64,000 nt of DNA from Alphaproteobacteria bacterium. GTDB lineage: Bacteria; Pseudomonadota; Alphaproteobacteria; SMXP01. Made by a program: the position numbers and the translations under genes. Shown in pieces: positions 1-64,000 of this stretch (position 1 is its first letter; each line of letters starts with the position of its first letter). The stretch is from assembly GCA_028285305.1 (NCBI GenBank), contig JANQPV010000020.1, positions 1 to 64,000 of the forward strand, in the 5' to 3' direction. The notes beneath the pieces were generated by a model. The model had not been told where the DNA came from, did not search any database, and saw only the letters and a list, made by a program, of their open reading frames with translations.

Positions 1-1743
1 CGTCCACTTTGTGAATCTCTTGAGCATGTCGTCATCCAACGGATCGAAGACAACTTCGTAACCGGCGCCCGTAAGAAGCTCTTTGCCCACTTTATTGCCT
101 GACTGATCTTCAAAGCCTGCAACTTGCCAAATTCGTGTACGGTCTTCTGATATACTCTGTATCATCGAAGACATCAACTCTTTGTCTGAGTCGCTCATTT
201 GGCTCGCCAAAGATTTAGGATTGGTTAACGAATTCTGAAACTTGGTTGTGAGCTTGCGCACCGCCTCCTCCGCGTGAAGAGGCACGAAGCCTTGCTGTGC
301 CCAAACCAAACCGCCGCGTTCGTTCCCCGCGGAGGCGGTAATCACCGGCGGCTCGTCCATTTGTTGGAACAAGCGGATGAGATTCGCATTGATCTGTTGG
401 ACTGGACTTTGAATGCCCGCCGCATCGTTGTGGCGCGCCCAGTCCTCAAACTGAACATCGATATCCCGCACAACAAGGCGACCGTCCACGTCCTCTCGTG
501 TGAAGGCGAGCGTTCGGCGGCCCGCTATCGGGGCGCTTCCGTCTTGTACGGACTTGGCATGCGGATGACTCTGTGTTGCCCGAAACTCGATTTCGAACGT
601 GACATTGCCACTCTCCGGGTCGGGTGTGATCTTAGCGGACGACAAGCGAATGTCGTTGGCGCTGTCGAGAACGTTCATAACGTCATCGACACGAATTCCA
701 TGGCGGGTTGCGAGGTATTGGGACGCCTCGTCCAGATGGCGTGCAGCCTCCGGCGCCAGGCCCGCTCGATCCCGCAGCCAACTGGAATAGTCCGTGGCTT
801 GCCCGTCTTGGCGGGGAATGTTCTCCAGTCCCGCGTAGGTCGTGTGGTGCCTTGTCCGCTTGGCCGTGACTGCCGTATGGTTTGCCGGGGATTGCGACAC
901 CGGACTACCGCTGTGTTCGGCGGTGGCGTTCGTTGAATTCTCGTCTGCTGATTCGCGCAATGCCTCCGCACGTGCACGCAGCGCCTTCGCCATATCCTCA
1001 TTGGTGGCGCCCTTTTCGTTTGTCTGCTGATTTATTTCATCCGGCGACTCGCCCGCGCGTCTGCGCAACGCCTCCGCCATGTGAATAGCGGAGATAGTCC
1101 CGCCGCCGACACCGCTCTTCTTTATGACATTGGAAGAGGTTGACTCTGGCTTCCATACAACGGGCAGGTGGCGCGGATTGTAGATGCCCAAACGATTGCG
1201 CGCGGCCCGGACCGCCTCCGGCCCCCATTTGAAACCGGCGCCGATCCCAGTGCCGATTGCGATATCGCGCAATACACGCCATCCATCGAAGTCTTCTCCG
1301 TTGTGTAATTGATCGCCAACGGAGTAAAGGCCACCTTCCACGCCGCCCAGGATGGGGAGCGCGTGGGGCTCCGCCTTCTTCGCAAGATCATGCGCTCGCT
1401 CAACGAGTTTTTGGGCCATGGGTGATCGGGCGAGCTTTCCCAAGCCCGCCGCGCCCTTCGCCACGAGGGAAGCGACACCAACAGCCGGCATAAACTGGGC
1501 GATGCCACCGGCGGTTTCCGCCAGCATTGCATGAGTGGGGTGCTGTTCCCGAAATCTGTTGAGGTCCTCGTGCCACTCGGTTTGGTAGCGATTATAGCTG
1601 TCCGAGAAATCGCCTCCTCTAAGCTCATCCCAGCCGGCCCGGGCGGCGTTTAAACCATTGTCGCCATAGCCCAGGGTTAATCCGTTGAAGAACGACTTTG
1701 CCAGATTTTCGCCATGGTGGCCGAGCAAGTCATACTTGTTCAT
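1..1743 (-). CDS. large phage virion-type protein, 3' end outside window
   Basis: An open frame of 581 codons starts at ATG 1743 and runs off the left edge without a stop. The N-terminus (about residues 15-80) reads as a 'gene-switch-free' virion pattern: an N-x-LTLGYGD box, a Tyr/Arg-rich helix, then a Gly/Ala-rich hydrophobic stretch (ETAGGIAQFMPAVG). Similar starts are common in large phage internal or virion proteins; this comparison is from memory. The middle (about 230-300) is charged and low in complexity. Residues about 390-500 look globular and end in a GGLVWAQQGF motif like the GNAT-like modules of some phage and polymorphic-toxin proteins. It lies 158 bp downstream of the portal gene on the same strand, so it is probably a late structural or injected protein. 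A toxin-like domain is possible. Function is unproven. Confidence 0.7.
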   Translation of the reverse strand, partial: MNKYDLLGHHGENLAKSFFNGLTLGYGDNGLNAARAGWDELRGGDFSDSYNRYQTEWHEDLNRFREQHPTHAMLAETAGGIAQFMPAVGVASLVAKGAAGLGKLARSPMAQKLVERAHDLAKKAEPHALPILGGVEGGLYSVGDQLHNGEDFDGWRVLRDIAIGTGIGAGFKWGPEAVRAARNRLGIYNPRHLPVVWKPESTSSNVIKKSGVGGGTISAIHMAEALRRRAGESPDEINQQTNEKGATNEDMAKALRARAEALRESADENSTNATAEHSGSPVSQSPANHTAVTAKRTRHHTTYAGLENIPRQDGQATDYSSWLRDRAGLAPEAARHLDEASQYLATRHGIRVDDVMNVLDSANDIRLSSAKITPDPESGNVTFEIEFRATQSHPHAKSVQDGSAPIAGRRTLAFTREDVDGRLVVRDIDVQFEDWARHNDAAGIQSPVQQINANLIRLFQQMDEPPVITASAGNERGGLVWAQQGFVPLHAEEAVRKLTTKFQNSLTNPKSLASQMSDSDKELMSSMIQSISEDRTRIWQVAGFEDQSGNKVGKELLTGAGYEVVFDPLDDDMLKRFTKWT

Positions 1744-1901
1744 ATTTTCTCTTTCTCTGCGATATCCGCGTCCACCGGCGCCCCGAACATCCGAATTGGA
1801 ATAAAACAGGGTCCAGTATCCTCATCACAGCTGGATGGGGTTTCGGCGCGACTTCAAGTTTTTGGGAATAGTGCGTTTGGGCGACCGAACTTTCCCTCCG
1901 T

Positions 1902-4100
1902 TTACGGAAGAGGGTGTTTTCCGCGCGTCCGACCTTCGCCCGCTCCCCCGGAGGGCGGTACGGGGGCGGCTGGGGGTACAGGCGGCAAAGGGGGCACGAC
2001 AGGGGACACAGGGGCCGCTGGGGTCATCGCCGCCGCATGACCAACAGGTCCCTGCGGTGGCCATTGGCCGGGCGCCATTCCAGTGGTGGGAGGCACGCCT
2101 GGCGGGACTGGAGCCATCGATTGTGGTTGCGGTTGAACCGGCATTTCGGGCTGGGGCGTTGCCGCTGCCGTCATTGCGGCCTGCTGCTGCAGACGCTCCC
2201 ATTCCGCCTGCGCCCTGAGGGAGACTTCGTCGAAGTTGATGCCCGACACGTCCGCCTTCACGCGAAGCTCCGCCAAGCGCATTTCGAACTCGACGAGCTT
2301 CGCTCGGAAGTCCTCCTGTTTTTCGATCATCTCCATCTGATGTTTTTGCATCTCGCTTTGGTTTTTCTGGATTGCGAGTTGCAGTTGGCCGTGCTGTTTC
2401 TGGGTTTCCAGCTGCATCAGCACTTGGGCGGGGTCGGGCTGTTGTGGGGCGCCGTTTTGTGCCGTCCCCTGAATATCATCGATAAGGTTTTCCAACGAGC
2501 GCGCCCCTCGGAAGGGCCGGATTGCCACGCGGGCAAGCTCCAGCAACACTGTCAGATCCAGCTGTCCCGCCGCAACGGCCGGTCCGAGGCCGGTCATGAG
2601 ACCAACAAGCCCTTCGAGGAGCTCTTTCGTTGCCTCTTTCTCTATCTCGGTGTTCACCGCAATCGTCGAATCCGTTTCTACATCGATGCGGAATTCCGCA
2701 TAGCGATCTTTGAGAACGGAAAGCGCTGCGCCGAAACGTTCCGCCGTCATGGGATCATCCAGGCTATAGTTCGCCATTTGAGCTATTAAGTGGGGCTCGA
2801 AGTGTCCGACGATAAGATCGGCCTTAATTTCAATGAGATCGCGAGCATACCGCTCGATGGCGCGGCGTTTTTCGTCCAAACGCAATGTCCCGAATTGCCC
2901 CTTGATCCGTTGGGCCGTCGCCGATTCCACTGGGTCGCTGACACCGCGCAGGAGATCGCCAAGACCGGTAATCTCAAAAATGGTTTGCTTAAGCTGGTCG
3001 CGGTTCACGTAAAGCTGGTTCAAGGCCTCAATGATTTGGCCCAGCGGCATAAAGAGGAGCGCCCCTTCAATGCCGCCCTTGTCCGCGAGGCCGTAATAGT
3101 CTTCGACGGGGATCATTTCCAAATGATGAGCACGGAGTAGACGCTCCACCTCCGGATTTTCCTTCGCATAGAGACCTTTGAGCTTAAGAGCCTTTGTCAG
3201 GGCGCTGATGCGCGAGGTGACGAGATCCATCTCCGCAGCCAGGTCCTGATAGACCTTGTACTCGGGGATGGGGATGAGGCTATCATTAGTGAGATTGCTG
3301 AAGAGGGGCCTGGCAATGGGCCAAAAGCCGGAGAGTTCCAGAACATCGTCCGTTTCGGACATGATTTGGGAGACGGACTCCGAAAACCAAATGATCTTTC
3401 GCCGGCGCTTGTCCCAGATTTCCCAGGCCCGGGTCGTCGCAAATTGGGGATCCGGGTTTAGGTCGGCCGTACCATAGCTGCCTGTCTGAACGTCTTCCGT
3501 GTCAGTGAACGATATGCCCTCTAGTCCCCTCTCGTTGCGCTCGTCAAAGCGCTCCTTACTGAGATCATGCCCGAAGGCAATCCAGCTGACATCGTCCCAA
3601 GATCGAACCGCTTCGTGCAGAAAGTCTTTCCGGTAGATATGCCGGGTCTTGACCTTCTGCTTGACGATCGTCCCGCCCTTTACTTCGGGCTCATAGATGA
3701 TGCGCGTGACGGCGCGCGAAAAGAGATCGTAATCGGCGACAGCCGCCTTCAACGGCGTGCTGAAGTCGTAATCGTCGAGGCAGTAGCTCAGAGCCCGTTC
3801 AAGCACTTCGGCTGCTTCCTTGGCGGCGGGATCCCGGTCCATAAAACGCCGCCTAATGTCTGGTTTCGGCGGATTCTGGTACACAGCAGCACAAGTGAGT
3901 TTATGATTTGTATAAAGAATATTAAACTTTCCGGTGAGCTCATCATCGCTGACGAGCTCCTTCCTGTCGCGGATGATATCCGTGATCCGGTCGCACAAGC
4001 TCCAATAGTCCCTTTGGACTCTTTTTGACTTGTCTATCTCTGTGTGCCAATGGGTGTCCCAATCGCGCACTTTCTTTATTTCAGTTTCGTGTTCTTCCAC
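1902..4100 (-). CDS. phage portal protein (podovirus/P22-like size)
   Basis: This 732-residue protein resembles phage portal (head-tail connector) proteins, the ring at the capsid vertex through which DNA enters and leaves. It has an acidic N-terminal helix, then a wing region that includes KLTCAAVYQNPP and a series of Asp/Arg-rich turns. The stem/clip region carries LYVNRDQLKQTIFEITG followed by a GVSDPVESATAQ loop and long helices, a combination I associate with portals. The C-terminus (from about 560) is a Gln-rich coiled coil passing into a Pro/Gln/Ala-rich tail. The start is GTG at 4100; an in-frame stop 24 bases upstream leaves no ATG option. GGAA lies 7 bases before it. Gene order terL, then accessory genes, then portal, then virion protein fits a packaging and head module. 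The length suits P22-like portals, but the exact family is not settled. Confidence 0.8.
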   Translation of the reverse strand: MEEHETEIKKVRDWDTHWHTEIDKSKRVQRDYWSLCDRITDIIRDRKELVSDDELTGKFNILYTNHKLTCAAVYQNPPKPDIRRRFMDRDPAAKEAAEVLERALSYCLDDYDFSTPLKAAVADYDLFSRAVTRIIYEPEVKGGTIVKQKVKTRHIYRKDFLHEAVRSWDDVSWIAFGHDLSKERFDERNERGLEGISFTDTEDVQTGSYGTADLNPDPQFATTRAWEIWDKRRRKIIWFSESVSQIMSETDDVLELSGFWPIARPLFSNLTNDSLIPIPEYKVYQDLAAEMDLVTSRISALTKALKLKGLYAKENPEVERLLRAHHLEMIPVEDYYGLADKGGIEGALLFMPLGQIIEALNQLYVNRDQLKQTIFEITGLGDLLRGVSDPVESATAQRIKGQFGTLRLDEKRRAIERYARDLIEIKADLIVGHFEPHLIAQMANYSLDDPMTAERFGAALSVLKDRYAEFRIDVETDSTIAVNTEIEKEATKELLEGLVGLMTGLGPAVAAGQLDLTVLLELARVAIRPFRGARSLENLIDDIQGTAQNGAPQQPDPAQVLMQLETQKQHGQLQLAIQKNQSEMQKHQMEMIEKQEDFRAKLVEFEMRLAELRVKADVSGINFDEVSLRAQAEWERLQQQAAMTAAATPQPEMPVQPQPQSMAPVPPGVPPTTGMAPGQWPPQGPVGHAAAMTPAAPVSPVVPPLPPVPPAAPVPPSGGAGEGRTRGKHPLP

Positions 4101-4428
4101 TTTGGGGTTCCGTTTTGGGTTTCAATTGAACGTAGGGAATCCGCCTTTGGGGATCCGACCGGCACTCGATCCGCTTTCGCGACCTCGCCAACGGAGCAAA
4201 GGCGTCACCAGGCAAGACCAACGCCTAACGCCGTCGGAAGTTGTGCCTCCGGTTATCTATGGTTGGAGACTCGACCGCTCAGCTAGTAGCTATGCGGATT
4301 AGTCGCTTTCGATGTAAATTCGGAGCCGCGATCTCAGACTAAGCGCAAGACGCGGCGCTTTGTTTCCATTCTCGCGTGATTATGAGCATCTCCAAGCGCG
4401 TCCCTAAGTGCATCCCTATGTCGAGATG
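4101..4428. other. non-coding gap between lipoprotein and portal genes
   Basis: I see no convincing gene in these 328 bases. Short frames on both strands lack ribosome-binding sites and continuity with their neighbours. It may carry a promoter or a processed leader for the portal transcript on the minus strand, but I could not pick out a clear -35/-10 pair. Confidence 0.4.
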
Positions 4429-4809
4429 CTAATCCAAGAGTCCTGGACAAACCGGAATAGGATAGGCGAATTTTGCGAAACTCGGCGACGGCTCAGGGTA
4501 TGGAAACAGGCCGTCCTCATTCGCTTCAAAATCATAACCGAGAACATACCTGTACTTGTAATATGTTCCTGCATACAAAGTATATATTGTGCTGCCGCGA
4601 ATGGGCATCTTTGTGAGTTCAACTTCCTCATCTTTTCTTTCCCACTCGTCGAAGTATGATATGAGTTCTTCCTCAGTGATCGGAAACTCTAATCTATCGT
4701 CGAATCTTTGCTCAAACCTCGGTATGCAAGGGCGGTCGTCCTTTGAGCAGGAGACAAGAGCAAGGCCGAAGAAGGAAACTGCGCCTAACTGTGTTAGGTT
4801 ATGAGGCAT
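4429..4809 (-). CDS. small secreted lipoprotein in prophage
   Basis: The protein has 126 residues. The start at ATG 4809 gives a short polar N-terminus, a hydrophobic segment (LGAVSFFGLALV) and a lipobox-like VSC followed by SKDD, so it is predicted to be lipid-anchored after signal peptidase II cleavage. Asp after Cys+1 would matter for sorting, but residue +2 here is Ser-Lys, so outer-membrane placement is plausible. The mature part is acidic and aromatic-rich, with several Tyr/Phe-Pro motifs near the C-terminus. I do not recognise the family. It lies 56 bp downstream of the Ser/Gly-rich gene on the same strand and is probably cotranscribed. Within a prophage late region it could be a superinfection-exclusion lipoprotein, a lysis accessory or an immunity partner of the upstream protein; none is proven. 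Confidence 0.6.
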   Translation of the reverse strand: MPHNLTQLGAVSFFGLALVSCSKDDRPCIPRFEQRFDDRLEFPITEEELISYFDEWERKDEEVELTKMPIRGSTIYTLYAGTYYKYRYVLGYDFEANEDGLFPYPEPSPSFAKFAYPIPVCPGLLD

Positions 4810-4865
4810 GCCACTTCCTTTAGATGGCTCCATGAAACAAACCTATCGCGGTTCGTATCAAGAGA

Positions 4866-5918
4866 TCAACAGCCATCCTCGATTTCACCACATAGACGTT
4901 TGTTGAATCCGGGCAAGGGCCGTTGTCCCGCCTCCGCAGTATCTTCAGTGAGCAACTCCCAGGCTGTTGCCCCGACGGAGTTTGAATTCCGCCAGAAGCC
5001 TGTATATGCAAGCTCTGCGTCGTTTACGGCCTTCACAAATCTTTCGGATTGCGCGAGCACATCGTCTATCGATTTGTTGACCACGATGGGGGCTTCGACT
5101 TGTTTGATTTCTCTGCCAATCGCTTCCCCATATCTATAATCCATGCTTTTGTGCTTCGGTTCGACTTCGGCTATCAGTTCGAATCCAGGCAGTCCCGAAC
5201 CGTTAGCACTGCTGCTTCCTGAACTCGCGCCCGATGACGAACCGGCACTTCCTCCCACGACGCTTGTCACCGGACCCCCGGCCACTGCGCCTATCGCAGC
5301 ACCGCTAGATCCGCTCGAAGAAGAACCTGACCCGATAAGCGCTAACCGCGGGGGTAGCTCATCCCAATTGTTGCCTCCTCGGAGTATGTACTGTTCTCCG
5401 GTTGCTCTATCCGTAATCAGAATATACGCGTGTTCGTCGCCCCACGGGGTTGTTGTATATGAATGCATGGATAACTCCACGCCCCTTTGTTCGGGGTTTC
5501 CTTTTGTGGTCGCTGGAAGTGAGTTCGATACCTGTTCGTGCCCTGTTTCACCGTACAACGGCGAGTCGGTACTATCCAAGTACGGAGTGTTCCTCAGCGC
5601 GCTTGACAGAGCAGCCGACGGATTGGAAAATTTCGGGGTCGAGCGGTCGTTTCCCGATTTAGCATTCCTCGAGTGTTTCTGCGAGTGTGAAGGGTCCACG
5701 GAAAAGGTGTCAGCGTTTGATGTAGATTGTAACGCTGCTGGTTCATCCGGAAATGCGAGTGCGACCGACTCATCCAACAATTGTCTGATGCGTTCATCTT
5801 CTTTTCGCACATTGTTCAAAATGGGCGTGAGCAATTTCTTAGGAATCTTTCCCTCTCGCCCTTGTTCGGGTATTGTGGGAGTAAGGATTTGTTTAAGAAC
5901 TGTTTTTCCATTGGCCAT
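4866..5918 (-). CDS. Ser/Gly-rich protein with a C-terminal NSNS motif domain
   Basis: This 350-residue protein has no family I can name with certainty. Residues 1-50 are basic and helical, and 60-150 are Ser/Asn-rich. Residues about 160-195 form a small conserved-looking unit, with HAYILITDRATGEQY followed by RGG. A flexible Ser/Gly linker spans about 210-260. The C-terminal 80 residues contain an Asp/Glu-rich helix, then GFWRNSNSVGATAWELL and PLPGFNKRL. A His-bearing strand, an RGG turn and a distal NSN-x-L-PG-x motif recall uncharacterised prophage proteins and papain-like or DUF3750-type proteins, although the expected Cys is not obvious. Its ATG overlaps the stop of the upstream 31-codon gene (TAATG), so translation is probably coupled to terL. 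A secreted effector or a virion accessory is possible. Confidence 0.65.
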   Translation of the reverse strand: MANGKTVLKQILTPTIPEQGREGKIPKKLLTPILNNVRKEDERIRQLLDESVALAFPDEPAALQSTSNADTFSVDPSHSQKHSRNAKSGNDRSTPKFSNPSAALSSALRNTPYLDSTDSPLYGETGHEQVSNSLPATTKGNPEQRGVELSMHSYTTTPWGDEHAYILITDRATGEQYILRGGNNWDELPPRLALIGSGSSSSGSSGAAIGAVAGGPVTSVVGGSAGSSSGASSGSSSANGSGLPGFELIAEVEPKHKSMDYRYGEAIGREIKQVEAPIVVNKSIDDVLAQSERFVKAVNDAELAYTGFWRNSNSVGATAWELLTEDTAEAGQRPLPGFNKRLCGEIEDGC

Positions 5919-6013
5919 TAGACAGCGATTTCCATTCTAAAGTGTTCCTTTGGGAGTGTTGTTTTGTCATCCGGAAGGACAACCACTGTTGTGGTGAAGT
6001 CGGCATCCTTCAT
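5918..6013 (-). CDS. 31-residue small protein between terL and the Ser/Gly-rich gene
   Basis: The frame begins at ATG 6013, one base after the terL stop (TAG 6015-6017). It runs 31 codons and ends in TAA at 5918-5920, where the stop shares its last A with the ATG of the next gene. Such tight coupling on both sides is the main evidence that it is translated. An AGGA in the terL 3' end lies about ten bases upstream of the ATG. The peptide is polar with a Thr/Val-rich centre (TTTVVVLPDD) and no membrane segment or Cys. I do not recognise it. It could be a tiny virion or packaging accessory, or merely a coupling frame that carries ribosomes into the next gene. Confidence 0.5.
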   Translation of the reverse strand: MKDADFTTTVVVLPDDKTTLPKEHFRMEIAV

Positions 6014-6014
6014 T

Positions 6015-7460
6015 CTATAGACGTTCCTGGTTCTTCTTGAGATGAATATTCTCTAAGCGAACCTCTTCGAATGTCGGCTGTTCCGGCTTAAACCCCGTAG
6101 GTGGCTCATGCTCAATCCGTCGCGCACTGATCCTCGACATGACCGCATAGCGCCATTCGTCGGCGATGTGATCTTCCGCCTCGGTATCTAAGTCTTCAGG
6201 CCGCAGGGGGTCGTGTTGGAGGACTGGCAATGTGCGTATAGACTCCCTACACGTGCTGAAGCAGTAGATCATCGGAGTGCCTTCCACACCGCGAAGTCTT
6301 TCCCGCAAGACATCCCACCCGCCCATCGCGCCGTGGCGGCCAGTGCGTTTGTTGTCGGCTCTGCGAAATCGTACGCCGAGACGGGCCATCCTCTCGGCGA
6401 TCGAAGGACCGCCGTCTTCGGCGAAAGCGGCCGGGTCGAGCACGCCCGTGCGTATATCTTCGTCTGGCGGCTCGCGGTCCAGAATGCCTTGAGCAACCTG
6501 CTCAGCCGTCAGCTTGAGGCCGGAGTTTACTCTGTCCGGGTTCGATCCGTACCATTCGCGATAGCGTACTAACGCGCCTTTAGGCAGTGTGCGGCCCCTT
6601 ACTTTGGTTTCATCCGGAACGATCGCCCACCAGCCCACGGAGAAAGGAGACGCGGACCCCCAGTCCATGGAGCGAAAGCGCGTCCAGCTCTCAGGCAATT
6701 CAAACGGATCAATTACATGTTTCGCATACGACCAATTGTCGAAATAAGCTCCTTCGACGGCCGTCCAGTCCCCTTCTAGCCAGGCGCGAACAAGAGCCGC
6801 CGAGCCGACTTTGTACAGGCGGTCCACATAACCCGGGTCTTTCTTTAGTAGCATCCGGTTCTGTTCGATCTTGGACGGAATGTAGATCCGCCGCGCCTGC
6901 CGGCCATGGGGGAGTGTCTCGATGAGAATGCGGTTCCCTTCCGGCCACGGATCATAAAAGCGTTCTTTTAGCCAAAACTGACCGGGACCACCCGGATTGG
7001 CCGTCATAATGAGTTGGCCGGCGGCGGACCCGCGGATCGCGCCCCATAGCCGGTCTAGCGGCGCAGGATCAGGATAATTTCCCGCTTCCTCCACGCCCAC
7101 ATCCGATAAGTTCTGACCTTGATATTTGGCCGCATCATCGAGACTCTCTAAAGGACGAAAGCGCAGACGTGCGCCGCTGGGGAACGTCCATTGAAACCTC
7201 ATCTTGGCGAATATGGCGCCCAGGGGTCGGTAGATCTCATGACTGCGTGCGATTAGATCGTCCGCTTGCGGCATTTCCCGGCGAAAGATGATGGCATTGA
7301 AGGCCTTGCCCAGATGCGCCTGTTTGATCGCAAACTTGCCCAGCAAGCCATCCGACTTGCCGCCTCCCCTTGCGCCTCCGAATAATATCTCCGCTGTCGG
7401 ACACCTTAAAAGCGTCGCCTGGGGGCCGGGCTGGGGCGCCCAGATCGATTTGGATGACAT
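6015..7460 (-). CDS. terL: phage terminase large subunit
   Basis: This 481-residue DNA-packaging motor has an ATPase that pumps DNA into the prohead and a nuclease that cuts the concatemer. The ATPase shows a Walker A (GGARGGGKS, residues 28-36), a Walker B with catalytic Glu (DVGVEEAG, 120-127) and a coupling motif (TANPGG, about 153-158). The RNase H-like nuclease begins near RSMDWG (D266) and has further acidic residues near 345-350 and in the C-terminal third. This order fits the Terminase_6/TerL family and the usual length. It starts at ATG 7460 with only a weak Shine-Dalgarno match. A small-terminase-like gene lies about 5.3 kb upstream on the same strand instead of next door, with metabolic genes between. 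That is unusual and suggests cargo insertion or mosaic rearrangement. Confidence 0.93.
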   Translation of the reverse strand: MSSKSIWAPQPGPQATLLRCPTAEILFGGARGGGKSDGLLGKFAIKQAHLGKAFNAIIFRREMPQADDLIARSHEIYRPLGAIFAKMRFQWTFPSGARLRFRPLESLDDAAKYQGQNLSDVGVEEAGNYPDPAPLDRLWGAIRGSAAGQLIMTANPGGPGQFWLKERFYDPWPEGNRILIETLPHGRQARRIYIPSKIEQNRMLLKKDPGYVDRLYKVGSAALVRAWLEGDWTAVEGAYFDNWSYAKHVIDPFELPESWTRFRSMDWGSASPFSVGWWAIVPDETKVRGRTLPKGALVRYREWYGSNPDRVNSGLKLTAEQVAQGILDREPPDEDIRTGVLDPAAFAEDGGPSIAERMARLGVRFRRADNKRTGRHGAMGGWDVLRERLRGVEGTPMIYCFSTCRESIRTLPVLQHDPLRPEDLDTEAEDHIADEWRYAVMSRISARRIEHEPPTGFKPEQPTFEEVRLENIHLKKNQERL

Positions 7461-7556
7461 AACTCTGTTTCGGTTAGATCGGCTCTACTCTTAGGCAGAT
7501 CAGCATCTGCCCAGCTTGCGCTGGATGCGGCTCGCAATTTTCAAGCGAGCCCCCAT

Positions 7557-8105
7557 ATGCGCTCTATGAACAAGAAACTCATTAAAACAAGCAAATATCT
7601 CAGCTTCGTGCTGCGGCATAATCCCGGCTCCATCGGGCTCCAACTCGATGAGGCCGGTTGGGCCGATGTGGGGGAGCTGATCGAGAAGGCCTCGGTCCCG
7701 CTTAGCCGCGCGCTTATCGAAGAAACCGTTGAAACCAATGACAAGCAGCGCTTTGCGCTTTCGGATGATGGTTCGCGGATCCGCGCCAGCCAGGGGCATT
7801 CGATTGACGTCAATCTGGGTCTGGAACCGGAGGTTCCCCCTGAGATTTTGTACCACGGCACGGCCACCCGGTTCATGCATAGCATTCGAAAGCAAGGCCT
7901 GCTGCCCGGCAATCGTCAGTTCGTTCATCTTTCTGCGGATGAAGAAACGGCCCGCAAAGTCGGCAGCCGCCATGGCGTGCCCGTGATCCTTACCCTTCCC
8001 GCGCTGCAAATGCATGAGGCGGGTCAAGAGTTCTATCTGTCAGATAATCAAGTCTGGCTGACGGATCGAGTGGCGTCAAAGTTCTTGGTCGAATCCAAGG
8101 GCTGA
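7557..8105 (+). CDS. kptA: RNA 2'-phosphotransferase (Tpt1/KptA)
   Basis: This 182-residue enzyme transfers an internal RNA 2'-phosphate to NAD+, giving ADP-ribose 1'',2''-cyclic phosphate. In eukaryotes it finishes tRNA splicing; bacterial roles are less clear and include end ADP-ribosylation. The family signature is intact: SFVLRHNPG with Arg20-His21, IRASQGHSI with Arg76, YHGT at 99-102 and NRQFVHLS with Arg120, which together supply the Arg-His-Arg-Arg quartet. The length is normal for bacterial KptA. A second ATG at 7566 is an alternative start. It is read opposite to terL, whose start is 97 bp away. Being near three prophage tRNA genes makes a role in tRNA repair worth considering, but kptA is also found alone in many chromosomes. 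Confidence 0.93.
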   Translation: MRSMNKKLIKTSKYLSFVLRHNPGSIGLQLDEAGWADVGELIEKASVPLSRALIEETVETNDKQRFALSDDGSRIRASQGHSIDVNLGLEPEVPPEILYHGTATRFMHSIRKQGLLPGNRQFVHLSADEETARKVGSRHGVPVILTLPALQMHEAGQEFYLSDNQVWLTDRVASKFLVESKG

Positions 8106-8209
8106 CGGGGCTCGATTGCCACCGAAATCCCCCCATCGGCTGTAAACCTGTGAATTGACGGTTCGGTTCGCCTCCACTAACTTGCTCTTCCCAACGAAGA
8201 AAGAATAAG

Positions 8210-8241
8210 CCTCCGCGCCCAAAGCGGAGCGGAGGAAACAA
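8210..8241 (+). promoter_or_regulatory. possible RBS-sequestering hairpin before MFS gene
   Basis: CCTCCGC at 8210-8216 can pair with GCGGAGG at 8229-8235, which contains the Shine-Dalgarno GGAGG for ATG 8241. Its last six bases can instead pair with GCGGAG at 8224-8229, leaving the ribosome-binding site free. The two pairings exclude each other. This is read from sequence only; no folding energy was calculated. Confidence 0.4.
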
Positions 8242-9731
8242 TGAACGACGTACCGGGCGATCCTAGCAACTCCGGCGATGCTAAGTCGGCGCAGGCGAAC
8301 GAAACGGGCGATCCGGCGGCCAAACGCGCTGGCCCCACTAAGCCGGAGGCACAAAATACAGCTGCGCCACCTGACGCAACACAATCTGCGGCCGGCGCGG
8401 TCTCCACCCAAAACCAAGGATCAGGTACCGCTGCCGCAACCGCCGCGCCCGGTTCAACGGTCACGTTTACCAAGGGCTACCGGCATTATGTGCTGGGCGT
8501 TCTCCTCGTCGTCTACATCTTTAATTTCATCGACCGACAGATCCTCGCTATCCTTGCTCAGTCCATCAAAGAAGATATGGGGCTATCGGATACGCAAATC
8601 GGCGCGTTGTCCGGCATTGCTTTTGGTATCTTCTATGCGACCCTGGGTATTCCCATCGCACGCCTTGCGGATAAGCACTCACGGGTCAACATCGTTTCCA
8701 TCTGTTTGGCTATTTGGAGCGCCATGACGGCGATTTCCGGTCTGGCCACAAACTATTGGCAACTCCTGCTGGCGCGGATCGGCGTCGGCATCGGGGAAGC
8801 GGGCGGCAGTCCCCCGTCTCACTCTCTGATTGCGGACTATTTCCCGGCGGAGGAGCGTGCCTCCGCGCTCGGGATTTACGCGATGGGCGTCACCATCGGG
8901 ATTTTATTCGGCAATCTCCTTGGCGGTTGGATCAACGAGTTTTTCGGCTGGCGAAACGCGTTCTTCTTAGTGGGCATTCCTGGGATATTGCTCGCGATAG
9001 TTATGAAGATGACCGTTAAGGAGCCGCCGCGCGGCCATTCGGAAGTGACGCAGAAGACAGTCGAGCAAGTTCCGTTTAAGACGGTACTCAGCACCATGTG
9101 GGGCTTTAAGAGCTTTCGGCAATTGTCGCTCGGAGCTGCTACCCAAGCCTTTGTCGGATATGGCGCCATCGCCTGGATGCCTGCTTATTTGATCCGTGTA
9201 CACGACATGTCCTCAGGCATGGTCGGCACGGCGTTGGGCCTCATCATCGGCATCGGCGGAGGTCTCGGTTCCTTTATGGGCGGTTATATGGCTGACCGGT
9301 GGGGCAAACGCGATGTGCGCTGGTATATGTGGCTGCCCGCTTGGGGTTTTCTCATCGCTGTTCCCTTTGTGATCGGCGTATTCATCTTCGAAAGCCTGTG
9401 GCTGGTGCTGGCTCTTTATATCGTGCCGGTGTTCATGACGAATTTGTACACAGGCCCAACGTTCGGCATGACCCAATCCTTAGCGCCGCTTGCGATGCGG
9501 GCGTCTGCCTCCGCACTCTTGCTGTTTATCATCAACATCATCGGGCTGGTCTTTGGTCCGACAACGGTCGGATACTTGAGCGATGTCTTCCAAGGCGCAT
9601 TCGGATGGGAGGACACTGAGTCTCTGCGCTGGGCGCTCATCCTGTGCGGGTTGGTCTATGTAATCTCGTTTTACAACTACATGCAGGCGGCGAAGCATCT
9701 GGAAGGAGACCTGGCGCGGTCGGGGAGCTAG
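8241..9731 (+). CDS. MFS transporter, Spinster-like
   Basis: This 496-residue inner-membrane carrier has about 12 hydrophobic segments from residue 80 onward. The first membrane helix carries NFIDRQILAIL and is followed by GLSDTQIGALSG, FYATLGIPIARLADK and RIGVGIGEAGGSPP; these motifs mark the Spinster-like MFS group often found in proteobacterial catabolic clusters. The first 75 residues form an unusual Ala/Pro/Gln-rich cytoplasmic extension without membrane character. GGAGG sits five bases before the ATG. The protein closely resembles the carrier at 43339-44817 across its length, so the two are paralogues. Substrate is unknown. The amidohydrolase gene that follows converges on it with a 6-bp gap, so the two are not cotranscribed. 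Confidence 0.9.
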   Translation: MNDVPGDPSNSGDAKSAQANETGDPAAKRAGPTKPEAQNTAAPPDATQSAAGAVSTQNQGSGTAAATAAPGSTVTFTKGYRHYVLGVLLVVYIFNFIDRQILAILAQSIKEDMGLSDTQIGALSGIAFGIFYATLGIPIARLADKHSRVNIVSICLAIWSAMTAISGLATNYWQLLLARIGVGIGEAGGSPPSHSLIADYFPAEERASALGIYAMGVTIGILFGNLLGGWINEFFGWRNAFFLVGIPGILLAIVMKMTVKEPPRGHSEVTQKTVEQVPFKTVLSTMWGFKSFRQLSLGAATQAFVGYGAIAWMPAYLIRVHDMSSGMVGTALGLIIGIGGGLGSFMGGYMADRWGKRDVRWYMWLPAWGFLIAVPFVIGVFIFESLWLVLALYIVPVFMTNLYTGPTFGMTQSLAPLAMRASASALLLFIINIIGLVFGPTTVGYLSDVFQGAFGWEDTESLRWALILCGLVYVISFYNYMQAAKHLEGDLARSGS

Positions 9732-9737
9732 GCAGCG

Positions 9738-10544
9738 TTAGAGCGCAAAGATCCGCTTTGCGTTTCCGGCCAAGAACAGCTCTTGCGCCTCGTCGTCCAG
9801 TTCGAGGGCCTCAAGGCCCGCCAGCGCTTGGGCGGGCATGATCATGGGGTAATTGGTGCCAAAGAGGACTTTTCCGCGTCCATGACCGCGCATGAAGTCG
9901 ACAAGGGCAACCGGGTAGCGCTTCACCGTATAGGCCGACGTATCGATATAGACGTTTTCGTGTTTTGTGGCGATGGCGATCGCCTCTTCCGTCCACGGAT
10001 AGCCGATATGCCCACCCACTATGACAAGCTCGGGAAAATCGAGGGAGACTTGATCCAAATAGATCGGCCGGCCCACTTCGGATGGCATCAGCGGACCGGT
10101 ATGTCCGATCTGTGTACAGAACGGAACGCCCATCTCGCAACAGGCCACGTAGACGGGATAGAACCGCCGGTCCGTCGGCGGCACTTCGCAAAGCCAGGGC
10201 AAAACGCGGATTGCCTTGAAGCCTAGTTCTTCTACACAGCGGCGGATTTCGCGCACAGCCACCATCGGCCTGGAGATGTCGACCGACCCAACACCGACAA
10301 GGCGGCCCGGATACGCCGCAACAAAGGACGCTACTTCATCATTGGAGATCATATCCCTGCCTGGCGCTTGCCACGCAGAAATGAGCGCGAGATCTACGCC
10401 GCCGGTGTCCATGGCCGCGATTGTCGCGGCGACCGGCAATTCTTCCATCGGCGTTTCGGTCTTCGTCCACCGCCGCAGGGAGGCGAAGATGGAATCTTGG
10501 CTATGGCGTAAAGTTGGGTGTTGCGCCCATGCGTCGATGATCAT
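9738..10544 (-). CDS. amidohydrolase-2 family protein with altered metal site
   Basis: The 268-residue TIM-barrel protein belongs to the ACMSD-like (amidohydrolase_2) group, which hydrolyses or decarboxylates carboxylates and lactones. The barrel is clear: AAMDTGGVDLALIS, GFKAIRVLPW, CTQIGHTGP, ELVIVGGHIGYPW, NVYIDTSAY and KVLFGTNYP at the usual spacing. Two features are odd. The N-terminal metal motif is DAWAQHP instead of D-x-H-x-H. The usual C-terminal S-D-Y-P Asp is Asn (GTNYP). The central His residues are kept, so the site may hold metal differently or be altered in activity. The start is ATG 10544, preceded by AGAGTGG. It stands alone on the minus strand and converges with the MFS gene. 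Confidence 0.85.
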   Translation of the reverse strand: MIIDAWAQHPTLRHSQDSIFASLRRWTKTETPMEELPVAATIAAMDTGGVDLALISAWQAPGRDMISNDEVASFVAAYPGRLVGVGSVDISRPMVAVREIRRCVEELGFKAIRVLPWLCEVPPTDRRFYPVYVACCEMGVPFCTQIGHTGPLMPSEVGRPIYLDQVSLDFPELVIVGGHIGYPWTEEAIAIATKHENVYIDTSAYTVKRYPVALVDFMRGHGRGKVLFGTNYPMIMPAQALAGLEALELDDEAQELFLAGNAKRIFAL

Positions 10545-10706
10545 AGCGCCACTCTACATTTCATCCGCACTCATTGGAAGATTGAACCCAGATAAGCGGC
10601 GCCAGATTTCCAGTTATCGATGAACTCGGTAAACGAGGCGATATCGAAGATCTATTGGATTGGCAATCTCTTGCCCAACATCCATTCGTTATGGTTTATT
10701 GAACCC

Positions 10707-11198
10707 ATGCGTGTATTCGTCTTCGGCTTGTTGTTGGGTTTGCTTATTGCTGCGAGCGCGCAAGCTTGTGATTGTGTCGTTCCATCTTCGCCGTCAGAAT
10801 TGGTCGAGCGAAGTTCGGTAGTTGGGGACATCACCATTATCGAGGCGTCCATATTGGATGACGCCCAAAAAGACGCCCTTTCTTTGCCACCTCATATGTC
10901 GTTCCTACCCCTGGCTCGAGCAAAGGTTAGGGTGGACTATGCGATCAAGGGAGCTTCCAACGGAGACGAATTTGTCGTGTATTTCGACGTCGGATCGAGT
11001 TGCAAATATGAACCAATGGTTGGCGCCAAGAAGACACTCTTCGTGAGTAATTTCGGGAGCATGCCTTGGGTTAGCGCGTGCAATCAATTGGACTATCTTT
11101 GTGGCGCGCAAGGACTATCTAAGGCTGACTTTTTCGGTTCGTATGACGACTACTTCGATCAAATCTCGCAGGGTGCCTGGTCTTCTCGGCCACGTTAG
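10707..11198 (+). CDS. secreted Cys-rich protein, TIMP/NTR-like
   Basis: The start at ATG 10707 gives a 163-residue protein with a clear signal peptide (MRVFVFGLLLGLLIAASAQA) and a mature N-terminus beginning CDC. The pattern recalls bacterial tissue-inhibitor-of-metalloproteinase-like (NTR/OB-fold) proteins: an N-terminal Cys pair, a strand with AKVRVDYAIKG, a VYFDVGSSC segment and C-terminal Cys residues (VSACNQLDYLC). Six Cys in the mature part suggest disulphides in the periplasm or outside the cell. A longer in-frame start at 10620 would bury the signal peptide and was rejected. It lies directly before the tRNA cluster and has no operon partner. Confidence 0.65.
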   Translation: MRVFVFGLLLGLLIAASAQACDCVVPSSPSELVERSSVVGDITIIEASILDDAQKDALSLPPHMSFLPLARAKVRVDYAIKGASNGDEFVVYFDVGSSCKYEPMVGAKKTLFVSNFGSMPWVSACNQLDYLCGAQGLSKADFFGSYDDYFDQISQGAWSSRPR

Positions 11199-11217
11199 CT
11201 GAGAGGTCAATTGCTAG

Positions 11218-11294
11218 TGGCGGGAGGGACGGGAGTCGAACCCGCAACAACCGCCGTCTCAGGACGATGCGTCTACCAATTGCGCCACGCTCCC
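11218..11294 (-). tRNA. tRNA-Leu(GAG), short variable loop, CCA encoded
   Basis: Read on the minus strand, the gene folds as a cloverleaf. The acceptor GGGAGCG pairs with CCCTCCC except for a C:C clash at pair 6. The D arm is leucine-like (AATTGGTAGACGC). The anticodon stem TCGTC/GGCGG holds the loop CTGAGAC, giving anticodon GAG. The variable region is only TTGTT. The T arm is GCGGG/CCCGT with loop TTCGACT. The discriminator is G and CCA is encoded (11218-11220). Bacterial tRNA-Leu normally has a long variable arm and discriminator A73. The mismatch and G73 mean it could be poorly charged or a pseudo-tRNA. Confidence 0.8.
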
Positions 11295-11315
11295 CTGATG
11301 GATCGAAAAGCGGGA

Positions 11316-11392
11316 TGGTGGGAGCGGCGAGAGTCGAACTCGCACTGATCGCGGTCTGAGCACGATGCCTCTACCGATTGGGCTACGCTCCC
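11316..11392 (-). tRNA. tRNA-Leu(CAG), short variable loop, CCA encoded
   Basis: The minus-strand gene has a perfect seven-pair acceptor (GGGAGCG/CGCTCCC), D arm GCCC-loop-AGGC, anticodon stem TCGTG/CGCGA with loop CTCAGAC (anticodon CAG), variable loop TCAGT, and T arm GCGAG/CTCGC with loop TTCGACT. The discriminator is A and CCA follows. It lies 21 bp upstream of the GAG gene in transcription order. The five-base variable loop makes it class I in shape although the anticodon reads CUG leucine codons. Confidence 0.88.
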
Positions 11393-11402
11393 GGACGAGC
11401 GT

Positions 11403-11475
11403 GCGGGCTGCGGGAGTCGAACCCGCACTGTCTGAATTTTAAGTCCAGTGCCTCTACCGCTTGGGCTAAGCCCGC
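11403..11475 (-). tRNA. tRNA-Leu(UAA), short variable loop
   Basis: This is the first gene of the minus-strand tRNA cluster. The acceptor GCGGGCT/AGCCCGC is perfect. The anticodon stem CTGGA/TTCAG holds the loop CTTAAAA (anticodon TAA). The variable loop is ACAGT. The T arm GCGGG/CCCGC has loop TTCGACT. The discriminator base at 11402 is A and no CCA is encoded. The body resembles leucine tRNAs with short variable loops carried by some phages (from memory). It lies ten bases before the CAG gene, so the three are probably one transcript. Confidence 0.88.
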
Positions 11476-11764
11476 AAGCGTCGAGGTTTCAGATTTTCAG
11501 GGAGTGAGAATCGCGAAACCGCCCGCTTACGAAAGCAGGTCAGCCAAGCCCGATAGTCGCGTTGATATGTTCCACGTGTTTCTCATGGGCCGATAAATAG
11601 GGTTGCCATGCCAGAACGTCAAGATACAAACTCCTGGCAATGATTTCGCTTGTTTATTCATCATGGGGCGCTTACTAGACCGGAGTCATGAAATCAGTTT
11701 TCGAAATGTAGTGGTTATCCTAAGTATGGACGCAGACATACCACTCCAATCTTACGATGCCTTC

Positions 11765-12613
11765 TCAGCGCCCAATGAACAATCGATTTAAGCGTCCCAG
11801 CAAGTTGGAAGCGCTCGTCCGCCTTCCTTTGTACTTCGCGAATTGCTCTTCATACCAAGCGTCTTGCTGGGGCCGCTTCGTGTAGTAGTCACCACGTCCA
11901 AACAAGTCGGGCGGCTTGTTTGCGCCCAAGTAACTGACCATGTAGTCGAGGCCGCGAGATCGGCCACACTCCTGTTTGAATGCGTCGGCAAGCTCCGGAG
12001 ACGACCGACACGTATCCAGAAGTTTCTCGATCGTAGCGAATCGTTCGAGTTCATCATCGAGCCAATAGTGGTATTCGTCACGGAGCGTTGTTCCCTGAAG
12101 ATCTTGGCAGAGATTATCGATTGATTTAAAAACAAGTGCGCCAGGGCGCTCGCCAGAGGTGACAACGCAGAAATCGAAGCCGCACCCGTACTCGATCACT
12201 GATGCCAGTCCCGTCAGTGTATTGTCCGGCACGCACCAGTTTTTGTCGCTGTCATAGAAATAGTAGTCGTCATCATCGATATCATCGTCGTTTTCATCCA
12301 ACACCGCGGCTCTTTTCTTCGCCAAGTCGCGTAGGGCTTCCGCGCCAGGGTAAGGTTCTGCCGGGCGATAGAGTTTAAGACGGCTAAGAGACTTCATGCC
12401 GTAATGCGGACCGATCCCGCCATTGCCGCACTCCCGATAGAACGCCGCCAATTCATCTGGCATTGCAACGCCGACCTCAGTCTCCCAAGCCTCGATACCT
12501 TCCGGTGAGACCTTTGGACCAAATGCGTATACGCCATCGCTCGCGCCAAACACTTGGCGCGTTTTGTCCAGTTTTTCGAGTCTTCGCAGCTTGTCCCGTA
12601 CCTGTTCCCACAC
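11765..12613 (-). CDS. SMI1/KNR4 (SUKH) family immunity-type protein
   Basis: This 282-residue protein fits the SUKH superfamily, whose bacterial members often neutralise polymorphic or contact-dependent toxins in the cytoplasm. The signature region is near residues 35-75: GIEAWETEVGVAMPDELAAFYREC followed by NGGIGPHYG and a leucine-rich segment (the first run is conserved in parts only). A later CGFDFCVVTSGERPGALV block is typical of the second half. An acidic loop (residues about 108-118) is rich in Asp. An upstream in-frame TAA without any ATG fixes the start at GTG 12613. In this prophage it is probably cargo. No cognate toxin is recognisable next to it. Confidence 0.8.
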   Translation of the reverse strand: MWEQVRDKLRRLEKLDKTRQVFGASDGVYAFGPKVSPEGIEAWETEVGVAMPDELAAFYRECGNGGIGPHYGMKSLSRLKLYRPAEPYPGAEALRDLAKKRAAVLDENDDDIDDDDYYFYDSDKNWCVPDNTLTGLASVIEYGCGFDFCVVTSGERPGALVFKSIDNLCQDLQGTTLRDEYHYWLDDELERFATIEKLLDTCRSSPELADAFKQECGRSRGLDYMVSYLGANKPPDLFGRGDYYTKRPQQDAWYEEQFAKYKGRRTSASNLLGRLNRLFIGR

Positions 12614-12723
12614 GGCGCCACCAGTTTCATTCGGTGTTGTCTTTTAGGAAGATAAGACAGTTTCGCCTGCATTCCAGCTTTAATTTGATCGTCGCTCATA
12701 GGTGGTGAAGAGGGTTCGTCGGC

Positions 12724-13170
12724 CTATCCGCGTTTCTGCGGCAATTCCAATGGCTCTTCGTCCAATGTCGCCTCGAATTCCTCCTCAGTAAGGGGCTGAT
12801 CGGAAATGTGATAAAGGATGTTCGAAGTCTCCATCACGTGGCGGTCGCCGTATACCTCCGGTCGCCGGGCTTTGAGGAGAAAGACCAACATACGCTCACT
12901 GATGGTTTCAGCGAGTTCGTAAGCACGATCTTCTAGGCGATCGGTCCCCTTCTCAAAGGCCTCTTGCCAGTTTTCGCGGAAGCGCTCCTCTTTCTCCCTC
13001 CAACGGTAAACGGTGCTGCGCACCAAATGTGCTTCCTCACAGGCTCTTGTGACGGAGGCGCCAAAGGCTAAGGCCTCCAAAAACTGAGCGCGCTTTTGCG
13101 CTTTGGTTTGGGGGAAGTCATTCTTCTCAAGATTGCCCTCATTCATTTCTTGTTGCGCTGACTGATTCAC
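12724..13170 (-). CDS. phage terminase small-subunit-like DNA-binding protein
   Basis: The GTG at 13170 has GAGGAA six bases upstream, much better than the ATG at 13146 or longer frames, giving 148 residues. After an acidic, Gln-rich start comes an HTH: ALAFGASVTRACEEA, then VRSTVYRWREKEERF. A helical oligomerisation segment and LLKARRPEVYGDR follow; that ending is common in small terminases of the homeodomain-like type. Such proteins bind pac or cos DNA and recruit TerL. The gene lies downstream of the NusG-like gene on the same strand and about 5.3 kb from terL. A transposase-like HTH is the main alternative, but the C-terminal motif favours TerS. Confidence 0.7.
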   Translation of the reverse strand: MNQSAQQEMNEGNLEKNDFPQTKAQKRAQFLEALAFGASVTRACEEAHLVRSTVYRWREKEERFRENWQEAFEKGTDRLEDRAYELAETISERMLVFLLKARRPEVYGDRHVMETSNILYHISDQPLTEEEFEATLDEEPLELPQKRG

Positions 13171-13332
13171 TCGCGTTCCTCTATATTGGAAACTTGGATG
13201 ATGGTGGGTTCCCATAGCTCCGCCATCGGAGCGCCTTCGCACTCTAGGTGCATTGGTCTCCCGGATTGGCCCCGGCGGAGGAAGCGTGGGTTCCCCGCGA
13301 ACTGAACAGGCCGAAACTAGAGGCAATCCCGG

Positions 13333-13863
13333 CTACGCGCCGAGGGGTTGCTCTATCTTGAATTTCTTGCCGGCGACGTCGCCCTCGGCAATGAGTTTTC
13401 GTGCTCCCACGGACCGGACAACGGCATCGACCGTGTGACCGAAGACCTGAACAGAGACTTTGTCACCGATGAAAACGATCTGCCCGGCACGTTTCTTTTT
13501 TCGGTCCGACATCCATCTTTCTTCTAGCGCCTTGATACGTGTGATTGCTTGATCAGGGATAATTGCCGGTTTTTCATTGATCAGTACAGGGCGAGACTTT
13601 GGGCGCGCCGTCATTCGCATTTGGCGCAATCCGTCTGCCGTCTTTAGCCAGAGCAGTTCAGCAAGTCCACCTTGGGGCCGCGCAAACAAATAGGTCGGGA
13701 ACGCTGGGAATTCTTTGTAGATTCTCTTTTTTGTTCGATGATGGCGTTTGCGTACTCGCATGACGGGACAATAGGCATCGACTTCGGCGGATTGGAGCAA
13801 TTGGGTTTCGTTCACTTCCGTGCCGAAGGGCGTCCAGAGCACCAGCCAGGCTTCACTGCTCAT
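13333..13863 (-). CDS. NusG/RfaH-like transcription elongation factor, prophage-encoded
   Basis: This 176-residue protein has an NGN domain and a KOW-type C-terminus. The NGN part shows AWLVLWTPFGTE, then EVDAYCPV, a basic stretch ending FPAFPTYLFAR, and a hydrophobic segment (residues about 68-75). These match the W-v-l-t / P-r-r / FPgYlF pattern of NusG, RfaH and LoaP, which bind RNA polymerase and suppress pausing. A Lys/Arg-rich linker precedes VFIGDKVSVQVFGHTVDAVV, a degenerate KOW strand set. It lies 33 bp behind the Cro-like gene and ahead of the terminase-like gene, where many phages keep an antiterminator. I infer a processive antitermination role for prophage genes. An ops-like element was not found by eye. 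Confidence 0.8.
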   Translation of the reverse strand: MSSEAWLVLWTPFGTEVNETQLLQSAEVDAYCPVMRVRKRHHRTKKRIYKEFPAFPTYLFARPQGGLAELLWLKTADGLRQMRMTARPKSRPVLINEKPAIIPDQAITRIKALEERWMSDRKKKRAGQIVFIGDKVSVQVFGHTVDAVVRSVGARKLIAEGDVAGKKFKIEQPLGA

Positions 13864-13896
13864 TCGCTTTGAGGCTCTTCTGACCGCTGATTCCGT

Positions 13897-14154
13897 CTAT
13901 ACAGACCGTCGGCTCGGCGCGTCCCCGGCGCTTGCAAGAACCGAATTTGGATCGCTTTGTCCTTGCGATGTTTCCCTGGCGATGAAGCGCCTGATGAATT
14001 CCACGGTGCGTAGCTGGGGCGAGCGCTTGGTATTGCGCAAATCGAATACAAACCGTGGATCGCCCATGACCTCCAGCCCAAACGCTGAGGCCGACATACC
14101 CTGCTGTTTCATGAATGCCTCGATTTCTTCCAACAACTGTGAACGGATGTCCAT
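13897..14154 (-). CDS. Cro-like small DNA-binding protein
   Basis: This 85-residue protein starts at ATG 14154, which has a strong AGAGGGG upstream; a longer frame to 14262 has no such site. It is helical, with ELLE-type helices and ASAFGLEVMGDPRFVFDLRNT, a segment that reads as the turn and recognition helix of an XRE-like HTH, followed by EFIRRFIA. It diverges from the CI-like repressor with 109 bp between the start codons, the standard arrangement for a lysis-lysogeny switch. It is therefore probably the early repressor and first gene of the minus-strand phage transcript. Family membership is inferred mostly from position. Confidence 0.65.
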   Translation of the reverse strand: MDIRSQLLEEIEAFMKQQGMSASAFGLEVMGDPRFVFDLRNTKRSPQLRTVEFIRRFIARETSQGQSDPNSVLASAGDAPSRRSV

Positions 14155-14196
14155 ATTCCCCTCTTGTGATGCTGACCAACGGGCGGAATGGTATTC

Positions 14197-14271
14197 GGAA
14201 ATTTCCCCAATATCAAGATTTTTCCTACTTGCAATTCCTATCATTTTGTAGGATTTTCCCAATATGGAAAA
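14197..14271. promoter_or_regulatory. divergent cI/cro operator-promoter region
   Basis: The region holds repeated TTTCC/GGAAA half-sites: a perfect palindrome GGAAATTTCC at 14197-14206, TTTTTCC near 14219-14225, and TTTTCC (14254-14259) facing GGAAAA (14266-14271) across the CI start codon. TTCC(C)CAATAT occurs twice. TCCTAC (14223-14228) and GTAGGA (14248-14253) form a second inverted repeat; the latter may also act as the CI ribosome-binding site. CI binding at the last site could repress its own translation or transcription. Confidence 0.6.
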
Positions 14272-14980
14272 CCTTGACGAAGACGAACAACATGCCCGGC
14301 TGGTCTATCATCTCGACCGCCTGATGACTGCCGGTCGCTGGACGCGGGCCGCGCTTGCGAAGGAAGCCGGCCTCAGCCATACCGCCGTACGGGATATCTT
14401 CTTGGGAAAATCCAAGAGTCCCCGCGGAATAACTCTCGCCCGAATTGCAAGTGTCTTGAATGTTGACGCAAGCGATTTCTATCTTCCTACAGATCAACAA
14501 GGGACCAATGCTTTTACCGCTCCGACGCCGCCCTCGGATGTGGACTTGAGACACATGCAATCCGCTCCTAAGGCCACCGTCTCCCCAGAAACCGCACCAG
14601 TTTATTCGTCCGCGCAAGGCGGCCAAGGCGACCTAACGATTTACTTCACCGATATCATCGAGTATCGGGCCAAGCCGCCGCGTCACCGGCGTTCCCCCAA
14701 ATTGTGGGGGTTTTATGTGGTTGGGGATTCGATGTTCCCGCGCATTGAAAGCGGCAACTTCGTCTGGGTCGATCCGGACAAGACGCCCAAGCCCAACGAA
14801 GAAGCCGTCTTTGTACAGACTAATAAAGCACTTCAAGATGCGAGCATCTTGGTCAAGAGAGTGGTCAAAAGCACCGCCAAAATGTGGACGGTGATGCAGT
14901 TCAACCCGCAGGAAGAATTTCGCCTGTCTAAAGAGACTTGGGAGGCTTGGCTGATTGTGGACATCGATCTCAATAGATAG
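14264..14980 (+). CDS. CI-type phage repressor (HTH plus S24 peptidase)
   Basis: This 238-residue repressor maintains lysogeny. An N-terminal XRE HTH (ALAKEAGLSHTAVRDIF, residues about 30-46, then TLARIASVLNVD) binds operators. A Pro/Thr-rich linker of about 60 residues leads to a LexA/S24 domain with GDSMFPRIESGNFVW. Ser156 and Lys198 (ILVKRVV) are in the positions of the catalytic dyad, so RecA-triggered self-cleavage and SOS induction are plausible. No perfect Ala-Gly or Cys-Gly cleavage pair is obvious in the linker. The length is normal for this class. The coding region overlaps an operator-like palindrome at its start and, at its end, the tail of the decayed GNAT gene on the other strand. 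Confidence 0.92.
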   Translation: MENLDEDEQHARLVYHLDRLMTAGRWTRAALAKEAGLSHTAVRDIFLGKSKSPRGITLARIASVLNVDASDFYLPTDQQGTNAFTAPTPPSDVDLRHMQSAPKATVSPETAPVYSSAQGGQGDLTIYFTDIIEYRAKPPRHRRSPKLWGFYVVGDSMFPRIESGNFVWVDPDKTPKPNEEAVFVQTNKALQDASILVKRVVKSTAKMWTVMQFNPQEEFRLSKETWEAWLIVDIDLNR

Positions 14981-15746
14981 GACTGTCCTCGCGTCCGACC
15001 GGATGTTCTATAGTTTTCACAAAGTGCCGTGTTAGACACACTGGCACAAAGCCGAGCTTCTGATAGAGATATTTCGGCGTGTCCCGGGCGTAAGAGCCGA
15101 TCAGGATGTCATCTATTCCAAGAGCACGGGCGTGACTGATACAATGTGCTATAATAGCCGAGGCAATCCCGCGGACGCGGTACGTGTGGACGGTAAAGCG
15201 GTCTTTGACCAATCCCATCCCCGTCGGAGCCGTATGCTCAGGGCTCGCCGGACCAAGCGGCGATGAAGAATTTACAAACGGGCGTCTTTCTCCAATAGCT
15301 CTCTATCATGCCGCGGGTAGTTTTCTCTGTTAGGGGATTTTCTTCTCGGGCTGTTTCCCTATGATTTGCAAACACCAGTTTGCTCAGCGCGCGCCAGTCT
15401 GCCTCATTCGAAATTGGATAGATCGAGAGTTCCGTTAGCTCGCGCGGTTTTAGCTGGCCCGTAAGCATCATCTGAACCGTAGCATTTTGCTCGATGTAGC
15501 CGGCCAAAACCATCCGGGCCGGCACTTCTGGAGGCGTGAACGGATTGATTTTGACGACTTTGTACCGGCTATGAAAATAGATATCATCTGTAAGCCGAGT
15601 CACTTGCTTGAAGTTGCCTGTGCTTACATCAAAAAATGATTCGAATCCCAAACGTCGCCGTTATTGCGATCGCGCACGGCCGTAAATCCAGGCCCGTCAA
15701 TTCGTTCCAGTCCCAATTGGCCGTGATACTGGTATGATTCACGCAC
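14970..15746 (-). pseudogene. decayed GNAT acetyltransferase gene with two frameshifts
   Basis: Three minus-strand pieces together read as one GNAT-type protein. Piece one (from GTG 15746) includes GQLGLERIDGPGFTAVRDR and GDVWDSNHF. It breaks at a run of six T near 15635. Piece two carries a hydrophobic middle and ends SGEP at a TGA (15238-15240). Piece three resumes one base later with a strand, VRGIASAIIAH (the acetyl-CoA loop), and YLYQKLGFVP. The gene converges on cI and overlaps it by 11 bases. Either sequencing errors or real decay would give this picture. The CCC-TGA at the second break resembles +1 shift sites, but a second break argues for decay. Confidence 0.6.
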
Positions 15747-15859
15747 AAGGCGCGTCAGAGATCACTTGTCGCTATCTACATCCATAAGTGCACTTTGGTG
15801 GTCGGGATCGGAACGGGCACGAAGCGTGCTTGCATAATCCAACGAAGCCTGGAGTCTGA

Positions 15860-16213
15860 TCACAACGAAACCGGCGCGAATATGAAGAGAGCAACGCTGG
15901 AGAGGAGTACATATCCGTAAACGATCATCGCGACCTTGGTTGCCAAGTATCGCCCAGGCGCGACGAAACACAGACCGCGCATAAATATCCCCATGGAAAA
16001 TATGACAGGAGCTGACACAGCAACTAAGAGCTTTAGATTTGACATTTCGTTGTTAGAGCAAGCAGGTGCGCGTTCGCACACGATGATTGACCCTGCTTGC
16101 CAGAAGAGTATCGCCCCTCCAACAGCCGCAATCACGATCAAGGACCGGCGTCCTTGGGCCAACATCGGAAGACCGTACAATAATAGAATGTATACAAATG
16201 TATACTTGAGCAT
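15860..16213 (-). CDS. small multi-pass membrane protein, unknown
   Basis: The ATG at 16213 opens a 117-residue frame with about three or four hydrophobic segments (near residues 4-18, 25-42, 58-80 and 90-112) separated by short charged turns. I do not recognise the family. The ribosome-binding site is weak. The opposite strand is also open over most of this stretch, so coding status rests on the membrane-protein composition. It stands alone between the decayed GNAT gene and the GST. Confidence 0.45.
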   Translation of the reverse strand: MLKYTFVYILLLYGLPMLAQGRRSLIVIAAVGGAILFWQAGSIIVCERAPACSNNEMSNLKLLVAVSAPVIFSMGIFMRGLCFVAPGRYLATKVAMIVYGYVLLSSVALFIFAPVSL

Positions 16214-16518
16214 AAGAACCAGCGTCGCATCGCAAGTCCAGAAAGCCTAACAATCGAGGGTTTCTTGATTGTCGCCGGATCTCGCCCACTTTAAATCGCC
16301 TTTGATCAAAAACGTGCTGCGTTCGTATTGAGACGAGACGGATAGCATTCAGGACCGACAAACCAACTTTTTCTCTCAAACGGGTGCCAATCTAGCAGGA
16401 GCAGAATTCTTGGCCGTTTGGTCCAGGCGCACTCGGCTCACACCGCTCTCTTTGCGGGGACAAAAATTTTGAGTTCTTATCAGTTTCTGTGTGCAGATCT
16501 TGCTAGAAACAATACGGC
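16214..16518. other. intergenic stretch without a supported gene
   Basis: About 300 bases between a small membrane protein and the GST gene hold no frame with a plausible start, ribosome-binding site and product. I saw no tRNA fold or strong dyad here. Confidence 0.4.
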
Positions 16519-17214
16519 TTACGCGAGTGCGACCTTCTGGGGCAACACTTTCGACAACATCTTCTCGCAAACAGAAAGATTTGCTCTGAAGCTCGACCGC
16601 TCTTTGAGTGAATTCAAGAGGTTCACCAGCGAAGGCCAGCGAGCAGAGTCCGGAGGGCCGACTATCAGATCGAGCTGCGCTAATTGACTGCCAACCGCGA
16701 TGTCTGCAATCGAGAGTTCGTTTCCAATAAAGTGATCCCCCTCGTCTAACTCTCCCTCCAAATAATCAAAGTGTATTGGTAATACTTCTGTCCACGTCTC
16801 TTTTGCTTTGTCGATATCTGGCTGTTTCCCCTGAAAGATATTGAACATGATTGGGCGGAAGATTCCCATTCCGACGGATCCAGCCAATTCGGTGTCTGCA
16901 TATTTTTCCAACCAGATCGCGCGGCCGAGAGGAAATGCACCATCGGGATAGAGCCGAGGAGTTTCGGATAGATGCTCCGCGTAGGCAGAAATCGCGGCTG
17001 AATCGGGTATCGTCCCGGACCTCCCCTCGGTACCCACCCTCCGATCGCGGAGCACGGGAATACGGCGAGCTGGGCTGATTTCTTTGAACCAATCGGGCAT
17101 CGGCATAATATTGGCCGTTTCGAAATCGTACTCTAGACCCTTTTCTCGCAGGACAACTTCCACTTTGCGAACAAAAGGCGAAAGCGGCACTCCATAGACA
17201 ACCAGATCAGCCAT
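16519..17214 (-). CDS. glutathione S-transferase family protein
   Basis: This 231-residue cytosolic protein has an N-terminal thioredoxin fold (VYGVPLSPFVRKVEVVLREK, with the catalytic Ser/Tyr region at residues 6-11), a cis-Pro after RRIPVLRD and an SAAISAYAE motif for the glutathione gamma-glutamyl group. The C-terminal helical domain ends in NELSIADIAVGSQL, the usual GST capping box. The ATG at 17214 was chosen because the fold starts at once; a frame from 17232 adds six odd residues. An unusual insertion (about residues 55-70, Arg/Gly-rich) separates Pro from the SAA motif. It has no obvious operon partner. It could conjugate or isomerise substrates of the nearby oxidative genes. Confidence 0.85.
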   Translation of the reverse strand: MADLVVYGVPLSPFVRKVEVVLREKGLEYDFETANIMPMPDWFKEISPARRIPVLRDRRVGTEGRSGTIPDSAAISAYAEHLSETPRLYPDGAFPLGRAIWLEKYADTELAGSVGMGIFRPIMFNIFQGKQPDIDKAKETWTEVLPIHFDYLEGELDEGDHFIGNELSIADIAVGSQLAQLDLIVGPPDSARWPSLVNLLNSLKERSSFRANLSVCEKMLSKVLPQKVALA

Positions 17215-17356
17215 TAAAACGCGTTCCCGCACTGTTATTCCATGATTGCACCGACCATGTCCGGGAAATGTACCTATTGCAAGGGAGCGCGGCGGCGCGC
17301 GACTGGGAGCAGCGCGAACAGGGGGGTGTTCCCCAACAGAGTTTGGCTGGAGCCGC

Positions 17357-17740
17357 CTATTCCTTTCCTAAGCCAAATCGACCAAGCGCGAGGACGCCGA
17401 TGATTACGGCTTCGACCACCATGGGCTGGATCATGCCGGGTCCAGAACCGTCGACGATAAGGGTCAACAACCTCCCGGCCAAAGCAAACGAAAACAGGAT
17501 CAGAGGCGCGGTGAGCCACGTCGATTTGTTGCGGAACGCCGCACCCAGGCACAACACGGCTGTCATGCCAAAAAAGCCGCCCAAATCCGCCCGCAAGGAA
17601 GCCTTGCCAAGGTTTTGGTAAACGTCCAAAGCAAACTGCTCGCCTGCGATTGTCACGGGATCGAACCAAAATTGAGCAAAGACCAATGCGCATACAACGC
17701 CGACCGCGCCGACAAGCATTCTTAAAGCGACCCAAATCAT
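17357..17740 (-). CDS. small integral membrane protein (DUF4345-like)
   Basis: The ATG at 17740 has GGGGAGG five bases upstream, better than the ATG at 17755 that encodes MGEES before it, and gives 127 residues. Four hydrophobic helices are visible, with LGGFFGMTAVLCLGAAF in the second and LLTLIVDGSGPGM between the third and fourth. This layout resembles the DUF4345 family of four-helix membrane proteins, whose function is unknown. It is read towards the GST gene with a 142-bp gap. The assignment is by pattern only. Confidence 0.6.
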   Translation of the reverse strand: MIWVALRMLVGAVGVVCALVFAQFWFDPVTIAGEQFALDVYQNLGKASLRADLGGFFGMTAVLCLGAAFRNKSTWLTAPLILFSFALAGRLLTLIVDGSGPGMIQPMVVEAVIIGVLALGRFGLGKE

Positions 17741-17882
17741 GCTTTCCTCCCCCATACTTAGCGGGCATTAGAAGAAACTCATCCCCGATGGTGCAGGAGG
17801 TATGCCAAACACGGAATTCTCAAAAAAGGCGAGAGTTAATGATAAATCGGACCTGCGGGCCGCTCTTTTCTGCGGCTCGCGC

Positions 17883-19700
17883 CTAGCGAAATGTCAAGCC
17901 ATCATAGGTCCCGCTGTCCCGCCAGTCAGCGATGTATTTGAAGTAGGCTGCGGCGCCGTGTGGATAACCCACATTTAGTTTGGCCGCCGGTCCCGGTTCT
18001 TGGCCTTCATTGTTGTAATAGCCAGGCGTGCAATCAAGTGACCCGATCATCATGCCTGACCCAGTGAGCAGCAATTGCACCCATTCTTCTTCGGCCTCTG
18101 CGGTTACTTCTACTTCTTGCTTGCCGATCTCTTGGGCGTGGGCAATGATCTGGCCGATGGTCTTTCCCGACTCCGTCAGATTGTGAGGGACATTCGAAAT
18201 GAGGTTGGCGCCCTGTGTGGGCTGAACAATAAAGGCATTGGGAAAGCCGTGAACATGGATGCCATGCCTCGTCCGCATCCCATTCGCCCAGTGCTCGGAA
18301 AGTCTGCGTCCATCGCGCCCCTTCAAATCAAAGCCTGCACGCCGCTTATACTCCGTCCCTACTTCGAAGCCGGACGCAAAAATAATGCAATCCAACTCAT
18401 ACTCTTGACCGGCAACGACAACGCCGTTGTCTGTGATCCGTTCAACTCCCTTGCCATCTGTGTCGATCAAGTGGGTACCGGGCTCATTGAATGCTTGAAG
18501 ATAAGCGTCATGAAAGCACGGGCGCTTACATAACTGTCGATACCAGGCCTTCAAATTGGAAGCCGTTTTCGGGTCGTTAACAATTTTATCCGCTCGCGAA
18601 CGAATTTCTTCCATCTTCTCAAAGTCGGAATCTTCGAATGCTGCTAGCATGTTTTCTGGCGTTCTCTGCTCTGGCGGCAAATGCTGGATTCGCGCGCCTA
18701 CGCGGCGAGATAGATCGGTCCAACCATCCATGACAAGATCTTCTTCCGCAAGTTGGCCGGTCTGGTTGGCCATAAAATTTTCGAGCCAGCGTTGTTGCCA
18801 ACCTGGGGTGGCGATCTCTTCGAACCATTCGGGGTCGATCGGTTCATTATTCCGTTCGTCTACAGATGAGGGCGTGCGTTGAAATACGAACAGCTCCTTA
18901 GAGGCGGTGGCGAGATGGGGCACACACTGAACGGCTGTTGCCCCCGTTCCAATGATGCCCACACGTTTGTCTTTCAACTTGTCAAGGGGCGCTCCCAATG
19001 GATCGCCACCCGTGTACTCATAATCCCAGCGGCTTGTGTGAAAGGAATGCCCCTTAAAGGACTGAATTCCCGGTATGCCCGGCAGCTTGGGAACATGAAG
19101 AGGGCCGGTTCCCAAACCAACGAACTGGGCGGTGAACGCATCACCCCGATTGGTTTTAATGAGCCAGCAAGACTTTTCTTCAACCCATTCAATTTCTTCC
19201 GCTTGGGTATGAAACAGCGCGTTTTCGTACAGCCCAAATTGTTCGCCGATACGTTGGCAATGCCTAAGGATTTCCGGCGCGTGGGCGTACTTCTCCGTCG
19301 GCATGTGGCCCGTTTCTTCCAGGAGCGGCATGTAGATCAAGGATGCGGTGTCACACTGGGCGCCGGGATACCGATTCCAATACCACGTGCCACCGAAATC
19401 GCCACCTTTCTCGATGATTCTCACGTCTTTGATGCCTGCTTCTACGAGCCGGGCACATGTTACCAGCCCGGCAAACCCTCCGCCCACAAACGCGAATGTC
19501 ACGTGGTCGGCAATCGGCTCGCGTTCAACGAACGGTGTGTACGGATCTTCGAGATAGTGAGAAAGCTGGCCTTTGATCTCAATGTATTGATCGTTACCAT
19601 CAGGCCGCAGCCTTTTGTTGCGCTCTTCTTGATATTTCTTCCTCAGAGCTTCTTTATCGATGTGTGCCAACGATTCTTCTTGCACTTCCGAAATGGCCAT
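17883..19700 (-). CDS. flavin monooxygenase, Baeyer-Villiger type
   Basis: This protein of about 605 residues inserts oxygen next to a ketone or oxidises a heteroatom, using FAD and NADPH. It has a first Rossmann motif (FVGGGFAG, about 72-78), a DFGGTWYWNRYPGAQCD block, the Baeyer-Villiger fingerprint F-x-G-x3-H-x3-W (FKGHSFHTSRW, about 215-225) and a second Rossmann motif (GIIGTGATA, about 248-256). A later IIFASGFEVGTEY segment is also typical. The first 60 residues are a helical extension seen in large BVMOs such as cyclopentadecanone-type enzymes. ATG 19700 follows GGGTGAG; GTG 19709 is an alternative. It diverges from two acyl-CoA dehydrogenase genes, which suggests a shared pathway for a cyclic or long-chain ketone. 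Confidence 0.9.
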   Translation of the reverse strand: MAISEVQEESLAHIDKEALRKKYQEERNKRLRPDGNDQYIEIKGQLSHYLEDPYTPFVEREPIADHVTFAFVGGGFAGLVTCARLVEAGIKDVRIIEKGGDFGGTWYWNRYPGAQCDTASLIYMPLLEETGHMPTEKYAHAPEILRHCQRIGEQFGLYENALFHTQAEEIEWVEEKSCWLIKTNRGDAFTAQFVGLGTGPLHVPKLPGIPGIQSFKGHSFHTSRWDYEYTGGDPLGAPLDKLKDKRVGIIGTGATAVQCVPHLATASKELFVFQRTPSSVDERNNEPIDPEWFEEIATPGWQQRWLENFMANQTGQLAEEDLVMDGWTDLSRRVGARIQHLPPEQRTPENMLAAFEDSDFEKMEEIRSRADKIVNDPKTASNLKAWYRQLCKRPCFHDAYLQAFNEPGTHLIDTDGKGVERITDNGVVVAGQEYELDCIIFASGFEVGTEYKRRAGFDLKGRDGRRLSEHWANGMRTRHGIHVHGFPNAFIVQPTQGANLISNVPHNLTESGKTIGQIIAHAQEIGKQEVEVTAEAEEEWVQLLLTGSGMMIGSLDCTPGYYNNEGQEPGPAAKLNVGYPHGAAAYFKYIADWRDSGTYDGLTFR

Positions 19701-19934
19701 GTCGCTCACCCATATTGGTAGTTTTTATTCGTAGCTTGCAAATGGATAGAGGCCTGAGCCCGTCGGCGTCAATGGCTCGCGTTCGCCTTCATCCTGCTCC
19801 GGCAATCGCGGCTTTAGCCGGCCCCTTGAGGTTAGAGAGAAATGGGCTTAAACCCCTAAAAGAATAAAACAATCCGTACTGTCGGTAAGTCGTGATCTAA
19901 TGACAAGAACCGCAGTCTGAGACAGGGGAGGCGC

Positions 19935-21128
19935 ATGTCAGATCTCGCAAAATTTCGGGCGGAAGCTCGTGCCTGGATAGAGGAAAACTGTCCCACGTCT
20001 TGCCGGGGAGAAAACTCTTTTCTTCCCGACATGGTGTGGGGAGGACGTCGGCAGACGTTCGAACACGACGATGTAAAGTTGTGGCTTGATCGTCTGATCG
20101 AAAAGGGATGGACGGTCCCAACGTGGCCCCAGGAATATGGCGGCGCCGGTTTGACGGACGCGGAACGGGACATTGTCCTTCAAGAGATGTCCGCCGCCGG
20201 GACAAGGTCACCGCTGTTCTCCTTTGGTATCGCAATGCTCGCTCCAGCATTGATGGAGTTTGCAAGTGAAGAACAGAAGCTGAAATTCTTGCCGCCGATT
20301 GCCCGCGGCGAGATCCGCTGGTGCCAGGGTTATAGTGAGCCGGGTGCCGGGTCGGACCTTGCAAGCCTGCAAACGCGTGCCGTAAAGGAAGGAGATGAAT
20401 ACATCGTCAACGGACAAAAGATTTGGACATCCGATGCGAATCTATCCGACTGGATCTTTTGTCTTGTTCGCACCGAACCGCAAGCATCCAAGCACGAAGG
20501 CATCAGTTTTCTCCTAATCGATATGGAAACCCCCGGTGTTTCCACATCACCAATCGAATTGATCAGCGGGGCTTCGCCTTTTTGTCAGACGTTCTTTGAG
20601 GACGTGCGCGTTCCGACCTCGCATTTGATTGGTGAGGAGAACAAGGGATGGACAGTTGCGAAACGACTTTTGCAGCATGAACGAGGTATGTTGTCCGCCT
20701 ATACACGAGGTGCCCGCATCAATCCGACTGAGCAGATCACGAAGTTTGCACGACGAGAGCTAGGTGATGCAGATGGGAGGCTTACGGACCAAGCCGTCCG
20801 TGACGAGCTGACGCAATTGGCGTTCGATCGCTTATGTTACGAAGCAACACTCCAACGGACGATGGATGCAGCTGAAGCCGGTAAGGGAATGGGGCCGGAG
20901 AGCTCTATGTTCAAGCTTTACCTTTCTGAATTGGGTCAAAGGGAAGCCGACCTGCGGCAACGTATTGCGGGCCGCCACGCGCTCGTTTGGCAGGGAGAAG
21001 ACTGTCCGCCCCAAGAAAAGGAGCTCACCCGCGGCTGGCTTTACAATCAGGCATCTACGATCTTGGGGGGCACCTCCGAAATCCAGCTCAATATTATCGC
21101 CAAGCGCGTGCTCGGTTTGCCGGATTAG
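19935..21128 (+). CDS. acyl-CoA dehydrogenase
   Basis: This 397-residue FAD enzyme introduces the alpha-beta double bond into an acyl-CoA. The N-terminal helical domain leads to WPQEYGGAGL, the middle domain has CQGYSEPGAGSDLA (FAD-binding Ser/Thr) and QKIWTSDA, and the C-terminal helices end in LGGTSEIQLNIIAKRVLGL. The layout matches the long ACAD family often found as non-identical pairs in sterol and branched-acid breakdown. AGGGGAGG lies just before the ATG. The next gene starts 7 bp after the stop with its own AGGAG, so the two are cotranscribed and may form a heteromer as in actinobacterial FadE pairs. That last point is an inference. Confidence 0.93.
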   Translation: MSDLAKFRAEARAWIEENCPTSCRGENSFLPDMVWGGRRQTFEHDDVKLWLDRLIEKGWTVPTWPQEYGGAGLTDAERDIVLQEMSAAGTRSPLFSFGIAMLAPALMEFASEEQKLKFLPPIARGEIRWCQGYSEPGAGSDLASLQTRAVKEGDEYIVNGQKIWTSDANLSDWIFCLVRTEPQASKHEGISFLLIDMETPGVSTSPIELISGASPFCQTFFEDVRVPTSHLIGEENKGWTVAKRLLQHERGMLSAYTRGARINPTEQITKFARRELGDADGRLTDQAVRDELTQLAFDRLCYEATLQRTMDAAEAGKGMGPESSMFKLYLSELGQREADLRQRIAGRHALVWQGEDCPPQEKELTRGWLYNQASTILGGTSEIQLNIIAKRVLGLPD

Positions 21129-21135
21129 GAGACTT

Positions 21136-22278
21136 ATGATGCAAATGATCTTGACCGAAGAGCAAGAACTGTTGCGTGACAGCGTTGCCAGTTTCGCGCA
21201 AGACAAATGCGATGTGGGACAATTGCGCGCGCTCCGCAATCAGATGACCGGACCCGGGTTTGACGAGGCTCTGTGGAAAGATGCTGCCGAGCTCGGATGG
21301 TTGGGTATCCCCTTCTCCGAAGACTATGGGGGGTTGGGACTTGGCTACGCGGAGTTGGGCATCGTTCTTGAAGAGTTGGGGAAAAAGCTCGTCAATCTGC
21401 CTATCCTTTCCAGCATTGTCATGGGGGGTGGCGCCATTGCCCGAGGAGGTACAGAAGCGCTCAAGACGGCGCTCTTGCCAGGGATTTGTGATGGAAGCGT
21501 CCTGTCTACGCTGGCCTATCAAGAAACCAACCGCCACAATCCGTACTTTGTCGAGACTTCGGCGGAAATGATCGACGACACATGGGTCCTCTCTGGTCGA
21601 AAAGTCCTGGTTCTCGACGGTACCGACGCTGATCACATCGTGCTCCTTGCAAGGTCGTCGAATGGCGCTACGGATCGGGACGGACTGTCTTTGTTTGTTG
21701 TTCCTTGCGATGCGAATGGATTAGTTCGTAAGCGAAATATTTTGTTGGATAGCCGCGTAGCGGCAACGATCGAACTGGATAATGTGAAAGTCGGGGCGAC
21801 CACGTTACTCGGCCGGGCCGATGAAGCAGCAGACATAGTCGATTTGGTCTTGGCGCAGTCTGCCATAGCTCTGTCTGCGGAAATGCTAGGCGGAATCCAG
21901 CAGGCTTTCGATACGACGTTGGAGTACTTGAAGTTGCGAGAACAGTTCGGCGCGAAAATAGGCTCGTTTCAGGCCCTTAAGCACCGCGCGGCGCGATGGT
22001 TTTGCGAATTGGAGCTCACCCGCTCAATCGTGATGAAGGCATTGCGAGCTATCGATGAGGGATCTGACGATCTTGTACAGCTTGCAAGTGTCTGCAAAGC
22101 TCGCGCATCATCCGCCTTTCACCAGTCCGGAAAAGAAGGCATCCAGATGCACGGTGGTATCGGTGTTACCGATGAGATGGATATTGGCTTTTTCTTCAAG
22201 CGGGCTCGGGTTACTGAGATGTTGCTGGGCGATGCGGGGTTTCACCGGAACGCCTACGCGGCATTGAGTGCATACTGA
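21136..22278 (+). CDS. acyl-CoA dehydrogenase, second subunit type
   Basis: The start is ATG 21136 with AGGAG just before it; the open frame extends further upstream only because the preceding gene leaves this frame open. The 380-residue protein has LTEEQELLRDSVASFA, WLGIPFSEDYGGLGL, a shortened FAD domain, REQFGAKIGSFQALKHRAA and a final HGGIGVTDEMDIGFFFKRA. The SEPGAGSD-type motif of typical ACADs is weak here (LAYQETNR instead), as in the divergent partner subunits of heteromeric dehydrogenases. The gene pairs with the dehydrogenase just upstream. It converges with the secreted-protein gene at 22316. Confidence 0.9.
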   Translation: MMQMILTEEQELLRDSVASFAQDKCDVGQLRALRNQMTGPGFDEALWKDAAELGWLGIPFSEDYGGLGLGYAELGIVLEELGKKLVNLPILSSIVMGGGAIARGGTEALKTALLPGICDGSVLSTLAYQETNRHNPYFVETSAEMIDDTWVLSGRKVLVLDGTDADHIVLLARSSNGATDRDGLSLFVVPCDANGLVRKRNILLDSRVAATIELDNVKVGATTLLGRADEAADIVDLVLAQSAIALSAEMLGGIQQAFDTTLEYLKLREQFGAKIGSFQALKHRAARWFCELELTRSIVMKALRAIDEGSDDLVQLASVCKARASSAFHQSGKEGIQMHGGIGVTDEMDIGFFFKRARVTEMLLGDAGFHRNAYAALSAY

Positions 22279-22315
22279 CGGCTTTCGGAAAGGTCGCCAA
22301 ACTTGCCCGAACCGC

Positions 22316-23992
22316 TCACTGCTCTGCTCCCAGATCCACTTCTTGGCTCTTTTGACGTTCCTGAGAAAGGGTTGGTGCCCCGCCTGGAAAGAGAATCGGA
22401 AAATCCCGGGCTATCCGGTCTTCCATGTCATTGGCTCGTGTAACGACCGAAGGGAACCTCACTCCGGGTAAACTGCGGGCAAGATCGATCACCGGGTATG
22501 TGTAAACGTTCGCCAAGTATTCATCGGATGTGTTTTTAACGGCCGCATTCAGGAATTCTATCAGTTCCCGGTACCTTGCAGGATTGTACGGATCGAATTC
22601 GAATGCCGTCTCAAATGCTTGGGGGATCTTGGAGAACTCATCTTGCAGATCGGAGTCAAGTTTGCCATTGCGCTTAGCGCTCACAAGGGCTCGGGCGATC
22701 GCCAATTCAAGGAGATCCGTTCGCGCTAAATTCGGGGATCTGAGAGCGCGTAACGCTTGAACTGCATCTGTGTGCTTGCCGACCTGGTCCAGTCTTATTG
22801 CCTCGAAATAGGCCATGACGGTCGCATCATTCCGCAGAGTGCGGATTATCTCTGTTATCCGGCCACACAACAAGGGATTGGCATCTACATCACGGCACCC
22901 GTCCCAAGGCAGACTTGCATGCACCGCCAACAACACGGCGGACAAATGGTCACCCTCGTTTTTCAATGCCTCAACTTCAGCAATTGTGTCATCTTCACTG
23001 CGTTGCAATTTTTCGGCCTGTCCTCGCACGGCGGAAATCAGCTGGGTCATGATTCGATCGGAAAGCCAGGGTTTCCAATCCAGTTTGTCGGATGTGCGCC
23101 CCTTGATCACATCCATTGAGCCTTCGCGCTCTCCCAATTGGGAGAACTGAAGCAACCGACTTTGGGCTGTTGGGGCGGATTCCGGATTCGTGAGCATTTT
23201 TATTTCGTGTGGAAACCGGCCGGAATTCATCATATTACTGACTGTATCGGCATGAAGGCGTAGCGACCAAATTGACCAAGCCGCAAAAGTTTTTGCGTGT
23301 TGTGGAGACGGGGGCGACTCCTGCGACCAGCGAACACTCTGCACTTCGAGATTTCCGATGGAGTATACGGTTTCGTTGGGATTTCGCTGGACGCGAATGT
23401 TCGGTCTTGGCACCCGTTCTTCAATAAGTTCCGAGTTTTGATCGATCGGTAGAATCATCCCATTATTTTGTTCGTGCCAATATCTTTTTAGTGATACCTC
23501 TGAGGATATTTGCACCGTTTGAGAGGCCGCCGCCCGCAGGTTATTTTGCAGATAGGCCCAACGCATAAGAAACAGGCCAAACAAAGAGTCGTTGGAAAAC
23601 GTCCGTTCTTTGATTGGGGCTTTCAATAGTCGGTTATGCTTGAAATCATAGATTCGCGTCTCGAGCGGTCCTTGTTCAATCGCCATGTCTAAACCAATCC
23701 AGACCTTCGATCCTTTTGACTTGGCGCCAATTTTCTCTGTCACTGTAAAGACGAATGCATCGAATTTGTTGGATCTTCGTAGTGCGCGATATTCATCTCC
23801 CGACAAATGGGGGCCCGCGATCGGCGGCCTGCTGTGGTTCTGGTGTCTTTGATTGGTACTGGCCGGCGTTGCCAGAAGAAGGAAGACGAATCCAGCAAAC
23901 AGTGTTCGCGCGGCTGCGCTAACCTGCCCTTGCCTTGAGGATGGATCAGCCCATCTCATGCCGGGACAGCCCTTTTGCGCTGTTCTTTTCAT
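22316..23992 (-). CDS. large secreted protein with helical-repeat C-terminus
   Basis: I do not recognise this 558-residue protein. ATG 23992 has AAGG upstream; ATG 23959 is an alternative, and the earlier TTG frame is Arg-rich and unlikely. A hydrophobic helix (TLFAGFVFLLLATPAS) near residues 30-45 marks a signal sequence with a long n-region. The middle contains beta-rich segments (WIGLDMAIEQGP; ETVYSIGNLEVQSVRW). The last 200 residues read as paired helices (AVQALRALRSPNLARTDLLE; YNPARYRELIEFLN), suggesting TPR-like repeats. Periplasmic location is likely. It converges with the dehydrogenase operon. Confidence 0.65.
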   Translation of the reverse strand: MKRTAQKGCPGMRWADPSSRQGQVSAAARTLFAGFVFLLLATPASTNQRHQNHSRPPIAGPHLSGDEYRALRRSNKFDAFVFTVTEKIGAKSKGSKVWIGLDMAIEQGPLETRIYDFKHNRLLKAPIKERTFSNDSLFGLFLMRWAYLQNNLRAAASQTVQISSEVSLKRYWHEQNNGMILPIDQNSELIEERVPRPNIRVQRNPNETVYSIGNLEVQSVRWSQESPPSPQHAKTFAAWSIWSLRLHADTVSNMMNSGRFPHEIKMLTNPESAPTAQSRLLQFSQLGEREGSMDVIKGRTSDKLDWKPWLSDRIMTQLISAVRGQAEKLQRSEDDTIAEVEALKNEGDHLSAVLLAVHASLPWDGCRDVDANPLLCGRITEIIRTLRNDATVMAYFEAIRLDQVGKHTDAVQALRALRSPNLARTDLLELAIARALVSAKRNGKLDSDLQDEFSKIPQAFETAFEFDPYNPARYRELIEFLNAAVKNTSDEYLANVYTYPVIDLARSLPGVRFPSVVTRANDMEDRIARDFPILFPGGAPTLSQERQKSQEVDLGAEQ

Positions 23993-24310
23993 TGTGGCGG
24001 CCTTGGTTCGTGTTCGGGCCAGCCCTCTTTCGGTCTTTGCCCTCTTCGCAGCGCAATGTTGACCCAATGATGTTTACAATTCGTTTTGGGATTGAACGCA
24101 GCCGAGCCTTCTCTGAGGGGCATCACATAGTGGAAAAACGAAGACCAGCCCTGGGGATCAAATCTTCGGACCGACCCTTTTGGGAATACTTAAGCTTCAG
24201 CCATCTGGTGGACCGCTGCTCATACTGAGGGAACGCCGACGAGTTAAGAGCGAACGGTCATCGCTAGAAGCGTCCAGTGCGGCTTGGTGTAAACCGGATA
24301 CGAGAAGCAG

Positions 24311-24526
24311 CTAATCTCTTGGTTTGTGGATTTCCGATTCGACGCGAAAGACGTCTGTCTTCGGATGTTCGTGTTCGGAAACCGCACGATTTTGTTCAGT
24401 CCGTTTTGAGGCGGACGCGCCCCCATCCGAGTTTGTTAACAAGGCAATCGAAGCCGTTAGTCCAAAAAGCGCGAAGGTTACGAATGCGAGAAACGCAAGG
24501 ATACTCACTTGCACGTGGAGAAACAT
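24311..24526 (-). CDS. small single-pass membrane protein, unknown
   Basis: ATG 24526 is preceded by AGGTG at a good distance. The 71-residue product has one long hydrophobic helix (VSILAFLAFVTFALFGL, about residues 7-30) and a polar, Glu/His-rich tail. No family is recognised. It stands alone, divergent from the endonuclease/exonuclease/phosphatase-type gene. Confidence 0.45.
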   Translation of the reverse strand: MFLHVQVSILAFLAFVTFALFGLTASIALLTNSDGGASASKRTEQNRAVSEHEHPKTDVFRVESEIHKPRD

Positions 24527-24697
24527 TGTTACACCTACTGCAATACAACTGCGCATCGCTCATGCACATTTCCTAACGGTTTATTACCTCCGATTCTCTT
24601 CTGGTGATCAATCCTTGGATCGACACCTCCAGGCCTTTTCCACAGATTCTGGACTGTACGGTTTGGCATGTTACAGTTCACTGAAAAGGGGGAAGCT

Positions 24698-25687
24698 ATG
24701 ATGCGAGTCTTTATTGGAGTTTTTGTTCTCGTTTGGGCGGCAACTGCACAGGCGGGCGTTACAATCGGGAGTTGGCATTTGCCAGCGCTCCACCATGAAG
24801 ACGACGTCCCATTAGTAGCGTCATCGCCGCGACGCTCGGCGGAAGACTTCAGTATGCTGAATGCATTTGCTGCCTCTCTCGAACTCGATATTGTGGCGCT
24901 CCAGGGCGTGGCCACACAAGATGCTGCGCACCGATTGTTTCCCAAGACTGATTATTGGATTCACGGCGCGCCTAAACTCGACCCAGCGACAGGTGAACTC
25001 AAAGGCGTCCGGGGACGGACTTACGCAGCGTTTGCTCTTCGAAAAAGGTCAGCGTTTGAAGTCATTGCCGTAGATACCCTACCGGCATTTGCAATTGAAC
25101 ATATTGAAGTGGGTAGCGGTGACGAGACCATCGAACGCGCTCTGCCAAGCGCAGCTTCGGTCACTATCGATAGCGAAGGAGAAACGATCACGCTTTTGAG
25201 TGTCCATTTTCAGCCGGGTTGTCCGAACGAAAGACTCATCCTCCAAGACAAAAACGATAGACGGCGCGCGAAGGACAGCAACCGATATGCGTGCCGCACT
25301 CTTTTGGCCCAAGCGCTTTTGTTGGAGAATTGGATCGAACAGCAACACGCCTTCGGACGGTCTGTGATTGTATTAGGAGAGTTCAACCGCCATCTGAACA
25401 GTTTGAGCGGCCGAGGCCGTGTGCCGGATGATTTTTGGGTGGTGCTCTCAGACGGACAGCCGGAAAGCCTGGTGCTCCGGAAGGGTCCATCCGAGCTCTC
25501 GGTCAACTGCTCTCAAAACAATAACGGTTCCGATTCGATCCCTACTCAGTTTATGGTTTTCGACGCCTCGCTCGACCCGTTGGTCGATCCGGCATCGATT
25601 CTTCCGATTCCCTTTCCGGAAAACCTTCGCCGAAACGGGCTCGCTCAGTGCCCGATGGTTTTGGAGTTGTTCCGCCGGCCCCCGTGA
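24698..25687 (+). CDS. secreted endonuclease/exonuclease/phosphatase-fold protein
   Basis: AAGGGGGAA precedes the ATG at 24698. The 329-residue protein has a signal peptide (MMRVFIGVFVLVWAATAQA). The fold elements are visible: GSWHLPAL, LELDIVALQGV, TYAAFALRK, ITLLSVHFQPGC, VIVLGEFNRH and a C-terminal D-rich segment. Compared with active EEP enzymes, the canonical N at the start, Q/E in strand 3, D-x-N (here EFNRH) and final S-D-H are altered, since V-L-Q-G-V holds Gln for Glu and GEFN replaces GDFN. Activity may therefore be weak or different. The last 43 bases overlap, tail to tail, the asparagine-synthase-like gene. It is probably periplasmic or exported. Confidence 0.75.
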   Translation: MMRVFIGVFVLVWAATAQAGVTIGSWHLPALHHEDDVPLVASSPRRSAEDFSMLNAFAASLELDIVALQGVATQDAAHRLFPKTDYWIHGAPKLDPATGELKGVRGRTYAAFALRKRSAFEVIAVDTLPAFAIEHIEVGSGDETIERALPSAASVTIDSEGETITLLSVHFQPGCPNERLILQDKNDRRRAKDSNRYACRTLLAQALLLENWIEQQHAFGRSVIVLGEFNRHLNSLSGRGRVPDDFWVVLSDGQPESLVLRKGPSELSVNCSQNNNGSDSIPTQFMVFDASLDPLVDPASILPIPFPENLRRNGLAQCPMVLELFRRPP

Positions 25688-27504
25688 TAGGGCGCGTCAT
25701 CAACTTCGAGGGCAAGGGCCGGTGCGTCGCCTTGGACCGCTGGAGTGTTGTCATTTGACGGAACCATACCTCGTACTCTGCGTCTCGGTAGTTCCGCGCC
25801 CTTCAGCACTTCTTGCTCCCATATTGCAAGATTGGCCACGTTCCACGTCAAGGTCGGTACGCCGCCGCTACCTCTTGGCGATACAGCGGCTTTCTTTGCG
25901 GCGTCCGACCAGTCAACTGGAACGAAGTCTGGAACGGGGTAACGCTCCCAAATGCTGCTCAAGGGACCAGACTGGTAAAACGACTTGAAATCGAGACCTG
26001 TTACGCCTTTCTTTTGGTTTATTGGATATTCCGGCAAGCGGCGCTTTAATAGGGCTTTGAGAAGGTACTTGTTTTTGAAGTTCTTTTGGTAGCGTTTGTG
26101 TACGGGAATTTCCATACTCGTCTGCACAACTCGGCCTGCGGAAAACGGCGAATGGACAACCTTGCCGAGACTGTGGGCCATTTGTCGCAGACGAGACAGT
26201 TCCTCTACAGACATAGAACTGGTCCACGCACTCAAATGCACCCGGGCATAGAGATCATTTTCCGGAATGGCGTTCGTTTCCATCCGATTGCGAACGTAGT
26301 CCAACCGGTTCGCAAGACGTGCCTCCACCTTGTCTTGACCGAATTGCTCAATTAGCCAAGGAATGTTCGTATAGTCTCCGCACGATACGAGGCTCACCGC
26401 GGAATAAACGTCATCTGTGGCTCTCGCCATGCGCTTGGCCGCTGTCCAGAGAGCGTTCAGGGATCCTTTTTGCGCCCAGAACGGCGCCTCTTCCCTGGAT
26501 ATGAGAAAGGGAACGAATTTGTTCAGCCAATAAGCAGTGATTGCTTCTCTCGTGCTGGCACCGCAGAAGTAAGAATCGGCTCTTTCACCACTCAAGAAGA
26601 TGTCATGGTCCGTCCCCAGAGCAGTCGGCCAAAGCATTGAATGAAAATCCCGTTGGGGAAGGCCCGCAAGTCGTATGCTGCGCACCATCTCGTCAAGTGT
26701 GCTATCCAAGGGGATTGGAATTTCCATCAACTCCTTCCCCGACAGCCGAGCCGCTTTGCGCGCATAAGTCGATTGGAACCGCCACTTCTCGCTCAAGCAG
26801 CCAGGCCGAACGTTTACCGGTGTGGCCCAACCATTCGAATAGCTTTGTACCAAGGTCGAATCGACGCCACCGGTGAACAATGTTGCCAACTTTGAAAAGT
26901 GCCGGACCGGCGCAACAGATTCTTCGAGTGCTGAATGAATGCGGTCAACGTAAACACCTGTAGGACGTTCTTCCTGTGGCGCGGAAACCTTGTGGAAGAT
27001 ATGCTCCTTCAGGATGTGGCCGTCGGCACGTAGAACAACGGTCGAACCAAAACCCAGACGACGAATGCCTTTCACATGAGTCTGGTCGTTGGTTACGGCA
27101 CGAAAGAGCAGATGATCGATAATAGCACTTTCGGTAATTTTACGCCGCTCCGCCGGCAGATGCGCACACACGGATTTGAAATTATCAGCAGCGATGAGAC
27201 GGCCACCGTCAAGCGTTCCGAAATAGAATTCATAGGAGGCGCTCAGTCCCTTCCAAGCCTGAACGAGAGCGATTGTTCCGTCTTCCCGATGATCCACTCG
27301 AACGATCAGGACGTCGCCCCATTGGCGGCAGAGTTTTTCCTCTGCGCCGGGCTCACCGAGGTAGAAGTGCCAATCTTTGTTTGGGCAAAGACGAACACCA
27401 GATAACAGCCAACACGTGGTTCCCTGCGTATACGTTTCCAGATGCGGGTCCTTAAAGCTAAAGATTGCGGCCGAATCGGATTGTGTTGTGGTGTGATAGT
27501 TCAT
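25645..27504 (-). CDS. asparagine-synthase-like ATP-dependent amide-forming enzyme
   Basis: This 619-residue protein has the two-domain layout of asparagine synthase B. The C-terminal ATP-pyrophosphatase carries an SGGxDS-type loop (LFTGGVDST, residues 209-217), then SGERADSYFCGA and later helices ending LLKRRLPEYPINQKKG. The N-terminal Ntn-like half lacks the catalytic Cys2, as in beta-lactam synthetase and lasso-peptide cyclases, so it probably does not hydrolyse glutamine. It may instead adenylate a carboxylate for attack by another amine. Neither a lasso B protease nor an RRE protein lies nearby. The ATG at 27504 follows GTGGAGG. A Cys-rich 69-codon frame ends on this start codon. Substrate is unknown. 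Confidence 0.8.
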   Translation of the reverse strand: MNYHTTTQSDSAAIFSFKDPHLETYTQGTTCWLLSGVRLCPNKDWHFYLGEPGAEEKLCRQWGDVLIVRVDHREDGTIALVQAWKGLSASYEFYFGTLDGGRLIAADNFKSVCAHLPAERRKITESAIIDHLLFRAVTNDQTHVKGIRRLGFGSTVVLRADGHILKEHIFHKVSAPQEERPTGVYVDRIHSALEESVAPVRHFSKLATLFTGGVDSTLVQSYSNGWATPVNVRPGCLSEKWRFQSTYARKAARLSGKELMEIPIPLDSTLDEMVRSIRLAGLPQRDFHSMLWPTALGTDHDIFLSGERADSYFCGASTREAITAYWLNKFVPFLISREEAPFWAQKGSLNALWTAAKRMARATDDVYSAVSLVSCGDYTNIPWLIEQFGQDKVEARLANRLDYVRNRMETNAIPENDLYARVHLSAWTSSMSVEELSRLRQMAHSLGKVVHSPFSAGRVVQTSMEIPVHKRYQKNFKNKYLLKALLKRRLPEYPINQKKGVTGLDFKSFYQSGPLSSIWERYPVPDFVPVDWSDAAKKAAVSPRGSGGVPTLTWNVANLAIWEQEVLKGAELPRRRVRGMVPSNDNTPAVQGDAPALALEVDDAPYHGGRRNNSKTIGH

Positions 27505-27786
27505 TTCCACGTGCCTCCACTTGTTTTCTGGCATCGATATGCGCCCGCATGAGCGCAGCCACATGGACATGAGCGACACGCGGAATAAATGCCTGCGGAT
27601 CGACCGCCGACTCCGAATGGACGGGCGGGTTCGCCCTTTTTGTGCCCCAACGTTTGCACAGCGAGACCTCTGCAAATGCGGGGCCACAAGGGGAACCACA
27701 TTTGTTTCATGCATCTTTGGATTGTTAAGGAGCGCGATCTGACGGAAATAGTTAAGAAAAGAAGGCTGGCGACTGCTGCGTAAACC

Positions 27787-28212
27787 TCAACTATCAAGAG
27801 ATATCTTGGCGCTTCTCAGAGATTTCGTCCGACTCCGCCTTTTTTTGTCGTCCACTCGCCTTTTCTTTGACGAACGTGTCGGCGCGGTAGGAATTCTGGA
27901 TTTGGGTTCGCTGAGGGCGTTTCGAACCAATTCCGCCAAGCGCGCACGTGCGTCCCTGCGATTTGCCCCCTGCGTGCGAAACCGATCAGCGTTTAGGACA
28001 ATTACCCCTGCGGAATTTGCCCGCGCTCCCGCCAAACGCAGAAGGCGTTCCTTCACGCGCGGCGAGATGGCTTTGGATGCGCGGACATCGAACCTCAACT
28101 GAACGGCCGTTGACACCTTGTTTACTTTTTGACCTCCCGGTCCGCTTGCCCGCATGAACGTTTGCACGACCTCCGATTCGGGTATGGAGAGCGTATCGGT
28201 GACTTCAATCAT
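27787..28212 (-). CDS. arfB: peptidyl-tRNA hydrolase ArfB (ribosome rescue)
   Basis: This 141-residue protein releases stalled peptides from ribosomes lacking a stop codon. The catalytic GGQ (residues 26-28, in RASGPGGQKVN) and the following KVSTAVQLRFD match YaeJ/ArfB. The Lys/Arg-rich C-terminal tail (residues about 112-135), which enters the empty mRNA channel, is present. The length is normal. It lies 9 bp from the TetR gene on the same strand and may be cotranscribed with it. Confidence 0.93.
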   Translation of the reverse strand: MIEVTDTLSIPESEVVQTFMRASGPGGQKVNKVSTAVQLRFDVRASKAISPRVKERLLRLAGARANSAGVIVLNADRFRTQGANRRDARARLAELVRNALSEPKSRIPTAPTRSSKKRRVDDKKRRSRTKSLRSAKISLDS

Positions 28213-28221
28213 CTCTGCGCA

Positions 28222-28860
28222 CTATCCAGCCTCTGGAATTATCTGTTTCAAGATTTTTCTTCCTTCTGATGTCAGGTAGGGTTTGATCAGTGAACCCAGT
28301 TGAAGCATCCCCGCATCCGATGCGCCTTTGGTCAGTGCTTGGTTTCCGTGGCGAGCACGAACATAATCAAACCAATACCGTGCGATCAGAATTGCATTCA
28401 CGGATACGCGCTCGATTTCGTCTTCTTTGATATCCAAAAGACCTTCTTCTTTGCCTGCAAGTAGTCTTGTTTGAACCCTTTGTTCGACGGCAGCAAAAAG
28501 GCGTTGAAGCCGAGCCGCACCGTCCGCGTCTTCATCTAAAACCGGAATATGATCACGCATGATATACCGAAAGTCCCACAGCAACTGAATCAAGTTGATG
28601 AAATGATCGACCATCTCATTCATGCTGGTGTTGAGGGGCTCTTCGAGATGTTTGGAGAGTTTCTGCTCCAGAGTATCGAGGTGCGAAAGGGCCAGGTCCC
28701 GCTTCGTTTTGAAATGGTACCACAGATTACCTTCTCGAATGCTCGCTGCGGCTGCGATTTGCGCTGTCGTTACCTGGGAGAAACTCTGCTCGTTGAATAG
28801 CCCGAGGCTCTCCTTCAAGATCCGGCCCTTGGTGTTTTCTGCGAAAAGAAGCTCAGTCAT
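28222..28860 (-). CDS. TetR/AcrR family regulator of the desaturase-like gene
   Basis: This 212-residue regulator has an N-terminal HTH (KESLGLFNEQSFSQVTTAQI then REGNLWYHFKTKRDLA) with the Tyr-x-F-K-x-K signature of TetR proteins, and an all-helical ligand domain with VDHFINLIQLLWDFR and DYVRARHGN. Its ATG overlaps the stop of the preceding hydroxylase gene by four bases (ATGA), so both are translated as one unit. The extended dyad just upstream of the hydroxylase is the likely autoregulatory site. The ligand is unknown; a lipid or sterol would fit the enzyme beside it. Confidence 0.9.
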   Translation of the reverse strand: MTELLFAENTKGRILKESLGLFNEQSFSQVTTAQIAAAASIREGNLWYHFKTKRDLALSHLDTLEQKLSKHLEEPLNTSMNEMVDHFINLIQLLWDFRYIMRDHIPVLDEDADGAARLQRLFAAVEQRVQTRLLAGKEEGLLDIKEDEIERVSVNAILIARYWFDYVRARHGNQALTKGASDAGMLQLGSLIKPYLTSEGRKILKQIIPEAG

Positions 28861-29693
28861 GCCGTAACAGTTCCGGCCGGACTTTCCTTGTTCTCCGGCG
28901 GGCGCGTCGCACGATCATAAAGGGCTTCTGCATCGGGATGAAACGTCCCAAACGCCCGGTCCCATATCGTCGTGTAGAGACCGTAATTGTATTTGTAAGT
29001 TCTGTGGTGTTGGTTGTGGTAAGCGGACTTGTTTAGCACCCACCCTATCGGCGACTTAGCGATAAAGCGCGGCATAATCTCGTAGCCCATGTGGCCGTAA
29101 GCGTTGTATATAAGCGATAACAGGGCCGTTATGCCCAATGCAAAAACGTTCAGTGGCATGAGAATAATAAGCACAAAGAAGATGCCAATTTCCAAGACCG
29201 CCTCGATAGGATGAAACGCGAAGGCGGAAAAGGAGGATGGGTTGGTGGAGAGGTGGTGCACTTTGTGAGCGGCTTCATAAAATCCAGGCAAATGGATGGC
29301 CCGGTGCATCCAATAGAAATAGAAATCTTGGATCAATAGGGCCACCGGGATCTGAAGCCAAAACCACCATAGCCCATACTGAGCGGGATCGCTGTAAATC
29401 TGGGTCCATCCGGCTTGTGTCATTCCTATGATAGCGGCAACCACAGCTGTGAATGTGATCGCTGAGGAGAAAGAGTAGCCGATTTCACGAATAATCTGTT
29501 CCCTGGTAAAGGGCTGCGGCTGTAATCGGCGGGAAGGGGCCTTCTTTTGAAGCAAGCTGGCCGCAGCGAAAAAAACGCCGGTTACGACGAGGTAACGGGT
29601 CATAATGAATACCGGAATGAGGGAAAGAAACGCTAGGCTCTGAAAAGCGGGATGCCAAGCTGACGTGATCTGGGAAACGAAATCGTATGTCAT
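28857..29693 (-). CDS. sterol desaturase/fatty acid hydroxylase family enzyme
   Basis: This 278-residue membrane di-iron enzyme has four or more hydrophobic helices and the three His clusters of the superfamily: HRAIH, HKVHHLS and HNQHH, with a further His in FGTFHPD. Enzymes of this family hydroxylate or desaturate sterols, carotenoids and fatty chains in the inner membrane with O2. ATG 29693 was chosen over an upstream TTG, which would place the start inside the leader. The gene is the first of a two-gene unit with TetR and lies next to a 38-bp dyad. Confidence 0.9.
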   Translation of the reverse strand: MTYDFVSQITSAWHPAFQSLAFLSLIPVFIMTRYLVVTGVFFAAASLLQKKAPSRRLQPQPFTREQIIREIGYSFSSAITFTAVVAAIIGMTQAGWTQIYSDPAQYGLWWFWLQIPVALLIQDFYFYWMHRAIHLPGFYEAAHKVHHLSTNPSSFSAFAFHPIEAVLEIGIFFVLIILMPLNVFALGITALLSLIYNAYGHMGYEIMPRFIAKSPIGWVLNKSAYHNQHHRTYKYNYGLYTTIWDRAFGTFHPDAEALYDRATRPPENKESPAGTVTA

Positions 29694-29722
29694 TGGATGT
29701 TGGGGGTCTTTTGTCTTCAACT

Positions 29723-29760
29723 ATTTGGGTGTATACCCTATTTAGGGTGTGCACCCAAAT
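29723..29760. promoter_or_regulatory. 38-bp dyad operator upstream of desaturase/tetR unit
   Basis: Outer arms ATTTGGGTG (29723-29731) and CACCCAAAT (29752-29760) are perfect inverted repeats. An inner pair, ACCCTA (29735-29740) and TAGGGT (29743-29748), shares the centre. The site lies 30 bp upstream of the hydroxylase ATG and within four bases of the TauD-type gene stop. It suits a TetR dimer pair. Confidence 0.75.
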
Positions 29761-29763
29761 TCG

Positions 29764-30615
29764 TCAAGGAGAAAGATTTGCCGACGGTCTGGCCTTATCC
29801 TGAATCGACACGCGTTCAGCGGCGCGAACTTCGGGGTGGTAATCCCCAACGGCAAAATGCTGACAAGACCGATTGTCCCAGAAAACAAGCGTGTCCGGTG
29901 CCCACCTCACCCGGCAATGAAGGCGGGGATCCATGGCAACATGGTCGAACAATAGCCGCAAAAGGCCGTCGCTTTCGCGCTTGGACATATCCTTGATGTG
30001 GGAGGTGAATGCGGGGTTGACGAAAAGAAGCTCGCGTCCGGTCTGAGGATGGTTGACAACGACAGGGTGCTCGCTTCGAGGATAATCTATGTCCGCTGAC
30101 GGACGGATGCCATAGTTCCGTAAGTCCTGTAGCCCGTCATGAACGGCCGTCAGCCGGCGTAGCATCTCTTTCATCGGCTCGGAAAGCACTTCGAAGGCCA
30201 GGTGCATGTTAGCGAACAAAGTATCGCCCCCAACATCCGGCATTTGCTTCATCAAAAGCATGGAACCGAGGGGCGGGATCTCTTCACAAGTGAGATCCGC
30301 ATGCCACATGGCACCATTTGCAAATTTCGTTTTCTCATTGGCCTTCACGTCAAAGATTTCCGGGTCGCCGCCGAGCCCTAATGTCTTTTTTGCCGGATGA
30401 ACATGCAGCGCGCCGAAGTGTCTGCCAAAACTCTTGTGTTGATCGCGGCTGATTTGTTGATCACGGAATACGAGCACATGCCTGTCCAAGAACGCCCGTT
30501 GCACTTCATCGAGCTGCTTGGTCGTAAGGTTTTGCGAGAGATCTATGCCCTCCACCTCAGCACCGGTTTGCGGCGTAAGGGGTCGAAGAGAGACAGAACT
30601 TTTATCCTGGGACAT
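29764..30615 (-). CDS. TauD/TfdA-type Fe(II)/2-oxoglutarate dioxygenase
   Basis: This 283-residue cytosolic enzyme oxidises a substrate C-H bond with O2 and 2-oxoglutarate; family members cleave taurine, phenoxyacetates or alkyl sulphates. The metal triad is seen as WHADLT (His/Asp) and QHFAVGDY (distal His), with the 2-oxoglutarate Arg in the C-terminal RAAERVSI. Thr after the FANGAMWHAD block and GGDTLFAN also fit TauD. The length matches the family. It diverges from the hydrolase gene at 30775 and shares the 30.7-kb operator region, so it may answer to the same QsdR-type regulator. Confidence 0.92.
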   Translation of the reverse strand: MSQDKSSVSLRPLTPQTGAEVEGIDLSQNLTTKQLDEVQRAFLDRHVLVFRDQQISRDQHKSFGRHFGALHVHPAKKTLGLGGDPEIFDVKANEKTKFANGAMWHADLTCEEIPPLGSMLLMKQMPDVGGDTLFANMHLAFEVLSEPMKEMLRRLTAVHDGLQDLRNYGIRPSADIDYPRSEHPVVVNHPQTGRELLFVNPAFTSHIKDMSKRESDGLLRLLFDHVAMDPRLHCRVRWAPDTLVFWDNRSCQHFAVGDYHPEVRAAERVSIQDKARPSANLSP

Positions 30616-30702
30616 GCTATTCTACGTTCGATTGAATGGGGAAGCCCGAAGACTACCCCGGTTCCAACGCTGCGCAATCCCCAAAAACGTTCATCCACCA
30701 AA

Positions 30703-30756
30703 TGAGATAAAACTTGACTTTGTCTCATGTGTGAGACAAAAGCACGTTTTGTTTCA
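30703..30756. promoter_or_regulatory. 54-bp symmetric operator, TauD-type/hydrolase divergence
   Basis: The core is a perfect dyad: TTTGTCTCA (30719-30727), four-base spacer, TGAGACAAA (30732-30740). Two outer related half-sites, TGAGATAAA (30703-30711) and TTTGTTTCA (30748-30756), sit at equal distance (22.5 bp) from the centre. The site lies between divergent genes. Confidence 0.8.
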
Positions 30757-30774
30757 TTTCGTGAGGGGTTTTTG

Positions 30775-31578
30775 ATGAGCACAGAACAAACTTTTCCACG
30801 CCCTGACCGATGGCACTTGCTGACGGAAGCACCGCGCATGGTGTCTGAAGTCGCCGCCCTATTGCCCACCGCCCCCTTTCTCAGCCAAGCGCCGCGCGGC
30901 GATGGTCATCCGGTTCTCGTCTTGCCGGGCTTTGGCGGCGGAGACACTTCAACGCGGTTGCTGCGCAGATATCTGGGGAGCCTCGGCCACGGAGCCAAGC
31001 CTTGGACGCTCGGCCAAAATCGTGGGAGGGCCACACCAAACCTCCATGAGAATCTCGCGGATCGTCTGTCCGCTGTGTATCGCGAAAGTGGTGAACGGAA
31101 AGTCAGCCTGGTCGGATGGAGCCTTGGTGGCGTGTATGCGCGCATACTTGCGCACCGATTCCCAAGCAAAGTCCGCCAAGTGATCACACTTGGCAGCCCG
31201 ATTGGTGGTCACCCCCGTTCCACAAATGCCTATGCCGTGGCCAAAAGGGTAACCAAAGCTCCGCTTGATGATGAGGTTGCCCAAGAGAGACGGAAACTCG
31301 CAGCGTCCCCTTTGCCCGAAGGTATTCCCAGCAGCGCCCTTTACAGCAAGTCGGACGGAATAGTTCCCTGGCAAATCGCTATTCAACACCCGGGTGACTT
31401 TGCCGAGAATATCGAGATTTTTGGTAGTCATATTGGTCTCGGTTTCAATCCAACCGTTCTTTTTGCTGTGGCCGACCGTTTGGCCTTGCCAGAAAATGGG
31501 TGGGCACCGTTTGCCCGCGAGGGGTGGAAGAAACTCGCTTACGGCGACTCTGAGCAGCAATCAAGGAATTCAGCTTAG
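30775..31578 (+). CDS. alpha/beta hydrolase (PGAP1-like esterase/lipase)
   Basis: The ATG at 30775 has GAGGGG upstream; an earlier in-frame ATG at 30727 overlaps the operator and was rejected. The 267-residue protein has the oxyanion segment VLVLPGFGGG, the nucleophile elbow GWSLGG, an acid strand (SKSDGIVPW) and a final His in GSHIGLGFNP. These place it with lipases and PGAP1-like acyl hydrolases. The QsdR-type regulator begins 21 bp downstream, so the pair is probably an operon. A lactone or lipid ester substrate is possible. Confidence 0.9.
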   Translation: MSTEQTFPRPDRWHLLTEAPRMVSEVAALLPTAPFLSQAPRGDGHPVLVLPGFGGGDTSTRLLRRYLGSLGHGAKPWTLGQNRGRATPNLHENLADRLSAVYRESGERKVSLVGWSLGGVYARILAHRFPSKVRQVITLGSPIGGHPRSTNAYAVAKRVTKAPLDDEVAQERRKLAASPLPEGIPSSALYSKSDGIVPWQIAIQHPGDFAENIEIFGSHIGLGFNPTVLFAVADRLALPENGWAPFAREGWKKLAYGDSEQQSRNSA

Positions 31579-31599
31579 TTCGCAATACTGGAGTCATTT

Positions 31600-32187
31600 T
31601 TGCCTCGACGCACCTGGCATACTTGTCAGCCTACGGATTTATTTAAACTTGCTCGTTCCCGCTTTCTCCGGGAGAGTCGCATAGAATTGCAGAAATTGTC
31701 ACGGGAACTCGGCATCTCGCGGGCGACAGCCTATCGCTGGGCAGGAAATTCGGAACATCTGATCGGCGTCGTTCTTGCGTCGCTGGCCGACGATACATTT
31801 CGCCGGGTCGCGCGCGAAGCGCGGGGAGAAGGTGCGAATCGAATACTAGAAGTGATGGTGCGCGTGATGCGCTATGCGCAATCCTTTCTCCCTTTGCAGA
31901 CGTTTTTAGAACACGACCCCCAAATGGGTCTGAGAATTCTAGCTTCAGATCAAGGCCCGGTCAGGGACCGTTCGGTGTGCCACTTAAAGGAGATCATCGA
32001 ACAGGAAGAGGCGCGGGATCACTTTCAGCTCACAATTGACTCCGATGAATTGGCGAGATTGTTGACGCGCGTAATGGAGACTCATCTTTATACAGATCTG
32101 ATTACAGATGTGGCGCCAGATATCGACGGTGCTCAACGGATGGCTGAGATTCTGCTTCGTCAGACGACCTTCGAGTTAGATCACTAA
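31600..32187 (+). CDS. TetR-type regulator with QsdR-like C-terminal domain
   Basis: This 195-residue regulator starts at TTG 31600, with GGAG about eight bases upstream. The N-terminal HTH reads ELQKLSRELGISRATAYRW and is more like an RNA-polymerase-sigma or MerR-style turn than the usual TetR Tyr-x-F; QsdR-type proteins share this. The helical C-terminus has HDPQMGLRILAS and RLLTRVMETHLYTDLI, which match the QsdR domain I know from memory. QsdR controls a quorum-quenching lactonase in Rhodococcus; here the neighbour is an alpha/beta hydrolase. Binding to the dyad at 30.7 kb is likely. Confidence 0.8.
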   Translation: MPRRTWHTCQPTDLFKLARSRFLRESRIELQKLSRELGISRATAYRWAGNSEHLIGVVLASLADDTFRRVAREARGEGANRILEVMVRVMRYAQSFLPLQTFLEHDPQMGLRILASDQGPVRDRSVCHLKEIIEQEEARDHFQLTIDSDELARLLTRVMETHLYTDLITDVAPDIDGAQRMAEILLRQTTFELDH

Positions 32188-32279
32188 TGCGCTTCGGGCG
32201 TTCGTGCCAACAAAGTGCGGCACGCGAACATCTTGCTGTTATCTCTTTCCGCGCGTTGCGCACTCTGATCGTGATTTGT

Positions 32280-32301
32280 AACGCCGCATCTACGCGGCGT
32301 T
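32280..32301 (+). terminator. GC-rich hairpin after the qsdR-type gene
   Basis: AACGCCGC (32280-32287) and GCGGCGTT (32294-32301) form a perfect eight-pair stem with a six-base loop, 93 bp after the regulator stop. There is no following T-run, so it may be a Rho-assisted terminator or a transcript-stabilising hairpin. Confidence 0.35.
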
Positions 32302-32413
32302 CCCGGCTGCTCGCTTGAGATGAGAACCAGTACAGCCCACTCAAGGTTGACCAAGATCAATTGCCTGTTGCGCTCGTGAGGATACTTTCGCCGCAACGAA
32401 AGGAACAAGAAAC

Positions 32414-32791
32414 ATGGATGATGTTGAGCGTCTGCTGAAAGGAACTGTGGAAGAGTTGGAGCGTTTGTTGAATGCCAAGCATGTGCTTGCTGAACCCATC
32501 GAAAGGAACGGCGCCACCGTCATACCGCTTGTCAGTTATGGATTTGGCTTCGGCGCGGGCGGAGGCGCGGACGCCAAGAACGGAAACGGGGGTGGCACAG
32601 GCGCTGGTGGCGGCATAAAACCTCGCGGTGCCATAATCATTAGCGATGAAGGCGTCCGCGTGGAAAGCCTGAAAGGCGAAGTCAACAACGCCATCCAAAC
32701 GCTCACGGACTTTGGAGAGCGGATGCTTGACAAGAAAAGAACTTCCGACACTAAGGAAAAGCAAGAAGTGGCAGAAGACGGATCGGGCTGA
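32414..32791 (+). CDS. GerW/YtfJ family protein
   Basis: This 125-residue protein has the GerW core: VIPLVSYGFGFGAGGG followed by a Gly/Asn run and GGGIKPRGAIIISDEGV. The N-terminal helix (DDVERLLKGTVEELERLL) is typical. GerW is named for a spore-germination role in Bacillus, but relatives occur in many non-sporulating bacteria. The stop shares one base with the ATG of a DUF2953-type gene (TGATG), the same pair arrangement as ytfI/ytfJ of Bacillus. Spore-related function is not implied here. Confidence 0.85.
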   Translation: MDDVERLLKGTVEELERLLNAKHVLAEPIERNGATVIPLVSYGFGFGAGGGADAKNGNGGGTGAGGGIKPRGAIIISDEGVRVESLKGEVNNAIQTLTDFGERMLDKKRTSDTKEKQEVAEDGSG

Positions 32792-33369
32792 TGTTGGAAA
32801 CGGCTCTGTGGGCCGCACTTTGCCTTTTAGTCCTTCTCCCGATTTTGGTTCTTGTGGTGCTGTGTTTGCCGCTTCGCATAGAGGCGGAAGTCGAAGACGC
32901 CGATACGCTTCGTTTCCGCTTAAAGGCATTTATACTACGTGTACAGATCATATCAGTCGAAGACCTCTCGTCTTCGCAAGGAAGCGACACGCCAGATAAA
33001 CGCGCATCACGAAAAGACGGAGAGAACAAGACGTCCTCAAAAATTTGGTTTGCAGAAGGACGCAGTATGATCTCTGCGGCGCCGTCTTTCTTGGCCGATC
33101 TCGCCAAGTGCTTCAAGTTCGAAGAGTTGATCCTTCATGTTCGGTTCGGATTGTCGGATCCTGCCGATACGGGCGCGATTTACGGGATGTTGGCCCCATT
33201 CGTGCTTCCCATGCAATCGGTACGTCTGTCTCCCGTCTTTGATGATGAGACTATGTCTGCCAAAGGACGCGTTTGTGTTTTCGTGACGCCCATAGCTCTG
33301 GTTCCTCCCATAAGTCGTTTTGCTTGGGCGGCGATTGTTAAACCGCGGATGAGTCGGGCCCTATCATGA
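32791..33369 (+). CDS. DUF2953-type membrane-anchored protein
   Basis: This 192-residue protein has an N-terminal membrane helix (ALCLLVLLPILVLVVLCLPL) followed by a soluble part with strands such as IEAEVEDADTLRFRL and VRFGLSDPADTGAIYGMLAP. The GLxDPadTa-x-yG phrase is typical of DUF2953. These proteins commonly accompany GerW. It overlaps the next gene by four bases (ATGA). Function is unknown; inner-membrane anchoring with an outward or inward soluble face cannot be decided. Confidence 0.8.
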   Translation: MLETALWAALCLLVLLPILVLVVLCLPLRIEAEVEDADTLRFRLKAFILRVQIISVEDLSSSQGSDTPDKRASRKDGENKTSSKIWFAEGRSMISAAPSFLADLAKCFKFEELILHVRFGLSDPADTGAIYGMLAPFVLPMQSVRLSPVFDDETMSAKGRVCVFVTPIALVPPISRFAWAAIVKPRMSRALS

Positions 33370-33656
33370 TCGCCTATCATTTCGATCCGCCGGTCAAAAT
33401 TCGAGGGTGTGCCGTTCGCGTTCTCAGCCGCTTTGAGTTGAATTCATTTCGTCACCGCGGCAATTTGTTCTTCACCGCACAAAAAGATCCTGTTGCAATT
33501 CTCGTTGAGAGCACGGAAAAGCGTGAGCTCCAGACGATCGACGGCTTGCCTTTGGACGAAGCTGCGTTAGAGACTCTCTTGGAGCGATCGTCAACACCAT
33601 CACTCCCGAGCGGACCTCCTTCACCGGGCTTTACAAGTCCGGCGAGCCCGAGATGA
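33366..33656 (+). CDS. small soluble protein in gerW-like operon
   Basis: This 96-residue frame begins in the ATGA overlap with the DUF2953 gene. The first 75 residues look like a real fold (RGCAVRVLSRFELNSFRHR; DPVAILVES; LPLDEAALETLLE). The C-terminus is a Pro/Ser tail. I do not recognise the family. Coupled translation suggests it works with the two upstream proteins. Confidence 0.6.
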   Translation: MIAYHFDPPVKIRGCAVRVLSRFELNSFRHRGNLFFTAQKDPVAILVESTEKRELQTIDGLPLDEAALETLLERSSTPSLPSGPPSPGFTSPASPR

Positions 33657-33869
33657 AGTCCGTGGGCGGGTCTGGATCTGCGACGTAAACGTAGACGGCC
33701 CCGATTTGCGGTGCCCAGTATCGCTGGTTCTTGTTGTTCAACGGGAATTTCAAACATTTCACGCGCTTTTCACGCAGGCAGCCCTTGCTCTTCACGCCCA
33801 GCTAACGCGGCGAGACTAGCTTGACGTCTATGTTATTCGGGCTCCGCCCCCATTCGTTAAGGGATACCA

Positions 33870-34790
33870 ATGTTGCCGAACGTGAGCGAAACCGATCAAT
33901 CGCCGTTGAAGTGGATTTGGCCGCTTGCCATGGCCTTCGGGGCATCGCAGGTGATTGCAGGTATCGTCTTCTTCTTCGCCTACAATTGGCGCGAGCTCCC
34001 TGACATCGCCAAGATCGCCCTGCCCCAAAGCGTGATGGTGGGGGCGTTTCTGATTTTCGCCCTTTTGCCGAGGGATGCGATTGTCGGCAGAATTGCGGGT
34101 ATTGCCGCGATGGTGATGATCGGAGTCTCGATGGCGGTGGTCGGTCAGGTCTACCAATTGGGAGCCGACCCTTGGCGCCTGTTTGCAATTTGGGCAGCTC
34201 TCGCTGGCATGATCGCGATTGTCTTGCGTGATGATGTTCACTTTGCTCTCTCGCTTGCTATCGCATCTGCCGCCTATTTTCTCTATGCCGACCAAGAGTT
34301 ACGCCCGTTTCTTCCGCAACCGGACTCCTTGATTCCAGCAGCTTACGGAGTTTTCGTCCTGATCATATTGAGCGTGAGGGAGCATGTTGCCGACGGACCG
34401 CCGTCCTGGGCACGCTGGCTGATGGTCACCGCTCTGCTAAGTATGGTAACAATAAGTGCACTGATTGACCTCTTTCACTTTGATTCTTTTGGGCGTGGGT
34501 TGTTCGCTGAACGCGGACTGTCTTCGTTGGCGCTTCTCATCTGCACCGGTGCTCTCATTTATCAGTTCGGATACCGGCGCGTGGATCGACCCTCGTGCGC
34601 CCTTGCCCTGTTCGTTTTATCCGTCTTCGTAGGCGCTTTTGGCGTGCGTGTGCTGTTTCTGGCAGATGTGGATGGTCTAGCGGGAGCCTCCTTCCTCTTC
34701 ATTTTGGGCGCCCTCTGGGTCGTCGGTGTCACGGCCGTTCTTGCTCATCTTCTTCGGACCGTCGCGGTTCATCGGGAGTCCGTCTCATGA
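33870..34790 (+). CDS. DUF2157 membrane protein
   Basis: This 306-residue protein has about nine hydrophobic helices. After a short polar N-terminus come FFFAYNWRELPDIAKIAL and GVSMAVVGQVYQLGADPWRLF, the latter being the DUF2157 signature. The function is unknown. Its stop overlaps the ATG of the next gene by four bases (ATGA), a usual pairing of DUF2157 with DUF4401/GDYXXLXY proteins. Confidence 0.9.
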   Translation: MLPNVSETDQSPLKWIWPLAMAFGASQVIAGIVFFFAYNWRELPDIAKIALPQSVMVGAFLIFALLPRDAIVGRIAGIAAMVMIGVSMAVVGQVYQLGADPWRLFAIWAALAGMIAIVLRDDVHFALSLAIASAAYFLYADQELRPFLPQPDSLIPAAYGVFVLIILSVREHVADGPPSWARWLMVTALLSMVTISALIDLFHFDSFGRGLFAERGLSSLALLICTGALIYQFGYRRVDRPSCALALFVLSVFVGAFGVRVLFLADVDGLAGASFLFILGALWVVGVTAVLAHLLRTVAVHRESVS

Positions 34791-36370
34791 TCGACACAAA
34801 GTCTGAAAATCCCTGGTATGTTCAATTCTTTCTCGCCATGGGAGGGTGGACCTCCGGCCTTTTGGCGGCGCTCGCCATCTTTTCGGTTTCGTCACTTATC
34901 GTCGTGCGTGACTTTGATGTTGCAGCGTTCTTCTCTCTGATTCTCGGAACTGCGTTCGTCTTTGTAGGGTGTTTATTCGCACGAGGCGCCATCGGGGAAT
35001 TTCGTCGGCACTTCTCGATCGCTTCGGTTGCGGCCGGATTCACCACAGCGACCGCCGGCCTTTGGTACTTGCTTGCTAGCGGTATCGAGGGGGGAGAAGT
35101 CGGTCTGGGCGTTTCTGGCTTGATTACCTCGTTTGTTCTCGCAGGGGCCGGATTTTTTGTGACCCGCCAAGTGCGCGATCCCATTCTCGTATTCCTTATA
35201 TCACTTGCCGTATACGGTGTGTTTACAGCATCCATCTTCTTTCTTGGCGGAGACAACAGCCCGACACCAGGCCTTCAACTCGTTACGTCTGCGCTCGCGG
35301 TCTTTGGCGGAGCGTTTTCTTATCTTCGACGTCACGCAGATCCCATTGCGCGGGGGGTGGCGGCGGCCTGCCTGATCGGGCCGTTGGCTTTCTTTTTGTT
35401 TGTCGGCGAGTTCAGTTTGATGCGATGGGAGCTTCTCAACACGCCCTGGAGTTTGCGCGTTGCGGACTTTGTTCTGTTTGCTGCGCTTGCTTGGACTATC
35501 AGCCGAATCAAACAGCCCCACCAGGCGGTTCCAATCATTGTTCTTGTACTCAGTGCAGCTGCCGCCTTGTTCTTGGCCGACTATAGTCTGGTTGCGATCA
35601 TTATTTTGATTGTTGGCATAGCTTCAGGTCATCGCGGGCTAGCGGGAATTGGCGTTTGCGCCCTGGCGTGGACGCTTTGGCGTTTCTACTATGACCCGCA
35701 GATCACATTGTTGGCCAAATCTATCTCGCTCATTGTTCTTGGCGTGGCCACACTCGCTGGGGCCTTCGTTGTGCGCCTCTTCACTCGCGGTTCAGCCGAG
35801 CCGCGTCAAAAGCCTGACTTCTCCTGGTCGCCTCGGCTGCTTCACATCGAGACCTGGGGCGTGGCTGCTGCGCTTATTGTTGGCTTGGTGTTGGTCAATA
35901 CCTCCGTTCACAGACTGGAAACCGCATTCGCGGAAGCCGAAACGATCTACCTCCCTCTTGGCCCTAGGGATCCGCGATCGATTATTCAAGGGGACTATAT
36001 GCGTTTGCGATTCGACCGACAGCTGCTCCCCGAAGCAGACGTCATTCGTGATCTACCCCGCGACGGTGAAGTCTATCTGGAAGTCGACGCGGATAGGGTT
36101 GCCTCTTTTTCACGGCTATCCGAGGCGGGGAGCGAACCCGAGCCAAACGAAATCCGCGTGAATTTCATCAAATCCTCGAAGGGGATGATCCGCTATTGCC
36201 CCGATACCTTCTTTTTTCAGGAAGGCGATGCGACCGCATACCAAATCGCTGCGTTCGCCGTGGTCAAAGTGGCGCCCGGCGGAGAAACCCTTCTCGTTGC
36301 ACTGACGGACCGAGAGCGAAACGTGATCGACCCGGCGGAAGCGAACTCGGAAGGTGGAGAATCGGGCTAA
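34787..36370 (+). CDS. DUF4401 plus GDYXXLXY fusion membrane protein
   Basis: The start is ATG 34787 in the ATGA overlap; an open frame upstream is only an accident of the previous gene. The 527-residue protein has about ten membrane helices (residues 15-350, DUF4401-like) and then, after LVNTSVHRLETAFAEAETI, a soluble domain with LGPRDPRSIIQGDYMRLRF, the GDYxxLxF signature. In many genomes these are two genes, so this is a fusion. Function is unknown. It converges with the amidohydrolase gene with a four-base overlap. Confidence 0.88.
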   Translation: MIDTKSENPWYVQFFLAMGGWTSGLLAALAIFSVSSLIVVRDFDVAAFFSLILGTAFVFVGCLFARGAIGEFRRHFSIASVAAGFTTATAGLWYLLASGIEGGEVGLGVSGLITSFVLAGAGFFVTRQVRDPILVFLISLAVYGVFTASIFFLGGDNSPTPGLQLVTSALAVFGGAFSYLRRHADPIARGVAAACLIGPLAFFLFVGEFSLMRWELLNTPWSLRVADFVLFAALAWTISRIKQPHQAVPIIVLVLSAAAALFLADYSLVAIIILIVGIASGHRGLAGIGVCALAWTLWRFYYDPQITLLAKSISLIVLGVATLAGAFVVRLFTRGSAEPRQKPDFSWSPRLLHIETWGVAAALIVGLVLVNTSVHRLETAFAEAETIYLPLGPRDPRSIIQGDYMRLRFDRQLLPEADVIRDLPRDGEVYLEVDADRVASFSRLSEAGSEPEPNEIRVNFIKSSKGMIRYCPDTFFFQEGDATAYQIAAFAVVKVAPGGETLLVALTDRERNVIDPAEANSEGGESG

Positions 36371-37548
36371 ACGCGCGCTTCTGGGAAAATGCGCAGAAAG
36401 TTCTCCGTGTAGAATTTACTCTTTGTCTCTTCGCTACGATCAGCCAGACTTGACTCAAATCGTCCGATCGGATCTTTCCCCCCTTCGACATGCGGATAGT
36501 CGCTTGAGAACAAATAAAGGTCCGCATTGGAATTATCGATAAAGTTTCCTACATCTTCGAAAACAAAAGGCGTAAAGGCCATTTGTTGGGTGATTTGCTC
36601 CGAAGGTGCGCGGTGGATTGCGGATAAGTTCTTATCCACTTTCTTCCATGTTTTCACGGTCCAATCGAGACGCGTGAGCATGGCCGGAACCCAGCCTGCG
36701 CCCAGTTCCACGCAAGCGCCGCGAAGCGCCGGGTGCCTCTCAAAGATGCCATCGAGAACCATCATTGATACGAACGTTTCAGGGGCCTGGTGCGCAACGA
36801 CCATATCTTTCGCGCGGAGATTTTCGCCGCCTCCCATCCAATCCTTCGACGGTGGCTGGCCATTGTTCGTCCACCGAGGATCCATTTGCAAGGGAGCGCC
36901 GCCTACATGCATCACGAACGGCGTGCCGGTTTCCTCTAGGCGCGCCCAGAACGGGTCTAAGTCAACGTGTCCCGGAGAACGATCACCGCTGGCATAGTGA
37001 GGCACCCACATGGCCTTGAGACCAAGCTTCAGAGCTTCTTCAAGCTCTACCAATGCCAATTCCGGTTCGTGGAGGGGGATCGCGCCCACACCCATCAACC
37101 GGTCATCCTCGGAACAAAAATCCGCCATTGCACGATTGTGCGCACGGGCCGCTGCGTAGCGCAGAGGAGGCGGCACCTTCGTTTGACTGGCATGAAAAGC
37201 GGTGACCAAACTATGTGTCGCGAACACCAGTTGCTTTTTGAAGCCCAATAAGTCCATCGCTTTCGTCCGGTCACCCCGATCAAACGCGCCAAGGGCTTGG
37301 ATTTCCTTGGACTTGGCAATCAATTGATCTCCGAGAGCAATTTGTTCGGATACATGATTGGCCGCATGTTTCCCTCCGTTCGCAACAATGGCTTCAACTT
37401 CTTCGTCCGTCACCAGAGATTTCGAGTAATTCACCGGAGGAATCTGGTCCCGAAATTCTGCATCAGCGTAATCGATAATAAAGTTGGGCAATTCCATCAC
37501 GTGGCTGTCGGCATCGTAATAGTCACGTGTGGCGGGGGCATAGACCAT
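36367..37548 (-). CDS. amidohydrolase-2 family metal-dependent hydrolase
   Basis: This 393-residue TIM-barrel enzyme has DADSHVMELPN (in place of D-x-H-x-H, with a single His), LDPFWARLEETGTPFVMHVGG, a long insertion with a Trp-rich segment, then RHPALRGACVELGAGWVPAML and a final LFSSDYPHVEGG with the catalytic Asp. These are signs of amidohydrolase_2 enzymes near terpene and steroid genes. GGGAGAG precedes the ATG. It is transcribed away from a perfect 7+7 dyad at 37.64 kb. The reaction could be hydrolysis or decarboxylation. Confidence 0.88.
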   Translation of the reverse strand: MVYAPATRDYYDADSHVMELPNFIIDYADAEFRDQIPPVNYSKSLVTDEEVEAIVANGGKHAANHVSEQIALGDQLIAKSKEIQALGAFDRGDRTKAMDLLGFKKQLVFATHSLVTAFHASQTKVPPPLRYAAARAHNRAMADFCSEDDRLMGVGAIPLHEPELALVELEEALKLGLKAMWVPHYASGDRSPGHVDLDPFWARLEETGTPFVMHVGGAPLQMDPRWTNNGQPPSKDWMGGGENLRAKDMVVAHQAPETFVSMMVLDGIFERHPALRGACVELGAGWVPAMLTRLDWTVKTWKKVDKNLSAIHRAPSEQITQQMAFTPFVFEDVGNFIDNSNADLYLFSSDYPHVEGGKDPIGRFESSLADRSEETKSKFYTENFLRIFPEARV

Positions 37549-37640
37549 TGTTTCTCTCCCTGTCCTTTTTTTGAAGTATCAGGCGAATTGCTAGCTTAGG
37601 CAAGTGCATGGCGAACGCGACGGATCTCCTTTCGTAAAGC

Positions 37641-37658
37641 TATCCACAACCGTGGATA
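37641..37658. promoter_or_regulatory. dyad upstream of amidohydrolase gene
   Basis: TATCCAC (37641-37647) and GTGGATA (37652-37658) are perfect seven-base inverted repeats with a four-base spacer, 93 bp upstream of the minus-strand ATG and 123 bp upstream of the plus-strand gene at 37781. No regulator gene is adjacent, so it may be read by a TetR or GntR protein elsewhere. Confidence 0.5.
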
Positions 37659-37780
37659 CTCTTTTCTGATAGCCTGCTCGTTTCGTTCGAGGAACCGCCA
37701 AACAGAGTTGGAAAAATAACGCGAGCAAAGTACGAAAGCTAGGGAACAGGGCGGCTTTCATCAAAGATACGGAGGACGAC

Positions 37781-38380
37781 ATGCGAACATTCTTACTGAG
37801 TCTGGCGGCGCTCGGACTGGCTGGATACTTCGCTTACTTGTCGGGCCAATTGTCCAGCGCACGTCAAGGAAACGATCTCACCCTTGCCTCCGGCGGTACC
37901 CTCTATTGCGGTGGGAGTTATCGCTATGACGGCAGCGACGCAAGCAGCGCACTGCGATCTAGTGTCCATTGGAATCTTCGCAATTACAACGAAGACGCCG
38001 ACATCACGATCGAACGGATCCAAATCTTCCAAAGCGACGGCGCCATTTTGTTTGATTCCGATGTTTCAAGCACTCCAAGTGCACGATTTGATCGCCTAGG
38101 CGCGGCCGATCCAGTATTGGATTCTCGCCAAACAGCGCAGTATCGTGCCGATGAGCTGGTGAACGATGGCGTGTTGCGCGTGCTTACGAACAATCAGCAA
38201 CCGGTACAATTCGTTGTCACATGGTCGGCACAGAAGCCCGTTTTGAGGCTGGACGGCTCCCAAATACGGCGCCAATTTGATGACAACGAGATTGAGAAGA
38301 GCCGGCACCAGTATGATTGCCGCCATACATCCGCCTCCGGAGGGCTTCTCGGGCGGTTGATTGAGTTGTCATTGCGTTAA
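37781..38380 (+). CDS. secreted/anchored protein, DUF3124-like pattern
   Basis: The 199-residue protein has a short hydrophobic N-terminus (FLLSLAALGLAGYFAYLSG) that anchors or exports it. The rest reads as a beta-sandwich: GGTLYCGGSYRYDG, SVHWNLRNYNEDADITIERI and QFVVTWSAQKPVLRL. This resembles periplasmic DUF3124-like proteins but lacks a firm signature. Two Cys (about 43 and 182) might form a disulphide. No operon partner. Confidence 0.6.
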   Translation: MRTFLLSLAALGLAGYFAYLSGQLSSARQGNDLTLASGGTLYCGGSYRYDGSDASSALRSSVHWNLRNYNEDADITIERIQIFQSDGAILFDSDVSSTPSARFDRLGAADPVLDSRQTAQYRADELVNDGVLRVLTNNQQPVQFVVTWSAQKPVLRLDGSQIRRQFDDNEIEKSRHQYDCRHTSASGGLLGRLIELSLR

Positions 38381-38438
38381 TTCGATGGAGCCCTAACTTA
38401 CTTTTCTCAGCTTGTCCCCTCCCGAAATGGTCTGCCCC

Positions 38439-39452
38439 TTAGTCCTGGACGTGAACAACGGCCTTACCAAAGTTATTTCCCGCAAACAGATCGGCGAAGG
38501 CAACTCCGCACTGCTCAACTCCTTCGTACATTTGTTCGTGGGCGACCAATTGTCCAGACGCCAACCATTCCTTTAACTGCGCTCGGGCTTCGGGATAGCG
38601 GTCAAGCTTCGTGTGGGTCATAAACCCTTGAAGGGTGGCCCACTTTGTGACGATCTGGAACAAATTCGAGGGTCCCCAGCTTTCGCTTTGCGCGCCGTAG
38701 TCAGCAACGGCGCCACAGAAGGGAATACGGGCGCCCTCGTTGATATGGTCGAGCACCGTTTCAAGGAGCGGTCCGCCAACATTATCGAAGTAGACGTCGA
38801 CGCCGGCCGGACAAGCCGCAGCCATTTCCCTGTCCAGGCTTTCGGAATTGTAGTTTATGGTTGCGTCGTAGCCAAGAACATCCACAAGTCGCTTGCACTT
38901 CTCGTCATTGCCTGCAAAGCCGATCGTCCGGGCGCCCATTAATTTCGCGATTTGTCCGGCAACAGATCCTACCGCACCGCCAGCGGCGGAAATCAGAACT
39001 GTTTCTCCTGGCTCGGGTTTGCCGATATCGGTCAAACCAAAGTAGGCCGACATGCCTGTATCGCCCAAGACACCTAGATGATAGCTGAGCGGCACACTGC
39101 CATCATCTTCGATTTCAACCCACCAATCGTTTGGGGTCAAAAGCGAGTATTCCTCCCACGCCAAGCGGGCCATTACCGTAGCGCCCTTAGGTATCTCGGC
39201 ATTATTGCTCTCGATGATCTGCCCAAGGATTAATCCCATAACGGGTTGTCCGATTGGCATTGCCGGCAGGACGTTGTCGCCGGACCCCTCATCCATCCAG
39301 TTGCGAAATCCCGCATCGAGAGATACGAACAGATTTTTGACCAGGGCTTCTCGTTCTCCTGGCTTATACATTTTCGATTTGACTATTTTAAAATCGCTCG
39401 CTTTGGGTTTCCCGTTTGGGCGTTTGGCTAGCGTGACCTGGATGTTTTTCAT
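38439..39452 (-). CDS. NADP-dependent oxidoreductase (zinc-free MDR, PtgR-like)
   Basis: The 337-residue enzyme starts at ATG 39452 (GGAAGAAGG upstream); a longer frame to 39662 is not supported. It reduces enones or ketones with NADPH. It has LFVSLDAGFRNWM, a MPIGQPVMG segment, and the Rossmann block VLISAAGGAVGSVAGQIAKLMGA in two parts separated by the usual turn (AAGGAVGSVAGQ). VYFDNVGGPLLETVL and NFGKAVVHV close the domain. No Zn-binding Cys cluster is present, as expected for the leukotriene-B4/curcumin reductase group. Confidence 0.92.
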   Translation of the reverse strand: MKNIQVTLAKRPNGKPKASDFKIVKSKMYKPGEREALVKNLFVSLDAGFRNWMDEGSGDNVLPAMPIGQPVMGLILGQIIESNNAEIPKGATVMARLAWEEYSLLTPNDWWVEIEDDGSVPLSYHLGVLGDTGMSAYFGLTDIGKPEPGETVLISAAGGAVGSVAGQIAKLMGARTIGFAGNDEKCKRLVDVLGYDATINYNSESLDREMAAACPAGVDVYFDNVGGPLLETVLDHINEGARIPFCGAVADYGAQSESWGPSNLFQIVTKWATLQGFMTHTKLDRYPEARAQLKEWLASGQLVAHEQMYEGVEQCGVAFADLFAGNNFGKAVVHVQD

Positions 39453-39728
39453 GTCCTGTGCCTTCTTCCTTATTCCCGCGCTCATTACCACCAATTCGGC
39501 TGAGATCCAAAAGGATCCTCGTCCTTTAGCGTAAGCGCGTGAATTTGCTGGCCGATGGTTTCGTTTGGTAACCATATGTTCTTTCTTTTTCGCGAAGGAT
39601 GGCCGTGTCAGTTCAGCGTATTTGATCAATAGGGGTGGGTCAGACCGCTGAAGCTTATCCATTCAAGCTCTTCTTTTCGGGCGCCCTCCCCAACGGAACG
39701 AACAAAAGAGTGAGTGTAGAGCGGAATT

Positions 39729-40562
39729 ATGGTGCCTTCAGAACAACAGAGAGCCCGCTTTTCGCGTTTTTGCGGTCTACTGATCATGTTGATTGCTACG
39801 GTCGTACCCAGCCTCGCGCTTGGGTCGGCTTGGTCAGAAGCCAAAAGGACTCTTGGTCTCGGCGCCGGCATCTCGCCTGAATATGAAGGCGCGAACGAGT
39901 ACGTTCCCATTCCCTACTTCGTCGCGCAGATACGTTGGGGCGCCAGATACTTTGTAGGCACGGATGGAACGGGGCTTCGGGCTGATGTGGTTGGCTTGCG
40001 TTTCATTGAAGCGGGTCCTGCGATTAGCTTTCGGCGCGCCCGCGATAGAGACATCGAAGATCGGGTGATTGCCCGGCTTCCTTCGGTCGATGCGTCCGTT
40101 GAAGCCGGCGCCTTTCTGGCGTTCAACATTCCGATGCCGCTTACAAATAATGAAAAAGATGCGCTGACACTTGACGGACAGTTTCTACACGATGTTTCGG
40201 ACAGCCATAACGGCCATACGATCCGAATCTCACTCAAGTACCGCGGTATGGTCACCGATAAGCTCGTATTGCAGGCCGGCCCGTATGCCACATATGGGTC
40301 GCACGAATTTATGGATGCCTATTTCAGCGTATCGGCCGCGGGCGCCGCAGCGTCAGGCTTGAACTCGTTCCGGGCAAAAGAGGGATTCAAAGACGCCGGC
40401 GTGCGTGCAGCGGGCCGCTATATGTTTACAGAGCATTGGAATTTGAACGCGTCGCTATCCTATCGACGGTTTACTGGAGACGCGCAAGATAGCCCAATCA
40501 TCCGGGAACGTGGTTCCAACGGTTCCTGGTTCGGTGGTTTTGCGCTGGGGTATACCTTTTAG
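39729..40562 (+). CDS. MipA/OmpV family outer-membrane protein
   Basis: This 277-residue protein has a Sec-type N-terminus (GLLIMLIATVVPSLALGSAW), then GLGAGISPEYEGANEYVPIPYF, the MipA/OmpV start. Alternating beta-strands end in WFGGFALGYTF with a terminal Phe, the usual barrel-assembly signal. Family members bind lytic transglycosylase and penicillin-binding proteins or act as small barrels. It stands alone. Confidence 0.9.
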   Translation: MVPSEQQRARFSRFCGLLIMLIATVVPSLALGSAWSEAKRTLGLGAGISPEYEGANEYVPIPYFVAQIRWGARYFVGTDGTGLRADVVGLRFIEAGPAISFRRARDRDIEDRVIARLPSVDASVEAGAFLAFNIPMPLTNNEKDALTLDGQFLHDVSDSHNGHTIRISLKYRGMVTDKLVLQAGPYATYGSHEFMDAYFSVSAAGAAASGLNSFRAKEGFKDAGVRAAGRYMFTEHWNLNASLSYRRFTGDAQDSPIIRERGSNGSWFGGFALGYTF

Positions 40563-40658
40563 CCTTCATCTGCGCCGTTCGCATAAACTCCGCCCTATCG
40601 ACTCGCACTGAAGGCCCGCTTTCCCTGTTGTGCATTGACTATATCCAGATCCATCTAT

Positions 40659-40674
40659 ATTGATTTCTATCAAT
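40659..40674. promoter_or_regulatory. ArsR-type operator dyad
   Basis: ATTGAT (40659-40664) and ATCAAT (40669-40674) with a four-base spacer form a perfect dyad 27 bp upstream of the arsR-type ATG. AT-rich dyads of this shape are usual for autoregulated ArsR genes. Confidence 0.6.
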
Positions 40675-40700
40675 GAATTGATCGTCAGCGAGCTTGGCTT

Positions 40701-41021
40701 ATGAGTGCGCTTTTCGAAATCGTCGCCGATCAGAGTCGGCGAGAGCTGTTGCGACTTGTTTGGCGACAGGAGCGGCCCGTTGGCGAACTGGTCGATGCCC
40801 TGGAACTCACCCAACCAACAGTCTCACACCACCTCAAGATCTTAAGAGAACATGCGCTGGTGGACGTCCGCAAAGACGGTAATCGAAGGCTGTACAAGGC
40901 GCGGCCGGAAGCATTCGGGAGCCTCAAGGAATATCTGGAGACTTATTGGCTCCAAGAAGCCAATGCTTTGAAGTCCCTGATCGAGAGCAAGCGCACTGCG
41001 GGTAAGGACGATGACAGCTGA
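40701..41021 (+). CDS. ArsR-family regulator
   Basis: This 106-residue winged-HTH protein has RRELLRLVWRQERPVGELV, then ALELTQPTVSHHLKILREHAL as the recognition part (the two pieces are read separately) and RRLYKARPEAFGSLKEYL. It lacks the ELCVCDL metal site, like the ArsR proteins that sit with AHSA1/SRPBCC genes. It overlaps the next gene by 11 bases and probably represses its own operon through the dyad at 40.66 kb. Confidence 0.9.
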   Translation: MSALFEIVADQSRRELLRLVWRQERPVGELVDALELTQPTVSHHLKILREHALVDVRKDGNRRLYKARPEAFGSLKEYLETYWLQEANALKSLIESKRTAGKDDDS

Positions 41022-41463
41022 GCCCGTTCTGATCACGCTCGATATTGAAGCTCCGCCTCAAGAGGTCTTTCCGTATTTCACAGAAACCGAAAAGATCATG
41101 GAATGGCATGGCGGTGAGGCCTACTGTGAACCCGTCCCAGGCGGCGAGTTCACCTTGGATATTCCGGGTGACCACGTCGTCCGCGGTTCGTATGTGGAGA
41201 TCGATCCGCCTCGACGTGTCGTCTTTACCTGGGGGATGGAAAGTGGCTATGGCGGCAATCCGGGAATATTGCCAGAAGGTTCGTCTACGGTTGAAGTGAC
41301 TTTGGATCCAACTGAAACCGGGACTCGGCTGACAATCTGCCATTCGAAGTTGCCCGACATGGATCAGGCAACGCGGCATAAAAGCGGATGGACACATTAT
41401 ATGGCCCGGCTGCGCGCGGCGGCGCACGGGGATCCAGTCGGCCCAGACGAATGGCGATCCTGA
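41011..41463 (+). CDS. SRPBCC/AHSA1-type protein
   Basis: This 150-residue protein has the START-like fold of AHSA1 proteins: ITLDIEAPPQEVFPYFTET with KIMEWHGGEAYCEPVPGGEF, PPRRVVFTWG, STVEVTLDPTETGTRLTICH and a final helical GWTHYMARLRAAAHG. These proteins bind hydrophobic ligands or act as stress-linked partners. It lies between an ArsR and a DUF899 gene, a known module of unclear job. Confidence 0.9.
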   Translation: MTAEPVLITLDIEAPPQEVFPYFTETEKIMEWHGGEAYCEPVPGGEFTLDIPGDHVVRGSYVEIDPPRRVVFTWGMESGYGGNPGILPEGSSTVEVTLDPTETGTRLTICHSKLPDMDQATRHKSGWTHYMARLRAAAHGDPVGPDEWRS

Positions 41464-41487
41464 ATTTGATCTTGGGAGGAATGAGCG

Positions 41488-42159
41488 GTGACGGAAACGA
41501 TTTTTCCAAATGAATCAGTCGAGTACCGAACAGCGAGAAACGTGCTTCTTGAGGCGGAAATGGCGCTGAGAGCGGAGATTGAAAAGGTAGCGGCGCTCCG
41601 TCGCAAGCTACCAATGGGCGGCTTGATCAAAGAGGACTATGTCTTTGATGAACTTGTCGACGGCGAGGTTCGACAAGTCAAGCTCTCAGGTCTTTTTGGG
41701 AACAAAGATACTCTCTTTATTCAGAGCTTTATGTACGCGCCAGATATGGATGCGGCCTGCCCCATGTGTACGGCCATGCTCGACGGCATGGATGGACAGG
41801 TGGCTCATATCAACCAATCCATCAGCACGGCTGTGGTTGCCAAGCACGATATTCGCACCATCCAAGAACATGCACAGACGCGCGGGTGGCGGAACCTCCG
41901 TCTGCTGTCATCGGCGCAAAACACTTTTAATGCGGACTATCGCGGAGAGATTGGCGGCCAACAAATGACGGCGGCAAATATCTTTGTGCGCAAGGGCGAT
42001 CAGATCCATCACTTCTGGAATTCGGAAATGAACTTGGCGCCCACGATCGATGGAGGAAATATGAGGCACATGGATCTTTTGTGGCCGCTCTGGAATGTGC
42101 TCGACCTCACACCACAAGGGCGCGGCGAGACTTGGTTTCCAGCGCTCGATTATGGGTAG
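41488..42159 (+). CDS. DUF899 thioredoxin-like protein
   Basis: The GTG at 41488 follows GGGAGGAATGAGCG. The 223-residue protein has a helical start with RKLPMGGLIKEDYVF, a thioredoxin-like core (LFIQSFMYAPDMDAACPMC, ending in a Cys-x2-Cys), then NTFNADYRGE, NIFVRKGDQIHHFW and MDLLWPLWNVLDLTP. This is the DUF899 pattern. It closes the ArsR-SRPBCC operon. A role in detoxification is often guessed but not proven. Confidence 0.9.
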   Translation: MTETIFPNESVEYRTARNVLLEAEMALRAEIEKVAALRRKLPMGGLIKEDYVFDELVDGEVRQVKLSGLFGNKDTLFIQSFMYAPDMDAACPMCTAMLDGMDGQVAHINQSISTAVVAKHDIRTIQEHAQTRGWRNLRLLSSAQNTFNADYRGEIGGQQMTAANIFVRKGDQIHHFWNSEMNLAPTIDGGNMRHMDLLWPLWNVLDLTPQGRGETWFPALDYG

Positions 42160-42189
42160 GTCGGAATAGCTCCAGTGATAGATACTTCG

Positions 42190-42215
42190 CGTCCCCCCTC
42201 GACGGGGAGGGGACG
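42190..42215. terminator. GC-rich hairpin between convergent genes
   Basis: CGTCCCC (42190-42196) pairs with GGGGACG (42209-42215), with further G/C pairing inside. It lies between converging genes and could stop both transcripts, though no T-run follows on either strand. Confidence 0.4.
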
Positions 42216-42234
42216 ACGGCTCAATACGCGGAGC

Positions 42235-43122
42235 CTATACCTTTGCTGCCTCTTCACGGATGATCTCCGCTATCCGGTCCGGGATTTCCATCGGAATAAA
42301 GTGAGTGCGGTCGTCAAAATGTAGATCCCGTCCGTTCGGGAATTGCTTGGCGAGTTCCGGCCAAGTCGGCGACGAGGCGAAGTTGATCGCCTCGCCAGGT
42401 GGTTCTTGATGGGCACGAATGATCAGCGCCGGTAGCTCTAACGCACGGACACTGCCGAAAATGCGATCGCTGTTGCGACTGGACATATAGATGCTTGCCT
42501 CCATCTCCGGCGCACACGCCAGTTCGAATCCGCCTTCGGCTTCGTTGGGCAACAGTCCGTAGACACAATAATTTCGCAGTGTCTCTTGTGTGAAGAGGGA
42601 ATAGGGCTCCCGATCCTTGAAGCGTTCGAACATCTCTTCGGGCGATGAGAAGTGACGTTTGCGTTTGACCGTTGGATGAGGCTCGCCATGGGTCCGGGCC
42701 ATGTGACCCCCATGGGCATACGCGTCGGGAGACGCGATGACGGGGTCGATGGCGATGATCCGCTGGAAACGATCTTGAAGGCGGGAACTCGCATCGATGG
42801 TCGCGTACCCCCCCATGGAATGTCCCACACCGACGATGTTTGTGAGATCAAGCCGGCGCACAAAAGTTTCGAGATCTTCGCCGAAGACGTGCCACATGGT
42901 TACAGGCTCTCCACCGCTGCGGCCGTGACCACGTTGATCGACGGCAACGAGATGAAATTCAGTGAGTTGGCGCGCAATCTCATCCCACAAACGAGCGTGA
43001 AACCCTGTGGCATGGGTCATGAGAATGGTCGGGCCTTGGTCTCTTTTGGCGGCCCTCCACTCCACGTAGGCCATTTCGATATTGCCTACTTCGATCGTCC
43101 TTTGCTCGGGTTGTTCCGCCAT
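42235..43122 (-). CDS. alpha/beta hydrolase
   Basis: The ATG at 43122 has GAGGGG upstream and gives 295 residues; longer frames were rejected. The core is clear: ILMTHATGFHARLWDEIA, VAVDQRGHGRSG, GVGHSMGGYATI (nucleophile elbow), IIAIDPVIASP, LIIRAHQEPPG and a catalytic His in DDRTHFIPM. A lid of about 90 residues lies after the elbow. It diverges from an MFS gene around a perfect dyad, so import and hydrolysis of the same ester or amide are plausible. Confidence 0.92.
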   Translation of the reverse strand: MAEQPEQRTIEVGNIEMAYVEWRAAKRDQGPTILMTHATGFHARLWDEIARQLTEFHLVAVDQRGHGRSGGEPVTMWHVFGEDLETFVRRLDLTNIVGVGHSMGGYATIDASSRLQDRFQRIIAIDPVIASPDAYAHGGHMARTHGEPHPTVKRKRHFSSPEEMFERFKDREPYSLFTQETLRNYCVYGLLPNEAEGGFELACAPEMEASIYMSSRNSDRIFGSVRALELPALIIRAHQEPPGEAINFASSPTWPELAKQFPNGRDLHFDDRTHFIPMEIPDRIAEIIREEAAKV

Positions 43123-43198
43123 TTCAAACCCCTCTTGCTTCTCCGTTCCTCCAATAGCCAGATGTCTTTTCAGGTCACGGTGTCCGATGCAACACTCC

Positions 43199-43220
43199 AA
43201 AATGTCATAGCTGACATTTT
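43199..43220. promoter_or_regulatory. perfect 9+9 dyad between hydrolase and MFS genes
   Basis: AAAATGTCA (43199-43207) and TGACATTTT (43212-43220) with a four-base spacer. It sits 77 bp upstream of the hydrolase ATG and 119 bp upstream of the MFS ATG. The shape is that of a TetR-type operator. No regulator is adjacent. Confidence 0.7.
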
Positions 43221-43338
43221 GTCAGCTTCCGGGCATCCCCAATCGTTTACCGTGCGGCTAAGAGTGCTTGCGGCCACACCCTGCCCGTGTAGGATGAACC
43301 CAAAAAACAATTGGGATGGAACTTCTAGGGAGAAGCCG

Positions 43339-44817
43339 ATGAGCGTTCGCGAAGCTGTCGGTACTGCTGCGCCTTCGAAAGAGGGGTTTTCTGAAGGTTA
43401 CAAGTGGTTTGCATTGGGGCTTCTGCTCCTCGTCTATATCTTCAATTTCATCGACCGGCAGATCCTGGCGATCCTGCAAGAAGGCATCAAAGAAGACTTG
43501 GGACTGAGCGACACGCAGCTTGGTCTCATCGGCGGGATCGCGTTTGCGATGTTTTACGCGACGTTGGGAATTCCCATCGCACGGCTTGCGGACAAGACCC
43601 GCCGTACCTGGATCATTGCAGTCTCGCTTGCCGTTTGGAGCGCCATGACCGCTTTGTGTGGTGCCGCGGTTAATTTTGCGACTCTTGCGCTCGCGCGCAT
43701 TGGGGTGGCCGTGGGCGAAGCCGGATGCAGCCCGCCGGCACATTCTCTTATCTCGGATTATTTCAAGCCGGAGCAGAGAGCGACGGCCCTCGGCATCTAC
43801 GCGCTCGGAATACCGATTGGAGTGATGATCGGGTATTTGGCCGGCGGTTGGATCAATGAATTCTTTGGCTGGCGGAACGCTTTCCTGGCCGTGGGCCTGC
43901 CGGGGGTCGCCTTGGCCGTTGTCGTTTTTTTGTTTCTACGCGAACCACCACGCGGTATGGCCGAGCAAAGAACGGGGGCGGAAGAAAAGGAAGCACCCCC
44001 CATTCCGGAGGTGTTTGCCAGCCTGTGGTGCAGCAAATCGTTCCGCCATCTGTCGCTGGCCGCTGCGCTGCACGCGTTCTTGGGCTATGGGCTCGGCCAA
44101 TGGTTGCCCTCATTCTTCATCCGTATCCACGGAATGAGTACGGGCGAGCTCAGTATCTACTTAGGTCTCATGGCGGGACTTGCCGGCGGTCTGGGCACTT
44201 TTTTAGGCGGCTATCTGTCGGACCGTTACGGCAAAAACGATAAACGCTGGTATATGTGGATTCCGGCGATCGGGATGCTCGCGCCGGCGCCACTGATCGC
44301 ATTCGCGTTCCTCGTGAATAATCCGTACGTGGCGTTTGCTCTTTATGTGCTCCCGGCCATCATGGGATCGTTCTATCTGGGGCCGACATTCTCAATGACT
44401 CAGGGTCTCGTCGATATTCGTATGCGGGCGGTCGCCGCGTCGATCTTACTCTTTATCTTGAACTTGATCGGTTTGGGGATGGGCCCTCTTTTTGTGGGCA
44501 TGTTGAGCGATTTGTTAGAGCCGTCCTTCGGTATCCAATCCTTACGCTATGCGCTTCTCATCGTTATCCTCGCTAATGTGTGGTCGGCTATTCATTATTT
44601 TATTGCGGCGCGAACCATCCGCGAGGACTTAGATCGAGTCGCGAAAGAGACCGGGTCAGATGCGCCCCCTGTTTCCGAAGACATTCCTCGGCCAGCGGAG
44701 CATTTGGCGAGCGAGAGCGCTGCGGCTGGGGGTGAGTCGAAGCCGGAGGCGCCGCAGATCGACGGTGAGGCGCAGGCCCCAATTAAATCCCCATCTGAGA
44801 TGGACAAGAAAGAGTGA
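43339..44817 (+). CDS. MFS transporter, Spinster-like
   Basis: The start is ATG 43339 (AGGGAGA upstream); the frame is open further upstream only because of the opposite gene. The 492-residue carrier has 12 membrane helices. NFIDRQILAILQEGIKEDLG, GIAFAMFYATLGIPIARLAD, RIGVAVGEAGCSPP and FGWRNAFLAVGLPG match the carrier at 8241 closely. A charged tail of about 60 residues follows the last helix. Transport of a hydrophobic acid or its ester is a guess from context. Confidence 0.92.
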   Translation: MSVREAVGTAAPSKEGFSEGYKWFALGLLLLVYIFNFIDRQILAILQEGIKEDLGLSDTQLGLIGGIAFAMFYATLGIPIARLADKTRRTWIIAVSLAVWSAMTALCGAAVNFATLALARIGVAVGEAGCSPPAHSLISDYFKPEQRATALGIYALGIPIGVMIGYLAGGWINEFFGWRNAFLAVGLPGVALAVVVFLFLREPPRGMAEQRTGAEEKEAPPIPEVFASLWCSKSFRHLSLAAALHAFLGYGLGQWLPSFFIRIHGMSTGELSIYLGLMAGLAGGLGTFLGGYLSDRYGKNDKRWYMWIPAIGMLAPAPLIAFAFLVNNPYVAFALYVLPAIMGSFYLGPTFSMTQGLVDIRMRAVAASILLFILNLIGLGMGPLFVGMLSDLLEPSFGIQSLRYALLIVILANVWSAIHYFIAARTIREDLDRVAKETGSDAPPVSEDIPRPAEHLASESAAAGGESKPEAPQIDGEAQAPIKSPSEMDKKE

Positions 44818-44823
44818 CGTTAC

Positions 44824-45111
44824 TCACTTCTCGCCGCGATAAAACTCCACGCGGAAGGCAACGGAACCGACTGGCGTGACATAATGGAGGACGGTCGGTT
44901 CAATGATGCCGAACTGACCAGTATTGATGCGAGTCGACTCTATCGGAGGTCCGACTATGATGTAGTCGAGCGCGCCCTCCTCGACCATGAGCTTTCCCCA
45001 GACGCCCGGCTTTGTGTCGTGGGCGGAAGTGAGCTTCGACGGAACGGTCTCCTCCGTGAACAGCGCCGTCTCGCTATATTTGACGAGGCCGGAAGGCAAT
45101 TGCGTTAACAT
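44824..45111 (-). CDS. DUF1971 cupin-type protein
   Basis: The 95-residue protein is a small cupin: YSETALFTEETVPSKLTSAH, then PGVWGKLMVEEGALDY, IEPTVLHYVTPVG and FRVEFYRG. This matches DUF1971 (the domain also seen in TehB relatives). Its ATG lies inside the end of the haemoglobin gene (seven-base overlap), so it is translated with it. In NsrR-controlled operons it may help with nitrosative stress. Confidence 0.85.
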   Translation of the reverse strand: MLTQLPSGLVKYSETALFTEETVPSKLTSAHDTKPGVWGKLMVEEGALDYIIVGPPIESTRINTGQFGIIEPTVLHYVTPVGSVAFRVEFYRGEK

Positions 45112-45566
45112 GTTTGCCTCGAGGGATCCAGCGGTGGCAGGCCGTCACCGCCAAACATTGCGAGCTTCAGGCTTTCGGCGATCCGCTCCGCCCGCTCTGT
45201 GAAATAATCCACCACTGCGGGTGATGGGGCGGTGTCGTCCAAGGTTTGGCGGAACAGGGCGAGCCAGATCCCGAAGTGCCAGTCGCGCGCCGTCGTCAGG
45301 GCCTGGTGTTTCGGAACCGGCTGGCCGGAATAGGTTCCCGTATGCAAGGCAACAGAGGCCCAGAATTTCTTCATCTTTTCGAGATGCGGACCCCAATCCT
45401 CACCGATCGCGTCGTTGAACACTGGTCCGATAAGAGGATGCTTTCGAATTCGTTGGTAAAACGTCTCTACAAGGAGGGCAATGTACGCCTCATCGATTCC
45501 CAACGCACGAGCGTGTTCTTGAAGTTCTTCGCGCCGAACCTGCGCAGATCTCAAAGTGCGAGTCAC
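45105..45566 (-). CDS. group III truncated haemoglobin
   Basis: This 153-residue haem protein has the 2-on-2 globin motifs of group III: ETFYQRIRKHPLIGPVFND, HLEKMKKFWASVALHTGTY and KHQALTTARDWHFGIWLALF, where the His of KHQ or DWHF is the proximal ligand. Such proteins bind O2, NO or peroxide. The GTG start shares a base with the nsrR stop, so the operon order is nsrR-trHb-DUF1971, a nitrosative-stress unit. Confidence 0.92.
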   Translation of the reverse strand: MTRTLRSAQVRREELQEHARALGIDEAYIALLVETFYQRIRKHPLIGPVFNDAIGEDWGPHLEKMKKFWASVALHTGTYSGQPVPKHQALTTARDWHFGIWLALFRQTLDDTAPSPAVVDYFTERAERIAESLKLAMFGGDGLPPLDPSRQTC

Positions 45567-46006
45567 TAGGCCGCCTCCTTTCTCAATAACGCTTCCAGCT
45601 TTCCGTTATGGGTCGTTAGTTGATCGAGCGTGTACCGATCAAGAACAGATATGAAAGCCTCCAGAGCTTCTCCAAAAGCGCCTTTCAGTCGGCACGCCGG
45701 CGCGACCAGACAGTCGGACGTCTCGCTCTGGAAACACTCGACTAACGCCAAATCCGCTTCCATGGTCCGCACCACTTCGCCGATCTTGATTTCTTTCGCG
45801 TCCTTGCCGAGGGCTAAGCCCCCTGCCCGTCCGCGGATCGTTTCAATCCAGCCAGCCTTACCGCACAGATGCGCCACCTTCGTGAGATGGTTCTTTGAGA
45901 TGCCAAATCGCTCAGCGACTTCAGCGATGGTACAAAGCTCTCCCTCGTTAATGGCCAAATGCATCAATAGCCGTAGAGCGTAGTCAGTTTGCATGTTCAA
46001 TCGCAC
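45566..46006 (-). CDS. nsrR: NsrR-type Rrf2 regulator
   Basis: GTG 46006 gives the canonical start LNMQTDYALRLLMHLA and 146 residues. The winged helix includes EVAERFGISKNHLTKVAHL and IRGRAGGLALGKD. Three cluster Cys (C91, C99, C105; CFQSETSDCLVAPAC) match NsrR, which senses NO through a [4Fe-4S] cluster. It leads the haemoglobin operon and probably represses it through half-sites in the divergent region. Confidence 0.9.
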   Translation of the reverse strand: MRLNMQTDYALRLLMHLAINEGELCTIAEVAERFGISKNHLTKVAHLCGKAGWIETIRGRAGGLALGKDAKEIKIGEVVRTMEADLALVECFQSETSDCLVAPACRLKGAFGEALEAFISVLDRYTLDQLTTHNGKLEALLRKEAA

Positions 46007-46026
46007 GGGGCACCACACAAATGTAA

Positions 46027-46090
46027 AAGATGTATTTCATATATAGCAAAATTGCGAACAAAGCAACGAAAGATGTATCTGAAATATTTG
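46027..46090. promoter_or_regulatory. NsrR-like half-sites in divergent promoter region
   Basis: AAGATGTATTT at 46027-46037 and AAGATGTATCT at 46070-46080, the latter followed by GAAATATTTG, resemble the AAGATGYATTT half-site of NsrR. They lie between nsrR and the metal cluster, so both could be controlled. Confidence 0.6.
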
Positions 46091-46173
46091 TTTAGCGCGC
46101 CGATTTGAGCTTGCGGGTTAAAATCGGATATTGGCCCGTGGTCACATCCTGAAGTTTCTGCTATGTTTTGGAT

Positions 46174-46566
46174 ATGAATCTGTTGGTGGCCTTACTGTTT
46201 GCCTTGTCCGTTATCGTGGATGCGCCCGCTGTGTGCGCCCATGCGTTGGGCGATATCCATCAAATGGGTGGTTCACATGAGATGACGGAGGCTGCGATGC
46301 ACATTCACTCCGAGCACCCCACAGCTCACCCCGCGCACCATTCTGAAATGCCAAGCGATGATTTGGAATCGGGGCATCCCCATGATGGGTGTCCGGAGGG
46401 ATGCAAAGGCGGATTGGGCTGCGACGGTTGCGCCATGACCAGTGCATCGTTGAGGTCATTGGAAGATTCAGTCGTTCCTCTGCCAACCTCTCTTCACGGT
46501 TCAGGTGTGGTTGCGGATTTGTTCGGCCGTCTGAGCGTCGTTGAACCTCCACCGCCGCGCACCTAG
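46174..46566 (+). CDS. His-rich secreted protein
   Basis: ATG 46174 begins a 130-residue protein with a signal peptide (MNLLVALLFALSVIVDAPA). The mature part holds many His and Met (about 12 His between residues 22 and 75) and a Cys group: DGCPEGCKGGLGCDGCAM. This would bind soft or borderline metals such as Cu, Zn or Hg in the periplasm. A hydrophobic, Pro-rich tail ends it. It is the first gene of a four-gene unit. Confidence 0.75.
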   Translation: MNLLVALLFALSVIVDAPAVCAHALGDIHQMGGSHEMTEAAMHIHSEHPTAHPAHHSEMPSDDLESGHPHDGCPEGCKGGLGCDGCAMTSASLRSLEDSVVPLPTSLHGSGVVADLFGRLSVVEPPPPRT

Positions 46567-46633
46567 GACTTAGACTCGAAGTGCGCCTGGCGCGCGCTTG
46601 ACACTTCCTTTGAACAATTCAAAAGGCCCGGCT

Positions 46634-47272
46634 ATGGCACGCATTGCCGCTGCCATCTTGGCCCTCTGCCTGGCAACCGCCGTGCACGCGCGCCCGGTTT
46701 CCTATGAGGGTGGATGGACGCTTATCGAAGAAACGGACCGTCAGAGCACTGCGCTTTGGGTCCATTATACTCCTAACCCCAAACTCTCCCTTGGCTGGCG
46801 GAGCGAGTGGGACCGCAAACAAGACTTTGTCTTGAACGGCCCCCAAGCAACGTTTCTGGTGAAGCGATGGTTTGGTGAAAACTACCAAGCCAATGTGTAC
46901 GGCTTTGCCGGCGGCGGCTTGCTTTCCGGACTTGAGGACAATCCCGCCGATGGAAGCGGGGCCCTCTTTGGGGGCATCTTCGCCGATTGGGAAACCCGTC
47001 GATTGTTTGCCTCTTATCGGGCTCGAGGGCTTGAGGGCGGCAAGGTCGATAGCTCCTTCATGCAAGCTGCCCGGCTGGGGTTTGCCCCTTATGAAGGGGA
47101 CACGGGCGATCTTCACACCTGGTTGATGGTGGAAGCGGATCACCGGCCTGACAACTCAGACCCGGTCGGCGTCACGCCTCTCCTTCGCTTTTTCAAAGGA
47201 CCGATGCTTTTTGAGGCCGGTTGGAGCCTCACCGACGACGAACCGCTTGTCAATTTTACATACCGATTCTGA
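46634..47272 (+). CDS. outer-membrane-type beta protein of metal cluster
   Basis: ATG 46634 gives 212 residues with a signal peptide (IAAAILALCLATAVHA). The rest alternates polar and aromatic residues in strands (GGWTLIEETDRQSTALWVHY; LSLGWRSEWDRKQDF; YGFAGGGLLSG) and ends in FTYRF, a C-terminal Phe typical of outer-membrane barrels. I do not recognise a named family. With the neighbours it may form an exit or uptake route for metal. Confidence 0.7.
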   Translation: MARIAAAILALCLATAVHARPVSYEGGWTLIEETDRQSTALWVHYTPNPKLSLGWRSEWDRKQDFVLNGPQATFLVKRWFGENYQANVYGFAGGGLLSGLEDNPADGSGALFGGIFADWETRRLFASYRARGLEGGKVDSSFMQAARLGFAPYEGDTGDLHTWLMVEADHRPDNSDPVGVTPLLRFFKGPMLFEAGWSLTDDEPLVNFTYRF

Positions 47273-47284
47273 TTGGAGACTTTT

Positions 47285-47728
47285 ATGTTCCGTACTTTAA
47301 TTATTTGTTTTTCACTCTCTCTGGCCTCTTCTTACGCGGTCCAGGCGGAGACCAGCCACGATCATCACGGAGACCATCATCACGAAGGGACTGAAGATGC
47401 GCCGGGCATCAGTGCGCCGCTTACAAAAACTGAGCCTATCGCCACGGCACTTAAGGCGGGCGGCGAACCGGTTGTCGCCGATTTATTGGGTGTTGTTTGC
47501 GATTTCTGCGCCACAGCGCTGAACAAAACCTTTGGCAAACGGGAGGAAGTGGCGGCTGCCTATGTGGATCTCGACACAAAAACACTCAGTTTGGTGATGA
47601 AACCAGATATGACTTTGAGTGATTCGGAGATCGAACGCTTGGTGGAAAAGGCAGGGTACAGATTGGCTGCCTTACGCCGGGGCGAGGATGCCTTGAAAGG
47701 AGCGGCCAATGCGTCTGATGCTTCGTGA
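47285..47728 (+). CDS. periplasmic heavy-metal-associated (HMA) protein
   Basis: The ATG at 47285 gives 147 residues: signal peptide, then a His cluster (HDHHGDHHHEG), then an HMA-like fold with VVCDFCATALNKTF (the CxxC metal site at about 72-75), VAAAYVDLDTKTLSLVM and EIERLVEKAGYRLAAL. It resembles MerP with a His-rich lead. Its end overlaps the MerT-like gene by 20 bases. Confidence 0.85.
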   Translation: MFRTLIICFSLSLASSYAVQAETSHDHHGDHHHEGTEDAPGISAPLTKTEPIATALKAGGEPVVADLLGVVCDFCATALNKTFGKREEVAAAYVDLDTKTLSLVMKPDMTLSDSEIERLVEKAGYRLAALRRGEDALKGAANASDAS

Positions 47729-48089
47729 AACGGCGGGCCCGACCTTGGCGCTCTTTGCGAGCCTTTCCACCCTCGTTTGCTGCGCCCTGCCGGCACTCTT
47801 GATCACCCTGGGCGCGGGAGCCGTCATGGCGGGGCTGGCCGCGAACATTCCGGGGCTTGTTTGGCTGACAGAACACAAGGAACTGCTTTTTCTGATTGCC
47901 GGCGGCATGCTCATTGGCGCGGGCGGATACAAGTGGGCGGTGCGCAATGCGCCATGCCCTATCGACCCGGAAGAAGCGAAAGCCTGCATGCGGTTGCGCC
48001 GTTGGGGCAGCGTTTTGCTATCGGTCGCCGCGGGCGCCTATCTAATCGGCGGGTTCTTTGCCTTCTTTGCGGCAGATGTCTTGTTGTAG
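47709..48089 (+). CDS. MerT/MerC-like membrane transporter
   Basis: The 126-residue protein has three hydrophobic helices. The first carries a vicinal Cys pair (Cys24-Cys25, STLVCCALPALL), as in MerT. A loop has APCPIDPEEAKACM (Cys83, Cys93), the second thiol pair. Mercuric-ion transporters move metal from a MerP-like protein through such pairs. The partners here (HMA and His-rich proteins) make transport of Hg, Cu or another thiophilic metal plausible. No merA or merR is in view. Confidence 0.8.
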   Translation: MRLMLRETAGPTLALFASLSTLVCCALPALLITLGAGAVMAGLAANIPGLVWLTEHKELLFLIAGGMLIGAGGYKWAVRNAPCPIDPEEAKACMRLRRWGSVLLSVAAGAYLIGGFFAFFAADVLL

Positions 48090-48202
48090 CTTAGGAGCGG
48101 AAGCGATGGAATGATAGCTCGGATCTGCGTGGCCCCTCCACAAACAATCAGGCTTGCCGGTTACCGGAAACACGGACTAGACTGCCAGCAGGAGGACTTG
48201 CC

Positions 48203-49234
48203 ATGTGTGTGTCGCACGACGTTCGAAACGGGACCGAAAGCCCTGATCCTCGGGGTGGGTATAAGTTGGCCGAGGGCTGGCCTCATTATCCGGCGGATAT
48301 GCAATTCGAAATGGGCTCCGGCGTTGCCGTCGACAAGGACGGGATCGTCTATCTCTTTACCCGGGACGTGGAGCATTGGGCCGCCCACCCTCTCGCCATG
48401 AAAGAGAAAATGGGCAAGAGTTCCGTTTCCATGTTTTCCCGAGACGGGGAATATCTCGGGAAATGGGGGCATTCGGACGAACGGGGTTTCGCGCTTGGAG
48501 CGCATACGATCTATATCGAAAAGGACGGCATGGTCTGGACGACGGACCGGGACGGGCATACGGTCAAAAAGTTTGCTCCGGATGGGGAACTCCTCATGAC
48601 GCTGGGCACGTTCGGCGAATGGGGCGAAGATGAAACGCACTTCAATGGCCCCACTGCAGTGCTGGTGCAGGACGACGGAACGATCGTTGTTGCGGATGGA
48701 TATTGGAACTCGCGGCTCGTTTGGTTTACTCCGGATGGGGATTTCATAAGGTCGGTGGGCGGATGGGGCCGCGGACCTGGTGAATTCAACACGCCGCACG
48801 CCATCACACAAGATTCGAAAGGACGCATTCTTGTCGCCGATCTGGTGGGCGGCAACTTCCACGACTATATGACTGTGCCCGGGCAAATTGAGGAGCGCCG
48901 TACCCGGACGGAGTCTGATTGGCAACATCGGATTCAGCGTCTTGATGCGGACGGCGCTTACATTGATGAGTGGACGCACATTTTGCCCCTCAGTCTCGCG
49001 ACCTACGGCAATAAAATCTATGCCAGCGATAAGATGAGCAATCTGGCGATCCTTGATGAGGAAACCGGCGAAGTGCTAAGCCGAGTGGACGACATCGCAA
49101 TTTATATTCATCAACTGGCCATGGACCAACACGGCGACCTCTATACCGCTTCGGTTTATCCCGAACATGCCGGCGAAAAGCGGGGTCCCGCGGGCCCTTC
49201 TCATCGGCGGTGGACGCGGGCGCAGCTGAGTTAG
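48203..49234 (+). CDS. NHL-repeat six-bladed beta-propeller protein
   Basis: The 343-residue protein contains NHL-type repeats: GVAVDKDGIVYLFTRD, IEKDGMVWTTDRDGHTVKKF, VVADGYWNSRLVWF, ITQDSKGRILVADL and TYGNKIYASDK. This is like the peptidyl-alpha-hydroxyglycine amidating lyase/NHL group. The start at ATG 48203 follows CAGGAGG. No signal peptide is clear, so it may be cytosolic. It opens a plus-strand catabolic set. Confidence 0.85.
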   Translation: MCVSHDVRNGTESPDPRGGYKLAEGWPHYPADMQFEMGSGVAVDKDGIVYLFTRDVEHWAAHPLAMKEKMGKSSVSMFSRDGEYLGKWGHSDERGFALGAHTIYIEKDGMVWTTDRDGHTVKKFAPDGELLMTLGTFGEWGEDETHFNGPTAVLVQDDGTIVVADGYWNSRLVWFTPDGDFIRSVGGWGRGPGEFNTPHAITQDSKGRILVADLVGGNFHDYMTVPGQIEERRTRTESDWQHRIQRLDADGAYIDEWTHILPLSLATYGNKIYASDKMSNLAILDEETGEVLSRVDDIAIYIHQLAMDQHGDLYTASVYPEHAGEKRGPAGPSHRRWTRAQLS

Positions 49235-49274
49235 CATCGGATACGGAATAAATATCGGACACAGGAGACAACTT

Positions 49275-49622
49275 ATGATCATTGTGGTGGCGGCGTTGGA
49301 GTTTGAAACTCAGGAAGCGCGAGACAAAGCAGTTGAGCTGACGAAGGATGTGCAAATGGCAACGCGCGTCGAAGAGCCCGGTTGCCGGGATTATTGCTTT
49401 GCGCCGGATCCATCTGTTCCCACACGGATTCAAGTTTATGAGCTATGGGACGACAGCGACTCATTGGCCGCTCACTTTAAGCACCCGAACTATGAAAAGA
49501 TGGTCGAGGTTCTGGGCCAAGCGGGCATCAAGGAAAGTATCAATCAAGCCTATTTGGTGGAACGCGGCGAGCCCGTATATGGGCCTAATGGAGAACGCAA
49601 AGAAGCGTTCTTTGCGGATTAA
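49275..49622 (+). CDS. antibiotic-biosynthesis monooxygenase (ABM) domain protein
   Basis: This 115-residue ferredoxin-like protein has IIVVAALEFETQEARDKAVE, then EPGCRDYCFAPDPS, IQVYELWDDSDSLAAHFKHP and a C-terminal extension. The pattern matches YgiN-like quinol monooxygenases and other ABM proteins that act without cofactors. A good AGGAGA precedes the ATG. It follows the propeller gene by 40 bp and is probably cotranscribed. Confidence 0.88.
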   Translation: MIIVVAALEFETQEARDKAVELTKDVQMATRVEEPGCRDYCFAPDPSVPTRIQVYELWDDSDSLAAHFKHPNYEKMVEVLGQAGIKESINQAYLVERGEPVYGPNGERKEAFFAD

Positions 49623-49639
49623 AAGAAGTTTATCCTAAG

Positions 49640-49709
49640 GCTCGTCCTGAGGATCTATAACGAAAAGCGCGCTGGTTTGCATAGATCCTCGCAACTAGTG
49701 CGAGGATGA
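49640..49709. repeat. REP-like palindromic element
   Basis: GAGGATCTAT (49649-49658) and ATAGATCCTC (49681-49690) are a perfect ten-base inverted pair around 22 bases. ATCCTCGC (49685-49692) and GCGAGGAT (49700-49707) form a second overlapping stem. TCCTGAGGAT words of this type recur in many alphaproteobacterial intergenic repeats (from memory). Confidence 0.55.
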
Positions 49710-49736
49710 CTAAGAGCGAGTTATGGGAGCCCAAAC

Positions 49737-50957
49737 ATGTCCGTACAGAACACGGTCTACACAAATGCGAAGTTGTTCACGGCCCTGGATGAAATCGCGA
49801 TCGACGATGGCGCGGTTTGGGTGGCGGGCAACACCATCAAATATGCGGGGTCCGCTGCCGGCGTTCCCGCTACGCCGCCGGACACCCAAACCATCAATCT
49901 TAAGGGCAAGTTTCTGATGCCCGGCATGACAGAAACTCATGCGCACCTTTCTTTTGCCGACGCCAGTCCCTTTTCCATCGGTGAAACATCCGTTGAAATG
50001 TCGACCATCATTGCCGTCAAGAATGCAAAGACGATGCTGATGTCGGGATTCACGTCAGCCATCAGTTTCGGCTCCACCTACGCCATTGATGTGGCCTTAC
50101 GCGATGCGATCAAAATGGGCCGAATTCCAGGACCTCGCCTTTTGGCGGCCGGTCAAGACTTGGGCGCCACGGCGAGCAATATCGATTCTGGAGGTGGCCT
50201 CTGCCAGATCGCCGACGGCCCCTGGGAAGTCCGTAAGGCCGTTCGTAAGCAGAGAAAGGCTGGTGTCGATGTGGTCAAAATCTTTATCGACGGCGAGGCC
50301 ATCAATCCCATCAATCCTCCCGGGGAACTGTCGTTTACGGACGAAGAAGTCAATGCGGCCGTCGACGAAGCCCACCGGCGCAAGCTTCGGGTGGCCTGTC
50401 ACTCCCGTTCTGCGGCGGCGGTCAAACAAGCCGTGCGGGCTGGCGTCGACTTTATCGGGCACGCGAACTATTTGGACGATGAAGCGGTCGATCTTCTGGC
50501 TCAACACAAAGACCGATTGGTCGTTGGACCGGGCATCGCTTGGGAAAAGCAGTATCTTGCTGAGTGCGAGAGTCTCGGCATTTCGAAGGAAACCGTTCGG
50601 GCCCAGGGCTATGAAGCCGAGATCGATGCGACGATCACGTCTGTCGCAAAGATGCGCAAAGCGGGCGTGCGTATGGTGATCGGGGGTGATTACGGGATCA
50701 GCATCGCGCCGCACGGAACCTACGCTAAGGATATCGAGGACTTCGTCGAGGTGTTCGGCATGTCAACGGGTGAGGCCCTTGTCTGCGCCACACGAAATGG
50801 GGGCGAGGCCATGGATCCGACGGGCAATCTGGGCACGCTCAAGGCGGATACGATCGCCGACATGCTGATCGTCGACGGGGATCCGCTCGCGGACGTTCGT
50901 GTGCTGCAAGATCACTCCAAGCTGGAAGTGATCAAGGGTGGTGTGCGCGTCAGCTGA
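49737..50957 (+). CDS. amidohydrolase-1 family hydrolase
   Basis: The 406-residue enzyme is a composite-domain amidohydrolase. Metal ligands are seen as MPGMTETHAHL (with T-x-T-H-x-H), a probable carboxylated Lys in VVKIFIDGEA, RVACHSRSAAAV and DFIGHANYLD (His residues), and VIGGDYGISIAPHG (Asp). The ends fold back as a beta-sandwich with ADMLIVDGDPLADV. This fits the prolidase-like/imidazolonepropionase-related group. Substrate unknown; it follows the ABM gene. Confidence 0.9.
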   Translation: MSVQNTVYTNAKLFTALDEIAIDDGAVWVAGNTIKYAGSAAGVPATPPDTQTINLKGKFLMPGMTETHAHLSFADASPFSIGETSVEMSTIIAVKNAKTMLMSGFTSAISFGSTYAIDVALRDAIKMGRIPGPRLLAAGQDLGATASNIDSGGGLCQIADGPWEVRKAVRKQRKAGVDVVKIFIDGEAINPINPPGELSFTDEEVNAAVDEAHRRKLRVACHSRSAAAVKQAVRAGVDFIGHANYLDDEAVDLLAQHKDRLVVGPGIAWEKQYLAECESLGISKETVRAQGYEAEIDATITSVAKMRKAGVRMVIGGDYGISIAPHGTYAKDIEDFVEVFGMSTGEALVCATRNGGEAMDPTGNLGTLKADTIADMLIVDGDPLADVRVLQDHSKLEVIKGGVRVS

Positions 50958-51111
50958 CAATCAGTAACAGCGAGCCACCTTTGGGACTTGAGGTCCCGCT
51001 CCCGGATATGGTTCTAGAGATGCGTTGACGATGCGAAACAATTCGTTACTCCCAAAATCTGGTGGTCGGCGCTTATAGTGATTATCTGAAGCCACTTGAA
51101 CGCGAGAGTCC

Positions 51112-51615
51112 ATGGCCTTCGATAAACAACCGGATCTGGAAGGAGATTTGCTCCAGTTGCGGCCGATGCAAGCGGACGACTTTCGGCGTCTTTATGCCGT
51201 GGGCGGCGATCCCCTACTCTGGGAACAACATCCTTGTCCAGAACGATGGAAGCCGGACCCGTTTCGAGACTTCTTTGAAGAGTCCCTAACGTCAGGCGGC
51301 GCTTTGACCGTCATCGAAAGGGCCACTGGGGCAATCATCGGATCGTCCCGATTTCATGGCTACGATGTTGCCAATAACGAGATCGAAATCGGCTGGTCAT
51401 TCCTGGCGCGCAGTCACTGGGGCGGCGCCTACAACGGCGAAATGAAATTCCTCATGCTGGACCACGCATTTCGGTTTGTAAACGTTGTTGTTTTTCTGAT
51501 CCACCCCATAAATCTCCGCTCCCAAAAGGCAACGGAGAAAGTTGGCGGTGTTCGAAACGGTTGGCGGGCGACAGGGGACGGGACGGACTGCTATTTGTAT
51601 GAGATTAAGCGATGA
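51112..51615 (+). CDS. GNAT-family N-acetyltransferase
   Basis: The 167-residue protein has GDLLQLRPMQADDFRRLY, TVIERATGAIIGSSRFHGY, NEIEIGWSFLARSHWGGAYN and VVFLIHPINLRSQKATEKVG. The order fits a RimJ/RimL-like GNAT. It is a single gene between the amidohydrolase and the TetR gene. Confidence 0.88.
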   Translation: MAFDKQPDLEGDLLQLRPMQADDFRRLYAVGGDPLLWEQHPCPERWKPDPFRDFFEESLTSGGALTVIERATGAIIGSSRFHGYDVANNEIEIGWSFLARSHWGGAYNGEMKFLMLDHAFRFVNVVVFLIHPINLRSQKATEKVGGVRNGWRATGDGTDCYLYEIKR

Positions 51616-51695
51616 TTCTGGTTCACTTTGCTGGCTAGGTGGGGCCGACAAACGGGGAACTAGATGTCACGTTTTACGATCAGATTGGGTATACA

Positions 51696-52304
51696 TCATT
51701 GGCTTTCAGTGTGCACGAGTGCCGGCAGCACAAAGGTCTTTGCATAGTGGCGCACGTCTTCCAACGTCTGGAAAATCTCGGTTCGTTCCATGAACATGAA
51801 CTCAAGCGCGAGAAGCCACTTCATGATTTCGGAGTGATCGAGACCCGGGCGCAAATCGCCCGACTCTTCCGCGGACGCGAGTATGGGTTCCCAATAGGCC
51901 ATGTTCGATTCCAGCACGCGCGGGTCGTTCGAGGCCACATATGCCGTGTAAGGAACATTAGACGGTGAGACGATATCGGCCCAAAACTTGTCCGCATAAA
52001 CGACTTCGATCGTGCCCTCAAATGAGCGGATGAGAATCTCGTCGAAACGCTTTAGCCCTTCAATCTTTGCGTGGCGCTGGGCGTTGATGGCCCGCGCCTC
52101 GGCGACGAGGACTTCCGACAGCAGGTCGCTCTTGTCTTTGAAATAGCGATAGAGATGGGGCCGGGCGATCGCTGCGTCCTCCGCCACCATATCGAGTGTT
52201 GTTTCGGCAAGACCCGTCTCGCGGAAGCGCTTGCGCGCCACCTCAATAATGGAGGTTTTGCGGTCCTTTTTGCCGCTTTTGCCGGCTGCTGATTTCGTCT
52301 TCAT
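51696..52304 (-). CDS. TetR-family regulator of the catabolic block
   Basis: This 202-residue regulator has a basic lead, then TSIIEVARKRFRETGL, TTLDMVAEDAAIARPHLYRYF and KSDLLSEVLVAEARAI (TetR HTH). The C-terminal helices form a ligand pocket. It diverges from the amidohydrolase gene at 52409 with about 100 bp between; that gap holds the TTTGGTACA dyad, its likely operator. A related site at 55.62 kb suggests it also controls the genes from 55732 on. Confidence 0.9.
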   Translation of the reverse strand: MKTKSAAGKSGKKDRKTSIIEVARKRFRETGLAETTLDMVAEDAAIARPHLYRYFKDKSDLLSEVLVAEARAINAQRHAKIEGLKRFDEILIRSFEGTIEVVYADKFWADIVSPSNVPYTAYVASNDPRVLESNMAYWEPILASAEESGDLRPGLDHSEIMKWLLALEFMFMERTEIFQTLEDVRHYAKTFVLPALVHTESQ

Positions 52305-52354
52305 GAGACCTCATACCAAAATTTTCGCAATCACTATAGACAAGCAGGAATTGT

Positions 52355-52384
52355 TTTGGTACATTTCATATAATTTGTACCAAA
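52355..52384. promoter_or_regulatory. TetR-type operator with TATAAT element
   Basis: TTTGGTACA (52355-52363) and TGTACCAAA (52376-52384) form a perfect 9+9 dyad with a 12-base spacer that holds TATAAT (52369-52374). A further half, ATACCAAAA, lies near 52311-52319. Binding would cover the -10 box of the 52409 gene. Confidence 0.75.
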
Positions 52385-52408
52385 CAAGAATCTGCAGGGA
52401 GAGAAATA

Positions 52409-54172
52409 ATGCCTCACTATGATTTGCTGATTAAGGGCGGGACAATTGTCGATGGCACACAAATTCCCCGTTTTGTCGGCGACGTCGCGGTCAACAACGG
52501 GATCATCGAGCGCATCGATTATGATATCCAAGGGACAGCCGATGAAGTGATCGATGCGGGCGGCAGGATTGTCGCGCCGGGCGTCATTGATCTTCACACG
52601 CACTATGATGCGCAGGTTCATTGGGACCCCTACTGCACAAATTCCAGCTGGCACGGGACGACCAGTATCGCGTTCGGCAATTGCGGCTTTGGCTTTGCGC
52701 CGTGCAAGGCCGAGCACCGCGACCGCTATATGCAGATGATGGAGAATACCGAACAAGTTCCCTACACGGTTCTAGGAAAAGCGTTGCCTTGGACCTGGGA
52801 GACCTTTCCGGAATGGATGGCCCACTTGAAGTCGTTGCCCAAGGGCATCAACGTTTCGACCTATCTCCCGCTCAACCCGCTGATGATCTACGTGATGGGC
52901 GTCGAGGCCGCCAAGTCTCGTCCGGCGACTAAGGCCGAGCGTCAGAAGATGAAGGATCTTCTTAATGAAGGGATGGATGCCGGCGCCTTAGGGCTCGCCT
53001 TTTCCTATCAGGGGCAAAAAAATGGGCATACAGACTATGACGGATCGCCCATGCCGACGGACGTCATGGACCCGGAAGAAGCTTTCACCTTAGGTGAGGT
53101 GCTGAAAGAGCGCGGCCAAGGGATCATCCAGGTGTTGGCCGATATGCCCGGGTGCGAGCTGAACCGCGGTATCATCGAAGAGTTGGCGGAACGCTCGCGG
53201 CGGCCCATCCTGCACAATATCCTACAGATCGTCGAACAAATGCCCGACTATCATGCCGGCATTCTTGCTTGGCTCGACGAGATGGAAGCAAAAGGACACA
53301 CGATCTATAGCCACGCTATGTCCATGCACACGTGGACCGAGTTCAATTTCGTGGATTATAATTTTTGGGACAGCGTTAATGATGTGTTCAAAGAGTTTTC
53401 ACTTTCCGGCGGCAAGAATGAAAAACTCGCTTTGGCGGCGAATGCAGATTACCAGCGTAGGTTCCGCGAGGCCTATGATCCTGCGGCGATGATGGGTTCC
53501 GCCGGCGGCTCCCTCGATACGTTCCGTCTCGTGAACGCTCATGAAACCGCGTTCTATAAGGACTTTGAAGGCAAATTGCTCGGCGAGATCGCTCAAGCAA
53601 AGGGAATAGACGAAATCGATCTGTTTTTCGATCTCTTCATTCAATCGGACGCGAAGGCCGAAGTGCGCACGACCCTGCTCGGCGCAGAAAGCCCCGAACT
53701 TATTGCCGACGTGCTGAAGCACCGCCGCGTGTTGTTCGGCACCTCCGATGGGGGCGCGCATGTGAAGTACTGGTCGGGCGGTCAGTTCTCGACAGATGTC
53801 ATTACCTGGCTGTCGCGTGACGAGGGCTTATTCTCCCTTGAAGAAATGCACTATAAGCTGAGCTATCTGCCTGCACGCTTCGCCGGATTGAGTGGCCGGG
53901 GCGCTCTTCTTGAGGGCTTTGCCGCCGATGTGATGGTCTACGATCTCGCGAATCTTTCCTGCAATCTCGACAAGTATGACGTGGCGTTCGATCTACCCGA
54001 CGGCGGTTACCGGCGTATCAACAAAGCAAAAGGTGTCGACGCGGTCATCGTCAATGGGCAGAAGATTTATGGCCCAAACACGGAGTGTACCGACGCGCTG
54101 CCTGGCGATGTCCTTTGTCCGGAGTTTCCAGGCGCCCGAAACCCAAGGCCAGTTGCCATCGCCGCAGAGTAA
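52409..54172 (+). CDS. N-acyl-D-amino-acid deacylase-type amidohydrolase
   Basis: The 587-residue enzyme starts MPHYDLLIKGGTIVDGTQ and has VIDLHTHYDAQVHWDPYC, the H-x-H metal motif of D-aminoacylase-like amidohydrolases. Later come GTTSIAFGNCGFGFAPC, GALGLAFSYQGQKNGH, a long barrel insertion and VLFGTSDGGAHVKYWSGG with the active-site Asp. These proteins cleave N-acyl or cyclic amides; many members have no known substrate. GGGAGAGAAATA precedes the ATG. It begins the operon under the 52.36-kb operator. Confidence 0.92.
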   Translation: MPHYDLLIKGGTIVDGTQIPRFVGDVAVNNGIIERIDYDIQGTADEVIDAGGRIVAPGVIDLHTHYDAQVHWDPYCTNSSWHGTTSIAFGNCGFGFAPCKAEHRDRYMQMMENTEQVPYTVLGKALPWTWETFPEWMAHLKSLPKGINVSTYLPLNPLMIYVMGVEAAKSRPATKAERQKMKDLLNEGMDAGALGLAFSYQGQKNGHTDYDGSPMPTDVMDPEEAFTLGEVLKERGQGIIQVLADMPGCELNRGIIEELAERSRRPILHNILQIVEQMPDYHAGILAWLDEMEAKGHTIYSHAMSMHTWTEFNFVDYNFWDSVNDVFKEFSLSGGKNEKLALAANADYQRRFREAYDPAAMMGSAGGSLDTFRLVNAHETAFYKDFEGKLLGEIAQAKGIDEIDLFFDLFIQSDAKAEVRTTLLGAESPELIADVLKHRRVLFGTSDGGAHVKYWSGGQFSTDVITWLSRDEGLFSLEEMHYKLSYLPARFAGLSGRGALLEGFAADVMVYDLANLSCNLDKYDVAFDLPDGGYRRINKAKGVDAVIVNGQKIYGPNTECTDALPGDVLCPEFPGARNPRPVAIAAE

Positions 54173-54224
54173 CAGGCCTATCCGTACATCTCAACTTATC
54201 CGCCCTTGAGGAAAGGAATACTCA

Positions 54225-55574
54225 ATGAATGTCCAAGAGAACATTACTGCAAGCGCTCCCTCTTATCTTACGACAGAGTTAAAAGAGCAGATTGACGAGG
54301 TGATCCGTGCGATCCCGGCCTCACAACTTGTCTCGCCTGATCATGAAGTTGAGGGCATGGACCCCAAAGTTTCTATTGATCCCTATACATACTTTAAAAG
54401 CTTGCGAGAACGAAAAGGCGAAGTCTTGCAATATGTAGATGGTAAGTATGGGGACATCCAAGTCTACAACGTGTTCGGCCACGATCTGAGCAAGCCGAAT
54501 TTCTGCGTTTTGGGCTATGATCTCATCCGGGAAATGTGTCTCGACAAAGAGAACTTTATCAATAAAGATTCATACGGACTTCATACGAAGGCGCAAGCTG
54601 ACTTCACACTGGTGCAAGAAATGGACGGCGAGGAACACCGCTTGACGCGCCTCCTGTTCGATCGGGAAGTTTTTTCAAAGAAGTATATGATCGATTTCTC
54701 GGAGCAGACCATTACGCCTATGGCGCACTTCCTTACCGAGCGGATTGCTGGTTTGCTTGAAGATGGAGAAAAAGTTGATCTGTGTAGAGATTATTCTTTG
54801 CCCCTCGTCTATTCCTCCATCGCTCGCATCATCGGCGTTCCCATGACCGATATGAACTACTTTGTCGACATGGGCGAGCGCGCGTTCGGCGGCAGCCGCG
54901 ATTTGATGAAGGCTTTCGAAGCCGTGCAAGAGCTGGGTGCGTTCTTCAAGGAAAAGTACGAAGCACGCAAGGCCGCCGGAGATCTCGATCGGGGTGATCT
55001 CATGTCAATGATGTCCAAAGCCGAAAGAGAAGGACGGCGGTTCTCCGATGAGGAAATTGTGGCGTACTGCCGCTTCCTGCTCCCCGGCGGGATTGAAACC
55101 ACATGGCGGCAAACCGCGAACCTTTGTTATGCGATGATGGCCCATCCCCAAGCCTATGCGGATGTGGTCGCCAATCCCGACCTGATCCCTGCGGCGGTCG
55201 ACGAAGCTTGTCGCTGGATGGCCTCGGGTTTTGTTGTCCCCCGGATGGCTGGGCGTGACACTGAATTGGGCGGCGTCTCCATTCCGGAAGGATCCAGCAT
55301 GGTCGGCATCTTCGGCGTGGCGAACAGAGACGAACGCATTTGGGATGATCCGGATACGTTCGATATTCATCGTAAGCGGAAGGCCCATTTGACGTTCAGT
55401 ACCGGCTCTCACGTTTGCATGGGCCAGCACCTTGCTCGCCAGAATTTGACCGGAGCCCTCACGGCACTCACTGAAAACCTTGCTGATCTAAAGCTTGCTT
55501 GCGACCCAGCTGAAATCGAGTTGACCGGATTTCAGATCCGCTGCCCAAGGAAGGTACCGGTAACCAGAGGATAG
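54225..55574 (+). CDS. cytochrome P450 (class I-type)
   Basis: The 449-residue haem-thiolate protein has the I-helix ETTW (LLPGGIETTW, threonine for proton delivery), E-x-x-R-like DEACRWMASG region, and the haem loop FSTGSHVCMGQHLAR with Cys398. The N-terminal 70 residues are unusual in carrying a long Glu-rich lead before the fold. Bacterial soluble P450s need ferredoxin and reductase; none lies beside this gene. AGGAAAGGA precedes the ATG. It shares the operon with the amidohydrolase just upstream. Confidence 0.93.
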   Translation: MNVQENITASAPSYLTTELKEQIDEVIRAIPASQLVSPDHEVEGMDPKVSIDPYTYFKSLRERKGEVLQYVDGKYGDIQVYNVFGHDLSKPNFCVLGYDLIREMCLDKENFINKDSYGLHTKAQADFTLVQEMDGEEHRLTRLLFDREVFSKKYMIDFSEQTITPMAHFLTERIAGLLEDGEKVDLCRDYSLPLVYSSIARIIGVPMTDMNYFVDMGERAFGGSRDLMKAFEAVQELGAFFKEKYEARKAAGDLDRGDLMSMMSKAEREGRRFSDEEIVAYCRFLLPGGIETTWRQTANLCYAMMAHPQAYADVVANPDLIPAAVDEACRWMASGFVVPRMAGRDTELGGVSIPEGSSMVGIFGVANRDERIWDDPDTFDIHRKRKAHLTFSTGSHVCMGQHLARQNLTGALTALTENLADLKLACDPAEIELTGFQIRCPRKVPVTRG

Positions 55575-55618
55575 CTCGTCATTCCTTCACTCAAGCTTCT
55601 TGTAGGGATTAAAACGAC

Positions 55619-55645
55619 TTGGTACATTTATATAACTTTGTTACA
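55619..55645. promoter_or_regulatory. second copy of the TetR-type operator
   Basis: TTGGTACA (55619-55626) and TGTTACA (55639-55645) face each other across a 12-base A/T-rich spacer. The left 11 bases and the spacer layout match the operator at 52.36 kb. It lies 87 bp upstream of the 55732 gene. Confidence 0.6.
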
Positions 55646-55731
55646 TTGTAAGGAGTGGGGTGGAAGGCAAAAAGAGTTTTCCTTCTGTATAAAAATAAAA
55701 CTGGGAAACGGGGAAAGGCCGGGAGCGACAA

Positions 55732-56469
55732 ATGACCCATCGCAGTCAAATCATCATTCTCATCTGGGGGTTGGTGTTTATGGCCATTTACGGACTGGCG
55801 CTGTGGCGCTTGCTTCACATGTGGCCGCCGCCCCCCGCCAACTGGACAGCAGAACAGGTGGCGCAGTTCTACAGGGAAAACACTCTCGATATTCGGATCG
55901 GCGCCATGGTAACTTCCTGGTGCTCGGCATTTATGGTCCCCTTTGCCTGCGTTGCCGCTATCCAATTACGGCGGCTGGAAAAGGGCCTGCCGGTCTGGAC
56001 GGTCCTCCATTTAGCAGGCGGCATCTTGATGTCCATGTTTCTGGTTCTGCCCCCCATCTTCTTCGGAGTGGCGGCCTATACCCCGGACCGTGCGCCTGAG
56101 ATCACGCAGCTCATGCATGAATATGGTCTGTTGATGCTGGTGACTACGGATCAATACTACATTTTCATGATGATCTCGATCGCGGTGGTTAGTCTGACGA
56201 CGAACGATGAACTGACGGCGTTTCCTCGATGGCTCGGCTACTACACTCTTTGGGCCGCGCTCGCCTTCGAAGTCGGGGCGCTCGCGTTCCTACCGAAGAG
56301 TGGCCCGTTTTCTTGGAACGGCATCATGGTCTTCTGGATGCCCATCTCCGTCTTCGGGGTTTGGGTGATCACCACGAGCATTGTCATGATACGCGCGATC
56401 CTCGCTCAGCAGCGAGCGGAGGAAGGCTTGGCGGCAGAGACCGTTGGGGGATTGGAATCAACGGTCTGA
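55732..56469 (+). CDS. seven-helix membrane protein in oxidase-like operon
   Basis: The 245-residue protein has about six or seven hydrophobic helices. The segment GLALWRLLHMWPPPPANWTAE near residue 30 and a conserved-looking EITQLMHEYGLLMLVTTDQYY are notable. I do not recognise a named family. It stands just before a subunit III-type and a subunit IV-type gene and probably acts with them in the membrane. Confidence 0.7.
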   Translation: MTHRSQIIILIWGLVFMAIYGLALWRLLHMWPPPPANWTAEQVAQFYRENTLDIRIGAMVTSWCSAFMVPFACVAAIQLRRLEKGLPVWTVLHLAGGILMSMFLVLPPIFFGVAAYTPDRAPEITQLMHEYGLLMLVTTDQYYIFMMISIAVVSLTTNDELTAFPRWLGYYTLWAALAFEVGALAFLPKSGPFSWNGIMVFWMPISVFGVWVITTSIVMIRAILAQQRAEEGLAAETVGGLESTV

Positions 56470-56485
56470 AAGGAAACACCGAAGA

Positions 56486-57076
56486 ATGACGGATTCCGTT
56501 TCGGAAAAACAAGCTGCAACGCCAACCCGTATTCCCGGTGAGGCGGGCGTGTGGCTTTTCGTGCTTGGCGACATGATCCTATTTGCGGTCATGTTCGGCA
56601 TTTTCTTGCACTATCGCTGGCTCGAGCCTGAACTGTTTGTCCAATCTCAGGCGACACTCAACACCTCTTACGGCGCCATCAATGTTCTCTTGTTGCTTAC
56701 GAGTTCGTGGTTCGTTGCGAGCGCGGTGGAGAGACTAAAGAAGAACGAGGCCCGAGAGGGGCATCAGCTCTTGATGGGCGCTTTCGCTTGCGGCACCGGT
56801 TTCTCCGTTATCAAACTTCTGGAATATTCCGAAAAGATCGGCGCCGGCATCACCGTCGATACCAATACGTTCTATCTCTACTATTTCTTTCTCACGGGGA
56901 TCCACTTCCTTCATGTCGTTATCGGCATGTTCGTGCTGGGCTATTTGATCTCTAAGGCGCGCACGTTCGATGTTTCCCGCAACGATGTCGCCCATTACGA
57001 GTCCGGCGGGATCTATTGGCATATGGTCGATCTTTTGTGGATTGTTCTCTTCCCCCTCATTTACTTGGTGCAATGA
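56486..57076 (+). CDS. haem-copper oxidase subunit III family (NorE-like)
   Basis: ATG 56486 starts a 196-residue membrane protein with five helices. PGEAGVWLFVLGDMILFAVMF, then SGGIYWHMVDLLWIVLFPLIY, and FLTGIHFLHVVIGM are the COX3/NorE signatures (the runs are read in parts). No catalytic subunit I or II is in this window, so the protein is an orphan of its complex. It stands with a subunit IV-like gene. Role in electron transfer to the nearby P450 or Rieske enzyme is only a speculation. Confidence 0.88.
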   Translation: MTDSVSEKQAATPTRIPGEAGVWLFVLGDMILFAVMFGIFLHYRWLEPELFVQSQATLNTSYGAINVLLLLTSSWFVASAVERLKKNEAREGHQLLMGAFACGTGFSVIKLLEYSEKIGAGITVDTNTFYLYYFFLTGIHFLHVVIGMFVLGYLISKARTFDVSRNDVAHYESGGIYWHMVDLLWIVLFPLIYLVQ

Positions 57077-57367
57077 ATGACACGCTATCTCAACACGCCC
57101 ATCACGATCGTTTGGCTCATCCTCGCTGCGTTGATGGCCCTCTCGTGGGCGATTGGAGATCGTTACGAGACCGCAGATGTTGACGGCGTTGCAACCATCA
57201 CGATCGCCCTCATGGTCCTTGCTTTTCTTAAGGTGCGAATGGTGATGCTCCATTTCATGGACGCAAAAGTAGCGCCTTTCGCTCTGCGCCTCATGGTGGA
57301 ACTTTGGGTGGCTGGCGTATGTCTCATTGTGCTGTTCATGTATTTCCGTCCACCGACCGTCGGTTGA
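57077..57367 (+). CDS. cytochrome c oxidase subunit IV-type small membrane protein
   Basis: The 96-residue protein has three hydrophobic helices (ITIVWLILAALMALSWAIG; ATITIALMVLAFLKVRMVML; LRLMVELWVAGVCLIVLFMY). VRMVMLHFMDA is typical of the COX4_pro/NorF-like family. The ATG follows the previous stop without a gap, so translation is coupled to the subunit III-type gene. Confidence 0.85.
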   Translation: MTRYLNTPITIVWLILAALMALSWAIGDRYETADVDGVATITIALMVLAFLKVRMVMLHFMDAKVAPFALRLMVELWVAGVCLIVLFMYFRPPTVG

Positions 57368-57395
57368 AGATGCACCCGACACAAAGGAGGTTAAG

Positions 57396-57902
57396 ATGAC
57401 CGAAGACCATTTTTCCCATATGGATATCAGTGGCCGTTTCTTTGCGGAGTTCTTTAAGGCGCTGGGCGTCGATGATCCGGAAAAGGCCTTGGGCGCACAT
57501 ATCCAAATGTACTTTGAGGATCCGGTGAAAGCGCATGCCCTCGACGTTACGCCGTTGGGCGATGGTCCGTTGGAATATCTGCTTTTGGAAACCAAAGGCC
57601 GCAAGACAGGTGAAATCCGCTATGCGCCGCTCATCTATAAGCAAGTGGACGGGAACTATATCGTCATCGGCTCCAAAGGCGGCGCGCCCGACCATCCGGC
57701 CTGGATCCATAATATTGGCGCGAACCCGGACTGCCATGTTCGTGTCGGGCCGAAAGCGTCCAGCGCCACAGCGCGAACCGCAGAAGGCGCTGAGAGAGAA
57801 CGGCTTTGGGACACAATGGAGAAACTGTTTCCCGTTTACGCCGGCTACAAAGAAGCCGCCGGGGAGCGCGTGATCCCTGTCGTCGTTCTTGAGCCCAAAT
57901 AG
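57396..57902 (+). CDS. deazaflavin (F420)-dependent nitroreductase family protein
   Basis: ATG 57396 has AAAGGAGG upstream; the earlier frame overlaps the membrane gene and was rejected. The 168-residue protein has YLLLETKGRKTGEIRYAPL, NYIVIGSKGGAPDHPAWIHN and NPDCHVRVG, the Ddn signatures. These proteins bind F420 or flavin. F420 is common in actinobacteria and known in some proteobacteria; no biosynthesis gene is seen here. Confidence 0.9.
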   Translation: MTEDHFSHMDISGRFFAEFFKALGVDDPEKALGAHIQMYFEDPVKAHALDVTPLGDGPLEYLLLETKGRKTGEIRYAPLIYKQVDGNYIVIGSKGGAPDHPAWIHNIGANPDCHVRVGPKASSATARTAEGAERERLWDTMEKLFPVYAGYKEAAGERVIPVVVLEPK

Positions 57903-57928
57903 CCCCTCGTTGAAATCCGGAGGCACAA

Positions 57929-58759
57929 ATGGTGACGGATACGAATAAACTTGTCATTCACGGTGTTCCCGCCAGCCAACCTTCGCGCACCGTTTATTGG
58001 ACGTGCCTCATCAAGGGTCTTCCCTTCGAACTCAATCTGGGCGCGGGAAACCGGACCGACTATTATCAGAGCGAGGCGTTCCTGGCACTCAATCCTGTTG
58101 GCGGATTTCCGACTATTGAGGATGGTGAGGTGGTTCTCAGCCAGATGCCTGCTATTCTCATGTATCTTTGCGAAAAATATGGCTGGCAGGACCTCTATCC
58201 AAAAGACTTTCTCATCCGCTCCCGGATCAATGAATATCTATTCAATCATGTCACCTTTACCCGATTGGCGACGCTCAAGCTGATGGCCCCGCATGTGACC
58301 GTTGCGCTCGAAGGCGGCGGCCCTGGCGATCCGGCGACCGCCTATGACACAACGCTGCGGGAAATGATCAACAGTGCGATGGCCGATCCCAAGATGCTGG
58401 AAAATGGGAGACGAACCGTTCGCCGCATGATTCAAGTGATTGAGGACCACTGGTTAGGCCCCGAAACGCCCTACCTTTTCAATCAGACCGCGCCTACCAT
58501 TGCCGATATTGCCTGTTACGGCGAAGTGCCGCAGCTGCAATGGGCGAATATTCTCGACTATAGCGACTTTCCCAAGCTCACCGCCTGGATGGCCGAGATG
58601 CGGAACGTCCCTCATCATGACCTCGTCCATCGCTATAATCTCGAACTCGGCGATGTCCGCACCCAACCCAATACGATGGACCGGTTTATGTCCGCCTCTA
58701 TGGCAGCCGTCCAAGCGCTCGCGGAAATCGAAGAGGTCAGTATTTCATTCGCACAATGA
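57929..58759 (+). CDS. glutathione S-transferase family protein
   Basis: This 276-residue protein has a thioredoxin-like N-terminus (VIHGVPASQPSRTVYWTCLIK, with the Ser site), NPVGGFPTIEDGEVVLSQMPAI (cis-Pro and the SQ motif) and a helical domain with TAPTIADIACYGEV. The length is greater than usual because of a long middle insertion with Gly/Pro. AATCCGGAGG precedes the ATG. It lies between the Ddn-type and Rieske genes, so it probably serves the same pathway. Confidence 0.88.
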   Translation: MVTDTNKLVIHGVPASQPSRTVYWTCLIKGLPFELNLGAGNRTDYYQSEAFLALNPVGGFPTIEDGEVVLSQMPAILMYLCEKYGWQDLYPKDFLIRSRINEYLFNHVTFTRLATLKLMAPHVTVALEGGGPGDPATAYDTTLREMINSAMADPKMLENGRRTVRRMIQVIEDHWLGPETPYLFNQTAPTIADIACYGEVPQLQWANILDYSDFPKLTAWMAEMRNVPHHDLVHRYNLELGDVRTQPNTMDRFMSASMAAVQALAEIEEVSISFAQ

Positions 58760-58789
58760 GCTCGCCGTCAGACTCAAGGGAGACCGGTT

Positions 58790-60199
58790 ATGACCATCAC
58801 AGATAAAACGAAAGATATCGTACGCGGCGTGGGCACCGACGAGCGGCCTCTCACCCGCGTTCTCTGGGACCGCGACTCGCAAGGCAAAATTCAGGCGATG
58901 GAGGATGAAGGCAATACTCTGCCTCAACGCCGTCACGTTGATTTCAAGCGCTATTACGACCCTCATTACGCAGAGCTTGAGATCGAGAAAATGTGGCTGA
59001 AGCGCTGGCTCTGCGCTTGCCGCGAGGAAGATGTGCCGAATGTGGGCGACCGTGTACCGTTCGAAGTGGGCCGGCTTTCGTTTTTGATCGTCCGGACGGA
59101 GCAAAACCAACTCAAGGCCTTTTATAACTCCTGTCTTCACCGTGGTACGAAGCTGTGCACGCAAGGCGAAACGAGCGATGTGATTCGCTGTCCCTATCAC
59201 GCGTGGGAATGGAAATTGGATGGATCGCTGTCCCGTATCCCCAGCCATTGGGATTTCGACAGCCTCAACCGGGGGAATGCGTCGCTGCGCGAGGTGAAGG
59301 TGGACACTTGGGGCGGTTTCATCTTTATCAATGCCGATGAGGTCGCCCCTCCTCTGTTCGAAGCGCTTGGTCCGTTGCCAGAGCATTTTGCCGACTACGA
59401 CCTAGAGGCAAGGTATACCGCTGCGCATTTTCGGAAACTGGTCCCGGCCAATTGGAAGCTGATTCAAGAAGCCTTCATGGAGGCCTATCACGTGATCGGT
59501 ATTCATCCTGAGGCGGTGCCCTACAATGCCGACAGCCAGGCCCAGTACGATATCTGGTCGAGCGATCACGGTCACGTCGGCCGTCAAGTCACGCCGTCTG
59601 CCGTCCCCAGTATCTTTGCCGAGTCGGACGCCACGCCTCTGGCGGCAGCGCAGATCTACATGGAGATCATGAAGGCTTGGCACTATCCAGAAGCAACACC
59701 AGCCGCGCTCGACGATGGCAAGGACCTGCGCGCGCAAGTGGCGGACTGGCACCGGAAGGTGCAGGACGAGGTTTATGGGCGATCAAACGAAGGGGTCCCC
59801 GATGCGGTGATGATCGACAGCATTCAGTATTACTTCTTTCCGCATGCCGCCTTTTGGTTGTCTGAGTCGCTGCCCTTCTTTTTTCAGTTTACGCCGCACG
59901 AAACGGACCCCGAAAAGAGCTACTTCGAAGTCCGCATGCTCTTGCCCGCGCCGAAAGACATACCGACGCCTGCTCCCGCCTCTCGAGTCGATATCGACTT
60001 AGACAGCAGCATTGCCGAACAGGCGCCGGACTTTAACTTCCTTGCGATGATTTTTGATCAAGACACGGCCAACATGCCGCGGGTCCAAGCTGGTGTGAAA
60101 GCCGCCGACCCGGCGCGGCACCATTCCGTGCTCGGTACGTATCAAGAAATGGTCATTCAGCATTGGAATGATGTGTTCGACCGGCTGATGGCTAGTTAG
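58790..60199 (+). CDS. Rieske non-haem iron oxygenase, alpha subunit
   Basis: The 469-residue protein has a Rieske [2Fe-2S] motif C115-x-H117 and C134-x2-H137 (CLHRGTKLC; CPYHAW), and a catalytic domain with NWKLIQEAFMEAYHVIGIHPE holding the two His ligands and an FDRL end. It matches ring-hydroxylating oxygenases or demethylases; a ferredoxin and reductase must be supplied elsewhere. AAGGGAG precedes the ATG. It converges with an overlap of eight bases on the PNPOx-like gene. Confidence 0.93.
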   Translation: MTITDKTKDIVRGVGTDERPLTRVLWDRDSQGKIQAMEDEGNTLPQRRHVDFKRYYDPHYAELEIEKMWLKRWLCACREEDVPNVGDRVPFEVGRLSFLIVRTEQNQLKAFYNSCLHRGTKLCTQGETSDVIRCPYHAWEWKLDGSLSRIPSHWDFDSLNRGNASLREVKVDTWGGFIFINADEVAPPLFEALGPLPEHFADYDLEARYTAAHFRKLVPANWKLIQEAFMEAYHVIGIHPEAVPYNADSQAQYDIWSSDHGHVGRQVTPSAVPSIFAESDATPLAAAQIYMEIMKAWHYPEATPAALDDGKDLRAQVADWHRKVQDEVYGRSNEGVPDAVMIDSIQYYFFPHAAFWLSESLPFFFQFTPHETDPEKSYFEVRMLLPAPKDIPTPAPASRVDIDLDSSIAEQAPDFNFLAMIFDQDTANMPRVQAGVKAADPARHHSVLGTYQEMVIQHWNDVFDRLMAS

Positions 60200-60671
60200 A
60201 CTGGCGCGGGAGCTTAGAGTTATCCCACGAAACGACTTTTAGGGGTGTAAAGACGATCCACCGCCGGCTGTTGCCCGATGCCGTCGCTTTGTGGGGAACG
60301 GTTTTGCCGTCTTTTGTCAGGCCATGCTTTTGGCCGAGATTGAGCTGCGCCTCCGCCAAATGCAGCTCGGCCGCTTCTTCATCGGCATTTTCCAGCACGA
60401 TGGCCTCCCCCTGCATCATCACGCCTTGCAGATCCCGCCACTTCTCGCCCGTGTCCACCAATAGGGTTGCGGTGGACGACCGCCGCAAATTTGCGATCTT
60501 TTGCCCCCGCCCGAAAATGTAGGCCTTACCGCCCGCCCAACCGAAGGTCATCGGCGTCAGATTGATGTCCGCCCCCGGTCCGATGGTTGCGATGCGAACG
60601 TGGCGCTCTCTCGCCATGATGACATCGATTTCATCGGAGGAAAGCTGAAGGTCTGGGGAGATTTTGGCCAT
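60192..60671 (-). CDS. pyridoxamine-5'-phosphate-oxidase-like flavin protein
   Basis: The 159-residue split-barrel protein has EIDVIMARERHVRIATIGP, PMTFGWAGGKAYIFGRGQK and RRSSTATLLVDTGE. The pattern suits FMN- or F420-binding PNPOx-like proteins. It is the one minus-strand gene in this block and sits opposite to the Rieske gene's end. Confidence 0.85.
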   Translation of the reverse strand: MAKISPDLQLSSDEIDVIMARERHVRIATIGPGADINLTPMTFGWAGGKAYIFGRGQKIANLRRSSTATLLVDTGEKWRDLQGVMMQGEAIVLENADEEAAELHLAEAQLNLGQKHGLTKDGKTVPHKATASGNSRRWIVFTPLKVVSWDNSKLPRQSN

Positions 60672-60751
60672 GAAGGACAGTCGATTGGTTTTCGTTTCTC
60701 TTTCCTTATCGCCGGGTCTGGTCCAAAGTCCAGTTGGAGGAATGGAAAAGC

Positions 60752-61090
60752 ATGAGCATCAGACTCGAAAAACACTGGAAGCCGCTCACCTTGGATGAGG
60801 TGGACCTGCTGGGCAGGGAGCTGGGTGTTTATCAGATTGCCGATGAAGATGGTGTCGTTCAAAAAATCGGCTACGCGGGCGGGAAGTCGCTGTTCGGATT
60901 AAAGAGTGCGCTCGAGAAGGAATTTCACATTCGCGAAGGCAGACCTCACCAGTTTCGCTGCGAAGTGACGATGCAGTATATGAGCCGCTATGAAGAGCTG
61001 TTGATGATTCATCAAGCGGACCATCACTCTCTTCCACCCGAGAACGAAGAGGACCGCCCGGCTCGATTGGGCGCGCTCAACCCAGCCTAA
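60752..61090 (+). CDS. small GIY-YIG-like protein
   Basis: ATG 60752 gives 112 residues. The order GVYQIADEDGVVQKIGYAGG, then FGLKSALEKEF, then MQYMSRYEELLMIHQADHH and a PPENEED end recalls the GIY-YIG endonuclease fold: a G-Y/V-Y...I-G-Y, then Leu-rich helix, and a final Glu (E) and Asn. Several core residues are altered. A nuclease is therefore only a suggestion. It sits 18 bp before the dehydrogenase gene in the same direction. Confidence 0.6.
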   Translation: MSIRLEKHWKPLTLDEVDLLGRELGVYQIADEDGVVQKIGYAGGKSLFGLKSALEKEFHIREGRPHQFRCEVTMQYMSRYEELLMIHQADHHSLPPENEEDRPARLGALNPA

Positions 61091-61107
61091 TAAAGAGACG
61101 GAAGCGG

Positions 61108-62274
61108 ATGGACTTTTCCCTCACTGAAGAACAAAAGATCATCTTGGAGAACGTGCGCCGTTTCGTCCGGGAAGAGATCTTGCCTTTGGAAGAAAAGCTG
61201 GACCCCGACGCGACGCAAGTGGGGCCTCAAGACCAAGAGCGCCTGGTGAGCAAAGTCAAAGATATGGGGCTTTACGGTCTTGGCATTCCGCCTGAGTTCG
61301 GCGGTCCAGAGATCGATACGGTCACTCACTCTTTGATCGCGATGGAAACGTCGCAACACCGGGCCGGTCTTTATGCGCCTTGCTATGGGGCGTTCGGCGG
61401 GGCGGGTCTTGCCCAGCTGTTCGAGGCAAGCGCGGCGCAGAAGGAAAAGTACTTGTTCCCCACTCTTCGGGGTGAAAAACGCGGTTTCTTTGCGCTCACA
61501 GAACCATCGGGCGGTTCGGACCCGGCGCGGGCGATTCAAACACGGGCGGTGCGCGAGGGCGATGATTGGATCCTTAATGGCGCAAAGATCTTCATCAGCG
61601 GGGCGGACAAAGCCGATTATGGAATTGTCTTTGCCCGAACGGCCCCCGAGAAAGGGCGCAACGGCATCACGTGCTTTATTGTCGAGCGTGACATGCCTGG
61701 ATTTCATGTGAGGCGCGTGGTTCACACCTTGCGATCAGCGCACTACGCAACCGAGCTGCAATTCGAAGACGTCCGTGTACCGCACGACAATGTGCTTGGC
61801 GAAGTTAATCAGGGCTTTGCGGTCGCTAACGACAGACTAAGCCGGCAGCGTATTCCGTATGCGGCGGGCTGTTTGGGCGCCGCCATTCGGGCGCAAGAAA
61901 TGTCAATAGACTACGTGAAGCTGCGCGAAACGTTCGGCGCCCCGCTTGCCACGCGGCAGTCCGTCCAATGGATGATCGTGGATAATGAAATCGATATCAG
62001 GACGGCGCGCTGGGCGGTGCTCGATGCGGCACAAAAGGCGGACGCGGGCGAACCTTTCCGAACGGAGGCGGCCATGGCGAAACTCCTCGCATCGGAAGGC
62101 GCAGGCCGCGTGGTCGACCGCGCCATTCAGATGCATGGCGGGTACGGCGTGACCAAAGATTTGCCGCTGGAGCGTTGGTACCGGGAACTCCGTATCCGGC
62201 GCATCGGCGAAGGCCCAAGTGAAGTCCAGCGCCTTGTGATGGCGCGCGATTTGATCGGCCAATCCCTGCACTAA
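61108..62274 (+). CDS. acyl-CoA dehydrogenase
   Basis: The 388-residue FAD enzyme has FSLTEEQKIILENVRRFV, LGIPPEFGGPEI, FALTEPSGGSDPARAIQ, NGAKIFISGADKADYG, RETFGAPLATRQSVQWMI and HGGYGVTKDLPLERWYREL, all usual for medium-chain or branched-acid enzymes. A purine-rich GACGGAAG is upstream. With the CoA-transferase gene 13 bp behind it forms a unit that would activate and then desaturate an acid. Confidence 0.94.
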   Translation: MDFSLTEEQKIILENVRRFVREEILPLEEKLDPDATQVGPQDQERLVSKVKDMGLYGLGIPPEFGGPEIDTVTHSLIAMETSQHRAGLYAPCYGAFGGAGLAQLFEASAAQKEKYLFPTLRGEKRGFFALTEPSGGSDPARAIQTRAVREGDDWILNGAKIFISGADKADYGIVFARTAPEKGRNGITCFIVERDMPGFHVRRVVHTLRSAHYATELQFEDVRVPHDNVLGEVNQGFAVANDRLSRQRIPYAAGCLGAAIRAQEMSIDYVKLRETFGAPLATRQSVQWMIVDNEIDIRTARWAVLDAAQKADAGEPFRTEAAMAKLLASEGAGRVVDRAIQMHGGYGVTKDLPLERWYRELRIRRIGEGPSEVQRLVMARDLIGQSLH

Positions 62275-62287
62275 CGAAAGACAGTAT

Positions 62288-63484
62288 ATGCGCGAGTATC
62301 CTTTGAAGGGTGTCACCGTTATCGATCTGGGTCAGGTTTACCAAGGCCCCTATGCGGGCTTTCTTCTGGCCAAGGCCGGGGCGGATGTCATCAAGGTGGA
62401 ACCTCCCGGCGGCGAACCGCTTCGGGCGCGGGAGGCCGTCTCGGGCCGCGCTCTTTTGCCCATGGCGATGCTCAATCAACACAAGCGGGCAATCACGCTC
62501 AATCTGAAAACGGAAAAGGGTAAGCACCTTCTCATAGAGCTGGCCAAAAAGGGCGATGTACTAATTGAAAACTATGCGCCTGGCGTGTTGGATAAGCTTG
62601 GTGTCGGTGCGGATGCTCTGATGAGCGCCAATCCGCGCCTCGTTTATGCATCGGCAACGGGGTACGGACTGTCGGGACCGGAACGAGACAGTCTTGCCAT
62701 GGATATCACGGTCCAAGCGGCGTCGGGCGTGATGAGCATTACGGGCTTTCCCGATTCGCCACCCGTCAAAGCGGGTCCCGCGATTGCCGACTTTATTTCG
62801 GGCACGCATCTATATGCGGGTATTGTGACCGCTCTTTTCGAACGGGAAAAAACCGGACAAGGAAGACATGTGGAAATCTCCATGCAGGAAACGCTCTATC
62901 CGACGTTCGCGTCCAATCTCGGCCTCATGACCCAGGACCATGACGGGGCGCCGCCCCGCGTGGGAAATCGCCACGGCGGTTTGGCGCTTGCACCGTACAA
63001 TGTTTATCCAGCCAAAGATGGCTACGTCTCCATTATTTGCATCAAGGAAAGCCATTGGGGGAACCTACTTAAAGCAATGGGGCGGGAAGATCTGTCCGAA
63101 GATGAGCGCTTCTCGAACAACGCGCAGCGTGTCCGGCATATCGACGAGACCGACACTCTTGTGTCTGAATGGACGAGCGCTCATACGCGAGATGAACTCT
63201 TTGAATTAGCGCGCGAGTATCGTGTGCCGTCGGCGCCGGTGCGAGACCTTGTCGAAGTGACCCATAATGAGCACATGCATGCACGTGGCATGCTTCATTG
63301 GCTCGACCATTCAAGCCTGGGGCGCATTGTTGTCCCCGACAGCCCGATCCGCTTCACCGAAACGCCGCCGATGGGCGCTGCCGAAAATCCGGGGCTGGGA
63401 CAACATAATGACGAGGTTCTTAGGGACTTTCTCGGTATCTCGGAGGAAGAGATCAATCAGTTAGCAGAGGAGGGAGTGATTTGA
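62288..63484 (+). CDS. CaiB/BaiF family (class III) CoA transferase
   Basis: The 398-residue enzyme moves CoA between acids. It has VIDLGQVYQGPYAGFLLAKA, GADVIKVEPPGGEPLR, KRAITLNLKTEKGKHLL, VLIENYAPGVLDKLGVG and the Asp-bearing SITGFPDSPPVKAG region with FISGTHLYAGIVTALFERE; the active-site Asp lies near DFISG. The end has the usual DNP-like phrase GLGQHNDEVLRDFLG. It works with the dehydrogenase just upstream. Confidence 0.94.
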   Translation: MREYPLKGVTVIDLGQVYQGPYAGFLLAKAGADVIKVEPPGGEPLRAREAVSGRALLPMAMLNQHKRAITLNLKTEKGKHLLIELAKKGDVLIENYAPGVLDKLGVGADALMSANPRLVYASATGYGLSGPERDSLAMDITVQAASGVMSITGFPDSPPVKAGPAIADFISGTHLYAGIVTALFEREKTGQGRHVEISMQETLYPTFASNLGLMTQDHDGAPPRVGNRHGGLALAPYNVYPAKDGYVSIICIKESHWGNLLKAMGREDLSEDERFSNNAQRVRHIDETDTLVSEWTSAHTRDELFELAREYRVPSAPVRDLVEVTHNEHMHARGMLHWLDHSSLGRIVVPDSPIRFTETPPMGAAENPGLGQHNDEVLRDFLGISEEEINQLAEEGVI

Positions 63485-63502
63485 TTTGCAAGGCAAACTC
63501 GC

Positions 63503-64000
63503 TTACCCGTTGGGCTGCACCAAGATCTTGGCATGTTTCTCCGGAGAGGCCAGATCTTCGAAAGCGTCCGCAACACCGTCCAGTCTGACCTTTCCGGTGA
63601 TCAGAGGGCTGACGTCAATTTCTCCCTCGGCAATCTGGCGCAGGGAATGCGCAAACTCGTCACCGGAATACGCCACGACAAATCGAAAGTCTAGCTCCTT
63701 GACGACAGCGATATAGGGCTCGAACTGGTCGGCCTCCATACAAACACCCACTACAATAATGCGTGTCCCAGTCGGTGCTCCTTCAATGATTTGGTTGATA
63801 ACGCCGGGCACGCCGACGCATTCAAAGATCACTGCGTTTTTGGCCACGCGCCCTGCCTCTTCTAAGACAGTTCTTGCTTGCCCCGAGGTGGGCACATCCA
63901 TTTGCTCCCATGAATCATAAGGAGATCTCTGGGCCGGATCGATGAGCACATCTGCCCCCATCCTTTCTGCCAGGCGGCGACGGGCCGGTGAGAAATCAGC
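63503..64000 (-). CDS. zinc-type alcohol dehydrogenase, N-terminal part outside window
   Basis: The frame is open to the right edge (166 codons seen). The visible part begins ADFSPARRRLAERMGADVLID, the end of a Rossmann fold, then ILE-type helices, IFECVGVPGVINQII and VVGVCMEADQFEP, and ends with DAFEDLASPEKHAKILVQP. These match the C-terminal half of medium-chain zinc alcohol dehydrogenases. The Zn-binding N-terminus lies beyond the window. It converges with the CoA-transferase gene, 18 bp apart. Confidence 0.88.
   Translation of the reverse strand, partial: ADFSPARRRLAERMGADVLIDPAQRSPYDSWEQMDVPTSGQARTVLEEAGRVAKNAVIFECVGVPGVINQIIEGAPTGTRIIVVGVCMEADQFEPYIAVVKELDFRFVVAYSGDEFAHSLRQIAEGEIDVSPLITGKVRLDGVADAFEDLASPEKHAKILVQPNG

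Follow-up and report, generated by a model that had tools for sequence, protein, structure and literature searches.

The window, by which we mean the whole 64-kb stretch of DNA analysed, raises a question about three adjacent tRNA genes. They carry leucine anticodons in a prophage-like region, and the class II long variable (V) arm is absent from all three. Are they leucine tRNAs, could the host charge them, and what might the phage gain from them? ARAGORN found exactly three tRNAs in the window, all on the minus strand and all called Leu.

11401-11475, minus strand: short-V tRNALeu(UAA), A9-type core, A73, no encoded CCA
11316-11392, minus strand: short-V tRNALeu(CAG), A9-type core, A73, encoded CCA
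11218-11294, minus strand: short-V tRNA with anticodon GAG, G9-type core, G73, C6:C67 mismatch, encoded CCA

Each gene also matched Rfam RF00005 above the cut-off of 29 bits (GAG 47.4, CAG 56.3, UAA 60.9). The gaps between the genes were 21 and 8 nt. The V loops (TTGTT, TCAGT and ACAGT) had 5 nt in each tRNA, and the anticodons all contained A35. The original prediction, namely three tRNAs on the minus strand that carry the anticodons GAG, CAG and UAA and have five-base V loops in place of the class II arm, was thus confirmed. The G73 and the acceptor C:C clash that it assigned to one tRNA both lie in the GAG gene, and the proposed coverage of all leucine codons except CUA follows from the three anticodons. 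The single shared transcript found no such support, as no sigma-70-like promoter or terminator was seen at 10900-12000 around the trio. On folding, the CAG tRNA gave a cloverleaf (z -2.0), and the best fold of the UAA tRNA kept the acceptor, D and T stems (z -2.2). These two tRNAs look functional, as far as can be predicted from sequence. Separately, the antisense of the UAA tRNA (11401-11475, plus strand) matched the Rfam Plastid-ycf2 5'UTR model with 48 bits, against a cut-off of 65.7. Part of what this family models may be an antisense tRNA.

The prophage-like location, also part of the original prediction, was borne out by the genes around the trio, namely those for the portal, the large (TerL) and small (TerS) terminase subunits, a NusG-like antiterminator and a CI-like repressor.

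1902-4100, minus strand: portal protein (phrog_12082, 6e-139)
6015-7460, minus strand: large terminase subunit, downstream edge of the cargo insert (phrog_2, 1.5e-32)
8241-9731, plus strand: MFS transporter, cargo insert (PF07690, 6.3e-55)
9738-10544, minus strand: amidohydrolase, cargo insert (PF04909, 1.3e-36)
11765-12613, minus strand: SMI1/KNR4 (SUKH-1) family protein, cargo insert (PF09346, 4.1e-06)
12724-13326, minus strand: small terminase subunit, upstream edge of the cargo insert (PF20901, 4.6e-10; phrog_4044, 2.6e-15)
13333-13863, minus strand: NusG-like phage antiterminator (phrog_6386, 1e-14)
14264-14980, plus strand: CI-like repressor with an S24 peptidase domain (phrog_4, 1.1e-21)

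The trio shares a 5.3-kb insert (7461-12723) between TerS and TerL with the transporter, the amidohydrolase and the SUKH-family gene. In Pseudanabaena phage Pam5 the two terminase genes are direct neighbours, and in locus L255 they lie near each other, whereas here they stand 5.3 kb apart. Relatives of the large terminase with 60% identity occur in viral contigs. Host-like metabolic genes start near 16.5 kb in the window. At the other end the prophage is cut by the window start, because the window begins at base 1 of the contig. Identical tRNAGly(GCC) genes lie only a few bases from the start of contigs G000:C47 (at 4-75) and G000:C28 (at 25-96), loci L019 and L018, a sign that repeats may have caused the contig breaks at these genes.

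No conservation of the trio in related prophages was seen: the 96 loci that contain a related TerL were all without a tRNALeu. The trio was therefore probably acquired locally by this prophage. No second copy was found in the host genome. Phage and plasmid records yielded one partial phage tRNALeu match as the only comparable hit to the trio, and plasmids gave none.

Individual tRNAs of this kind proved frequent in phages. We defined phage short-V tRNALeu by a leucine anticodon, a V loop of at most 7 nt and location in phage DNA, and the trio has all three. A first phage sample was drawn with a pattern for tRNAs of class I length with a CUN-reading anticodon, which matched at least 120 viral contigs. 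The V loop was at most 7 nt in 170 of 189 distinct tRNALeu of these loci, a proportion that holds for a sample selected by the pattern and for the matches listed. A second sample was drawn by a tRNAMet pattern, that is, regardless of leucine. Here short V loops were found in 21/72 tRNALeu, 0/44 tRNASer and 1/27 tRNATyr (Fisher p 2e-6), and 14 of the 36 leucine-bearing loci had a short tRNALeu. The short form is common in phages, at about 3 in 10 of the phage tRNALeu sampled, and it is widespread among unrelated phages. The named phages that carry it infect E. coli, Salmonella, Pseudomonas, Stenotrophomonas, Mycobacterium, Microbacterium and Streptomyces. In the following examples the genes are annotated as tRNA-Leu.

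T5-like phage T5_ev212: UAA
Microbacterium phage Pumpernickel: CAG, CAA and GAG
Pseudomonas phage ZC03: UAA
Streptomyces phage Dennebes: UAG
Stenotrophomonas phage DLP_6: GAG and CAG

The tRNAs of the named phages resemble the window trio in their short V loop and leucine anticodon, and were about 75-83% identical to the window tRNAs over the matched parts. However, they sit in mixed tRNA arrays, whereas the window holds a leucine-only trio. One short-V tRNALeu(UAA) (L381:2484-2560) is highly conserved among T5-like phages that infect E. coli and Salmonella; 324 records, among them the BASEL phage IrisVonRoten (MZ501075), carry it with at least 95% identity. The two tRNA regions examined in the T5 record AY543070 contained only the class II tRNAL1 and no short-V tRNALeu.

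Cellular genomes gave a different picture. The short CUN-reading pattern, in its form with a GGTAGA D-loop and an NAG anticodon, gave no hit when 520 other genomes from the phylum of the host were searched. Its class II counterpart matched 39 of 41 genomes, together with all three expected host genes; the blank for the short form therefore did not arise from the D-loop sequence. Within the genomes searched, which cover one phylum and the GGTAGA/NAG form, the short form is restricted to phages.

The leucine anticodons might nevertheless be misleading. In one alternative, the three would have begun as class I tRNAs of a different isotype, gained their leucine anticodons later and now receive an amino acid that is not leucine. 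The GAG tRNA offers some ground for this: besides carrying G73, it agrees with host tRNAAsp at 26 of its final 28 nt (11218-11245), a stretch that includes G73, and the next best host tRNA agrees at 22. We compared the three with isotype profiles that were derived from phage tRNAs and had the anticodon masked. The short-V Leu profile was best for every one, with 37.2 bits for GAG, 40.8 for CAG and 44.4 for UAA (runners-up 30.9, 18.5 and 27.0), in agreement with the leucine identity originally assigned. Held-out phage short-V Leu were called correctly in 20 of 21 cases. Over all isotypes the profiles were correct for 547 of 772, being weak for some others such as Val. When the V region was excised, each of the three window tRNAs scored higher on class II Leu than on any other remaining profile, as did 119 of 189 short-V Leu. 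The remaining 70 scored best on a non-Leu profile, so the origin from tRNALeu is either not uniform or not always traceable.

The core nucleotides also argued against charging with another amino acid. A14 and A15-U48 were present in all three window tRNAs, and leucine-type features at 15-48 and 13-22 were likewise found in all three. The discriminator was A73 in the UAA and CAG tRNAs and G73 in the GAG tRNA; every leucine identity element checked was thus present in two of the three. Among phage class II tRNALeu, 97% carried A15-U48. The short-V tRNALeu of phages retain A14, A15-U48 and A73 as leucine identity elements. Those whose anticodon is YAA, and which therefore lie outside the selection by the first (CUN) pattern, had A15-U48 in 48/52 and A73 in 52/52. 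The counts for other short-V tRNAs of the same loci were 287/998 and 559/998. Phage short-V Leu of the A9 type have a characteristic core of A9, C12-G23 and C13·A22, the latter two features each in 95%. This differs both from the class II tRNALeu core (G9, G12-C23) and from the ordinary class I core, which is mostly A9, U12-A23 and C13-G22. The UAA and CAG tRNAs of the window matched the A9-type core exactly, while the GAG tRNA had the second kind, G9 and G12-C23 with A22. Taken with the profiles, these features made a class I tRNA in disguise very improbable.

We therefore favour, at roughly 80% probability, the reading that the trio consists of phage short-V tRNALeu, a type made up mostly of class II derivatives that lost the arm, with the UAA and CAG tRNAs charged by the host LeuRS and the GAG tRNA charged poorly. 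What is known of E. coli LeuRS is consistent with such a loss. The enzyme requires A73, A15-U48, G18G19 and A20a, and tRNALeu variants without the V arm are still active (PMC9976931). G73 is an antideterminant for LeuRS, and in tRNASer the size of the arm is the major identity element (PMC9976931). The leucine tRNAs of phages can lose the arm and their serine tRNAs cannot, because LeuRS, unlike SerRS, does without it. The frequent lack of the long arm in phage tRNALeu, and not in phage tRNASer, fits these differing needs. Leucine acceptance would be kept after the loss, as bacterial LeuRS reads A73, A14, A15-U48 and the corner of the D- and T-loops rather than the V arm. The host genome contained one full-length match to the bacterial LeuRS family; the remaining family matches, considered as a second LeuRS, were partial and weak and were rejected. 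Given the known LeuRS requirements, it is most likely that the host LeuRS charges the window tRNAs. This single enzyme would serve the UAA and CAG tRNAs, the former then reading UUA and UUG and the latter CUG.

The GAG tRNA departs from this in several ways. Its best structure was not a cloverleaf (z +0.5), and G73 occurred in none of 191 phage short-V tRNALeu among the matches listed. It was 79% identical to the CAG tRNA. It also contained the D-loop motif AAUUGGUAGAC of host tRNALeu. The gene is most likely a decaying or converted copy. It probably diverged from the CAG gene, and G73 and the broken C6:C67 acceptor pair probably impair it, so that charging would be poor.

Why the phage should carry such tRNAs is a further question. 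The charging, expression and origin of the trio, like its benefit to the phage, are inferred. Translation supply, one of the roles in the original prediction, would require that leucine codons be used more by the prophage genes than by the host. The trio anticodons do cover about 91% of the prophage leucine codons. However, prophage and host genes in the window use the leucine codons in similar proportions (prophage/host: CTC 0.28/0.24, CTG 0.20/0.22, TTA 0.06/0.05), and the host already has a full set of five tRNALeu, all class II and all intact. A role in codon supply is thus unlikely.

The same host genes bear on whether the trio replaces a host tRNALeu broken by integration. Such tRNA-dependent lysogeny is known in actinobacteriophages, including a tRNA-Leu-CAA in Gaia, and it resembles the present case in that a temperate phage carries the tRNA gene (PMC10865867). 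In those phages integration destroys the host gene (PMC10865867), whereas here all five host tRNALeu remain intact and ARAGORN placed none of them inside the window. Of the explanations considered, this is the least probable, and we give it hardly any weight.

The short V loop might instead serve evasion, letting the tRNAs escape nucleases or toxins that recognise class II tRNALeu partly via the V arm. Phage tRNAs for Lys, Thr and Asn resist the tRNA-targeting defence PARIS (PMC12409363), and phage tRNAs are reported to evade a retron (PMC11555353). A leucine-only set is also rare, occurring once among some 50 small phage tRNA clusters, which points the same way. On the other side, the anticodon-nuclease family PF13166 had no match in the host genome, a result that also bears on the original idea that the trio may replace host tRNALeu cut during infection, and no tRNALeu-specific defence was identified here. 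The lack of short tRNASer does not call for evasion, as it is explained by the need of SerRS for the arm. Neutral loss would suffice, given that the arm is dispensable for E. coli LeuRS. We regard evasion as doubtful, though somewhat more credible than codon supply. Its stronger form would have armless tRNALeu evolve repeatedly as a selected escape from defence with LeuRS charging kept, the trio being a dedicated anti-defence cassette at a prophage cargo site; we think this improbable, to about the same degree as codon supply.

The contrast between phage tRNALeu and phage tRNASer is a natural experiment on the dispensable parts of a class II tRNA. E. coli K-12 could be used for tests, since T5-like phages with short-V tRNALeu grow there. 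We found no literature survey of phage short-V tRNALeu; one may exist, as subscription journals were little covered. The general short-V form is a little-described tRNALeu variant, to which the window trio is newly added. A 2023 review gives tRNALeu a long arm everywhere except in animal mitochondria (PMC9976931). Animal mitochondrial tRNALeu is leucylated without the long arm, with A73 and A14 as the main determinants (PMC9976931); unlike the trio, it is organellar and charged by a mitochondrial LeuRS. Within the literature covered, a single paper reports such a tRNA, a short-V tRNALeu(TAG) in a phage-like tRNA cluster of the Mycobacterium mucogenicum clade (Behra et al. 2019, PMC6582537). 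This tRNA, like the trio, was acquired horizontally, has a short V loop and stands alongside a normal host isoacceptor. It differs from the trio in being a single case within a cluster of 11-14 tRNAs in an actinobacterium.
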